Shown: positions 1-64,000 of the stretch, in pieces
How the letters are laid out: each line of letters starts with the position of its first letter
How positions within the stretch are numbered: position 1 is the first letter of the stretch
Assembly (NCBI GenBank): GCA_021234155.1
Contig: JAJEKV010000014.1
Span: 2,472,971-2,536,970 of the forward strand
Reading direction: 5' to 3'
Source of the DNA: Isoetes taiwanensis
Lineage: Eukaryota > Streptophyta > Lycopodiopsida > Isoetales > Isoetaceae
Length of the DNA stretch: 64,000 nt
Notes under the pieces: model-generated
What the model was told of the DNA's origin: nothing
Database searches by the model: none
Seen by the model: only the letters and a program-made list of their open reading frames with translations
Translations under genes and position numbers: made by a program

Positions 1-885
1 AACGCTACGTATTGGTTGAAATGTCCGTGGTCTGCTTTCCAAAAAGAGGTTGGAGGTGTGATTCCTTCACCCCTGCTTTGCGCAAAAGCATAACAGAATC
101 TCTGGAAAGAAAACAGCAGAGTCTCCTTGCAAGAAAGATGTTGGTGAACACTGTTGGAGAGTCAGCTTCCTTTAATTCTCTTATCCCTTGCACCTTCCGA
201 GGTCACATTGCATAAGTTTCCATACAAAACTTTTTTTTTCTCGCTTATTTCTAACTAAAGGCCACCATTCACCGCACGCATCAACAATACAAAAGGCACA
301 TCCCCGGAATAACGCTTGTTTAAAGGCTTTCGAAGGTGCCGAAGCCTATTTAAGGAAGAAAGCATCGCAAAGGGAAACCCGCTATTGCATATACCATATG
401 AAGTTGGAGTACGCTGCAGTAACGAATGCATTAAGGTCGCACCAAAACCGATTCCATGGTGGCGATGGGTGCACCTCGCGAGGTCTGCGGACCTGCGAGA
501 AGGTTCCGCCACCAACATATCGCATGACTCCAACCAATGAAACTGGAGGTCGTGCTCTGCAACAAGAGCTTGTGGGTGAAGAATGGTATATAAACATGAC
601 CGCCGATGCGCATACGTCATGCGGCAACTAAAAGTCTTCCTATATGTCCAAGAGAAAGAGAGAATCACGAAGCTCCGGCTGAATGGAAGACGCTGGAAAA
701 GGTAATAATAATTTCTTTTTATTGTTTCGTCAAGCATACCGGAGCATAGCCGGCCATACCACCATCAGCTTTTGTGTTTCTAACTTCGCTACCGATCTTT
801 TTTATGCTGCTGCATCTTGTTACGTGATTCCGCTGGAGACAAGAAGCCGATGGAGTTGCGTACCGCTAAGCAATAAGGAAGTGCC
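1..885. other. Unassigned sequence
   Basis: I find no gene, repeat end or RNA here that I can support. Several frames of 60-160 codons are open on both strands, but they overlap each other antisense and match no family I recognise. They are most likely chance frames in a moderately GC-rich stretch. Confidence 0.4.
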
Positions 886-1167
886 GTGCGGCGCCAGAAA
901 AGAAAAGATCTTAACGCCACCAAGAAGGGAAACCAAAGTAAGAAGCCCGCTGTAGCTGGTGGACACGGCCAAGCCGCAAAGATGTCGGTGAAGAATGTCG
1001 AAAGTAAAGAAACTAAGGTACCGGTAGGACACCAAGCCGCAGACAAGTTGAGAAGAAGGGAAACAAAAGTAAGAACCAAGGCAACCGGTGGACACAAACA
1101 AGCCGCAGCTATCAAGATGAGACCCTCAAACGGCAAGGGGAAAAAAAGAAAGGACCGTGCCGCCTAG
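886..1167 (+). CDS. Hypothetical Lys-rich repetitive frame
   Basis: A frame of 93 codons starts at an ATG and ends at TAG. The product is strongly basic (Lys/Arg rich). It holds an internal degenerate repeat seen three times, around GGHGQAAK, VGHQAADK and GGHKQAAA, separated by Lys/Glu/Thr-rich spacers such as RRETKVR. The DNA shows the same repetition (a GGACAC..CAAGCCGCA core). The composition resembles a nucleic-acid-binding tail or linker-histone-like segment, but no conserved domain is visible. It could equally be a decayed tandem repeat that happens to be open. No promoter, intron or neighbour supports expression. Confidence 0.2.
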   Translation: MRRQKRKDLNATKKGNQSKKPAVAGGHGQAAKMSVKNVESKETKVPVGHQAADKLRRRETKVRTKATGGHKQAAAIKMRPSNGKGKKRKDRAA

Positions 1168-2356
1168 ATTGTCTTTACAAGAGAATCTGAAGGCTTATTT
1201 CATATCTCGCGTTCCACGCTGAAGATATCTCGTCACACAATTATGTACAGTGGCAAAGCCATGTAATCTAAGAGTTGCTTGACAATATCCAAGATGGCAA
1301 ATTCATTGTTTTCTCTCAGAATTGATTTTGCCGAATTACGCGCATCAAAAATACAGTTGGGAGTTTCAAAGCCGATTGGCACAATGACCAAATAACAATT
1401 TCGGCCCACATCACGCATAGATGGACAAAAGCAATTCGATCGAAGCTAATAAGGAAACCCATTTTACTTTGAGTGGATGACAAGATTCATGACACTCTTT
1501 TGTGCAACACTGCCTTTAGAAAGCTACAATCTTCATGGCTAGTATCAAATGGTGTGAATTCTCCATGCATATAGTTTGGTCGATATGTTCTAGCCAATTC
1601 ACCGCTCGACCATTCTATTTCCTACCAAGATATCACCAATGCAGCCAGGGAAGGAAAATAATATGGAATTCTTTGGGACAAGCTCTCCATGGTAAGGGGA
1701 GAGCACGATAAGCAAGGGCACCAAAGGCATCTACTCAGAGCGCCTCAAGTATGATGGAGGAGATTTAGTGCCGCCGATGCCCGAATTCGCTATGAGTTGG
1801 AAATGAAGGTGCCAAAGAACGGACATCGTAAGAGGTAATATGCTTTCATCCGGTGATTCATCCGCGAACGTGCTTTCATCCGCTTCACAAAGTGCTTTTT
1901 ATCCGCTTTTATCCGTAATGTCAGAATGTGCCTCAGAGATCAGAGTGTGAACTCCAATAGTTGTTGGCCGGCTGTGCACTTTGGTCTTCATTGGAAAGGA
2001 TGATGTTGATAGGACGTAATCACCGGACCGTGCCGTGGTAGAAGGACGAAGGAAATACACAAAAGATCGACATACTTGGCCAAACTGCCAAGTGCGGCTC
2101 ATAGAGGTTTAAGTTGTTTCGTGGTAACCGCTTGAAAGGAAACCTGGGTCATCTTGTGTGAACAAGCGAGGTTAAAGAACTGGAAATATGTTACTCTAAA
2201 GCCGTAAAAGTCTACCGGGTGAAGGTAATCAAGATCTAAATCGATGAGGCATTTTTTGAAGGTGATGGAGAATGGCTAAAGTGGAAACATAGAGGAAGCT
2301 GCGATAACTTTGTCGCTAGAAATGCAGGAGGAAATCGTGAGAATGGTGATTTCTAT
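1168..2356. other. Unassigned spacer
   Basis: No gene is recognisable. Around 1,855-1,915 a short motif containing GCTTTCATCCG/CTTTTATCCG recurs three or four times. This is a small local repetition of unknown meaning. Confidence 0.35.
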
Positions 2357-2620
2357 GTGGTCAAATGTGTTAAGCCGAGAGATATCCTCCGACGTATCTT
2401 TCATACCAAGGATATTTTCCGGGTCGAATCTTCAATGTCGATGAACATGTGTTGGTCGGATTGTACCTTAAGGTCAGCTCCAGCCCGATGGTACTGGGAG
2501 CTACTTGAAGACAAAGGTCCGACCTTCCAAGACAGCTTCATCACGATCACCATCAAGTTTGAGATGAATCAGATTCCCCGCACTACCGTATTTCCTCGAC
2601 GTGCTAATACTTCACCATGA
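2357..2620 (+). pseudogene. Coding-like scrap, family unknown
   Basis: An 87-codon frame reads with a protein-like composition (for example CVKPRDILRRIFHTKDIF, then WYWELLEDKGPTFQDSFI). The frame immediately upstream (about 2,250-2,355) also looks coding-like in a neighbouring register (NFVARNAGGNRENGDFYV). Together they suggest a decayed exon or transposon-encoded segment. I do not recognise the family and assign no function. There is no good start context and no conserved catalytic motif. It could be a chance frame, but the even residue composition makes a degraded gene fragment somewhat more likely. Confidence 0.25.
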
Positions 2621-5600
2621 TCCTCGATACCGCCATATGAAGGTTGAATATGCTTCTTGACCTAGTTATTTTCTATCATTTTAATGTGTCCAGTTACTTG
2701 TGTAATTTGTCTCCAAATTTTGATCATTATATTGGAGACAATGCTTGTGAGTATTGGAGTCTTTTAGTATTGGAAACAATGCTTGCAGAGGTGTCAGACA
2801 TATTTTAGCATCGAAACAATGCTGTAGTATTGCAAGAGTAAGCTTGATATATATTACGTAAAAATTGTACACTCAATACTGAGACATCTTACAAGATCAC
2901 TCAATACTCAAGATATAAACAGCCGTTAACTGTGATATATTACAAAAGTAGTGTACAATGGTTACTTCATAAGTCACCTGGGTCCTCAAATCTATGCTCT
3001 GCCGCCGAAGGGTGCCCAAAGAACGCCTTTGTAATTTCATCAGAGTACTGAGGATATAGTAGGTCGAGACAAGGTAGTTAAGGTCGGTGACAAGAACGTT
3101 AATCGTGCTAACCGCCTCCTGGCCAACCATGCATCGAAATCAATTTGTGAGATCGCTTTCTCAGATCAGATGAGAGGGCCAAGTATCTCCAAAGCCGGAC
3201 ACACAAATTTCTCAGAAAAATTGTCCTCTTTGCCCTTCTTTGAAAGGCATAACGAACGCTGTGTGTGCGGTTTAGAAACCCTTTGAAAAGCCGTCATCAA
3301 CCAAGAAAATCATACTAAGATATTGAGGAAAATCCTCAAGATGCCGGAAGTTGTCATGACTACTGACTCCTCGCTTCTATCTTGCTACTGTGTGATGGAG
3401 AGGCCCATAGCTAGCTAGCTAGATACATCCTACTAGTATCTCCCTCGTCCCCAATGTATGGTGTTTCCGGCTACTTAACCCATCAAGTGGTGGCTTAGGG
3501 TCCTTTTGGTCTCTACAAAATCAAAAGTGGTGCTACAATTACCAACCGAACCGCGACATTATGCCAAGTGAAATAAGATAAGTAAAATAACCGCTTGAAC
3601 TTAAATATTGATTGCACCTTTTATATGTAAGAGTTTGTTTTTGCACTTTGGTTTCTTCATTATCCGTCTGGTTCTTCTCTACTCATCTTTCAGCCTCGCC
3701 AGATTCGCAGAAGCACCACTTCGTGGGTCGCGCTTTCCTTCTCGCATGCAAATGCATATTGATCCCTAGGTTGAAAATCGTAAACAAATTTACAAGGACA
3801 ATACAATGGGGAAAACATATATTATGGTATTACACAAAACCTTTTAATCGATCGCTGCCAAGTCTTGTGCAAACAAAATTGGCCCTCAAACGAAAAGCAT
3901 ATAAATTACATTGGGATAAATGTTTTTCCCAGCGCCACGCCTATAGGCACGCCCTCATCAATCAATCATCCGACTCACCACTTCTGCCCGTGACCTCCCG
4001 GACCTTGTGGAGTTTTCAGGATTCGCTCAACCTTGTTCACCGGCTTATCCACTATATCGGGTCTTCAACATCCTCACCGTGATCAACAAAGCAGTTGGGA
4101 GGAGCCCCTTTGTAGAGGCTTGCCGCAGACTTGGAACTATATTGTATTTTCAAAGATCGCCGCATCCACTGAATCTCGCTGGACCGTTGCGTTCCTTTAG
4201 CAAAGCAGCCAAAAGGCCGCGAATGCCGCCGACCGGCTATTTCGTACGTTTCACATCGCCTACGCTTCTAATGTACCCACCTCGTGAAAACAAATCTGTA
4301 CCTTTTTGGTCAGTTTTGCTTCAGGAGTTCGAGTCCTCGACTTGTGTCCGGGTCCTTTTACTGGCAGAGAGGTGTTTTGACATGCTTCCTTTCCTCGCTA
4401 AGTTATCCGGAGCCAGAAGCTACCACCTCATCTAGGCCAATTGTCTCAACTATTTGTTTGTGTGTTGCCCTCAAAGATAAGGGTTCCTCGCCATTGACCG
4501 GGTTTCCCCAATTCTCCACTAAGCCTCGGCTGAACTGCTCGAGCATCTTCGAAAAGCAGGTCTTCTCCATAAGCAAAACCCGAAAATCACATGATATACG
4601 TACATTTCAGCTTCGCACTTCGAAGTGGTAATCATCCCTGAATGCTGTACCGCGATGCGGGAGCATCGCCCTCATCTCCATAATTGGCAACTGGAATACA
4701 GATAGATGCTCACAAGCCGCCGCCTCCTTGTAAGTTCCCTAAGCCTCGCTTGAGATTCTGTAAATGCCGCTTTGGCTTTTGCAAGTTGCACTTCGTTTGT
4801 AACCTCGCGAATTTGGTAGTGGCCACTCGCTGAACTATCCCTCATCTATTGGGCTACCCCCATTTCAACAAGGGCGGTATGCATGTACCGCCATGTCTTT
4901 CTCTCTCCAAGCTCGCGAGCTCACAGAGGCACCAAAGATCGACCTCGCGGACTGCTGAAGACTTGAGATGTTGTCTTTAATTCTCTCGCACTTCTTCTTC
5001 AAGCCAAGAAGAAAGCTCCCTTTAGCCTCGGATCGACAATCTCAGCTCTTTGAGACTAAATCACCACAAGGTATCTATAGGGTTTCGCAAATCTTTGCAT
5101 GTAGACTTCCGTGATATGTTCTCCCCATAAGCCGTAAGCCGCTATAAAGCACAAGTTCTAATGGACGGCCTCCCTTCTAATTCTTAATACTCAGTGCTCT
5201 TAAACCGGCCTTCGCTATGCTTTCGTGTGTCGTGGTTTGTCGGTGATTTGGTCGTGGGCTCGCCTCGCCATTACCGGAGCAATCGCTGCCTGTCAATTTT
5301 TAACCTTGTCAGGTTTCACTCTTTGCCTAAATCACGTTCAATTAACTCTGAACTTCGTGGATCCTTTGCTCGGGAGTAAGGTTATTGAATGCAACAGGTA
5401 TGATCGCCTTTTCTCTAACTTCTCTGCTCTTCAACCCGTTTTGCTCAAGCTCTATTAGAGTTTCTTCGCTCGCCTCACCTTTGTCAATGTAAGTTTTGCC
5501 GTGAATGACCCCTGCTGGTGGTCCTTAAACTTCATTGTACTCGGCCGCAGATAAGTGAGGTCTCACCAAATTGAGAGGTATTTAAACGCCCTCGTTGGGC

Positions 5601-8600
5601 GTATCTCGCATACATGGAAGTCTTCTTCGTCAAGAATCACCAGTCCGGGTCTTAAGGGAACGCTTCTTTCCGCCCTCGAAGAATGCAAGAAAATCGAATT
5701 CAATCGTGGCTGAACTCAAACCCATTGAAATTTTGTTTTGTTGCTTTTTGCTTAATTCTGGATAATGGGTTCCGCTTTTGGAATTACCGCTTTGAGCCGC
5801 GCAATGGATCAATCACCTTCTACCGCATGGTTGATCTGCTGGTATAAAGTGGAAAACTGGTACGCGAAATTCCTCATGACGAGTAGAGAAAGTTGGGGAA
5901 GAGAGATTTTAAACACAAAATTGAAGTTCGCTCGCTGTTTGTCTGGCGGTTCCGTGACAAGGGTCGCCATTAATGGGGCTAAACAGTAATGATTGTATAA
6001 ACTGCACCGCTAGACGAATACCCGCGAATATAGGTGTACTATAGGTGAAGGGTGGGAAAAATGTATGATCAGTGGGAAAAAATGTATTTTGGGTGTCAGT
6101 GCCAGTCGGGTCGCTTTTGCTGCTACCCACCAAAGATACCACTGTCTCAATCTTCCAAGAAATTCAAGGTGGACTTACTTGAGCATGTTCCTCCTCAGAC
6201 AAGAAGAAATCTTTTGATGAGCAGAAAATGAGGAGACTTGTAAGAACTACTTCAATGTCAGCCACCGGGTTGCACTCAACAAATTCAACATGGCTAAGCT
6301 TCATGCTTAGAAACAATTACAGCTCTATGACTCGCACTGTAATGCCTACTTGGTATCATGTAAGACTGCACTACCCTGCCATTCTTGCATTATATAAACC
6401 GAAACAAATATGCCAAAATGTTTTATGGTTGTCCACCGCTTAGGGTCATCCACTAGAATGTCTCGAATACAATAAAAAGTTCGATAAAAATCCATCCGGC
6501 TGCATAAATTTCAATGTGGACCAAGAAGGGTGATGTAACAATGCACGCTCTAATCAAGGTCACATGGATGGAGAAATATTCTAGAGAAACATAAAAAAAT
6601 TCGCTCAATTAATATGTATCATTTGACTGACAACGCCACAAAGAAAGATGTCTTCCAAGAATATAAGGAGACGCGTGCATGCAAATTTCAACATATCTCT
6701 TACTCATACTGGCCGACTTTGAAGAGTCAATACTGGGCTCTCTAAAAATTCTAAAAATATAAGATGTCCGCTTGTTTAAGGTGTGAGGGTAGAATTGAAG
6801 AGTAAAAAGAAACCTAGAAAGACCTAGGTTGAAAGAAGTAAGTTAAAGTTTTTCATTCCCAATACTTGCTTCTTATAGAATTGTTCAATTTTGATTTCTT
6901 CAAATGTGACATTATTCAACAAACCTTACTTAGACACCATGAACAACAAAACGTACTTCTGGTGAGAAGCAAAACTTGCTGCTAATGTAAAAGCCTTTGA
7001 ATGTCCACCGCAGATATATATCTCAAGTAGATTGATGGAATGGATAAAAAAGACAACTCTACTCCTCATTTTGAATATCTCAAGTTTGTGCTAGAGGAAT
7101 GCTTTCTTTGTTAAGGTCCACCTAGTCTGAGCCATGATCTTCAAAAGGAAGTCCTAAGTGCAAAGTCTTTTTAACGCATTCCAATCCTTATGCAGGATCG
7201 AACCTCACAATTATAATTCTTAACAAGGTGCAGTACCACACTGCTCTTACTTGCAACTTGACAATACTATCAGGGAGAACAAGAACCAAACACTCTGCTT
7301 TATTAAAGCATGCTTGTGGAGCTAGGGATCTTCAAAAAATAAAGCTCTGATTTCATTTGTAGGCCAATTCAATATCAACAGACCGAGCGGTTCAAAGCAA
7401 GATTTTCCGCAAGGGCCTTAGGAAGAAAGAAGGCTTTTGTCTTCTCCTACTTTAGTTCAAATCATTGGAAGACTCTACACTCCCATTCCAAAGGTTGAGC
7501 TTCTCAAGGAGACAACCGGACTTTTAAAGAATTTATTTTCTCGACGCTCCATAGAGAACAAGCCGAATAAGTTGAATGATCTTACCTTCAACAGAAGACG
7601 CAGGATCGGTCATGTACCGGACCAAGATGCAAGAATCGACTCCGTAATATCAATGCGAAAACTACAAAGGTATTTACTTGCTCTCCGACCGGTGGAGGAT
7701 GAAAAAAGGGCACCTTTTGATAGCAAAGTACACAAACGCTTTAAGGTTTAATGACTAAAGCTCAAGATTCAATCGCTTGCTACACGCTCGTAAAATGCTT
7801 TTGAAGGTAGATATGAGTTGTGAAAATCAGAAGTAAAAAAAAGAGAAAAAAGGCCAAGAAAGTGGGTTGCCTGATGTGGCTAAACCTATGTGACGGACTA
7901 TATTGCGCTAAGGATTTCAAATTGAAATCTAACAATCGCTCCTGCGACCAAAGATGATCAACGAATTTTAAGAAGGCTTGTAATTATGAGGAAGAAGACG
8001 GTAATAAGGTGGCAATGCTTCACTAAAGTTGATGGTGACGAGGGAAGATAACCTCGCTACTCTCGCGATGCTGAAAAAGCGAAGGTGATGATGAAGGCAT
8101 AACGAAAGCATGATGATGTGTCGGATCCCTCGCTCATCACTCCTCACACTTTTAAAAGGCTAACCCAGTCTTTAAAAACGTTTAACTTTCGGCATGTGAA
8201 TATGAGGATCTTTATCTTCCTTTTCAATTTTGAAAATACTACAATTTCAGTTGAAGACTTCAATTCTAACTGGCGCAATATTTTCTTAAACGATATTCTT
8301 CAAAACATAATTTTAGAAAAGTTCTAATTCGCGCGAAAAAGTTTCGCCACTTTAACATAATCAATTTTCACAAAAACATGCATTTTTGTGTGTTGGGGCA
8401 GGAGAAGGGAGGAGGAGGTTAAAACACAATTTTATGTCTTTTTTACCCCATTTTAACTTACATTTCTCGAGGAATATTCCCTTTGCCGCTTCGAAGGATT
8501 TGCTCTCGCTAATTTCATCTTGTTTGGGATGCAAAAAGTAATTAAAGGCCTTGTTGTGCCGGGATGTATCGTACAATTTGTTGAACAAGGCTGCCTTCAC

Positions 8601-11600
8601 TTTGTATTTTATCATGGGGATCAAAGGGCTTTACCACAGTTAATCTCTACACCCCTGCAAAATAGATTATAAGGTTCCGGGAAGTATACGTCCTTCGGGC
8701 TCTTGGATCATACCTCTAAAACGGCCATATTAGTGAGCAGAGTTAGTCATCGAGGAGTTCTTTTGAATCCCAATCAGCGACTTCCTTTGGCTTACAGGAC
8801 CATATTGTTTAGAATAATTCCGGTAGCTGCGCATGTGGAAAGGAACGGCCGCCAGGTCGTAGACATTATGTAATGGTACCGACAAAGAAAGATCGCTGAA
8901 AATTCTAAACCGTATCAGATGCTACTTTCCTTCAAGCTCGATGCAGAGGTTCTAATCTATTTTTGCTGCCGCAACACGAAAGCAAGTCAATCCTTAGGCT
9001 CACAAGAGGCCCACACCAAAGATTTTACACCTACCGCCAGCAGCTGTAATTATGGTTTTCCATTCAAGATCGGTGCACATCGCCTCCGCGATGAAACAGA
9101 AGCGCCAGTCTTTGAACCACTTGGTGAACAAAAGCGGTTGCCGCCACCAGTATTAATTTGGTGATAACGTCATGTACCTCCCGTGACCGGGCCTTCAAAG
9201 ATTTGCCCAGCTAACCGAGAGCTGGTTATGTTTGATTACTTGCGCCCGCCACCGCTGTGACCGCTTATTGACTACAACATCGCTGATTGTTGGGTCATAA
9301 ATTCTCCAGATAGTTATGATGCAACGGACTCATTGTGTCCAAATGGACGTACGAACCCATTCTACCAATTAAGAAGATGCTTATTATCGCTAAGTTTTTT
9401 TCCTCAAAAACCTTCCGGCTGGCTTTTAACCCGCATTTGTCACTTTCTTTGTTTGGGTCCCAGGAAATAACTGGTCTCCTCGCGGGACGCCGAAACCTAT
9501 TCTATTCTTATTCCTATTCTATTTTGTGACAAAATATACGAACTCTCACGATATTCAAGGCCCTTCCTTCCTCTAATATTGTTATTCTCGAGTTTGGCAT
9601 GGATTATATCTCTAATCCATTAATTTTTTATTTGATCGCCAGCTATCACATGCTTCGGTCTTCTTTATCTCTTCATTGTTTGTGTTTCCGGCTTTGTGAG
9701 TTTTAATTGTGTTCTGCTTCCGGGGTTGTATTCTCTTGTTGCAACTTCCCCACGTAAGCGGCATGGAGGAGTGCTCTTGGAGATTTCAATAAGGTGATGT
9801 TAGTCATCCGGGCTTTGAGTTTGCACCATCTCATAAGCCCGTGGACGATGCCCCATCTTGATCTCGCTGTTCCTCACGAATCCGTGAGCGTGTTTTGCGC
9901 CCAAAAATTTGTATCTAATTATGATGACAAAACCAAAGTCAGGATAGCCGCTGCCCTCAGAGCGTTGAGGCGCAAGTACCGGTTTGATGCCATTGATTTT
10001 GCCATGTCTAGCTGAGAGTGGGAAACATATGGGTATCCGCTTCAACTCTATACATTTGAGGTTCCACCTCTGAGCCTTGCCAAGGCTTTGCCGATCCAAG
10101 CAATAAGATAGCTGACTCCAAAGATTACCCGATGCGCAATGTCCACCTATGCGGCCATCGCGTTTTGATCTTGTTGTTTTGAACCGTTGATTGTGGAGCT
10201 GCTTTCAGTTTTGTCAAGCACATGAATCTCTTTCTGATTTCTGCCGGAATGTAAAATAAGATAATTTCGATTTCGCGGACCGTATGTCTCATTGTTTCAG
10301 CAATTTCCATTCATACCAGTAATTCCAAATACCACCTGCCCAACCTCTAAATGGGATTGCCTGATGAGCATGGGCATCGTCTCCGGGTTCAACTCTCCGT
10401 GCTCGCTTAATGGTGTGTTGATATTTTCTTTTGCGCGGTAATGGAGTTGAGATCATGCTTGATAAGCTTGCCAAGGATTATATGAAGATCGTCACTTTGA
10501 TGCCAATTTAATCGTTGAGCTTTCTGGGCAATCCGGATTCTGAGGATCATCTTATGCATGGGCTTGTTAGCATGCTTTTGTTGTCTCCTTTAATGTCGAT
10601 GAAAGCATGAGCTGCTTATCACATGAGAGTTGCCGGATAGAGTACCGCTCTCAATGCGACATCGTGAGTTATCCTAAGGGAGACGCCGTAAGTTCAGAGC
10701 ATCAAATTCTAGTTGGGGTTCGGATTCCCCAAGCTCGCTTAGTTTTGGAATGATAAGGTGTGTATTAGGTCATATGATGTCAATCAAGTTTTGAAATAAT
10801 CGTATTCTATCAGCTATATCATGTGTAAGAGCATCACTGGTAAGATAACCATTAGGTTTCAGTTTTAAATAGTCTACAAATTCTAGTCAACTTGGGGCTT
10901 TGACCTATCTTCTGACTTACAAGGAACTGTGACTAGGAGGGTAGTTCATGGAATATTCTTGGAAACATTACATATAACTGGGATGGCCAAGAAAATTCCT
11001 AATACACACCCCCAATGAGCAATAATACACACATCGATGGATAACGTGAGAAACGCGGATGAGTCTATAGTCCCAGAGATAAATCTAAAAGTTTCATTAG
11101 CTGTAGAGTGGTGCCCATGAAGCTCTTTCCGCACTTCTTAAAGGAAACATATTTTATTATGATGGCAATTTTTTTTAAAGTCCCCTTTTCAGCACATACC
11201 ATATTGAAGCTTAAGTCCTTAGGTTTCAAATTGATCCCACACAACGTAGTTTCGGAAGCAAATTTGGAGTTGGCTAGGAAGGTTTGAGTCGTAGAGGTTA
11301 ATTCACTTCAATAGACCACATCGCATCTTCAATGGACGCCGAGTGCTCCTTTAATGACCAATCGACAATTCTTCAAATGGACCACATGTAAATCTCCTCT
11401 TCTAATGGACTACATTGGAACTTTAAGAGCAAACCATCTTCCAAATCGGCGTACACAAAGGGCCCCTAAACTATTTTCACCGGAATGATTGTTGCAAAGG
11501 TGACCATTCGTGGTCTCCGACCTAGACCATGTTCTCGCGGTCTGGCATATTGCAGGAAAATGCTGAACTCGAAACAACCCGGAAAACAATAAGGATTTGA

Positions 11601-14600
11601 ACAATATGAGTGCATAAATTACTTTCGCCGTGAATAATTGTAATTGATTACAAGAGCCCGGTTGAATTCCTCTCATCGTGATGAAGGGCCAATAAGTAGG
11701 CAATATGTGCTCATAAGTAGGTAATGTGTTTCCATCTCTTTGGCCCAGATCGAAGCCAAAAGGATGAGGTAGCTTCTTCATAGCGACGTGACTTAATATT
11801 CCTTGCGCTATATCTCCCTCATGAATACTCTAAGAATGCTGGAAACTTAATAAAGCGCAGATTCCATGATGTGCACGACTGTGAATGTGGCCGGTGGCAA
11901 AACCCCATTAGTCAAATGAAACCTGCACCAATAAGCATAATGAATTTAGGAAAAATGATTTGCTACTAATCAATTTCATATTTGGTACAATGATGAACTA
12001 AACACCAAACGTGGTGTTTCCTATCTTCACAAAATGAATGAACAAGCCGCCCCAAGAAAATGTAGCTATCCACACGGGTCCAACATCCCACTGCGGTAAA
12101 GAAAACAAAAAGTTATCAAACTCAGACAAATGCTAGTCAATATCAAATGTTTTGTGGATGTAATACCATGACTGTGTGGATCAATTTTCTAATTTGCCTT
12201 TCACCCTGCCTTCGCTTTAATATCATAGACTCCTAAGCAAATCGCCATGAAAACCAGCAACCCCATTGCCGCCGCAGTTGTTTCAAAGGACACAAGAATT
12301 ACCGCTTTGGCGACACTGTAAACTTACCAAAAAATATTCTAATTAAAGTTGTCTCGCATTGAAGATGAACTCAATAAAATCCTTTAAGGTTCCATGGCTC
12401 TATGAAAAAATAGTGGGCTAAGAAATTCCTTCCCAAGTCATGGTAATCAACTCTTTAAACTTTGGGTTTTGGTTGTTCGAAGTCCGCCAACAAACAACAT
12501 TATGATATTCAAGGCCACGCATATTATTTTAAGGAACTTCGCCTTCTTCTTACAACCCAAGTATAACAATTATTATCTAGTAGAACTAAGATGGATTATA
12601 AACCATTTCACACTCACAAAAAGTTGTTACAGCAATCATCCTGACATGAAAAATTACCTAATAACCAAGGAGCATCCGGTTGATGAAGTGCACCGATACT
12701 AAGGAATGCTTTGAAAGCCATTACAACACTAGACAGCATATGCCAACAAATGTAATTCATGAGAAATGTAACAAATTACCTTAAGAACCTTTGAGTATCA
12801 TTTTGAAGCAAATAACTATTTTAACATAACCAATCAATACCCTCGATAAGAGAAGAAGGCCACCGCGAACAACTTTGCAAGTAATACAAAGGACCACCAA
12901 TCGATGAAGTCGACTCATCGGCAAAGACTTCCAAAGTTTTCTTTGACTAACAATGATAAAGGTGTCTTACCAATAACCTTATTAAAAAGTCACAAGAGCT
13001 AACCTCACATATAATAGATAAACAAACGAAGCTTTATTGTACATATAACGACCCGGAATTAAAGGCATGCGATATCATACCGATCAAAGAAATTTATTCC
13101 GATAGCCATACAAGTAAGATGTTGCTTGAAACCTAAACGCCATGTTTTTACTGGATGCTAGTTAATCCTGAACTACCGATACATTAAGAGGGAGTTTCTT
13201 GTCACGTAAGGCATTGATTCAATGCCTTCCATAATAAGTGTGAGAATATGATCACTATTTAATAGTTCCAAAGACACCATAAAGTGGCTGCCATAAAAAG
13301 GTGGAGACTTAAACAAAAGATCCTCAAAACACAAAATTTCATATAACGACAAAGACCATCTTGCTTGCATCTTTCCTCCTTTAAGAAAAGCAATCTCGGC
13401 GTCTCTTGCTTAATAACAACGAAAAGATATCAACGCTAAGTTAAAAAGCCCCATCAGTCTGAATAGGTCATACCTCAGCAGCAGGATCAATTCAATGACT
13501 GCCAATTCTCAGATAACATCATGAGATCATGAACATTTCCAAAAAAACGAGTTTGTCCTCATCTACACCATGTCAAGCCTTTACCGTATTTATACTTTCG
13601 AACTTGACCCGTATTTAATATCCACGAAAAGCCTAAAACTTTTCACTGCGGGTTTTAAAAGCATACCTTTGGCTTTTAATCCTCGCGAACTCTGGTGGAT
13701 GCTATTTTAAGTTATAAGTGCATGCTCAACAACCGTAGCACATCATTCCATGTTGAAAATCCAACATCATTCCATGTTGAAAAAAAAAAACTAACACTTT
13801 AGTTGTAGGATCATCTCTCTTCCCGCAAGCAGGAATTTGGAACAAATTTCTCCGTTTGATGGAGCAAATTTCAAAATGTAAACCTAAATTATATGTCCTA
13901 CTAAGATTATCAAGATGGAGGCAACTCAAATCGCCAAAAGAAAGAAAGAAGGAAGGCGAAATACTTGTTTTGACAAACAGGTGACCGTCCTTGCCCTGAG
14001 TCACAAGCCCAATCGATTCCACTTCGAGCTGCTTCCTGAGCCGTTTCTGAGCCATTCCTACAGCTGGTGTCAAGCTTGCCGAATGAAGGTTCAGTGGTAT
14101 GGAAATGAGAAAAAAAATGGCATATAACGGGCGTCAAAAACAATACTCAATAATGGTCTTTAACGGAGGAAGGTCACCTCCCTCATGTTCCAGCCTCGCG
14201 TAATAAAGGCCTCTGACGTGGCATCCACGTAAGAGCTCCTTTAACTCGATCCACCTTCATGGCGCTTGCATGGGGCAGATCTGTCCTTTGTTCTCCCTCC
14301 CACGTTCTCTTCGCATCTTCAACAGCATCCTCGAAATTAGTAGCACGCAGCTTCATGTGGTTTATATTTTGTTCAAATTTATGTGATTGGCCTTTTAGAT
14401 CTTCAAGCTCTTGTATCCCTTAGGCCAAATTCGGGCAGGAAGTTCTTTAGTACAGGGTCAGTGTTCTTTGCAATAAATGTCATGGCAAAATTCCCCAGGA
14501 GGACAGCAGCGGTGGACCTGGCTTCGAGCTCCAATGCAGACGTCTAATGGCAATTGCTGGCAGCAATTTTCTGCAGCCCTGGTATAAAGTCGCAACGAGC

Positions 14601-14738
14601 TTGAAATTGGGTTTCGGGCTGCATTGAGCAGATCCAGCAGAGTGCACAACATGATGTGGACTAGTCTTGCCAATTTTCGGAAAATATCTCACAGATTGCA
14701 GCAGAAGTTCTGGACACAATAAGAAGAACTGGAAGCAA
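2621..14738. other. Long stretch without an identifiable gene
   Basis: About 12 kb of mixed AT-rich and GC-richer DNA. Open frames reach 156 codons (3,612-4,082) and 142 codons (4,007-4,435), but they overlap in different registers and match no family I know. A 21-bp direct duplication (core CATCATTCCATGTTGAAA) lies at about 13,741-13,782. I see no LTR ends, primer-binding site, tRNA or inverted ends. The likeliest content is very old, unrecognisable repeat DNA. Confidence 0.35.
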
Positions 14739-17700
14739 GTGGATCATTTCATGGATCTAGTTTTACAGAAGCTGAAGAAAGGCCCTAGTTTCGCTGTCAG
14801 ATGATGATGAGGATCTTGGGTCAGGGTATGTATTTAAATTGGTCTGCGGGGCAATTTAGAGTAAAATGGTATGTTATGTGTTCGTATGTGGCATCAACAA
14901 TGCCTATATGGATGTTAATTTTCTTGCACTTTGGTAATGACTATATGGTGGGCATCTGCGTCTAATTGGTTGCCCTCTTTGGGAACGATTATTTTTATTT
15001 TAGCACCTTCTTCTTTAATAAAAAGAAAAAAGAAAGTTCTTTGAAGCTTATTACGCCCGTAAACATGCAAAGAAATGTAGGAATCTCTATGAATGCTAAC
15101 AGAAGTCATGTTATAAACCCATAAGCATCTTAGAAACCGCAGTTATACCTCGGAACTTAATTCTTTCATGTTTGGTGCACGTTGGTTGTCACTAAATGGG
15201 ATCTAGACATTCTGATGGTTGCCAAATGCAGGAACTTACCTCGAGCAGAAGCGTGCTCGTAAACAAAAGAGCTATAACAAGTATGAAGCCAATGGGATGG
15301 GCCATGGACTACAACATATTTTAAACAAAAATTAGAAACAGAGCAGCAGCTGGACCGCGATGCAAACAAGAGACAAGGTACAAGGTTTATTGTCCATTAA
15401 GATTTAGGAGATCTGATCCTTATAATAAGTGAGTTAAGTGGTCAATTTATCACGTTTATTTGTAGGAACATCTAGCCAGCTTTGGATAAGGAGCATTACA
15501 TTTGCAATTGAAAGAGGACCATGGTGCAGTAATTTTGGAGTTGAAGTCCAACTCAAAGAACTTTGTTCAACACACAGGCAGAACTATAGACAAAATCTCA
15601 GCTTCAAAGCATGCTGGGCATGGTAGTTATATACAATAGAAGCCAATCTCCCATGCTTAACCAGTCTGACATGTCTTTGGCAACAGGAGAACATGAAGCT
15701 GAAGAGAGGGAATAATGTTGGAATATAATGCTTCAAGAAGAAGTTTCAGGTTCTGTCTTACACCATTAGGTGTTGTCCCTTTATTATCCTTTGTTTCGTT
15801 TTAGTCCCATCGTGGCTTACTCTCAGGGCAAGTATATACTCGTACGCTTTGAAACATTGTGTTTATCTTGGCGATGATTCAATAACCCAGTAATAAAACA
15901 GCTAAAAGAACCAATTGGCTGAGACTGGATTGTCCTATTTGTTGCTCAAAATGATTTGCTCATCATTTGTTGTGCCTGATCTAGCATTAAGAGGGACATT
16001 TTAAAATCATGTTGGCCATTGAAATTTGGTATTGTTAGAAAAGGGCCTTTAAAGTTGGTAATCTAAGTTTAGGATTTTTTCATTGCACACAGGCTTCAGA
16101 GGAACTCGGCACCAAAAATCGCAGGATAAAGAATAATAGTACCATCATGGAATTGCAAAATGACTATATCAGAGCTCGAAAGAAAGAAATTTTACTAGCA
16201 CAAGCAAATTCTGAATCTAGGTATTGTGAACGCTCTAGTTTTGAGGGCTTACCACACGAGTTGGAAATATTCTAATAAGGGATTTGGAAACAATTCAAAG
16301 ATTGGCTATGCACTTAACGACATACAACGAGCAATAATATGCTCAGTATTACGCCGATTAAAAATGTTCAAATTGTTATATGCTATTTTCAGCTTTGCGC
16401 TTGACATGTTCTTTTGGAAACACAGATGGAGAGGAAACGCTATACGAATCTTTACCATTACGAAACAGATGGTGATTATAATCAATGATGATAGCCAGCT
16501 GGTATTTATGCTCAATATTGTGCATGCTTATCAAGATCTTTAGCTGTATCTTGCTAAATTTCATTGTCTACGCCAGGTTATGAAGCAAATGAAACCATTA
16601 GAAGCAAGCCGCTTCGGCTCCAGAGGGAGAAGCATAAAGAGGAGCTGGAATCTCTTGGTAATTGCAGCGGATAAAGCTTCTAATGGATCTTTAATAGATT
16701 AAAGCAACATCTTTGATGTAGTGCAACTTGATAATGAAATGGCTTTGTTGTGCATGTTAGAGACAGCAACTTCTGGTTTTGGGAGACGTTATATTGTTGA
16801 TTCATTTCGCCCATGGTTCATCTGGAGTAAGGGAACACAACAAAAATTCAACATGATGGTTAATCAGTTTACGGCAACAATTTCTGATTAGTGGGAATCT
16901 GCTGTTAGCGGCAGGAGCCGCAGGTGATCCAGAGAAGATGGACACCGACAGTGAACTATTGAGGCTTTCCAAGCAGCAGTAGCGGCTGCAGATGCACGCG
17001 ATCCCACATTTAGAAGTTGTTTTTCCTATTTGAGGCTGCAGAAGTTAATAGGCAGCATTCAATGGAGCTGGAAGAAGAATGAAGAAAATGTATCTTTGCA
17101 GCAGAAATTGAGGATTACGCCTCTGCTTTGAATCCAAGAATATCGAAATTGTAAATCTTCAAGGTGTGCTTGGGCAGCATTATGCAGAGAGTGAAGCTAA
17201 GGTTGGAAACCTTGAGGATATGGCTTCTTTATTGTCTTCTTACCTAGTAATCAACGAATTTTGGCAAAAATCAGGAACGGCTTCGTTGGGAATTAAAGCG
17301 TGCCAAAGAGGAGAACACCAGCTATCCAAGAAGTTGAAGGTATGCTTCGAAGTTTTATTATTGCACTTAAAGGCTGTAGATCAGCCAAGAAAGAGGTCTC
17401 ATCAAATCAAGAATGAGACAAAAGTTTGCATTTCCGCTATGCTTAATAATGGAAGATTTTCATTCATATTTTACCTTGTATCATGTAATTTTGGTGGATT
17501 GATCACATGGTTGAGAATCTGTTAGATTAATGAACATGTTAATAATGAACATATTTATCGAGTAGAAAGCCTCATGATCTCCTGTCAGGTTGCTGTCATC
17601 AAATAGAAGATAAGGAAAAGACAGGAAGAGCCAAATTTCAGGAAAAAGTTGGCAGTAGCAGAAGGAGGAGGCTGAGATCCAAGAAAAGATGCAGAAGTTG

Positions 17701-18720
17701 GAGGATGATGTATCGCCACGCCATGCATTGAACAAAGCATGACGCTACCAACAGGATGTCATCGGACTCAGATTATTATGTTGACAGGTGGCTTCCTAGG
17801 TTAATCATTCGCTTAATTAGCCTTCATAACTATGCTGCAAGATAAATTTGTTGTTCCCACAAATTTTTGCCATCTGCAACTCCAAAAGCTGATGCGTAAG
17901 AGATGATAAGCAGAACATGCTATCTTATTTCATATGTCTTGAACTTGCCGGTATTAATTGTAATCAAGCTGTTGGTGATTATTTTGAGAGGGAGAATAAT
18001 GTTTTCGAGGCGGATCCTCCCCCTTCTCCCCATCCCAAAGGTGGTAAAAGATTCTATCCCGAACCTCGGTGTTAATGTTAACAGGTTCTGATCTTATGGC
18101 ACGTGATGCCTTTGATTCTCTGATGATGATAAGTGCCGTAGGTCTGGCCCAGAAAAGCTCTGGAAGGGAGGGTTCAGAGTGTCTTCAGGGTTGCCAGGAC
18201 GCTTTGTTATGGCATGCTAGGGTTCGGCTAGCAGACACTCGGCAACCCTTCGCGCGACAAACCAGGCGTAAATCCAGCTTGACCGTCGCTACTACATTTT
18301 TAAGGCCGGTATATAGGCAGCATTACTTCAACCCCAACAAATTCAGTGGCCATGGAGCGCCCCGCAGATCTCGGGATTTGATTTCGCCTCAAGGAGTCAG
18401 AGGAACCGACAGGAGTGGAAAAGGGCAGGAGCCGGGAGCAAACGAATGGTCCGGCGCGTTTAAACGCCATAGCGGCTTCCATTCTGATTCCCGTTCGGAT
18501 CGCCCTTCAAAATTCAGGTTCAAAGATTGGCGGGGTCACCATCACCATATTCAGTTACCTGGACATGACCAAGCAAAGCTTCTTTCTAGATATTCTCTCT
18601 CAGTTTTGAACCTGGAAAACTGCAACCACCCCAAACAGCATATCCTAATAGTGCTGATACAGAATTCCCTCAGTTCCTCTTATCTCCACAACCCTCCACT
18701 AATCAATACAAGGGGGTTTT
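14739..18720 (+). pseudogene. Golgin candidate 3/4-like gene, damaged
   Basis: Exon-like blocks on the plus strand match the plant GC3/GC4 golgins, coiled-coil tethers of the Golgi rim whose C-terminal GRAB-type domain binds ARF1. The blocks in order are as follows. About 14,739-14,826 is an acidic stretch (SDDDEDLGS) before a GTATG donor. 16,092-16,218 and 16,576-16,675 are coiled coil (LQREKHKEELESL). About 16,930 reads EKMDTDSELL. 17,132-17,201 reads NIEIVNLQGVLGQHYAESEAK broken by a GTT donor. 17,275-17,339 reads ERLRWELKRAKEEN before GTATGC. 17,712-17,786 has the family's ALEQSMTRLNRM-like segment ending at DSDYYVDR. 17,948-17,995 has the IVIKLL core of the GRAB region. 18,085-18,250 matches EVLDLMxRMLGF followed by a GLPGRF motif. 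About 18,658-18,710 is the DTEF tail. Block order and the splice-like boundaries agree with the family. Small indels change the reading register inside several exons, so this is a pseudogene or an error-rich assembly of a real gene. Upstream exons encoding most of the long coiled coil are missing or unrecognisable. Confidence 0.72.
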
Positions 18721-19866
18721 TAATGTCGTAAACCGAACTGCTTTATGCCATGATTCTTTTTACTGCCACAAAATTTGATGTGTTAGTTAACGGAATACGC
18801 AATCTTCGCAGAATGAGAATGTCATGGCGCTTTAAAGAGCTCATCCCGGCACCGCCTCATACGGACGCCCACAAAGCGAACAGCAGGCTTGAGTCGTATA
18901 TTTATAGCGGCTGCAATGTAATCCGACACCACGTATCACGCATCAGTTGATCAATATTGTTGTGGAAAGATTCTTGCCTACAGCAGCTTAGTCCAAGCTA
19001 GTGTCGTTACAATGTTACAAATGCCCGCCCTACCAAGCATCTAAAAATTGTGTAAGGCTCCATTACCACTTTTTCTTACACTCCCAAGTTTCTGGAGGTT
19101 TTGCCTTTTTTTGGCCCAAGTTGCCGTTGTTTGTGGGGCTCATATTTGATATCTCTCTCTCGATCTCCTCGGGGTCAGCTGCTTCTAGGTTCTGGTGGAC
19201 ATGTTTATGTTCATCCTGTGGTTTCCTCAGGATTTTAAAAATACTATTCCATCTGGCCCATCTATCTATCTATCTATCTATCTATCTGTTCACCATCCCG
19301 CCCGTTCTGTATTTCAGCTTCCGTATTTCACCTGTTTTGTTCTTTCTGCACAGTGCACTCCTTCGGTGAGCTTGTGCTGCCACCCTCGCGGACTCCACGG
19401 TAAGCAGGTCCCCAGTTTACCTCGGCCTCTGTGCTGGCATGCCAAGTACTGTGTTTTACCCTCTAATTAATTCTAAACCGCCCATAATTATGATTTGGTT
19501 AAAGTACGTTTCAAATTAACAGCCCCAGACTATGTTTCTTTGATGTTCGCTATTTTGGCCGTTCGCTTTTGTTGCTCGAAGTTTAGTATTTCCTTGGATC
19601 AAGTTGTCATTGTTCAGCACCCATATTCTACGTAATCTTTTTGTTTTGGTTGTGCTTATGTCTTTGTATCCAAGGTTCCCAGGTTTTTCCACAGTATGCA
19701 AGCAGCAGCCGAGATCCCTTAATTTAATCACGAGGGACTAATCACATCGAAAGTGCATGTGCAAGAACCTGCAAGCAGCGGGCCAAGTTGATGGCGTTAA
19801 ATGCACCGGTGGACGTGGGCTTGGTGCTCCAGTTAGAAGCTCTGCCCGATCTAGTCCAATCACAGC
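18721..19866. other. 3' flank of golgin locus, unassigned
   Basis: No gene is recognised. The stretch is T-rich in its middle part, which may be former 3' untranslated sequence, and it contains a tetranucleotide microsatellite at 19,261. Confidence 0.35.
19261..19288 (+). repeat. (TCTA)n microsatellite
   Basis: Seven uninterrupted copies of the tetranucleotide TCTA. A simple sequence repeat. Confidence 0.95.
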
Positions 19867-19869
19867 AGG

Positions 19870-20370
19870 CGACGAATACTATGAATATTATGATACAAAC
19901 CTTTGTATCTTTTGTTGTCTTCTTTGAATTTGTCGGCAACGGACTATTTCAATGGCAAGTAAAGCCTTTAAATTCTTCAACAATGCATCAGAATCTCGGT
20001 CGTTTGAAACCGGTATCAGACCGGCCTTTAAGTTAGATAAGATCCCAGCCGCCAGATACCAACCCTGAAACGTCACAGCTTAGCATCGTGAGCAATGTTG
20101 GATCCTTGGGAGTTGACATGACCCAATTCTGTGAGAGTAAGTAAGTTGAGGTTGTGGAATTAGGATATTAATGGTTCTTCTTTCAAAGACAATTGGAGAT
20201 GCCATCCCTAGGGATGGTACAAACCATGATGATATTGGAGATGGATTAGTGAATCAGCCGACATTGCGGCATTTCACCAAACCGCTGGAGAATTGTCATT
20301 ATATTTACGGGCCTAAATTTGAAGGGAGGATCAGAATTGCGACTCGGCCAATTTGATGGGCCAAGATAAT
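19870..20370 (+). mobile_element. Remnant of the long-LTR family (LTR tail, internal region, LTR head)
   Basis: This is a diverged copy of the 42,110-42,680 segment. An LTR tail (19,870-20,079) containing CTTTTGTATCTTTTGTTGTC-like and TTAAGTTAGATAAGATCCC sequence is followed by a degenerate initiator-Met primer site (20,080-20,092). A short internal region comes next, with the shared string GATGATATTGGAGATGGATTAG. A purine tract (about 20,321-20,330) and the start of the 3' LTR up to a TTGATGGGCC match end the copy. The element is broken and old, and both LTRs are truncated. It shows that the short internal region is a family property rather than a single deletion. Confidence 0.7.
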
Positions 20371-20596
20371 CAGATTTATCTATCTATCTGAAATTACATT
20401 ATGATTTGGAATTTCTTATTTTGTCCAACCATATATTTTGGCTATTCATATTTTCCCTTTAATTGGTTCCTTTTCCTACTTTGCATCAAATCGCATGCAA
20501 GAGTTGCATAGACGTCTTACTTTATACCGCCCGACGATAATCGCATCGCCCGTCATTGTATACTGGCATTCCCACTGGCTGGTACCAATCCTATAC

Positions 20597-22000
20597 GTAA
20601 GTAGCCCTTTAGGGCAACCTTTTGCTAGGAGTGTTCATGATATTAATGTGCACATGTGCACATTAATGAGGGCAATACCTTTCCATGGCGGCATATCTTG
20701 CCACCGAAGCCATTAAAGGCGGAAGCGGGGCCCAATTATCCCGCCACGCCACTGGAATTGTTCCCAGCCTAAACCCCATGTCTATTTAGGGTAGGGAAAA
20801 CCCTAGTTTAGCGAAGCCAGCCCTTAGGGCTTGAGCCCGGGCTGTACGCCCCAAAGAGCCAAAACCGCCTCCCGTGACGGGCCTGAAATTTAATTATGCA
20901 TCGGGCTCGGACCATCAGCTCGCTAGGATGGTTGAACTTCAGTCGCGAGGAGCCACCAAGGATCGAGATGGTCACTGAATAGCCGGAAACCGCCTTCTAG
21001 TCATAGGAACAGCGAGGTCGTAATCGCCTATTAAATTGCTCCATAGTAGCTATCTACATCTTAGAGCCGGATGACTAATCCAAAGAACCTAACTCTATGA
21101 TTAGATCTAGTTCTTCGCTTCTTTCCGCGGATGTATTTGATGATGTATTGCGGAACTCCTTGTATCGAAGGGGTAGAGGCCCTAAAGCTTTGTGGAAGGT
21201 TGATGCCCTGGTTAGCCTCTGTTATCAATCAGAGATCTCTACCTGCGCTATCGCACCCAGTCGCCGTGGGGCGGAAATGCGATCACGGGCAAAGGAGGTT
21301 CATGTCCTCGACTCTTTGAATCCATCCCCTGGTGTGTGTTTCCACGGGATCATTGTGATTGTAATTACCTGGGCCTACCAATCGAAAGCGCAAGGCATGG
21401 GTTCGACACCGCGGAAGTGGTGTACACTTTCCGTTGGGTTCACCATCACCTGGCAAAGGGCCCTCTAGTCACCTTTGAGCTTAGCATGTAGATCTCCTCG
21501 AGGGAGTGATCCCTACCCGCCCCATCGGAACTGGCGATGAGTCTGATAGGTCAGCCCTCTGCTTATGCATCCCAAGGGCCGTACCAGTTCAATACCTTTC
21601 AGCCTACTCCAGTGCGTAATGTGGAGGGGCTTTTAATGACAACCTAATGCCATAGCCTTATGCCAAACAAACCCATTGCCGCAATTCTTCCAACGGAACC
21701 TGGCGACCACTTTGAGTCCGAGCCTTTATGGTATCCCGCATGTGCTCATTCTCTGGCGAGAGGTGTGGATGACCGACCTTCCAGATAACGCCATTGTTTG
21801 TGCCACCTGGCTGCGTTCACTTCCAGCCAGTGGTGTTCCCGAGGGAGACAGACGATACCTTCACTCTTCCCAACGTAACTTCGCTACGTGCAAAGGATGG
21901 CGGAGGGCCCTCAGACAAGATGGAGCTGGTGTGGGGAAGAACTTCCTCGGCTTGTATACCCGGCGGAGTGCACCGTGATAATGAAGTAGGGGACGTCACA
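20597..22000 (+). repeat. 5' LTR of the gypsy element
   Basis: It aligns along its length with 31,916-33,308. Shared blocks include CACATGTGCACATTAATGAG near the start, CCCTATGATTAGATCTAGTTC-like sequence in the middle (about 21,090-21,165), and GTGGGGAAGAACTTCC near the end. It ends GACGTCACA just before the primer-binding site. The first bases are degenerate relative to the TGTAGCAGCCC start of the 3' LTR. Confidence 0.8.
20642..20667. repeat. 26-bp perfect palindrome near the LTR start
   Basis: ATTAATGTGCACA followed directly by its exact reverse complement. It lies about 45 bp inside the LTR. The 3' LTR keeps most of it (ATGTGCACATTAAT) with changes in the left arm. Confidence 0.9.
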
Positions 22001-22001
22001 G

Positions 22002-22015
22002 CCGGGTATCAGAGC
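22002..22015 (+). promoter_or_regulatory. Primer-binding site (initiator tRNA-Met)
   Basis: GGTATCAGAGC directly after the 5' LTR matches 11 of the 12 bases of the common plant site TGGTATCAGAGC. It primes minus-strand synthesis in LTR retrotransposons. Confidence 0.75.
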
Positions 22016-25000
22016 AATAGTTCCGGAGTAATCACATGCCAACTCCACCACGTCTTGAGTACCGAACTTTGATAATCCTCGCTTCTCTAAAAGCGGTAGT
22101 TTTTCTCACCCTTTGTAGCCTATGCTATTAGCAAATGGGAATTATGAATTGGAACTCAACGCGATTTAAAGTTTGTTTTCAAAAAATTTCTTCCAAGTGA
22201 GGTGGTTCCATTACCGCCTGCAACTAAATTTTTGTTTTGAAGTTTAGGCTGCCAAAGCCGTATATTGATTTGAAGCGTTCACCCAAACATGAGAACGGTG
22301 AAAATAATATGGTAAGGCTAATTTGCTGTAGGAATTAGTTAGAATAGTATGTTTCGACATTCCTGTCCCGAAAGGATTCATGTACCGCTACCGGTCGCGA
22401 AACTAAACATTAGTATTGGAACGAGGCTAAGTCAGTGGAGACCAATAGGTAGTGAAAAGCCCCAAATAAGTATAAGTTTTGATAAGGAAAGCCCAGCATG
22501 TTAAATGTGTGAGCAACTTGTTGACCTAAAATTCCACAAGCTTATAATGGATGAAACTCTCATTTTTTCGGGTCTGGGGCTTCTCCCTCCTTAGAAATCC
22601 TTCGGGCTTCTTCCTAACTTTTGAAGTAGGACATCTCTACGCTTTATCCGGGATTGAGATCCAGAAAGCATGGTTCAACCAAACAGTATCATGGTGTTTG
22701 CCGCCTCAGCGTAGTTTTCACCAAATTTGAAGTGAGGATCATTCGGAAGATGTCGCGGAGAGGCTCACAGTAGGGGATGTTCCCGGCCGGACGAGGGGGA
22801 GCAAGACACGGCCCCATCTGGACTGAGGTCAAACTGAAGCAGGCAGTAGCAGACAGCTACATCACCAACCCATGGGACTCAGGAGACGCAGGGAGGTGCG
22901 CAGCCAGCCGAGGCGGGAGATCCAGCAGCCAGTGAACAAAGCGGCATTCATCTCGACGAATCTACCCAAACTCTAGGGATAGCTGTGTGATGTGTCCGGA
23001 GCCACGGAGGTAGCGTAATCTTTAGAAGGTTCATCGTAGCACGAAATGGTAAGAGAAGGGAAGACAAAAGAGGGAAAAGTACAAGAGGAACAAAAGGCGC
23101 TAGAAGAGAAGAAGAGTGCCAAAAGGGAAGTTCGCGGGTCGGGTATAAGGAGAACTATGGACTGCCCGCAGGAAGACGCAGCCAACCCCAACATCGGGAC
23201 ACTCGTGAGCCAAGAACCCGACGAAATCCCCGCAAACCCCTCCACGACTCTTCCAGGAGGACTTCACCCTATCGCCGCAGCGGAAGCCTTCCTTCCAAGC
23301 ACCCAAAGGACGAAAGGTGAGGTACCCCAGCCCGCACCTCAAGCGCAACCCCGCAAGACCAAGTGAGCCCTCCGAAAGTAAATCTCTGCAAGATGGACAG
23401 AAAGAAGCAACCACTAATCTCACCCTGAAGCCCACGCTTCACCACGCAAAGACTACCAGAGGAAGATGAGAGCACGCAGGCCCATACTTTGTTGTGTCGT
23501 GGAGTAGCCTCACGCCAAATACTACAAAGAAAAAATAGGTTAAGCCGATCGAGGAGGCCAATTCAAATCCAAGCAGCTGAAAACCTTTAAGGCCGCCACC
23601 AATCGCAAGCCCAAGGTTCCTGCCGCCACCCGTGAAGAAAGTTTACAGGGAAGAGGGAGAGAAAGAGTTTTTTTGAAGTGAGATCAGGATTAATTCTCGG
23701 CTCCTAATCCCCGTCTCCCCGCCTTGCTACAGGCGTGAAGTGATGCAGCTCATGCAACGCACTTCCCGAGTTTACTTCCGACGAGGCGTCATTGCAATGT
23801 AAGATATACTATAAAAGATAGTGCAACATTTTGAATATTCGTTCATTCGTACCATCCACGCTTGAGCGGAACTTAATGCTTTATTAAGACATGAGTCTTG
23901 GCGACCTCGATTAAGCGGAACCTAGAAACTTTGTTGTAAATAATAATAAAATTTTAAATATAATCACCTTTGTGTACTCGGATGGACAACCGGTTGAATT
24001 AGGAGCAAATTAATAAGTTTTAGCTTTTATTTCAAAGAAATAGGACATTTGGGAGTCGAGAGATTGATGTTCGATAAAACTCTCGTCGCGAAAACAAGTG
24101 TTATATTGAGTTTTAGGCTTAAGCCGCAGACCTCTACTTCAAGTTTAACGTAAAATACCCAAATTGACCAAATAAGGGGCCCATTCTCACAAACGGTTTC
24201 CAACAATTCCCGCTACACCATTAGTTTACCCAAGTTGACACTTTTGATCGAATGAGATCGATAAGTCTCACAGCCGCTACCAGTCGCGAAACAAAAGTTG
24301 TTTTGAAGCGAGGCTAAGCCGCAGACCCTACCACTTTCTTCACCGTGACTTGTCAAAGTCACCTTCAACCTACCGTGATAGCATCTCTTAGGTAACCTAG
24401 CCTTGTTCAAGCATCTCCTATAGTCCTCAAACTCCTATTTTAACCTCGATAAGCTTAGAACACCAACCCCAGGGAAATTTTCTTTTCAAGTCATCCAAAA
24501 ATTAGGGTTTCCTTTCTGCAACAGACCCGCCATTTCTCGATAGCACCCCACAACTGCCTCCCGCCTTCTGGTAGCTTCCATTTCCCCAACCCCGAGTATT
24601 TTGCAACCGCTTTGTTACCCTCTTCCTCGCAATTAATCAATGGCAACTTCTGATTTCACGATGGTACAAATACCAGCGCCATGTCGGCCGAGGTCGACGG
24701 CCGACCAAATCTTCCGTGATCTTCAGATGAGGTAGATCGCCCCGCAACCTTTGCACGCACTTCTTTATAGTAGAGTCCGACTGAAGTTTCAAGCTAGGGT
24801 AGAAACCGCAAATGTTTAAAGTAACTCCCCCCTTGTGATATTTGTTCTCGACAACCCCAGGGCAAGATAGGACGATGTCCCTAACACTTTTATCACCTCA
24901 TGCCGCACCGCATTAATTCCCCAGCCACGTCCTAATCGCCATCAGATCTGCACTTCTTCAAAGACCGCCTCGGCAATCTTTCAACCAACGTCGGAACACC

Positions 25001-27799
25001 GTGGGGAAACCTCCATTCCCCCATGGATCGCGGGACCCATTAGCCATAAAGAAGAATAAATCCGCCACGCATCGCAATCGTGAGCTGTTAGCGAAGAAGA
25101 AGACCTTGGATGAACAGAATTGAGAGAGGAAGACGATGTCGAAGCCCGACCAAATGGAGGAGCTACGCATGCTGAGCAGAGTGGCAAGACTTTCAAAAAG
25201 CAGTTTCCAGACTCGAGTCGCTGGGCTTACCCCTAAGCATACCATAAGCCTAGCTCCCCATTATCGCCGGTTGCGAGGAGTTTCGCCCTAAGCCATTATT
25301 CAAACCTCCCGAGTGCGTGGAAAGTGAGTATCGACTGGAAGAGTTTACCGCACTAACCCGGCGACGACTTTAATCACCATCGCCCCCAGGAGATCCTACT
25401 CTCCGCGCGGAAGCCGAAGACTATTAACGGAGAGCCACATCCGCTTCCACGTTAATATCAGCGTATTTGAGGCAGCGCTGCAACAAGCCGCCCACGCAGG
25501 AAGAGTTCCTTGCTCTTCGTGAACGATGTATCCGGCGCACTTCTAAACATCCTAACGCGAAGCTCGCCCGCGAAGACTCCCTGATAGGATGTTTTAATTC
25601 GACCTCGTGAGGGCTTCAAAGAAATGAGATCATTGTGGAGCTCACCACCAAGTGGAGGTTGGATGATTTCGAAGCGTATTACGAGTCGGATACCGAAAGT
25701 GGCCTAGGACTGCTCCTGTTCCATTGCGTCACTACTTACTGGCTTCCCGCCAATCACGATGGATGGAAGAATAGCTTATTCACCGCTAAAGTCACCCCGT
25801 GAGGTTTAGGAAGGGTAGCGCTGTCACTGTAATTCCTCGTGGATTCTACCGCAAGATGCAATTTCGCTACCCCTTAACAATCGAAAGTATGTAATCCCTG
25901 TGAAGAGAGCTGTGAGGCACTCCGGACGCCTTCGACTTCTCGCCATACCTTACAAGCGGCAAAGAATCGGGTTTCGGGCTGATGCAGTTTTACACCTCCC
26001 ACCTTGTAGTAGAAGATTTTGAAAGAGCATTACGGGTGATCTCCAAACAGTTCTGAGGAACTGGCCATCTCAAGGGGAACAGCCCAAGGAAAAGTTCCCC
26101 GAGATAACCACCCATCGCATCAACGTAAATGATTGAAGTGAGGTTGCAAATTTTGCATTAGTGTAATATGTCATAAATAGACATTCTTCCTTAAATTATA
26201 AATGTTTTGTTGATATATTTTGTGTCCCCAACCATGCCAACAAACATAAATAATGCAAGAAAGCAAGGTGTTCAACCATGTAGATATAAACCACTTGTGT
26301 ATGCAAAGAGGTCCAACGGCGTATGGAACCACAAAATCGCTGGAACTTTACAGGCAGAGTCTCGCCAGCCAGTCCGGCAAGGAACCCGCTTAGTGAATTT
26401 GGACAAATGACCCCGCATAAAGACGCAAATGAGTGGACCTCGAAAGGCATAAAGGTTTCGCCAATGCATGTGCGCAGAGCAGGCCCTGGTAGTAACGCCT
26501 AACCGGGCCGCAAAGCACGGAGAATGCGTATACGGCAGCGAGGAGTGAGAAGGGAACCCCCTCACCGCACCGAATTGGGCCTCGATTCGACCGACTCGAG
26601 AAGAAGAAGAGCGTAACCAAGTCCCAGCATCGAAAGGCGAGGGTAGAACCACTCGGAGGGACGGTTGTAAGGGACACGGCGAACCCTCCCTCAATTTCAC
26701 CGGTATTGAAGTAGATCGATTGGGAAATGTTTGAAGGCCAGAAGTTCGAGCAATTCTCAAAAGGAACAGTCGCATGGAGTGCAGGCCTGGCTTTGACGAA
26801 GAGCCATCATTCCGCAATGCCTGCTGGTATGAAGGATAAGGATAAAGCGCAGAGGGTAAACAAACAACCTGGAAGGAGCAGACGATTGGCAGCGTTAAGT
26901 GCCAAGGCTCATGGTTTTGGGCGCAGATATTTTGCAGTGTCAAGAAGTTTATAAAGTTTCGCCATTCCAAGTAAGAGAGCACAAGTCCAAGATGATGCAA
27001 GAAATTTGGCTGTAAGCAAAGAAGGTAACAAGCCGTACATTTAAATACGCAGGAACGAGGCTAAGGTCAGATGTGCCAAAGTTAGTAGAGGAGAAAGTAT
27101 TAACGCAGCGTGGAAAGCTACAATAGTCCCAACAGAGAACCGTGTCAAGGGCAATAACCCGGTAGAACGGTGAATGAAGCCGGAGTCCGCAATAAGTTTG
27201 CAAGGAACAGGACCTCGAATAAATGCGTAGGCAGCAGATACTGCGATAAAGGCAAGGCAACGTGCGCCGTACCGGCGAAATTTCAGACTCACCAGAGCCC
27301 CATATAGTGGCAATCAAGGGCTTAGAGAAGAAGCAGTATCTTCAAAGACAAACAGCAAAGGCTTCCAAACTACTCCAAAGCCGCGCTATCCTTCGTTTAC
27401 ACCAAGGAGAAGAGAGACAGAGTGCATAGAAAGCGTTTCGGTTTCGTGTGTTTCACCAGCATAGAACAGCCGAACGACATATGTCATGAGTGCAAATAAG
27501 AAGTGAGTTGGGAGATTGGGATACTTTGATCGACGACGACGCCGAGGGAAATTCGCTAATTACATGTGGTGAGGGCCATAATATCTTTGCCGTTAAATAG
27601 ATACGTGAGCAAGCAGAGATTTATAGCAATTCCATTGCAGAGGAAAGCGTCAGTACGTCATTTATAGTCCCTCGATAGATTCGAAGTAGCCAGCTAACTT
27701 CTGTGACTTTAATCGGTTCAAATGCTGAAGAAACCATTAAAGTCGCCAAGGTCCGCTTGTCTTGCAGCAAGTGGAGCAAGAAGGCGTAATTTGCAAAGT

Positions 27800-29470
27800 T
27801 GAATCAACTTTACATCGAATTTGCCGGATTAAGATCCGATAGCGCGAAGTAATGGGTACTGGCAAGTACCACCTGATAATAGGTATGGAGTACCTGGACC
27901 TGTTAGGCTATTGATCGTGAAAGTTTCTGGCACTTCCCAACACCCCATCTAAAGATCGCTTGAGATAACAGTAAAGAAGTTGTCTCTATCATGCAAAGCA
28001 TAGTTCTAAACGCTGTCGCACCGAGTGAGTAAAGCAGCACATCCTCGCTTCATATGGAGTCGAAATTCTGGGGCTGAAGCAAAGAAGACAAGATGCTCAA
28101 AGAAAGTCGTCGGTAAACAGCGTTGACCGCCTTTTGGTCTTTAATGATCTCTTTCCGTGATGAGATCAAGCAGCCCTCCTTAGAGTCGAAAATAGATAGC
28201 ACTCAACCGAACGCGCCGAACAAGGTCTATTACAGAATTACCGCAGAAAGTTGTCTTTGTACCGAAGAAGCAGCCAGGAGTCACCGACCGAAGCTTCCAT
28301 TAGACCTAGTGTCTCATCAGTTGAGCTCTTTGTTAATTTTCTTTGTCAAGAAGCAGTTGATGGATCTTGGGATGTGCATAGATTCATGTGATTAAATTAA
28401 GCACACCATTAAGAACAAGGGCGCTCCAAGATCGACGAATTTTGATGACCGCCTTCCAAGGAGCAAAGATCTTCCAAAAATCAATTTAAGGTCGCTATCA
28501 TCGATACCGATAAAGCGAGGAGGATCCACAAGACCGCCTTCTCGACGCCAGATGTGGGCGTTTCAATATGAGCTCACAGTTGATGCCTTCGGGTTTACTC
28601 CAATGTCTCCCCGCAACGCTCATAGGCTCATGAACGGCACCGTGAAAGTTCCCCGACACCTTTGTGATTGTTTTCGATGACATTTCGCAGCGTATCCCTT
28701 GAAGAGCACGGCAACACCTCTCGAAGGGTGCTAGAGAAGTTGAAGAGGCAATCAGCTATACTAAGTTGTCGGCGCCACTTCGCAACGTGGTACAGGTGGA
28801 ATAATCTTTGGTCATGTGATCCTCGGGCGTAATAAGTATCCGACGCGGACCTCGCCAAGATTGAAGCAAAGATCCGCTGGCCTACCAAGAATGCACGAAA
28901 TTGCGCCCGTAAGTTTTCTACCAGCGGTGGCGGTACCACAGAAGCTCCGCGTGAAGAACTTTTTACAAGAGAAAATTCGCTAACGGTGACTGACGAGGGC
29001 GTAGAAGGTGAAAGATCGGGTAGAGACATAACAAGAAAAAGCCCAAAAGGGGTTTGAATTGTTGAAAGAAGCTCCGGACGACGTACTCGCCTTGACCTTG
29101 CCGGAGAAAGATAAAGCTTGTAGCAACAAGATGCAGTAAAGAGCAGCTAAGCTACAAAGTGCTAAGCTTATGCAAGAAGAGCTGCGGTTATTATGATTCC
29201 GTGAAGATGAATCCGATCGCTTACCTCAACGCGACGCATCGTGAATTGCTTCATATCGGCATTAAGAATATGGAGGTACCATCTCTTGGGAAGGAAGTTC
29301 CAATTCGATACCGAATTCATCGAGTTCCTAATATGTATTCACGCAACCACACCCTCAACTGGTAAATCCGAGATGGATGGAGTTCCTCAAGAATATGACT
29401 TCGATATAGCTCCCTGCCGGAAGCTCAATGGTAGCGCATGCGCTTTCAAGCGCAACTTCCTCGACAACTA
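27800..29470 (+). other. Gypsy protease, reverse transcriptase and RNase H region
   Basis: Part of the old gypsy element. Protease-like sequence lies near 27,850-27,910. Reverse-transcriptase hallmarks run from about 28,330 to 28,690, including the fingers motif around MCID, an LQGAK-like segment, and the HKTAF and GLT-AP regions. RNase H and connection motifs continue to about 29,470, including an EEH/RRVLEKL-like stretch and a WMEFLQEYDFDI segment. The region is heavily broken. Confidence 0.75.
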
Positions 29471-29739
29471 GAGTGCATTGGTAATGTAATTTCAGCCTTC
29501 CAAAATTTTGGTGCGAAGATTGAAGAGTCCTGCCAATGATGTGGATTGCAGCGGCGATGCTTCTAAGGAGCTAGAAACGTGGTAAAGCGTTTTGGCACCT
29601 TCTGCTATTGCAGGCATAAAGCAGCGCAACCTCATACCATGGCAACAGTTGTGCGCACTTAATCATCGTGTAAGGAAGTTGATCCTTATGACACGCGCAC
29701 AAATGTTTCAATAGTCAGCTACGCGATCTCATGAAAACA

Positions 29740-30420
29740 TATTTCGGCAAGCAAAGCAGCCTATTATTACGCCAGGAATGAAGGAAGCAAATAGTCGCTA
29801 CATCAAGGAATGTCACTTATGCCGCCAGACGGGCGCGCAGCGTGAAAGTGCCTTCAATTCTGTAAGTGGTTAGAGCATTAGCGTAAAAACAAAACTTAAG
29901 TGGGGAGGTAATCAGTACGGACTTCATCACCAGACTTAAGAATCAAATGGTGAGGCAAGGATGCCTTTGATGGTAGCGGCCTAATAAGCTGCCTTAAGAT
30001 GAAGTACCATTTGCAGTTCTCTTGCAGACCACGATACAACGGTGGATACAACAAAGCTCTTCACCAAAGAGATCTTCAAAGCTTCGCTATGCCAAGGGAG
30101 ATCTCCGGCTGTGGATCCGTTCATGAGTGCCTTTGGCAAGACCTCTTGGCGGCGATTCGCACTAAGCTATCCATGAGACGGGCGCGATCATCCTCGACGG
30201 CTGGCTAGGATGAGCTTTTAATCAACAGGATCTTAAGACATGCTAAGAAACTATGTCCGAATAAGCAAAGTATGTGGGAAGAATTTATTCACTTGGTGGA
30301 GTTTGCATACACCAGCACCGCTGTGACCATCCCAAATGTCGCCATTTATGATCAATTATGGCTATCGTTTAAACTCCGCATTACCCTTGGCACAACCCCT
30401 CGCGGTCAAAAGTAGAAGTT
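29740..30420 (+). other. Gypsy integrase region
   Basis: Part of the old gypsy element. An H2C2-type segment (YIKECHLCRQTG) lies at about 29,800. It is followed by a DFIT motif near 29,920 and the very characteristic WEEFIHLVEFAY block at about 30,270-30,310. No chromodomain is clear downstream. The region is heavily broken. Confidence 0.75.
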
Positions 30421-31915
30421 TCAGCCAGATGTCATTGGCTTCCATATGCCACGGAAGAAGTTCGAGGTTATCATAAGCAAAGAAGAAGTCGTTGCCGAAG
30501 AGCATCGCCAACAAGCATCGAACAAATGAGTTCAAAGTTGAGATGATATGGCTCCAAGATAAAGGTGGAAGCTGCAAAGCTCGATTGCGGCAATTGCAAG
30601 AAGCTTGCTCCAAGGTGGGCTTGGACCCTTCTAATCAAGTAGTAGCAACAACCTACAAAGCAACGCCGCCATCTTAAAGATTCATAAGGTCTTCCATCGA
30701 GTTTGTTGGAAGAAGTGCTACTCCAAATCCGCACGGTAGTCTTGACACTCAACGCTGGTTAAAAATGACTTGCGTTGCTCGGAATAGTTCCGTAAATGAT
30801 TCTTGATAAAGCTTTCAAGAAGACGTGGCGGAGGTTCTTGAGTTCCTCCAATACTTGGTCAAGGGAAACACTTGCCGCTGGAAGACGCTGACGGGTACTT
30901 AAGAAGATTTAGTAAGGCAAAGACTCATGCTTTATGGTGGAGCAATGGGATTCAAGGTCATCTCCTCAAGACATCGGGGCTCTGTGCATGTCGACGGTTA
31001 ATTTTGTATAGATATTCCGCCACAAACCGCTCGGTATGGTCGCATGCTTGTTACCGGCGATGAGACCATCACTGCTGATCTCTAGGCGCGTAAATGTCAA
31101 CGGCATGACCGCTCAATAAAGCAGTGGAAGGTAGATTAAAGTCACTGCCTACCCAAGGAGACACCGGTGAGCAGCAAGAGGTCATTATGAATGCATTGAT
31201 AGGGAAAGCACCTTTAGCCCCATATATGCTTTGGATAGGAGGAATCATCCTTCGACGCCCCACGGTAGCTATATCCCACGCTTGGGCAAACGTTAGAGGT
31301 GTAGGTATGATGCATATAGGCATATAGCTGGCCTCCACGGGCCACTATGGAAGATCTATCCCTCTTCCTATACGGAGATTAGCCATGCATTCACATGTAG
31401 ATAGGGTACGGAACAAGAACCAAAATTTATTAAATAACAAAACTTGACTAACGTGAGTGTCGAATCTTGCAGCCGGAGACGCCCTGAGGGCAAGGAGGTC
31501 TGTTATTTAAGACTTGCAACAATAAGTTTCAGCCGGAATGTGCTGCAAGGAACATACCCTGACACAACTATAGGATATGAAATGCCTGGAATTTTGTCTT
31601 AATTTAATATTAGCAATTTTGTTTAATGATGTTATGAATTGTTAAGTAATCTGTATGATGACGTGATAATATTTTAAAGATACTTACCTTAGGGTAACTC
31701 GTAAATGGCAACTATTATATTGTATGCATCACGCGACGCATCAAGTAGATTAGTAAGATCCTGGGCGCGGGAGATCGGCGCGTCAGCGACATCATTTCGT
31801 TGTGGAGAATGTGACGTTCCAGCACGCGATACCATTTCCAAGACGAGCATCGCATCGCTCGCCACGCCAAGTATCGCCCACCGGAACGACGTGCGGGAAT
31901 TTTGAACGCGGATAA

Positions 31916-33308
31916 TGTAGCAGCCCTTAGGCAATCCTGCTGTATGTTCATAATATTAACGCACATGTGCACATTAATGAGGGCACACCTTCCATGTTGG
32001 CGGTATTTTGCCACTCTAGCCATTAAAGGCAAGTGGGGCCTCTTCCAATTATCCCACATACAAATTTCAGTAATTGAAACCCCAGCCCAAACCCCATGTT
32101 CATTTAGGTAGGAAAACCCTAGTTTGCTAGCTTTTTCGTCCTGGTTTTAGAGCTCGCTTTACGCCCCGTGAGCTCAAACCGCCTCCGTGACGCCTCGAGT
32201 TTAATTGCCTACCGGCCTCAATTGACAAATTTCACAGATGGTTGAACTCCAAAATGGAGGTTTCACTGCGATTCAGATAACACTTAATAGCTTAAACCGC
32301 TCTTCTAGTCATAGAATCGCAGTTTAGACTATTAACTGCTCCATATGTAGCTATCTAGATCTTAGAGTTTGACACTAACTAAAGAACCTAACTCTATGAT
32401 TAGATCTAGTTCTTCGCCTGCGGATGTATTTGATGATGTATTGCGGAACTCTTTGTATTAGCGGGGTAGAGGTCTCTAAAGCTTAAGTTGATGTTTCCTA
32501 GAGTAGTCTCTTCTATACACCGATTCGCTCAGGAAGAGCTACACCGGCAGGAGCATGACTCATGAGGTCTTTATGTTCTCACTTTAACGACCCTCGGTAA
32601 GCTTCATCGATTATTAGGGATTTGAAATGATGGGCTTTACCAACGGTGCGCTGGCAGCCACCGACACCCTGAAGTGGGTGTACAATTCTCCGCTGGGTTC
32701 AAATGGAATACGCGCTATCTCTGTAGTGTCACCCTGAGTTAAAGCGTATCTCCGAGGGGAGTGATCCCACCGCCCCATCTAACCGGAGCGATGAGGTCTG
32801 CAGCCCCTTCGCCATGCATCCCAGCGGCTATAGTCGTTCCTCCTTCAACACTTTTCAGCCTACTCGCAGCGTACGGTGGAGGGGCTGGAGCGGGAGGGAC
32901 AACCCAATGCCATGTTCTTATGCTAGCCAAATCCATTGCCATGAATTCTATTCCGCGAATGAACTCGAGACCCAGTCACGTACCTCCCTTGAGTCTCCAG
33001 CCTTGGGTAGACTCCCTACGTGATGTGGCCGACCTTTGTCTATGCAGAGTATGTGGAGGACCATCCTTCTCGAGATGGTCACATGATGTTGATGTATGTG
33101 CTAACATGTGCTGTTCACGCCTCCTCACAGCCTAGGTAGGCCCCTCGAGGGAGACAGAATGGTTGTCTTCACTCTCCCATCGACCTCGCTATTAAAAGTG
33201 CTGGATAGCGTGGAGGGGTCTCCGACGCCATGGAGCTGGGTGTGGGGAAAGAACTTCCCGCTTGTATACCTGCGGAGCGGTAACTGCATACCAGTAGGGG
33301 ACGCCACG
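31916..33308 (+). repeat. 3' LTR of the gypsy element
   Basis: It begins TGTAGCAGCCC, the usual TG start, and aligns with the 5' LTR to a GGGGACGCCAC end. The two LTRs differ at many sites and by many indels. Confidence 0.8.
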
Positions 33309-36060
33309 TGCCAGCATTGTTTTTATTGCACCGTGAAAGTTGTTCTCCGCTCTGTGCGCCTTTGCAAAAGATCTATTATTTCTTTTGTCAAGCTAAGGAT
33401 TAGCTCTTCCAAGTTGCTAAAGTCCTCTAAGAAGTCCCATAATCTATCATTTCTATTATTATAGATGGAATTACTAATCTCGATTTGGAAAGCATAAACA
33501 AGATTGCAAAATAAGATTGCTCTTAGATGATTATGCTTATCTATGTCTTTGCACACACATCGGCTGATCACACTTGAATGCCACAAAGCAATGCAGCTTA
33601 CATAATTGGACCATGTAATGGGTGGTTATTTGCAAACGTTTCAAAAAATACATGGTTGCATATGAACATTGTTGTCAACAACTTTTACTTGCACGTGACG
33701 GTGCTTGCAAAAAGCAGATTGAAGAAGTTAGCAAAATTCCTGGGCAACAAACGTTTTATAAGTTCTAAGCAATTTAGTTGCAAGGACACTTAATATAACA
33801 AAAATTACTGTTTATGGTGCATGTGCCACCAGATAATTTTGCAAAGGTTGCAAAGGTTAGAATATATGGTGGATTGTCTATGACAGATTGTTTGCTACAT
33901 GGACCCTTTACTACAATTACTTCATTCCTGTATTCAAATACCCCCATGAATAATGATGTGTGGATTATTTTGTGATGTGTTCACTATTTTGTGATGTGTG
34001 AATGCCCATGTGCCATTACGTCGACATTGCACATGGCTCGCGGGTCAAGGGTATCAATCGTTACCGGCCGAAGGGTATCAACTGTTACCGGTTGAAACTG
34101 GTGCGGAGAAAGAAGAAAGAGAAATTGATGGTGCATATAATGCACATGTCTTGCAAGTTGTGGGTTTTGCGGATGCTTTATGTCTATATTGACCTAAGAG
34201 GGTCCTAATGACATTTGGCTTACCATATAGATACAAAGAACTAACCTTTTTATAGATCATATCCTAATCCACACCCTCATTACAATCAAAAGCATTACAA
34301 TTGGGATGTGCCATTTACTTTGGTATTTTACATTGAGCTTCCTGAATAAGAAAAATTGGCAACTTATACAAGACTCACAAGTAAGTTTTTGGGGTGGTGA
34401 ATTCCATAATCACGGTGTTGGATGAAATAACTTTAAAGCAGGTCCATTTTGAAGCGCCCATATACAAATTTATGCTATTACTTTGGCAAAAGTAAAGAAC
34501 ACCGAAAGTGCCATCGCTTATTAGCGATATCTCGGTACAAGCTTTGGACCATTTTCTAAATTTCACCATGAGGTAGATTTAACTGCCCCCACATTCCTTT
34601 ACAGCGTTTTTACTAAAATCCATGCACGCAGTTTAACATTATTTGCATACCGAATTAGACAAGTTCAATAACAAGATAATTAAGCAAAATAAATAATAAT
34701 CATCTTTACAAATATCGACACGGAGCTACGGTTGCACATACGACATTAAAGCGCCGAAAGTAAAAATATAATGGCCAGAACATTAATGCGAACGCCGCAC
34801 ACGCTTACTCAAGATATTCTTACAGCACGCCTAATCGGCATCGAGCTATCTAGGCCTTCCAAACCCACGGGCATATCGGGATTCATTGCGATTGCGGTGG
34901 ACCACGTCGGGCATATATCGGGGTGATCGAAAGCCCTTGTAATTGCTGGTGAGCGCCTGGCGTCTCTTGGTTTGCGTACCGGGGAGAGTTCTTTAAAACA
35001 CGGTTCATGGCGATCTCGGTACGCTCTGCAAAAGCCCGGCAAAGAGCTTATGGGTCACGACCATAGTAGGGAAGAATTGGTTTTAGACCCAGAGGAGATG
35101 AGCTACGATGTACCGAAAAGCCGATGAAGTAAAAAAGGATAAAGAAGAAGTAAATTAGGGCAATCAAAGATAGATGCCTGCATTGACGCCGGAATGCCGG
35201 ATATTGACCCTAAAGATAAAAAGAATGAGGAGAAAAGTATTCTGTGGCTCTGGCTTTCGCTTGTGTGACCAAGGCATCCACCCTGGCATCAACCGGAGCG
35301 AGACTACCACCTGACTGTTAGCCCGCAAATTGATGGTACATTCAGGGGAAGATCTGGCAAAATGCAGCAATGTAACCATATTCTCGCATGGGCAAGCAAC
35401 CCATTCCAACCTAATTTGAATATGCCTTTTGCGCCCACGTTGTGTCGGATGGGCCCCGCATTATACTAACATGTTAGGTTACGCCCGTGATGGATGCTCT
35501 GCTGCAGTCATGAACGGGTTTGGCTATGGCAACGTAAAGCGCTACAAGGGAAACAGGGCTGGCTAACCTACGGGGATGAATCCCAACTCAGGTAAACTTC
35601 GGCTAGGTATCTTCTATGTTTCTCAGATGTGGAAAAGAAAAATTTGAGAGTAGAACTAGTATGAAGATTCCCAGCTGAATTTAGAAACTTACTGGAAACC
35701 ATTTGAAATTCAAGTAGTGATCAATGGTGAAAGCAGTATAAACCGGGTAGAACCTGCTGTGAGCATTGATTCAAGGGAAGAGCAGTTAAGAAGAAAGACG
35801 CCAAAAGCGAAATAAAACGCCATTGAACTTCATATTATCTTGGAGCAGATCTCGCAGATACCAGGTTATAGCGCATATCTATCTTTGCTATTATGTGAAT
35901 AATGGTACCCTTACGGATTCTTAGCCAACCAACACTTAGAACTCTGTACCAAAATGTGATTGCATTTGCTTGGTAAAAACTGAGGTGAATGTAACTTTAG
36001 TGCCAGTTGGCTAAGCATTTGTTTATCGCCTTCATCTTTTATCAGAAAAGAAACATGTGA
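33309..36060. other. Unassigned spacer
   Basis: No gene is recognised. A 25-bp direct duplication (core AAGGGTATCAA..GTTACCGG) lies at about 34,052-34,100. A GC-richer patch at 34,800-35,420 has minus-strand frames of 77 and 81 codons without a known domain. Confidence 0.35.
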
Positions 36061-36065
36061 AATAT

Positions 36066-38131
36066 GTCTGCTTCGGAGCTCGCTAGTTTGCAGTTACAAG
36101 TCTTTAAGCAAAATAAGGTAACAAAAGCTGCAGCACTTAGAGAATAGGCCACAAGTATATATTTATTTAGACTTAAGTGCTAAAATAGATAATGTAGGTA
36201 ATGATAAACACATGCCAATTTGTTCTGCAATCGATTGCATGCAAGGAGGAGCTTAATTTGGAAGGTGCTTCAACCTTTTTATTTTGTCTATTTGCTGACT
36301 AATCTTTGATTCTAAAGCTGACGGCATTGCCTATAATATCAACACAGTTAAGCTTGGTGAAATGCACCAAAATATAAAGTTGGAAGCTGTGGTTTATTGC
36401 CTAGATTAATGTGCAGTTAATTCCATCAACAGGCCTTCTGCGAGGTTATTCAATAGCATGGAGTGCAGGTTAGGTCTTCTTTGTGCTTTGTTTCGTGCCC
36501 ACACCAAAATGTAATCTATTGCATATGCCATTTTCTGAATCAACCGGAAGACCGGAACATTTTGCTGCAGGATGTGAAGAACCGCGGAAGAACCAGTGGC
36601 CTACCGGTCACTGCAACACTGAAGAACTGCCAATGCCGATTGTTTACTTAATTTTGCATTGATCAGGTGCAAACCGCCTTCTGCAAGGTTTACTCATGTT
36701 ACAAATTGATCCTATTGGGGTACAATGGGTTAGTGCATTTAAAGCTAGATTGAAGGCTCACTAACCGTGTTCTAATTTTCTTGAGTCCTTTTGCCTTGCA
36801 TTTATTTTCAAGGAAGATTTTGTTAATGCCAATTGAGTTTCCAATATTTGGACTGTTTAAAGCAACTTGCAGCTGGAACATCCGCCCTATGTTCAACCGC
36901 GCTGGTGCAGCTGGAATGATTGATGCTGGAGGCTAAGGAACCTGGTTATGTTTAGTGTGTTTACATTTCATGACTACGTTATTTCCTTACCATTGACAGG
37001 TAGAGTTATGGACAAGAGGCAGAGGTCAGCAAGACTTTCGTGGTATATCTGGAAATAATGCCATTCTTTGATTATAAGGAACTATAACTCAAAAGTAAAA
37101 ATAACTTTGGTTCTTCACAGATTGTTGCCCTCCTCAATGGATTGGCTTTAAACACAGAGGGGAGTTTCAAAAAATCGCTGCCGCCATGACATATATTTCA
37201 GGTAGAGACGGTTGGCTATATTATGCATTTCTTAGTATTTCAGATTTTATTTTATTTCTACTTCTTTTACTTAGCTGGGATGATCCAGTTGGGCATATCA
37301 ATTCCAACAGGGCCTTCGTTAGACACGCGTTTGGGTGCAGTTCTCTAGTCAACAGAAATTCCTTTGACTGGAAAATGTTTCCCAAATGCAGGAAGCTACA
37401 AGAAAGAATGGAAAGTAATCCGCAGCACATGCTGCTTCTGCTTGCCTGATATACATGGCATCAACCCACCTTACAATTTAGGAAAGTTCGATAAATGTTG
37501 TAATAAAAACTTTGCACTTCAAACAAAGGCATCACTAACTCTCTTAGGATATTATAGCAAGGCCCCTTCCATGTTTTACCTTTAACTGGTGGTCTATAAA
37601 GGTAACAACTCATCCAACACCATTCCGCTTTTAAATCAAATTTTGTGTCGTGAATGCCCCAAGGCCCCTTTCTATTTGCACCAAGACACTTTTGCATTAT
37701 TGAAACGGGCGGTAGATCAAGAGCTTTATCGAACGGAAATGGTCTAAGATAAACTCGAAAGTTAAATATTAAAAACATCAATGCTCTAATGTTTGACCAA
37801 GTCACCACAATGTGCAATTACAGACCTAGGCATACATAGATTAGATTGACAGCAATTACGTTTACTGATAAAACAAAACAGAATGAGCATATTTAAAAGT
37901 ACTTTTTGAACCAATGGAGGGGCTTAGGGCGCTTCCATGAGCAGAAAACCTCCGTGTTTCCCCGAAGGTCCGACCGCTATTCGATGTTCCCAGGCTGAGC
38001 TAAGAGTTTGGGCGGGTCGTGAGGTTAAGGAAACTCATATGGAAAGTAATCCCGATGATTATTTTGACCTCGATTTGACTCGATCCAGTCCCACCATCCA
38101 TGGAAAGCACCTCGCTCAGACATACCTTTAA
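36066..38131 (+). pseudogene. Weak gene-like pieces, family unknown
   Basis: Short protein-like plus-strand segments are separated by T-rich, intron-like DNA. A possible first exon (about 36,066-36,116) reads MSASELASLQLQVFKQNK and runs into a GTAAC donor-like site. Further pieces are at 36,540-36,650 (PEDRNILLQDVKN), 37,115-37,170 (IVALLNGLALNTEG) and 37,380-37,448. The last is a 65-codon frame at 37,937-38,131 with an acidic stretch (NPDDYFDLDL). I cannot identify the gene. The pieces may belong to different things. Confidence that any of this is a real locus is low. Confidence 0.25.
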
Positions 38132-39932
38132 CAATCCTGGCTGCAGAATAGGGTGCATGGTGTTGATTTCTAGATACTCTGCTTAAAACCATGAACATTT
38201 CTCCATTATGTTAATAATGCATACCAATATGGTGAACCACACCACCTTTGCATCTTAATACTTTTGGTTTCAATCTTCCAAACCAATGTCTTAACATTTC
38301 ATTTCAACTCAATCAATGCATACACCTAATGACCTCTAACATTTAAAGGTTTTCATCACAACATTTTAACGCGATCCCTCAACACATTTGAAGTTATAGA
38401 AGTTCTTCTAAATTAAGCTCCAAGAATGTCTGGCACCGGAATGACATAGCCATTGCCTTCTATTATGTCATTATAATTTCATCGCCTCTTAAATGGAGTT
38501 GGGCCACTGTTCTCAAGGCCTAACATCGCTACTGCCACTCTGTATCGCCTTTGTATCCCTTTACATATACAACAACATACAACCCCAACAAGTGTACTAT
38601 CTAGAATCAAACAACACTAATGCACCTCATGATAACCCAAGGTTACTATTTTGTATCCCTTTTGGGTCACCACTTGCATCACAACAACAATATACTGTCA
38701 ATAATCAATCCTACTCAACAACTAAATCTCGTGGCAATGTACTTATTTGCTCAATAAATACACAAAACAAACACATACTAAATAACCCATGCATTCCCCG
38801 CTTATAATGCATGAGTTTTGTGGATAGAGCTTCATGTACAAAACTCTCACAACCCTCGCCAAATATTACAACTTCACCTAATCAAACTCAATCAGCCTTG
38901 AACTAACAAACTTTGCTATTCACTGCCTACTTTTGCTTACATTTGCATCACAAGAACAATATAATTCCTAATAACACACAACAACTAAATCTCCTAGTAG
39001 TAACCCACTTAACTTAGTTGTCCCTGCATTCATTGTTTCCGTTCAATGATGCACCCTTTAGAACCATGAATAACCACTCTCAAAGTTCTTTAAAAATAGA
39101 CAACTAATTGATTATGACTATGAACCATAAAAGCACCTAAAAGTAAACGTTTCTAGACCACTATTTACATTTGTATCCTATTCATGAATCCCTTTCACAT
39201 GGTCTTTTTTCTTGGTTTCTTTATCAAACCCAATCAAGCTTCAATCCCATGGATAATCATTTTATCAATCAGAAATTAAGATTCTAATGCACAAATTCCT
39301 AGTCCCATCATCTAAAATAAAAGTTAAGCAATAATAGTTTGCTAGAATCTAAGGGATTATTCTAGAAAATGTACTGAATATCATAAAATCTAGTGGATCA
39401 TTCTTAAAAGTTTTAGCATGAGGTTTAACTAGTCAACTAGTATAGACGATTTAAACTAAAAATAGAAGTTGTTAAGAATGAATTATTGAAACTCCACAAA
39501 ACAGCAATTCCTTGGACGGACAAATAACATGTTTTGAATCTTCATAAAATCCAATCCGAACTTCTTAAACTCCAAGGGAATCTGTAGAGAACTCACAAAC
39601 AATGGTTCTGTAAGCTAATTCCAGAATCCGCCACAATAATTGAATCTAAGGGAATTTTTAGGAGAATCTAAGTGGAATCTCACAAAATCTAAGAGAATCC
39701 TATGAGAACTTGATGGAATCTCACAAAAATTTAAGACAACATATTCTAGAATGATTTTGACTAGTCAACAAGATGAACTTGCTACCCCTAAACTGTTAGA
39801 AGCTGCTTAAGAACACAACGCTTAAAAAAGTCCCTAAAAAATAGTAATTTGTGGTCGAATCTTAAAATCACAGTACAAAATGTGAGGGAGAATTTTCATA
39901 AACTCTTAAAAAACTGAATTTGCAACCGATTG
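38132..39932. other. AT-rich spacer
   Basis: No gene is seen. Between about 39,530 and 39,740 a degenerate repetition of GAATCT..GGGAATC and AATCTCACAAAAT-like strings occurs, the trace of a decayed short tandem repeat. Confidence 0.4.
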
Positions 39933-42318
39933 TGTATAACCTAAAATATGCACCTCAGAGGATCGCATTAAAAACTTGTATACATATGTACATATGCATG
40001 GCATGTATGCAGCAGCATGAGACCAAGGTTTTGTCTCTTTGAGAGCTGATTGCTGCGAGCATGAATAAGTAGAGAGCAATTCCAGCAGCTTTGGAGCCCA
40101 AATTTGAAGCATCTATATCTCAAATAATTTAATATCCTTTTTAGATGATTTTTTAATTTTATTTTATGAAAAGGTCTTCAATCAGGCTTTCTCAAATTGG
40201 GTCTAACCAGTCAAACTCATCCATATGAGAATGTTATGACGTAGTCATGATTGTTGGGCCTTAATTGATCAAGATCTATGTATGTTCTTCGCAGCTTCTA
40301 ATTCTCCTTGAGCTGGGAAGACGATCTTTGAGGTACAAACACTGCAAGGGTTCGTGAGGTCCATGCATGAAGGGCATTCTCTAGAGAACGCCTGAGGTAG
40401 GCAAGAGCATGAAGACATCAAGGAGGCCAGCCCACCTCTTGATGCACCTCTATACTCACTTCTTCCTCTTCTTCCCGATTCCTTCTATCAAAACCAGTAA
40501 GCATCTTCCACTTCTCTTGGTCTTTCATCATAGGAATACTATAATCTGAGGGAATCTAGGTGGTTTTATTAACCGTTTCAATACATCTCATCCCATTACC
40601 ATTATGGTCTTTAAATACTTGGCCTCGATTATTAACATATCTAGAGTCCCTCTAAAAATAAAAGAGGGTTACTTTACTTCAAGCCGCCAAAGATATTCCT
40701 TAGAGATTGCATGTGCCCCTGATTCACCCCTTTAGTTTAGGGTTTGACCCATCTGGAGCAACATTAAAGTTCTCTCATCACATTTTAGCATAGGGTATTT
40801 TAGGGTTTCCATCCAACTGAGCAACATTAGAAGTTCCTCTCTATCACATTTTAACAGAGGGGTATACTTCCTCAGCTAGGAAGTTTGAGATCTTTAAACC
40901 GTTCTAGGACTTGCTTACATTTCTATATCTTTTTGTCCGATTCAACAAGTCCAAATAATTTATTTCAATGACTTCAAATGTTGAAGTACCTTTGCCACCA
41001 TTTTTTATATGTGTGGAATAGTTGAAACCAACGGAAGCATCCATTGCTCAAAATGGAGAAATCATCATTCCCGAGAGAGATTTTTCTATTGAGGATATGC
41101 TCATGGAGGCCCAATGCATATCAATCATTATGTAACTGTAACCGACACCTGAATAGGATAGATTTCGCCGAATAACTCACCAATCAAGGGTCCGTAGAGT
41201 CACTTTAAGGACTTTTCCAAGCTTTACTTCTATATAATCGGGTCTACTCAGAGAAATCTAACGACTGCTCACTATCTATCTCAGATGAACTAAGCTAATT
41301 TTGATAAATTATTCATGATAATTCCAGCCTGTGAAGTAGATACCGTGGAGATTTTACACCGAAACTGCTTTTGAACTTCAAGGCCCCAATAATATCATCA
41401 TATTGTCAAGCACATTTGAATTCAATTTTATTTCCTTCTAGATTCTATAAGTCGAGAATCAGATCATTATATAGAATGTAAAATTGATGCTAAGGCATTA
41501 CAGATCTATAATTTTGATCCTAGACTCAATAAATAGACACTTTATGTCATAGAACATCTAATTTAACAAAAAATGGTGGAGGAAACCGGAGAATCTAGTT
41601 TTATGGATGTAGAGGATCTAAGTCCGCCAATTCACTTCAATGACAATCAGGCTCCAAATACAAAATAATAACCTATAGTTTGTCTGACATAATTCATATT
41701 AGAAGCTTGTTGTTTTAAATTAAAACAAACTTATTGGCTCAATACAATATTCTAGGGATTACATGTGATTTTAATAGCTTCATTTGGTATTCTGATTCTG
41801 CTTTTATTTGTATATTGCTTATAAAGAGTCGGAAAAATGATAATGCATGGCTTAAACCGATTAAAATGAAGCATGCATGATTAGGGACTAGATCTAGATT
41901 CCTATTAACCTATGAGTGCGGGGTTTTTCTTATAAAGCATTAGACACATGTCTTCCACATACTCGCACCCGTGACTAACATGTGTTCTTGCTTTAGGACG
42001 CGTCCTAAAGTTCTCGCTTTAGATAAAATTCTAGGACTAGTCCTAAAACATCATCATGCCATTTTAATATGGTTCTATCGGAATTATCTAATCCGATTCT
42101 AAAGCGATGTATATATTGAGAATATTATGGATATTAAATCTTTTGTATCTTTTGTTGTCTTTAATGAATAAGAATAGATGATATCCAATGGCAAAGTGGA
42201 AGATTAAATTCTTCAACAATACTGTAACTTTTGTCAAGTTTAAAATCCATTTAGATCTAGCCTTAAGTTAGATAAGATCCCTCGAAGTTGCCGAGGGTCA
42301 ACTCACAGCTCGCCACGC
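39933..42318 (+). repeat. 5' LTR of the long-LTR element
   Basis: It aligns with 42,649-45,150 from TACATATGCATGGCATGTATG onward and ends just before the primer site. Only the first 40 bases or so align poorly, so its left edge is approximate. It also contains the 41,085-41,500 block that is missing from the 3' LTR but present at 49,415-49,840. Confidence 0.65.
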
Positions 42319-42319
42319 T

Positions 42320-42331
42320 TAGTATCAGAGC
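42320..42331 (+). promoter_or_regulatory. Primer-binding site (initiator tRNA-Met)
   Basis: TAGTATCAGAGC matches 11 of 12 bases of the plant initiator-Met site and lies immediately after the 5' LTR. Confidence 0.75.
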
Positions 42332-42636
42332 AATGTTGGACCTCGGGATTGACATGACAATCTCGTAGAGTAAGTTGAGGTTGTGGAATTCAGAAATACA
42401 TGAAGTTCTTCTTCGTTAATAATTGAGATGCTATCCCTGAGGAGGAGTAATATCTAGAGGCTTTGTGTTTAGCATGAAAGTGCTAAAGAAGAATCCTCCT
42501 CGTGAGCCATGGAAGCAACTCATGATGATATTGAGATGGATTAGTGAATCAGTTGACATTGCATATTGACTCAAATTGGTTGGAGGAATGTTTCACCAAA
42601 TCTATGAGCCGCCCATGGGGACATGGGTTTAAATTT

Positions 42637-42648
42637 AGAAGGGGAGAC
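42637..42648 (+). promoter_or_regulatory. Polypurine tract
   Basis: AGAAGGGGAGAC directly precedes the TGTAACAG start of the 3' LTR. This is the expected position of the plus-strand primer. Confidence 0.75.
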
Positions 42649-45150
42649 TGTAACAGATCTGACCACTTGATGGGCCAGTATACGTACTTATATACGTATG
42701 TACATATGCATGGCATGTATGCAGCATGAGACCAGGGTTTTGTCTCTTTGGAGAAAGGATTGTTGCAGAGCATGAAGGCAGAGAGCAATTCTAGGCAGTT
42801 TCGGAGCACGAAATTTGAAGCATCATATCTCAGCGACTTGATATCCTTTTTAGATGATTTTTTATTTTTTATTTTTTATTTTTTATATGAAAAGGTCTTC
42901 AAGCAAGCTTTCTGAATTGGGTCTAACCAGATCAAAACTCATCCATATGAGAATGTTATGACAGAAATTGTAATGCTGGGTCAGAATTGACTGCACTATG
43001 TATGTTCTTCTGCAGTTTAATTCTTGGAGCTAGAAGACGATCTTTTGAGGTACAAACAATTGCAAGGGGTTCAGAGGTCCATGCATGAAGGAATTCTCTA
43101 GACAACGCTCTGAGTAGGCAAGAGCATGAAGACATCAAGGAGGCCAGGCCCACCTCTTGATGCACCTCTATACTCACTTCTTCCTCTTCCCCGATTCCTT
43201 CTATCAGGTGCACCAGGGGCATCTTCCACTTCTCTTGGTCTTTTCATCATAGGAGTATTATAATCTTAGAATCTAGGTGGTTTTATTAACCGTTCAATAC
43301 ATCTCAGCCCATTACCATTATGGTCTTCAAATAATTTGGCCTCTGGATTATTAACATATTCCAGGAGTCCTTCCATCATAAATTTTCGAATAAAATGCAA
43401 GATCAGGCATTGCTGGATCAAGGCCTCAATACCAGGATTAGAGCTCCAGATTATGAACTGACTCCATCTAGAAACAATAGAATCTCCCTTGAAGAATAAT
43501 TCCAGATGGTTCATCATGAACCACAATATATGATCCATCCATAGTACTCCTTTTGAGGTGCATGAATTCTGGGGGTGTGGACAACGACAATAAGGCCTTT
43601 TAGTTTGGCCATTTAGTTTCATAGTCATTCCCCTGTGCCTTGCTAGCTGTAGGCAAATCCTTTTTTACTAAGGCAATTAATGGTTCCTCAGCACATTTGT
43701 AAGGATCAAATGAAGCCTAGGAGAACTTTCGAATACTAGTCTCCCTATCACATACAACAGTACCCATGCTAGCAAAGTTGGCATATTTGTCCATCCATGT
43801 GGCATAAGAGGATTTATCAACTTCTATTCCTCCTAAATAACAATATGCCTCAATAGGTATCGGGGCAAGTAAGTAAAATGAATAGAGCTTCCATACTTTA
43901 TTATCCTTCTCTCCTGCCCATTGCTCAACTAGTCTTTTTGGTACTAGTGGGAGTAGAGTACCTCTTAAAAAATAAAAGAGGGTTACTTTGTTTCTGAAGC
44001 TGCTCCTCAGCATATTCCTTAGAGATTGCATGTGCCTCAGCCCCCTTTAGTTTAGGGTTTGATCCATCTGGAGCAACATTAGAAGTTCTCTCATCACATT
44101 TTAGCATAGGGTATTTTAGGGTTTGATCCATCTGGAGCAACATTAGAAGTTCTTTCATCACATTTTAACGTAGGGTATACTTCTCCGTTAGCAAGTTTGA
44201 GATCTTTAAACTGTTCTAGGACTTGCTTAGACATTTCTATATCTTTTTTGTCTGATTCCACAAGTTCAAATAATTTGGTTTCGAATGACTTCAAATGTTT
44301 TACATTGCCACTTTGATGCTAGCAGACATACAGATCTATAATTTGATCTGTACTAATAAATAGACACTTTTATGCTTCGTTAGAACATCGAATTTAACAA
44401 AAAATGGTGGAGGAAACCAGAGAATCTAGTTTTATGGATGTAGAGGACGAGCCCACTACCCAGCTCAATGACAATCAGGTCAGAAATATAATAATGGGTC
44501 CTATAGTTTGGTTCGATATAATTATATTAGAAGCTTGTTGCTTTAAATTAAAAACAAACATATTGCCTACAATATTCTAGATATATGTGATTTAATAGTT
44601 TATTTGGTGGCTCTGGATTTTTCTTTTTATTTGTATATTGCTTATAAAGAGCTGGAAAATAGATACGATGGCTTGAACTGATTAAAATGAAGCATGCATG
44701 ATTAGGACTAGATCTAGATTTTCCTTGATTCCTCGACACCGATAGCAAGGGGGGTTTTATAAAAAGCATTGACACCTGTCTTCCACATATTGGTTACCGT
44801 ACTAACATGTGTTACGTTTTTGTGACTCAAGTTATGTCCTAAAGTTCTGCTTTGTGATAAAATTTAAGACTTGTCCGAAACATCATCATGCTACTTAATA
44901 TGGTTCTATCGGAATTATCTAATCTGATCAATTCTTATGATGTGTATATTGAGAATATTATGGATATCAAATCTTCTGGATCTTTTGTTGTCTTTGATGA
45001 ATAAGAATAGATCATATCCAATGGCAAAGTTTAAATTAAATTCTTCACCAATACTATAGCTTTTGTCAAGTTTAAAATCCATTTAGTTCTAGCCTTAAGT
45101 TAGACAAGATCCTGAGTTGCCAAGAGGGCCAACTCGGCAGACTCATCACA
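42649..45150 (+). repeat. 3' LTR of the long-LTR element
   Basis: It starts TGTAACAG after the purine tract. It ends near ACTCATCACA, where the flank's hexanucleotide array begins. Its tail is nearly identical to 49,840-50,668. Confidence 0.7.
42960..44330 (-). other. Antisense coding-like stretch inside the 3' LTR
   Basis: On the strand opposite to the element, several long frames in a row read as protein-like sequence. From its N-terminal side it has a charged, helix-forming segment (LFELVESDKKDIEMSKQV), a middle part with aromatic-rich motifs (WKLYSFYLLAPIPIEAYCYL), and a basic Arg/Gly-rich tail near 43,150-43,200 (RGRGRSEYRGASRGG). The layout suggests a nucleic-acid-binding, possibly Gag- or capsid-like, protein of roughly 400 residues. 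It is broken at several points. I do not recognise the family. The 5' LTR keeps only the ends of this stretch. Confidence 0.45.
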
Positions 45151-45151
45151 A

Positions 45152-45213
45152 CCTCTACCTCTACCTCTACCTCTACCTCTACCTCTATCCCTGTCTCTAT
45201 CTCTATCTCTTTA
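45152..45213 (+). repeat. (CTCTAC)n / (CTCTAT)n hexanucleotide array, left copy
   Basis: About six copies of ACCTCT followed by related CTCTAT/CTGTCT units, directly after the LTR end. The array is repeated one unit shorter at 50,668-50,722. Confidence 0.9.
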
Positions 45214-45483
45214 TTCAATTCTTGTTGCCTCATTGTATTATATCTCTGTTATTGTGCTACATATTCTAAATGAGGTGCACCCTGTACTACCACAGTCGTC
45301 GGATCCGTCGATCCTATGGCCCAGATCGTACGTTGGAACCTCCTGGCACCTCTCGTTTCGCTTATGATCATTTATGATTGGGGGCACCTATGATTTTAAA
45401 GTATGAAACACGAGTTTGCCTAAGGTTTTAATGGAATATCGAGCTTCTATACGGCTTTGCCTAAGGTTTTAGAATATAAAAAA

Positions 45484-45552
45484 TAGGGGCTCGAACCTCT
45501 ACCAAGATCTTAGTAAGACTACTTTAACCAACATAACCAATGAGCTAAGGTG
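45484..45552 (-). repeat. tRNA-derived SINE head or tRNA relic, left copy
   Basis: Read on the minus strand, an A-box-like TTAGCTCATTGGTTA (45,534-45,548) is followed about 37 bp later by a B-box GGTTCGAGCCCC (45,486-45,497). Both are at tRNA-like spacing for a pol III internal promoter. No CCA or matched acceptor stem is visible. Downstream on the minus strand a short motif (AAAACCTTAGGCAAA) occurs twice, which would fit a SINE body. It is duplicated at 50,945-51,014. Confidence 0.6.
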
Positions 45553-45639
45553 ATTATTTTTTAGTTTAAATTCCACGCTTTTATAACAACTCACCAATTG
45601 TTTTGGAATATGGTCTATGGTTTCAGGAATTGTCATTTT

Positions 45640-46140
45640 TACATCCCTATCAAATTCCCCTGGAACCCCCTGTTATTGTGCTATATATTCCTTCCATGAT
45701 ATGCCAATCTGATCTACTGCATTGGCCATCCTTTTTTATTGCTTCATGTGCAAAACATTGAAAGGCAAGTTGCACAATATAATGCACCTGCACACATCTA
45801 TCCTAGTTTGTTCATCGCCCAGCCTTTCTTTGCTTAATCTTCCTTGTTTGATCTTCTTCAAGGAGGCCCTCAGAATCGCTATATGTATAGCAAAGGGCTT
45901 TACTCCAAGCTTGCACTTCGACAGGAACTTTAAGTGAAAAACTTCCTAACTTATCTTGTATTTCCTTTACAATGCCTTGTGAAATCTTCTCGCAATGTCC
46001 CTTTTTTTCTTGTAGGTAAACCATGCAACAAAAGACTCAACGTCTATTGTAGACTGGCTTGAGTTCCCATTCTAAAGCACAGTCTACTAGTCCCGCTTCG
46101 CGAAAATGTGTAGTAGCCAATTTCATAATGCAACATGCCT
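45640..46140 (-). pseudogene. BED/hAT-type transposase fragment, left copy
   Basis: Minus-strand frames show, in order, a Lys/Glu-rich segment (KGHCEKISQGIVKEIQDKLG) like the linker after a BED zinc finger. They then show RIDVCRCIILCNLPFNVLH followed by KRMANAVDQIGI. The latter resembles the start of the DUF659/hAT core, whose family pattern is a small-residue helix, then IPFN, then a following MVDAI-type helix. The reading register changes between these pieces and several stops interrupt them, so it is a dead fragment of a hAT-like DNA transposon. The DDE residues and the C-terminal dimerisation domain are not found. No inverted ends or 8-bp target duplication could be placed. Confidence 0.4.
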
Positions 46141-46740
46141 ACAAGACATGAAAATGACAGACATTCAAAAATTGCTTTCAAAAAAAAAGGCCGTGAACTT
46201 GCTATCCCTTGGGCCCAATTTTCATTTTCTCTAAATTGGTTACATTAAACTCTATTGTACTTTCTTTCATTTCATCATGCATCAAAGACAATTCTACACC
46301 TTCTTACAAATAAAGGATTAGAGAAGTTTATATGTGATCCAACTCGCGCATTAGAAAATGCATCAAACACACATTTCAAGTTGATTGCAAAAATGTTATC
46401 AATATTCATGAACTCCAATAATAACTGTACTAATTCACTTTACTAATGCACTAGCAACCTATACGAGAGTCATAGTATAAATATTATGTAAGCATAAGAT
46501 AAAGCAGAGAAGTAATAGTACCTCGGGACAGAAGGGACTAGAATCATGCTTTTGGGATTCATGCGCATAGATGGGGGAAGGCTACCTACTACCTTCTTAT
46601 TTCCAGCTACACTATCGCCAAGCTAGAAAACAAGAGGAGGTCAAATCCAAGTGCCCACGAACAACAAAGGCAATAAATACACATGAGCACTACTATAATC
46701 AACGCGTACTAAGGCACCAATATTTATACCCCAAATGGCA

Positions 46741-46948
46741 GGGAAAAAAGGGAATATTCTAGAATATGACCTATTCCACAAAATGTTCCAAGATATTTAC
46801 TCTACAATATAAACCTACCAAACAGAGGTTTGCCCTTAGACCTATAGATGAAAAAGTTATTAAATTCATTGGCCTTCTTTAGTTCATGATAGAACTATAT
46901 TGGCCTTCTTTAGTTCATGATGGGACTCTGAACATGCATCTCCATATA
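46741..46948. other. Segment present only in the left duplicate
   Basis: About 208 bp, starting after CCAAATGGC and ending before CCTCTAATAAAAG, is absent from the right copy at about 52,199. A GGC microhomology at both edges suggests a deletion in the right copy. Inside it, a unit of about 34 bp containing ATTGGCCTTCTTTAGTTCAT occurs twice in tandem. Confidence 0.7.
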
Positions 46949-47165
46949 GGCCTCTAATAAAAGACTGGTCAAATGGTGTTTGGAACCCTTTACGATTATC
47001 ATGAGATGCATTTTTAGTCACGCCCTTGTTTGTAACCTCTCCACCTACGTGTCGCAACAAACCCATGATTATGCTTATCATCCCTCAAATAGTATTATCC
47101 ATTTTTGTCAAGCATAAGTTGGAGCACGTGTAAGTGAGGACATGTTGAAGTAACACATGCATTTA

Positions 47166-49345
47166 TCTATCTACACATATATAAGTTATTATGTCCGATA
47201 GGGACGCCCACGTGGCAGCAAGACATGCATTCTAACGTTAACGCATGTTTTTCCCGGACATTTTTTTTGCAAGAAAAAAAGAAAAGAGAAAGATGCTTCG
47301 GTTTGAGGCCCGCGACCGCTATTATGGGAATCCTCAGACGCAAAGAAGCCAAGGAGTTCCGTGAGGGCGCCGTGATAAGCTCCCCGCCCGAAGCTTTTGC
47401 ACCTTCGTGATCGCCGCCTTTGCTAGTCCGGAATACGTTTTTTTTCCCTTGCCTCCAAGCCTAAACTACACAGGCTTTTTGCCCTCCGATCCCGGACCAT
47501 GAGTTCTTTCAGTTAGAAATGGGCGTATCACATTGTGCCTAGATATAAAATGGCGCTAGATCAAAAGAGCGGAGCTAGTTTCAATGCTTATGGCGTTGGA
47601 AGCAGAAAGCATTCCTCGCTGTCGCCTTTGTGGGATGCCTCAGGCATGGGTGGTTGTTGTTGCTCAGGCAGCCATGGCTTCTTTTATGTGGCCATCCTTT
47701 ATGTACCTCCACTCTTATTTGGGCTTAATCTTGTGTCTTTCAAACATCTTATGCTTCAACGATTTGGTTGTGCAACTATCTCTTCTATAGCTGCCCGGCA
47801 TTCGCCTCTCTTCCTTCTTTCTGCAGACGTGGTTCATTCTAACTAGCTTCATTGTCAATGTCAACATGTTGATTGTATGAATCTATGAAACGATCCTCGC
47901 TAAAACCAATTACATAATACTCTAGCAATGCTTTGAAGAGCAAATTATATAAAAATTTGGAATCTATTGAATTTCAATGTGTCTTTGCCCTGAAAGATGC
48001 CATGATATATGTGTTTGCAGAAAAGCAAACAAGCAAGCTTTGGTTTTATAGACCTTCTTGGAGTATTGGACGTACGCATAGACCATTTAGTAAGCACCGT
48101 TCAATTGGTTACACATGCATTGCATTGTGCTGAGTTTGGCTTTTAGTCAGGATCATATGTTTGTTGGATCACCACTAGAAAGATTGGACCTTTGTTTGAC
48201 CACAAAATGAGCATTTTTGCTACCAGCATATATACTTTTGCCATCTCATTATTTGCATTGTGGAAGAATACCAAAGCTGCTCTCTTTAGAATGAATTTGG
48301 TGATACAAATGACAATGAGAACTCAAGAAAACAAGCTGTTCCTATTCCCCCTGCTACCAATAACAGATTGATCTTTTTTATCTCTAAGAACATCCGTTTC
48401 CCAGATACTCAAAAACTTACTCTGAAGTCTATAAAAGCTCGATTCTTGTGCTTATTTTCTGAAAAACAAAATGGGCTTATATAAAACCTTATCTTTAGGT
48501 TGCATTCCCGCATTGATATAACATTGTCCCATGTGTATTGTTGTTTGCGTGACATGTGCCCGCTTAACTTCTCGCTTATAGTGTTAGCTAGTTGAGCTTG
48601 GTTTGAATACTTTTAATTCGGGGTGCTCATGGGTAACAATATGTCTTCGGCTTGTAAACCTCCTTGGCTTACATTGTTATAGTGTTTTTTGCGGTTGCAA
48701 GTCGCGGCTCTTTCCCTCATCAAGTTGATGGGACATTTTACCTTGGGTCAATAGCAGTGGATGTTTTGACTTCGTTTGAACAGAGCGCACAATAGACGAT
48801 ATGCTCGTACAAAAGTATTTTCAGACTAGCACGTTTTTTAAAGATGGACGTTCTTGCATGGAGGAACTATGTGATGGTACTACAATGCTATTATTTTCTC
48901 ATTTTCTAGTCCTCTTTGGGGACTTTGATCACCTGATGCCCCATTGTGCATTTCCGTCCATAGCCATTTATATGAGACAATGTACATAGCATAGAATGTA
49001 GATACAGCGGATCCTTGCAGTGAAGAGTGTACATAGAGCAAGCCTGCTCTTACTTCTTTAATATTAGTTATTTGTTCTAAGTAATTCCATTTTTTTTTAC
49101 CATTGTTTTTCTGTATTGATTCCATTTGGTCAAGACAACTAGGAGAAAGAGCAATATCATAATGAAGAAGCAAATTTTCATAATAGTTGTTGCTTAATAG
49201 TCCAAACCTTTATGTATAGGGGGATGCCCATCGGTCGCACTTTCCGATGTGGCCGGTGACCTGCTCCTAGACCTACCCTTATAAAAGTAAGGTGGGGAAG
49301 AGAAATGTTCGCGGCGGCCTTGGCCGCCGCGATAAATTTCTTGTA
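47166..49345 (+). mobile_element. Helitron-like insertion, 2,180 bp
   Basis: Compared with the uninterrupted right duplicate (52,413/52,414), this segment sits exactly between an A and a T of CATTTA^TCCCTAA, with no target duplication. It begins TCTATCTACACATATATAAG, close to plant Helitron 5' ends that start with TC. It ends with a GC-rich hairpin (49,310-49,331) 14 bases from the edge. The last bases are CTTGTA rather than the usual CTRR, so the family assignment is open. Inside is a plus-strand frame of 103 codons at 47,535-47,846 with no known domain, and no Rep/helicase, so it would be non-autonomous. A precise deletion from the other copy is the alternative. Confidence 0.55.
49310..49331. 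repeat. GC-rich hairpin near the 3' edge of the insertion
   Basis: CGCGGCGGCC, TT, then the exact reverse complement GGCCGCCGCG. A perfect 22-bp inverted repeat in otherwise AT-rich DNA, at the position expected of a Helitron termination hairpin. Confidence 0.9.
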
Positions 49346-50667
49346 TCCCTAATTGATATTTCTCATGAATGTCTTTTTTTTTTTTTGCTTCCATGCAACA
49401 TAAAGTTCCAAAATTTTCTCTATTGAGGATATACTCATGGAGGCCCACGACATCAATCATTATAATCAAAACCGATTCACAATCGGAACAGGGATAGGAG
49501 CTTCGCTCAGAAATAACTCACCAATCGCGGTCCAGAAGAGCTGCCCAGAAGGACTTTTCCAAGCTTTCATTTCTATATAATCGGTCTACGGTAGAAATCG
49601 AACATCTGTTCATTATCTATCTGTATGAACTAAGATAATTTTGATAAATTATTCATGATAATTCCTAGGTTAGGAAGTAGATACTGTGAGATTTACAGCT
49701 GGAAATCCGTTTTTGATCTTCAAGGCCCCAATAATATCATCATATTGCTGGCTACAAGGTATTTGAATTCAATTTTATTTCCTTCTAGATTCTATAAGTT
49801 GGAGAACCTGTATCATTATATAGAATGTAAAATTGATGCTAGCAGACATACAGATCTATAATTTGATCTGTACTAATAAATAGACACTTTTACGCTTCGT
49901 TAGAACATCGAATTTAACAAAAAATGGTGGAGGAAACCGGAGAATCTAGTTTTATGGATGTAGAGGACGAGCCCGCTACCCAGCTCAACGACAATCAGGT
50001 CAGAAATATAATAATGGGTCCTATAGTTTGGTTCGATATAATTATATTAGAAGCTTGCTGCTTTAAATTAAAAACAGATTTATTGCCTACAATATTCTAG
50101 ATATATGTGATTTAATAGTTTATTTGGTGGCTCTGGATTTTGCTTTTTATTTGTATATTGCTTATAAAGAGCTGGAAAATAGATACGATGGTTTGAACTG
50201 ATTAAAATGAAGCATGCATGATTAGGACTAGATCTAGATTTTTCTTGATTCCTCGACACCGATAGCAAGGGGGGTTTTATAAAAAGCATTGACACCTGTC
50301 GTCCACATACTGGCACATGTACTAACATGTGTTCTGTTTTGTGACGGTTATGTCCTAAAGTTCTGCTTTGTGATAAAATTTAGGAGTAGTCTGAAACATC
50401 ATCATGCTACTTAATATGGTTCTATCGGAATTATCTAATCTGATCAGTTCTTATGATGTATATATTGAGAATATTATGGATATCAAATCTTCTGGATCTT
50501 TTGTTGCCTTTGATGAATAAGAATAGATCATATCCAATGGCAAAGTGGAAGATTAAATTCTTCACCAATACTATAGCTTTTGTCAAGTTTAAAATCCATT
50601 TAGTTCTAGCCTTAAGTTAGACAAGATCCTGAGTTGCCAAGAGGGTCAACTCGGCAGACTCATCATA

Positions 50668-50722
50668 ACCTCTACCTCTACCTCTACCTCTACCTCTATC
50701 CCTGTCTCTATCTCTATCTCTT
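50668..50722 (+). repeat. (CTCTAC)n / (CTCTAT)n hexanucleotide array, right copy
   Basis: The same array as at 45,152, one unit shorter, in the duplicated flank. Confidence 0.9.
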
Positions 50723-50944
50723 TATTCAATTCTTGTTGCCTCATTGTATTATATCTCTGTTATTGTGCTACATATTCTAAATGAGGTGCACCCTGTACGA
50801 ACCTCCTGGCACCTCTCATTTCGCTTATGATCATTTATGATTGGGGGCACCTATGATTTTAAAGTATGAAACACGAGTTTGCCTAAGGTTTTAATGGAAT
50901 ATCGAGCTTCTATACAGCTTTTCCTAAGGTTTTAGAATATAAAA

Positions 50945-51014
50945 AATAGGGGCTCGAACCTCTACCAAGATCTTAGTAAGACTACTTTAACCAACATAAC
51001 CAATAAGCTAAGGT
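50945..51014 (-). repeat. tRNA-derived SINE head or tRNA relic, right copy
   Basis: A duplicate of 45,484-45,552 with the same B-box and an A-box that has one base changed (GAGCTAA to AAGCTAA on the plus strand). Confidence 0.6.
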
Positions 51015-51109
51015 GATTATTTTTTAGTTTAAATCTATGTTTTCTTTTATAACAACTCACTCAATTGTTTTTGGAATATGGTCTATGGTTTCAGGAATTG
51101 TCATTTTTA

Positions 51110-51600
51110 CATCCCTATCAAATTCCCCTGGAACCCCCTGTTATTGTGCTATATATTCCTTCCGTGATATGCCAATCTGATCTACTGCGTTGGCCATCCT
51201 TTTCGATTGCTTCGTGTGCAAAACATTGAAAGGCAAGTTGCACAATATAATGCACCTGCACACATCTATCCTAGTTTGTTCACTGGCCCAACTTTCTTTG
51301 CTTAATCTTCCTTGTTTGATCTTCTTCGAAGGAGGCCCTGTAACTGTCATATGTATAGCAGGGCTTTACTCCAAGCTTGCACTTCAACATGAACTTTAAG
51401 TGAAGAACTTCCTAACTTATCTTGTATTTCCTTTACAATGCCTTGTGAAATCTTCTCGCAATGTCCCTTTTTTTCTTGTAGGTAAACCATGCAACAAAAG
51501 GGCTTGAGTTCCCATTCTAAAGCACAATCTACTAGTCCCGCTTCGCGAAAATGTGTAGTAGCCAATTTCATAATGCAACATGCCTACAAGACATGAAAAT
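51110..51600 (-). pseudogene. BED/hAT-type transposase fragment, right copy
   Basis: A duplicate of 45,640-46,140. Here two minus-strand frames are longer: 69 codons at 51,141-51,350 with RIDVCRCIILCNLPFNVLH and KRMANAVDQIGI, and 74 codons at 51,347-51,571 with the KGHCEKISQGIVKEIQDKLG segment. The two are in different registers and overlap by a few bases, so at least one frameshift separates the putative BED linker from the hAT core. The right copy lacks a stop present in the left copy between the IPFN-like motif and MANAVDQ. It remains a fragment without catalytic domain or ends. Confidence 0.4.
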
Positions 51601-52478
51601 GATAGACATTCAAAAATTGCTTTCCTCATGTACATCAAAAGGCCGTGAACTTGCTATCCCTTGGGCCCAATTTTCATTTTCTCTAAACTGGTTACATTAG
51701 ACTCTATTGTACTTTCTTTCATTTCATCATGCATCAAAGACAATTGTACACCTTCTTACAAATAAAGGATTAGAGAAGTTTATATGTGATCCAACTCGCG
51801 CATTAGAAAATGCATCAAACACACATTTCAAGTTGATCGTAAAAATGTTATCAATATTCATGAACTCCAATAATAACTGTACTAATTCACTTTACTAATG
51901 CACTAGCAATCTATACGAGAGTCATATAAATATGGAGTTGATGCTATGTAAGCATAAGATAAAGCAGAGAAGTAATAGTACCTCGGGACAGAAGAAACTA
52001 GAATCATGCTTTTGGGATTCATGCGCATAGATGGGGGAAGGCTACCTACTACCTTCTTGTTTCCAGCTACACTATCGCCAAGCTAGAAAACAAGAGGAGG
52101 TCAAACCCAAGTGCCCACAAACAACAAAGGCAATAAATACACATGAGCACTACTATAATCAACGCGTACTAAGGCACCAATATTTATACCCCAAATGGCC
52201 TCTAATAAAAGACGGGTCAAATGGTGTTTGGAACCCTTTACGATTATCATGAGATGCATTTTTAGTCACGCCCTTGTTTATAACCTCTCCACCTACGTGT
52301 CGCAACAAACCCATGATTATGCTTATCATCCCTCAAATAGTATTATCCATTTTTGTCAAGCATAAGTTGGAGCACGTGTAAGTGAGGACATGTTGAAGTA
52401 GCACATGCATTTATCCCTAATTGATATTTCTCATGAATGTCTTTTTTTTTGCTTCCATGCAACATAAAGTTCCAAAAT

Positions 52479-53524
52479 CTTGGTGCCTACAAGCAGGCAG
52501 CTATGATTGAAAACACGAGATTTTGGTTGGCGAGTTCGTACAAGTTGGTGTCCATGCTCTTCTCATAAAACCATAGAATTGTTCTCAGACAAATTGAATC
52601 GTCTACTATATTGTGTCCCAGAAAATAACATTACAATGGTATTCATACAAGGGATCTAACTATGACAACAGATGGAATCATATCCCTTGTCTCCAAGGAG
52701 AAATTTTGGAAAATCAATAAAGGCATGGGTCACAATGTGGCCCTGGTATAGAATGAGCCTACGATGCATCACAAAAAATCAAACCATGTAGTTCGAGCCA
52801 TGTAGGGCTGATTTGGAAAAGACCACATCTTTGTACCTGCATTTTCTATTTGCAGCATGACGCTCATCCAAAGAAGATTTAGATTAAACTCATACATGGA
52901 AGTTTTCTTTTAGACTCATTCTTTCTCTACAAAATCCCCATGGCAAAATGAAATTTCTAATTTACTAACGACAGTAGTCTAGCCACATTAGTTGATGATA
53001 CACAACCATGATGAACTCAGAATCTCCAATTTATTAATGATACAATAGACCAGTCACATGAGTTGATCTTGAAGGACTTCATCTATTGAGCCTGAGGAAG
53101 CCTATTTTAAAACTTCACAGGCATAAGCATCTGTTGATATCTTTCCACGACGATTACATCCCAAAAGTATCTATACTTTTTGTAATAATGTACAATACAA
53201 CCTTCCGAGGTAGGGGGTTTTTTAATCCTAGTAGTAATGGTTGTACTAGCCCATTGTATGGGTCTTATGACCTCTTGGTCTTTGTGGACGTTCAGAATCT
53301 ATTCTATTCTATTCTATTCTATTCTATTCTATTTTTAGCTGAGCCAGTACTGGAAAACAAGCCCCATTATACATTGCAAAAATTGATTCCTACATTACTG
53401 ATGAAGGTAACCTATACTTTGCTTATATTGGACACATTCCCTATAAGATGCATAGCGCAACCCCAGTCATCACTTGCACTTCTTCAAGAAAAATCTTGCT
53501 TTCTTTTAGATCCTTTGGTGCCAA
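52479..53524. other. Unassigned spacer
   Basis: AT-rich. A 153-codon plus-strand frame (53,086-53,547) runs through a pentanucleotide microsatellite and into the transposon end, so I take it as chance. No gene is recognised. Confidence 0.4.
53299..53334 (+). repeat. (TATTC)n microsatellite
   Basis: About seven copies of the pentanucleotide, uninterrupted. Confidence 0.95.
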
Positions 53525-53549
53525 TACTACAAGAGAATGATGGCTAAAC

Positions 53550-53812
53550 GTCAGAATAATCGTCAGAGAGCTTTTATAAAATAGACAATTGCCCATGCCC
53601 TTAAATCGTCAGATAAATAGTCAGTCATAGTCAGATGATTAATCAGTAGAGTAGTCAGATAAATAGTCTGTAAATTAGTCATTTTCTTAGTCAGACTAAT
53701 AGTTAGAGGCTTAATCAGCTTATTAGTTAGATAAATCGTCATCTACTTAGTCAGTTAATTTGGCATTTTATTAGTCAGTGCAATAGTTAGAATATTGATC
53801 ATCATATTTGAT
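53550..53812 (+). repeat. Left 12-bp array (GTCAGNNNANTA)
   Basis: About 17 units, most exactly 12 bp, run from 53,608 to 53,812, for example GTCAGATAAATA, GTCAGACTAATA and GTCAGTGCAATA. Two outlying GTCAG sites lie nearer the end. The first five bases are the most conserved. Confidence 0.9.
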
Positions 53813-53849
53813 GGTCTACATGTATTGTGATGTTTATATCCAAACAGGG

Positions 53850-53930
53850 ATTTGAACCCTGATATTCCAGCTTGTAATAAGACTCTAAACTTAATAGAGT
53901 GTACAAATTAAACAACACAATTGATTGAAA
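53850..53930 (-). other. tRNA-like relic inside the CACTA-like element
   Basis: On the minus strand CAGGGTTCAAATCCCTG forms a perfect 5-bp TPsiC arm with a canonical B-box. Upstream, CTCTA and TAGAG enclose a 7-base loop TTAAGTT that could be an anticodon arm (AAG). About 20 bases lie between the two arms, as in a long variable loop. No D arm or acceptor stem is convincing. It is probably a decayed tRNA or SINE head, not a working tRNA. Confidence 0.35.
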
Positions 53931-55838
53931 AATCTTAACAGCACATCGTTCTAGCATAAAAAAGAAAATTTGCTTGTAGATCTGCATTTGCAATCATAAT
54001 AACAGCAAAAATCAAAGAAAAGTGCGAATAATACCATCACATCTATAAACATTGAAATGACATCACATATGGAGAGAAGAGAAAGTGAAGTTACCTCGTC
54101 ATGAAAAAAGCAACGAAATAAACATACATGACCATTGGATGACCTGAATTTAAAAACATACAGAGAACATCATGAACATGCAATATGAAAATGGGACTAC
54201 AAAAATTATACATTAAACTACTTCGCAATGCAAAATTCAAATAACCTACAAACAAGCTTAATCTCGCCTAAGATAATTCATGCTAAAAAAGTATCTTCCC
54301 TTGGATAACAGGTCTTTAAATTTTGATCCATGTGATAATGCTTGCTAACTCATTCTTTTTGTAAAAATTGAGCACCGAAAGGAGCAAAAAAGCACAATAC
54401 ATGAAAAATACCTTGATCTCGAATTTATAATGTTGTGTGCCTGCTATTAAATATCACTTAGAATGCAAGACAAGGACTAACTGGACATGATAGTAAGATT
54501 AACCAGTCCTTAAGAGAGCATAATGCCAGCATATGCTTGAACCTAGACTAGAATTTTTTCTGTAGAAATAAGGAAGAGTTAAACTTTCCAAGAAATGGAA
54601 CATCTATGCCGTAACATATTTAATCTGCAAAATTTATCATCTGCAGAATGCTACATCTGCAACAACGAAAATCATGAAACATATTCTAGAAAGGAGTCGA
54701 AAATCATAAGAGAAACAAGAATATTAAAAGCATACCCTAAAGCTTCTGAAATACCTTAGTTTCTGAACAATAAGAAAAATGTCAGAACCAGCGAAAATTT
54801 TAGTGGCCCCGGCGGGCCATTTGGCCACAAATTACAGGTTCAGGCAAAATGCGACTGCCGGCTTGAGTAGGATGCCTTACCTACGGATGACTTGCAGATT
54901 CGCCATTTCATGGCACTTTGTTGCCTATTACGACATTAGAATGGCCAATTAGATGTTTGCTAATTGGAGTGGTATGGACTTTGGGGCCAATTTAGTCCCA
55001 ATTGAGAACTAGATATGCCTATGGAATGGCCATTTAGGCCACTTGGCCAAATCCTGTAATACCTTAAGTTTTCCACCCCCTCATAAATTCGTCACTTATG
55101 GGGGGGGTTAACATTATTGAAATTTTGTTTGAAATTACCAGGAACTGCACGATTATATGGCTGGGGAAAATGGGCTGCGCCTAAAATCATCCCAAGTGCT
55201 GCTATTCCTAAATATATCTACCAAATAAGAATAATCCCGCTCTTTTGGAAAATCAAATGTCGAGGCACTTTTCAATCCTCTTTACGAAGACTCCGGCATC
55301 CGATTTTCGATTCTCCCTACCAGCAATATGTGCATTATTGAAATACATGGGTATGAATTCAAATTCATACAACATGTAACCTAAATACATTTATATAGGG
55401 TAGCGACTTCTTTATGTTCAGGCAACTAGCTCTATATTTAATAAGAATCTAGCTAAAAATCGCCATTTGAGATACACATTATTAGATATTTGGTTCAAAA
55501 ATTGCCAATTGGGTTGCTGCCACATTAGAAAAAAATAGGAAAAATGGCCAGTTCAGGCTACACTTTTGGGGGCATATTTTACAAGGAATGGCCAATTCAT
55601 TATACTTATACAAAATTATAGATCCCTTAAAATTTTCCCTGGTCAGAACAAGAGCATGCACCGGAAAAACATTTCACGTGTAGTAGAATGCTTAGAATCT
55701 TTAAGAAATTGAAGGAATTACCTAGATACGATCTAAAAAATAATGCAGGATAAAGAACTGGCGCCTCCGGCAGCAAGGAGGAAGAAGTGGGACACGTAAG
55801 AGAAAATGCCACGACGACATAACAATTCCATCCATTTA
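53931..55838. other. Body of the CACTA-like element
   Basis: AT-rich, without a transposase-like frame. A GC-richer patch near 54,800-55,030 repeats short GGCCATTT and GGCCACTTGG-type strings, and GGCCA recurs up to about 55,590. Nothing else is identified. Confidence 0.4.
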
Positions 55839-56205
55839 GTTAACATAATAGTCAAAAAATTAGTCAGCCTACTCATCAACATTTGCGAGAGGTAATTAGT
55901 CAGACATTTAGTCAGACAAATGGTCATACAGTTAGCCAGTTTTTTAGTCAGCAATTTAGTCAGCATAATCGTCAAAAATGATTCGTCAGACTATTCATCA
56001 CCTTATTAGTCACATTAATAGACAACATATTATTCAGGCGACAAGTCAAAGTAAACGTCAGGGAATTCGTCGGATGATTATTTGTCAGTTTTTTAGTCAG
56101 ATTTTTCGTCAGAACTAAACGTCAGTTTATTGATCAGATCAACAGTCAATGCAATTGTCAAATATACAGTTGACAAATCGTTTTGGCTCCTCTGACGATT
56201 TTGTT
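55839..56205 (+). repeat. Right 12-bp array (GTCAGNNNANTA)
   Basis: Some 25-30 units in the same orientation as the left array, for example GTCAGACATTTA, GTCAGCAATTTA and GTCAGCATAATC, mostly at 12-bp spacing. An 80-codon minus-strand frame made of LT-type tetrapeptides results from the 12-bp period and is not taken as a gene. Confidence 0.9.
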
Positions 56206-56469
56206 GACATTTAGTAGTCATTCTCTTGTAGTAACAATGGAAAAATTCAATTGTTAAGTTAAAGATTAAATCATTGTGCAATATATTATCATCTCATTCT
56301 TGAATTCAAGTGGCATTTGTATCTAATTAAACACTAGAAATGTGTGCTCAACGATGCCAGACATTGGTTGTAGACGCCTGGCATGGGTAGATGTAATGGA
56401 ATTCGTAAATGGAATGAAATGTTGTAGATTTGCTATGTCTATAGATGGAATGAGGTATGAAGATGTGAT

Positions 56470-56640
56470 GTGGAACGTGAAGAGGGAGGGCATTCTTGCC
56501 AGCCCCCTGACCTCTGCAAAATCCGGGAGCGCTGTTGCCAGCCCCCAGACTTGCAAAATCCGAGAGTGCCGTTAAGGCGCGACCGGATTCGGCAGAGTTC
56601 AGGGGGCTGGCAAGAATGCTCGATCCCTTAACGTTTCCAC
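56470..56640. repeat. Foldback element with inverted arms
   Basis: The left arm (56,470-56,534) and right arm (about 56,573-56,640) are inverted repeats sharing GCATTCTTGCCAGCCCCCTGA and GTGGA..ACGT at the outer edge. A third, direct copy of part of the arm (TTGCCAGCCCCCAGAC) lies between them. Such a long GC-rich snapback stands out from the AT-rich surroundings and resembles a MITE or foldback transposon. No target duplication is clear. Confidence 0.75.
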
Positions 56641-57033
56641 TACGTCAAGACTAATTCTATTCTATTCTTAAGCTTCACGACCGGATTGTACAGGTTTTTT
56701 GGAGGCCAGTTGGTATTCTGGATTAGAATGATAGAAGAAATTGCTGGAACACACACCCATTTACCTTGACGTGAAGTGTAATTTGCAATGATGAATGCCT
56801 CATCTCACGTGCCTATAATTTGTGCTCAATGCCGAAATGTTGTTATATACAAATAAAAGGTGGGGAATAAGAAGAGAAAGATTTGTATATTTGGGGTCAT
56901 GTTTGAAGTATTGGTGCATCTAGGAAGACTGTAATGGTTACTTTGAAGGAACTTGGTCTAAAGCAACATAGAATGACAATATTGAACGTTGAGATTATTT
57001 AGCAATGGGTAAAAGTTCACCTTATGATTAATA
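56641..57033. other. Unassigned spacer
   Basis: AT-rich, no gene or repeat end recognised. Confidence 0.4.
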
Positions 57034-57059
57034 CTAGAAAAAGTGCCCAGCGTTGCTGG
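57034..57059 (-). mobile_element. Helitron 3' terminus (minus strand)
   Basis: Read on the minus strand, a hairpin GCCCAGC-AAC-GCTGGGC is followed by ACTTTTT and CTAG, and then a T. This matches the diagnostic Helitron 3' end: a short GC-rich stem, CTRR, and insertion before T. The element body should extend to the right in window coordinates. Its 5' end (TC on the minus strand, GA on the plus strand) could not be placed, and no Rep/helicase is present before the ankyrin gene, so it is a truncated or non-autonomous copy. Confidence 0.65.
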
Positions 57060-58136
57060 GCTTTTCTTTGGGATTAAATTCCAAAGTTAATAAAGATATG
57101 GTTAAGAGTGTTAATTGCTATATATATGATCGTCTGTTAAAATGAAAGTTCAAAATTCTCCTTATATAGTAATTTTTATAATTTTTATTGAGTTTAAAGG
57201 AATACAAGATATGAGGCAAGTTTTCTAATTAAACATATTATTAGAATAATTCATTTGTGCTTTATAGTTGCTATATGTATAAGCTATAGCACATCGAGGT
57301 CTAACCTTCATATGCATGTTACAATCCATAGCAGAGTACAACTTAGTTGTGCCAGAAATTGTTCTACCAAAATGCCATAAATGCTAGTGTGCAAAATGTC
57401 TTAAGTCATACCATGCACGTTGTGTCAAAATCAATTACATAATTGATAAATGCAATTGGTAATATAAGTCTTGTAGCATAATAAAGCTTGATTTCTGATA
57501 CAGGTCTAGAAATGAAGTTTCTTTGGTCAAATAACATTGGTGATGCCCCTTGTGTTTGGATTTGAAATGATATTGATACATATGCATACTCCTATTGCGA
57601 AGGTTGTTGAAGACAACCCAACATAATATATGAGTCCAAATCGTAACAGTGTGGAGCTTATAAAAGTGCACATTTGCCTTGAATATTAGAGATGTATTGG
57701 AAGAAAATCAATCCTATACATTTGGAAAAAGTGGGATCCTTAATAGCTGCAAAATGGCGAGCCCTCTTATAATCCACATTCCTTTGTCAAGACCACATTT
57801 GTGTCAACTTGTCCCTTCAATGAAGATAAATAATTAAGTTCATTGCATCAAGAACTTGACATTAGAATTGCCAACTTTTCACTAACAGGTCCACAACTAA
57901 TCAAACGACTAATAGGCTCAGCCTGCTACTTATATAAAACAAAGGTAAAACAAATGCAAACAAAATTTTTCTCACTACACAACTGGACCTTATATGCAGA
58001 ATTCTATCTTCTATATCTGTGCAAGCAGTAGCTAACCTTGCATACACAATGCCAGGATTCAAACATGCCAAATGCAGTTCAATGCTAAGGCTTCAACCAT
58101 TTATGCAAATTTGAGCGTACATAATTTATCTTGCAG
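57060..58136. other. Probable Helitron body and/or upstream intron of the ankyrin gene
   Basis: AT-rich DNA with frames no longer than about 80 codons and no domain. It ends at an acceptor-like ATTTATCTTGCAG just before the first ankyrin-coding block. Confidence 0.4.
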
Positions 58137-58392
58137 TACCAAGTTATCTTTGGATCCACAATACCAGGACAACATATCAAATACATTGGGGACAGGAAAA
58201 GCACGTTGCTGCACATTGTAGCCGGATATGGTAAGGGGTCTATCATGAAGACTCTCTTCGCCTATAAGTCTTCACATACCTTGATCTTGACTCCAGATCA
58301 CGAAGGGGGCACTCCACTCCGATCTTAATATTCTTGAGCAGTTGTTTGCTGTATTTGATGTTCTATGTCCCAAGAAGGATGTGAATGAGTTG
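58137..58392 (+). pseudogene. Ankyrin-repeat gene, part left of the copia insertion
   Basis: After a T-rich acceptor ending CTTGCAG, the sequence encodes ankyrin-type repeats. STLLHIVAGYGKG fits the TPLHxAAxxGH pattern, followed by HTLILTPDHEGGTPL as the next repeat's start. Then, in another register, it reads DLNILEQLFAVFDVLCPKKDVNEL. The register change near 58,325 removes part of one repeat. Ankyrin repeats act in protein-protein binding, and many plant members also carry membrane segments, but no partner domain is visible here. The block runs straight into the copia element after its AGTTG target site at 58,388-58,392. The reading frame GAG-TTG-CAC would continue on the far side of the insertion. 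Confidence 0.75.
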
Positions 58393-58573
58393 TCTCAATA
58401 AACAGTTATATTAGGATATCAAAAGAGAGATGGCAGATATATTCATATAAGATGGTTACAGCAGAAATATATTGTCCCGGAGGACACGACTCTTGGACTA
58501 GACGTGACTCCTACAGACGCCTATAGTGACATGTCAGCATCCAAAGCTGACTCAGCATTCCATTATGTTAACA
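58393..58573 (-). repeat. 3' LTR of the copia element
   Basis: On the minus strand it starts TGTTAACA and ends TTATTGAGA. It is 181 bp long and matches the other LTR at all but two positions. Confidence 0.95.
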
Positions 58574-58582
58574 CTCCCACTC
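58574..58582 (-). promoter_or_regulatory. Polypurine tract of the copia element
   Basis: On the minus strand GAGTGGGAG lies directly before the TGTTAACA start of the 3' LTR. Confidence 0.85.
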
Positions 58583-60150
58583 AGCTTGGATGCAGTAACT
58601 TTCTTTCCATGTCCAAGATCCTCATAAGTTCTCGATCTCTCTGAAACTTGTCACAGGATGGAGCTTTGGTCAGGATATCAGCTATCATGTCTTCAGTAGG
58701 GCAGTACTTCAAACTAAGCACTCCATTTTGCACCTGTTCTCTGATAAAATGGAATCTAGTTTCTATATGTCGCGTTCTGCCCTGATATTTTGCTGAAGAT
58801 GCTAAAGCAACTGCACTATTGTTATCACAAAATATAACAGTTACTCCCACTTGCTCTAGCATAACTCCTGCCAACAACTGGCGCAGCCAAATAGCTTCTT
58901 GAGCTGCTGCACATGCTGCTATATACTCGGCTTCAGTACTGGACAAGGCCACAATTGGTTGTCTCTTGCTTTTCCATGAAATCATGCATCCACCAAGCAT
59001 GAAAACGAAACCAGAAGTTGATTTCCTTGTGTCAATCTCTCCAGCCCAGTCTGAATCTGTGTATCCGACCAACTTAAAATCCTTTGAGTCTACTTTCTGA
59101 TATACCAAGGCATAAGTCTTTGTCCCTTGCACATATCTCATGATTCGTTTAACTGCAATCCAATGTTGCTTTCCTGGATTCTCCATGAATTGACTTGCAA
59201 CTCCCACTGCATATGATAAATCTGCTCTTGTACAAACTGCTAAGTATATCAGGCATCCTACTGCATGGCGATATGGAATCTCTTGCATTTCAAACTGTTC
59301 ATCCTCACTGTTTGGAGCCATGTCCGCAGTAAGCTTTATACTGACATCCATTGGAGTATTGACAGGTTTACAATCTTCCATCTGAAACCTCCTAAGTACT
59401 TCTTCAACATACTTGGTCTGCTCCAATTTCAGCCAGCCTTGTTCCCTGTTTCTAGTAATTTGAATTCCTAGACAGTAATGGATTTCGCCAAGGTCTACCA
59501 TCTCAAACTCACTTGCAAGTTGTTTCTTCACTTGTTCCAAGAATACTAGGGTGTTGGACACCAATATGCAGTGATCTACATATAGTGCCACTATCACAAA
59601 AAACTCTCCCACCGATTTTACATACACATTTCCATCTGCTTCTGTATTATGGAACCCAAGAGTGTGAAGGTATCCATTGATGCGATCATACCAAGCCTTA
59701 GGAGACTGTTTGAGCCCATAAAGAGCTTTCTTCAGTTTGCATACCTTAGATTCCTTCCCCTTAATCTCATAACCATGAGGTTGTGAGATAAAAATCTCTT
59801 CTTGTAAGTCGCCATGAAGGAAAGCTGTTCTGACGTCCATTTGATGAACTTCCAAGTCTAACTGAGCTGCCATGGCTAAAAGAATGCGAATCGAAGATAT
59901 TCTTACCACGGGTAAGAAAGTTTCAGTAAAGTCTACTCCAGCAACTTGGGAGAACCCGCGGGCCACGAAACGTGCTTTGAATCGATCAATTTGTCCTGCC
60001 GCATTCTTCTTCACCTTGAAGATCCATTTGGTGCTAACTAGCTGGCGCCCAGGTGGTAGGGAAGTAAGTTCCCAAGTGTGGTTCTTTAAAAGGGAATCAT
60101 ATTCGGAATCCATGGCTTTCTTCCATTCTGCTGCGTATGGCCCAGAAAGT
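58581..60150 (-). other. Copia reverse transcriptase and RNase H part
   Basis: The reverse-transcriptase (RVT_2) domain lies at about 59,390-60,140, with the family's WIFKVKKN, VHQMDVRTAFLHGDL and ALYGLKQSP blocks. RNase H lies at about 58,630-59,080, with YTDSDWAG, STSGFVFML, SSTEAEYIA and the terminal ADILTK motif. The order after integrase is diagnostic of Ty1/copia rather than gypsy. Confidence 0.92.
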
Positions 60151-60849
60151 GCATCTTGCACTGTTGCAGGTTCTTCGGGATTGGAATAAGCTGCAGCAAA
60201 GTAACCTCTTGGTGTCTTACCATGAGATTTGGATGTCTCAAGTGCATCCATGGCCTTCTGACTCAGAAAACTAGTGCGACCAGATTTGGTCACACCCCAA
60301 GAAGGACGATTGTTGGTTGTGATATCCACCTTCTTGCCCTTATGTACCCTGGCGTATGTAACTGGGGACCTGCGGGACTGAAAACCAGGAATGTCTTCAA
60401 TGTCTTGAACTTCAGGAACATTATTCATTTATGGGAGGAACAAGATTAATGGACTCTTCAACTGTTGTGGCATCAGGAGAATGGGATCCACTGGATGATG
60501 CTAGATGTATAGAGGAGGCTGATGTATCTGTCACGCACCACTCATCTAACACATCAAAATCAAGAACACTTCCACTGATATTGATGTTGGGCAGCCCTCC
60601 ATAGTATAAGTCCTCATTAAAAGTCACATCACGGCTGACCAGTACTCTGTGGGATTCAAGATTATAGAGACGATAGGCTTTAGTTTCTGTACAATAGCCA
60701 ATCAGCACGCATTTAATACTCTTCCAATCTAGCTTCTTTCGCCTTTCATCTGGAATGTGAGCATAAGCCATGCAGCCAAAAGTTCGAAGATGCTTCAATG
60801 CAGATCTCTTGCCAGTCCACAGTTCAAAAGGAGTCTTCGCAACTATTGC

Positions 60850-61504
60850 AGCAGTAGGCAACCTATTCCTGAGATATGCTGCAGTTATTATGGCTTCACC
60901 CCAAAAAGAATTCGGCATTCCAGCATACTTGAGCATGGTCCTAGCACACTCTACTAAAGTTCTATTCATGCGCTCGGCTACTCCATTCTGTTGCGGGGTA
61001 TATGGAGCAGTCACTTGATGAACAATGCCATGCTCTTGGCAGTACCTCTGAAACTCCAACGAAGAGTATTCACCACCATTGTCACTTCTTAACATCTTGA
61101 TTCTCCTCCCTGTTTGGTTCTCTACTTGCCGTTTGAATTCTATAAACATGCCAAATACTTCAGATTTTCTAGCAAGCAGCCTTACTGTTACAAATCTGGA
61201 GAAGTCATCTATGAAGGTGAGCATGTAGCGTTTCTTTCCAGCAGTCATTGTTTGCATGGGGCCACACACATCCGTGTGTATAATTTCCAACAAATTTGCT
61301 GCTCTATTACTCTCTCCCACGAAATGGCCGTCTGGTCTGCTTGCCCATGTGCTTGCCCATGATGCATGCTTCACAAAATTCCAGATTCTCTTCATCTAAA
61401 GTGGGCAGATCAGTCACCATGCCTTCTTTCACCAATTGCTGAATTGCTTGTACATGAGGATGCCCAAGACGATTGTGCCATAGCTGCAAGTTAGAGGATT
61501 TGCA
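60850..61504 (-). other. Copia integrase part
   Basis: A GAG_pre-integrase zinc-binding segment (LWHNRLGHPHVQAIQQL, later CEACIMGK) is followed by the catalytic core with HTDVCGPM, RSDNGGEYSS and the QNGVAERMNRTLVE block. Downstream, to about 60,440, is the variable linker that precedes reverse transcriptase in plant copia elements. Confidence 0.92.
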
Positions 61505-61599
61505 TACAGCCAAGGCATGTGGCTGCTCTGTAATGCATGCATCAAGACGGTATAATCCACCCTCTCTCGTTCCTGTTGGCACTTGTTCTCCATACTCAT

Positions 61600-62800
61600 C
61601 AAATATATGACATTTTGTTGTGGTAAAGGTAAGTCTCAAGCCTGTATCAGCAATCTGCCCAACTGATAATAAAGTATGTGCTAATCCAGGCACATAATCG
61701 TGAATTTCGCGTGCACATCCTCCAATCTGCACCATGATTATTCCCTTTCCCTGAACTTCAAGTGCTGAGCTGTTGCCCACATAAACTTGCTTCTCATGAG
61801 ACGGCCTTAGACTGTAAAATATTTCTCGCAGTGGAGTCATGTGCATGGAAGCTCCGGAGTCCAACCATATTGCACGATTTGTGCCTGCTGCCATGAAGGT
61901 GTGGACCATAAACAATCTTCCTCCAGGTCTATGCTCATTAGAACTTCCATTGCGATCCATTCTCCGAGGGACACTACTGCTGCGTTCAAATGTTGAGCGC
62001 ATCCTACAGTCTCTAGCAATGTGTCCTTGCTTTCCACATTTGAAACAAGATCCTCGTTTGCCTTTGTCCAATCTCATTGGATTGTTATTAAAGCTGTCTC
62101 TTCCACCGCTGTTAGAATTGGCAGCAGAATTATAAGGGACCATGGGCTTCTTTCCAAAATTCCCAAATCTCTGCTTCTTGTTAATGAAAAATGCTGAATT
62201 CTTCGTACTTCCTATTTCCTTCAACTTTCTTTCTTCTTCTAGCAGTGCCGAAGTCAATGTTTCCATGGTTTGATGTGGAATATTTGTAAGAGCACTTACA
62301 ATAGAGCGATAATCAGGCGCCAATCCTTTCAACAAGACAGCCATTTGATCTTCCATGGATACTATGGCTTTTACTCTTGCTAGCTGGACAACTAGACATC
62401 GAATTCGGCTTACAAATTCTGCAATTGATTCTCCCGCATTCATTTCTAAATCAAAGAACTGCTGCTTTAATGATAATTCACAAGCCTTCCCCTGTCCGCC
62501 AAACGCTGCCACTAATGCATCCCAATTTGCTTTGGAAGATTTAGTCAGATCTACAAGGTGCACATATCCTTCTCCAAGTGCCAAACCAATTGTGGTTATG
62601 GCTTTTCTGTCCCTCATCTCCCACTCTGGAATTTTTGTTGCCTCTGTTGGCTTGGCTTCTGTGCCATCAATTATATTCCAGGTTCCTTCTCTCATTAATA
62701 CTAATTGAAGTTTTACTGACCAGGTGTGGAAATTATCACCAGTAAACTTCTCAAGAAATTTTTCAAGAAATTTATCAAGGCTTTGTGATGTGCCTGCCAT
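61600..62800 (-). other. Copia Gag and protease part
   Basis: It starts MAGTSQSLDKFLEKF. A Gag domain of the UBN2/retrotran_gag type (FHTWSVKLQLVLM, then the LLKGLAPDYRSIVSAL block) precedes a CCHC zinc knuckle CFKCGKQGHIARDC at about 62,005-62,044. The aspartic protease core WLDSGASMHM lies at about 61,860. The N-terminus has a tandem repeat, KFLEKFLEKF. Confidence 0.92.
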
Positions 62801-63010
62801 TTTATGTAATCAAAGATTACTCAGATATGGAGAGCTCTTACAGGTAAATTCGTCCTGGATATGTAAGCCTTTTGAAGACGCTGATTCTCTGTTGCTGGCG
62901 TCTCCAAACCCTGCGCAAACGAAGTCTCTGGTTTACTCTCAGAAGGGCTAGACGTGCCCTAATTCTCTGGCGATGGTCTTCTCTGCGCTGCTCTCTATTT
63001 GCCATTGATA

Positions 63011-63023
63011 GGCTCTGATACCA
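63011..63023 (-). promoter_or_regulatory. Primer-binding site of the copia element
   Basis: TGGTATCAGAGCC on the minus strand is a perfect match to the plant initiator tRNA-Met 3' end and touches the end of the 5' LTR without a gap. Confidence 0.95.
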
Positions 63024-63204
63024 TCTCAATAAACAGTTATATTAGGATAGCAAAAGAGAGATGGCAGATATATTCATATAAGATGGTTACAGCAGAAATA
63101 TATTGTCCCGGAGGACACGACTCTTGGACTGGACGTGACTCCTACAGACGCCTATAGTGACATGTCAGCATCCAAAGCTGACTCAGCATTCCATTATGTT
63201 AACA
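63024..63204 (-). repeat. 5' LTR of the copia element
   Basis: 181 bp, TGTTAACA...TTGAGA on the minus strand. It is followed on the plus strand by the second AGTTG target copy (63,205-63,209). Confidence 0.95.
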
Positions 63205-64000
63205 AGTTGCACAATTTCAAGGACCAAACTCTACTGCATTATGGTGCAGGAAAGGGCAATAAAAGGGTTGTAGAATTTCTTATTGAAATGGGGGCCAAGA
63301 TACTTGCACAAGATAAGTATGGTGCAGTCCCGTTTCATTTTGCTGCCAGATGTGGAAGCACATCTGTGATGGAACTGCTGTTGTATGGGCATGTAGATGA
63401 TGTAATAAATAAGAAAGGCATGACTGTTTTGCACTTTGCCTCATGAAATGGGCGAGACGAGGTTGTTAAGTGGCTGCTTGAAAAAGGTGCAGACACTGCC
63501 AAAACAGACATTGCCAAAGGCGATACTGCCCTTCATTGGGCTGTCAGAAATGGATCTTTGTCTGTCATTCCTATCCTCATTGAAGCAGGAGCTATTGCTG
63601 ATTTATTTCTTCACAATAACAAAGGCAAGCTTGCAGTATTGCTGATTTATTTCTTCACTATAACAAAGGCAAGCTTGCAGTTCGCATAGCCCATGACCTT
63701 CAGAAAGGGGCTGCCAATGTTATCCAATTGGTAAGATGTCAAAATTGGAATCAGATGAACGGAATCAGTTTCTCTTTGACTCCATCTATATCTATAAAGA
63801 TAATGCCACTCTGCTTCATTATGCTGCAAGTTATGCCACTGCGGAAGAGCTTAAATCGCTATTCTTTCAGACACGTCTTGCCACTGCACATGATGGCAAG
63901 GATTTTGAGAAGATCGTCAACAGCATGGATATTGATAGCAACAATCTGTTCCACTGGGCTGCCATGAAAGGCAACCTTGATGTCTTAGAAACTCTACCTT
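63205..64000 (+). pseudogene. Ankyrin-repeat gene, part right of the copia insertion (runs off the window)
   Basis: The ankyrin coding resumes directly after the second target copy: LHNFKDQTLLHYGAGKGN, then DKYGAVPFHFAARCGS, KKGMTVLHFAS, KGDTALHWAVRNGS, and after about 63,735 NATLLHYAASYATAEE and NNLFHWAAMKGNLDVL. This is five or six repeats in all, spaced about 33 residues. Damage is visible. A TGA at 63,444-63,446 sits where the repeat consensus expects Arg (RNG), one C-to-T change from CGA. A 44-bp tandem duplication (63,594-63,681) shifts the frame, and the register changes again near 63,735. The gene is therefore a pseudogene independent of the copia insertion, unless part of this is intron. 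No membrane or kinase domain is seen before the window edge. Confidence 0.8.
63594..63681 (+). repeat. 44-bp tandem duplication in the ankyrin coding region
   Basis: The unit starts ATTGCTGATTTATTTCTTCA and ends GGCAAGCTTGCAGT. It occurs twice head to tail with one base different (CACAATAAC against CACTATAAC). The unit length is not a multiple of three, so it breaks the frame. Reading one unit only gives ADLFLHYNKGKLAVRIAHDL in register. Confidence 0.95.

Follow-up and report, generated by a model that had tools for sequence, protein, structure and literature searches.

Accounts of plant CACTA elements, as far as their excerpted texts go, describe CACTA ends and subterminal repeats that lie in both direct and inverted orientation at the element ends (PMC8978399, PMC2613891, PMC8195511, PMC4219821, PMC7139988, PMC11790086); one further source gives CACT(A/G) termini and, in the portion consulted, no orientation of the repeats (PMC4423477). 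According to the same kind of excerpts, these repeats measure 10–20 bp and are bound by TNPA in En/Spm (PMC8978399, PMC2613891, PMC8195511), an element whose transposition depends on both the transposase and TNPA, with TNPA as the protein that recognises these repeats (PMC2613891, PMC8195511). A 12-bp motif is reported, in the parts of the texts consulted, for En-1 (PMC2613891) and for the Chenopodium CACTA element Jozin, which carries it in 19–23 copies, 8–13 per end (PMC8978399); an array of 12-bp units is therefore not new.

Positions 53525–56233 of the window (the whole 64-kb stretch of DNA that was analysed) are probably a decayed non-autonomous DNA transposon that worked like a CACTA (En/Spm-type) element. 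Its ends, its arrays and its nested hAT-like insert can be read from the bases themselves; by analogy with known CACTA elements it would also have been bound by transposase together with an accessory protein and have moved with the help of a partner. Formal membership in CACTA is unproven, given that T stands first at both ends, that no 3-bp duplication is adjacent and that no transposase was recognised. Since two defining CACTA features (first base and target duplication) were tested and found to differ here, we label the element CACTA-like in its working. It belongs to the wider class of non-autonomous transposons with terminal inverted repeats (TIRs) and subterminal arrays, and is mostly ordinary; the exceptions are the first letter of the tip at both ends and the rows of sites pointing one way.

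The two terminal inverted repeats span 44 bp each, at 53525–53568 on the + strand (tip TACTACAAGAGAATGA, holding the first two GTCAG units) and at 56190–56233 on the − strand (tip read on the + strand as TCATTCTCTTGTAGTA), a length in line with that of CACTA ends (10–28 bp or more). As had been proposed, 37 of the 44 positions match; the outermost 16 are identical, the next base outward is mismatched, and 7 of the 28 inner positions differ. Inside these ends lie a left subterminal array at 53547–53806 (+), comprising 20 units of 12 bp (WTMGTCAGNNNN) that all read on the + strand, and a right one at 55836–56165 (+), comprising 26 units of 12 bp in the direction of the left array. The original prediction of one 2.7-kb non-autonomous transposon stood as regards its non-autonomous, CACTA-like nature; it did not stand as regards a single unit, as a later hAT-like insertion of 861 bp lies within. 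Without the nested insert, the host element measures 1848 bp (2709 − 861, the latter being 853 bp plus one 8-bp duplication), and because it was hit by a second element it must be old enough for that. The host interior, to which no strand is assigned, consists of 53807–54780 to the left of the insertion, where no recognisable coding sequence was detected by Pfam in six frames, and of 55650–55835 to the right, between the second copy of the 8-bp duplication and the right array.

Among described elements, and within the excerpts of their descriptions, Jozin resembles the locus in having a 12-bp subterminal motif next to its inverted ends, and two of its four listed motifs (TATTTGCGTCAC) contain GTCA; it differs in tips that begin CACTA (CACTAGTAGAAA), in motifs of the form TATTTGTAACTA, TATTTGTAACGG or TATTTGCGTCAC, and in encoding a transposase, whereas the locus has 20 and 26 units (PMC8978399). 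The motif had been called unusually regular, which overstates the case in view of the 19–23 copies of a 12-bp motif given for Jozin in the part of the text consulted (PMC8978399). Maize En/Spm, likened here by its partial description, also has the TIR architecture and a 12-bp subterminal motif, its subterminal repeats being recognised by TNPA, but is autonomous, with tnpA and tnpD (PMC2613891). Subterminal repeats that differ in number between the two ends are also described in the excerpts for soybean Tgmt* (4 left and 24 right; PMC2613891) and TgmR* (PMC4219821); however, the Tgmt* motif is 17 bp long and occurs direct and inverted (PMC2613891), and both elements end in CACTA, carry coding regions and are flanked by a 3-bp target duplication (PMC2613891, PMC4219821). 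Lettuce LsC1, in the portion of its account available, is likewise non-autonomous (3.9 kb), lacks a transposase gene and has imperfect inverted ends, yet it shows a CACTA tip (CACTACTNGAAA), a 3-bp duplication (ACC) and reported somatic excision (PMC8195511). Raspberry RiCACTA1, in the excerpt of its description, carries such repeats at just one of its ends (PMC11790086). What appears to set the locus apart from published CACTA elements is T in first place at both ends, the one-way arrays and the GTCAG core.

T as the first tip base at both ends, as first noticed, was borne out. The tip is TACTACAAGA, and TACTA...TAGTA differs from CACTA in one of the five bases at either end, so that the termini are neither CACTA nor CACTG. 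When the tip sequence was searched allowing up to three mismatches, only two sites were found in the window, both exact and both being the element tips; 0.8 matches are expected in such a search, and at least two occurred in 19 of 100 shuffles. The ten-base CACTACAAGA, which we take to be the CACTA tip consensus, is present at both ends in nine of its ten bases. Allowing one mismatch, the window contains it twice, at the two tips, versus 3.9 matches expected by chance; a one-mismatch copy is thus no rarity, and it is only its placement at both tips that favours CACTA. Three forms of the element tip of 13–16 bases were not found in the literature text searched, two shorter words gave no transposon title among the 25 listed of the 80 papers that contain them, and CACTA, TACTA and ‘terminal inverted repeat’ as whole words had no joint occurrence in the literature searched.

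The T in first place is compatible with a T-tipped sublineage, and also with decay or with a TA target site. To decay we give somewhat less than an even chance: within the CACTA reading, an ordinary CACTA-tipped family would have had the C at both ends turned into T, perhaps via cytosine methylation, in which case T is no lineage trait. C-to-T decay is common in methylated plant transposons, and the missing target duplication together with the mismatches at 7 of the 28 inner positions of the ends suggests age; on the other hand, the remaining 15 bases of the tip agree between the ends, and two separate changes at just the corresponding first base would be coincidental.

The 3-bp target duplication that had been expected is absent at the boundaries 53525 and 56233, where CAA faces ACA. 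None of eight symmetric boundary shifts yields a 3-bp duplication, and two of the eight give 2-bp matches, namely TA two bases inward and CA one base outward, the tips no longer matching at the latter. Unequal shifts of up to two bases per side produced 3 bp in 2 of 25 combinations (CAA, with one extra A at the right, and AAT), an outcome that chance could account for. As there is no target duplication, the insertion boundary was drawn from the inverted ends alone. Placing the boundary two bases inward, which leaves TA on both sides, would turn the locus into a TIR transposon belonging to some other, TA-inserting superfamily, with the outer TA as target duplication and CTACAAGAGAATGA as inverted end, and would explain the T first at both ends in one stroke. 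We consider this improbable: TA is self-complementary, and any tip starting with TA gives the TA/TA match automatically; the ends of Tc1/mariner, a superfamily that inserts at TA, are listed as CTCCCTC in the part of the source consulted (Table 1, PMC4423477), versus CTACAAG here; and subterminal arrays are described for CACTA in a comparison that covered excerpts of the CACTA literature.

The arrays were assessed against the rest of the window. That 12-bp arrays at both ends are real, as had been stated, follows from local GTCA counts far above those elsewhere. There are 12 GTCA on the + strand and 0 on the − strand in 53525–53830, and 19 and 3, respectively, in 55791–56233, the GTCA at 56217, counted among the 19, being part of the tip and not of the array. 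Elsewhere in the 64 kb, segments of equal length taken every 10 bases on either strand contained at most 4 and 5, respectively. Pairs of GTCA exactly 12 bp apart number 4 in the left stretch and 9 in the right; no more than 1 such pair was seen elsewhere in the window, or in any of the 5000 mononucleotide shuffles made of either stretch. Of the 12 copies of the word TTAGTCAG in the window, nine lie within the arrays; 2.1 copies are expected in the window, and none of 100 shuffles reached 12. Repeats of 12 bp clustered inside both ends are in keeping with the 10–20-bp subterminal repeats of CACTA elements.

With respect to the number of units, the original prediction gave 17 on the left and 25–30 on the right; the 26 units kept on the right agree with it, and the 20 kept on the left exceed it. 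A spacing-tolerant chain comprised 25 positions on the left and 28 on the right, with exact 12-bp steps in 17 of 24 and 23 of 27 cases, respectively; the pitch is imperfect, although the 12-bp register of the left array is unbroken over 53627–53795. From this chain 20 of 25 and 26 of 28 units were kept, five and two being dropped for poor score or for lying off-register, and four units with a low score (2.4) were retained because they were in register. The chain score itself (102 left and 134 right, against no more than 23 for the rest of the window) was dropped as a measure of significance, since viral contigs reach 92 and 130 by slow drift over 600–700 poor units, and the local GTCA counts were used instead.

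The unit was also refined. The pattern first proposed, GTCAGNNNANTA, turned out to be fitted to the left end: all 5 places in the window that match it exactly fall in the left array, and with one mismatch it has 50 matches in the whole window versus 49 expected by chance. The improved consensus is WTMGTCAG followed by four free bases, with GTCAG exact in 20 of the 46 kept units. An early position-weight model that mixed both strands made the unit seem partly palindromic. Agreement between units over the six core columns is 0.78 (left) and 0.76 (right), values that are partly circular given that units were chosen by their core; in the last four columns, to which this does not apply, it is 0.37 and 0.35, with 0.33 expected from composition alone. 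At lags of 1–4 units, neighbours are no closer in their free columns than shuffled units (smallest p 0.11). Free columns that are near random, in neighbours no more alike than distant units, argue for a constrained site at fixed spacing rather than fresh tandem duplication. Recent tandem copying followed by decay would conserve all 12 columns and leave neighbours alike; judged on its columns, the array looks like a spaced binding site, and a 12-bp pitch with four free bases per unit is the pattern expected when site and spacing are both selected. For these reasons, and because both arrays adjoin the 44-bp inverted ends, a satellite-like 12-bp tandem repeat that came to lie at two places by chance, between inverted ends that also arose by chance, is hardly credible, even though Tandem Repeats Finder lists short arrays with periods of 12 and 24 on the left and of 12 on the right.

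The arrays of the CACTA-like transposon are best read as putative sites for a TNPA-like protein. A hairpin as the main function of the arrays was considered and rejected on single-strand folding: the left array is unremarkable (z 0.77, with 75 of 100 shuffles folding as well), and folding of the right array is weak (z −2.03, 3 of 100 shuffles), the inverted units being included in it.

Both arrays had been described as running in the same direction, which holds for the bulk of each and fails for three inverted units near the right tip. These lie on the − strand at 56167–56212, with TGAC at 56171, 56193 and 56205; the second and third of them fall within the inverted end. Where published CACTA elements are described with direct and inverted subterminal repeats, the locus has them mostly one-way, and its three inverted units are all near the right tip. 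The comparison was drawn from the text of papers, and known elements with one-way arrays may exist. A distinct CACTA-like lineage, defined by a TACTA tip and by end arrays that are polar save for the three inverted units at the right tip, is in our view rather unlikely. If it were true, the two ends would meet the accessory protein in opposite senses, the element would distinguish its left end from its right, and pairing of the ends might be confined to one geometry. Polar arrays, if a family trait, would provide a natural test of whether the orientation of TNPA-type sites matters in end pairing; as a single decayed copy, the locus is a matter of routine annotation with a nested insertion.

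In the mechanism that we propose for the CACTA-like transposon, an autonomous partner would supply transposase in trans, and this transposase would recognise the tip TACTACAAGAGAATGA. A TNPA-like accessory protein would bind the 12-bp GTCAG units beside both tips and bring the ends together, leading to cut-and-paste movement. Tips and arrays without genes would then make up a short element moved by the proteins of its partner. The 853-bp hAT-like element entered the interior of this host later.

The nested hAT-like non-autonomous element (853 bp, no strand assigned) occupies 54789–55641, has ends CAGCGAAAATTTTA and CAGGGAAAATTTTA that match at 13 of 14 positions, and is flanked by a target duplication of 8 bp, GTCAGAAC, whose copies at 54781–54788 (+) and 55642–55649 (+) form a perfect repeat. 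An 8-bp target duplication and inverted ends beginning CA are both found here, as tabulated for hAT in the part of the source consulted (8-bp target site and CA ends; Table 1, PMC4423477). It was the sole match in a scan of the window (starting points 1–61900) for CAG...CTG pairs that lie 200–2000 bp apart between exact 8-bp repeats. The 853 bp are rich in TGGCCA, with 6 of the 18 copies counted in the 64 kb; these six palindromes are possibly binding sites of the nested hAT-like element itself.

Coding content and relatives were searched for in several collections. Translation of 53525–56233 in six frames (with X at stops) gave nothing near the curated cut-off in Pfam, the three matches in all having E values of 0.076–0.23 and belonging to unrelated families. 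A TIR-derived pattern had no match in viral_contigs or genome_contigs, megablast against plasmids gave no match, and Rfam gave none in the window; the collections searched are microbial or viral, and absence there says little about a plant family. The 16-base tip was found in 27 stretches of viral contigs, one match each, and as none of these has the tip in both orientations in the DNA examined, the matches were taken as chance. The triple-unit pattern was found in three viral stretches (L028, L029 and L030); in L028 a 12-bp repeat is present three times. Near its high-coordinate end, on the − strand, the viral contig L029 carries a separate 12-bp array built of TAGTCAGCTTN units, which is perhaps a coding repeat and probably unrelated to the CACTA-like arrays.

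When 30 open frames of the window were scanned, family matches were obtained in three copia frames only. These belong to a copia retrotransposon on the − strand at 58393–63204, whose gag, integrase and reverse transcriptase domains are divided among three frames; it also has two LTR-like repeats of 181 bp (58393–58573 and 63024–63204) that are 99% alike. Taken with the CACTA-like features, this copia element suggests that the DNA comes from a plant. A direct repeat of ∼2.6–2.9 kb lies at 44313–47167 and 49833–52415, with a spacing of ∼5.25–5.5 kb and pieces that are 92–100% alike; parts of a third copy are present at ∼41.5–42.3 kb. This repeat may be a tandem duplication or a pair of long LTRs. 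Lastly, a 59-bp inverted repeat at 56474–56635 (81% complementary, 44 bp between the arms) forms a strong hairpin beside the CACTA-like element and is perhaps a foldback element.
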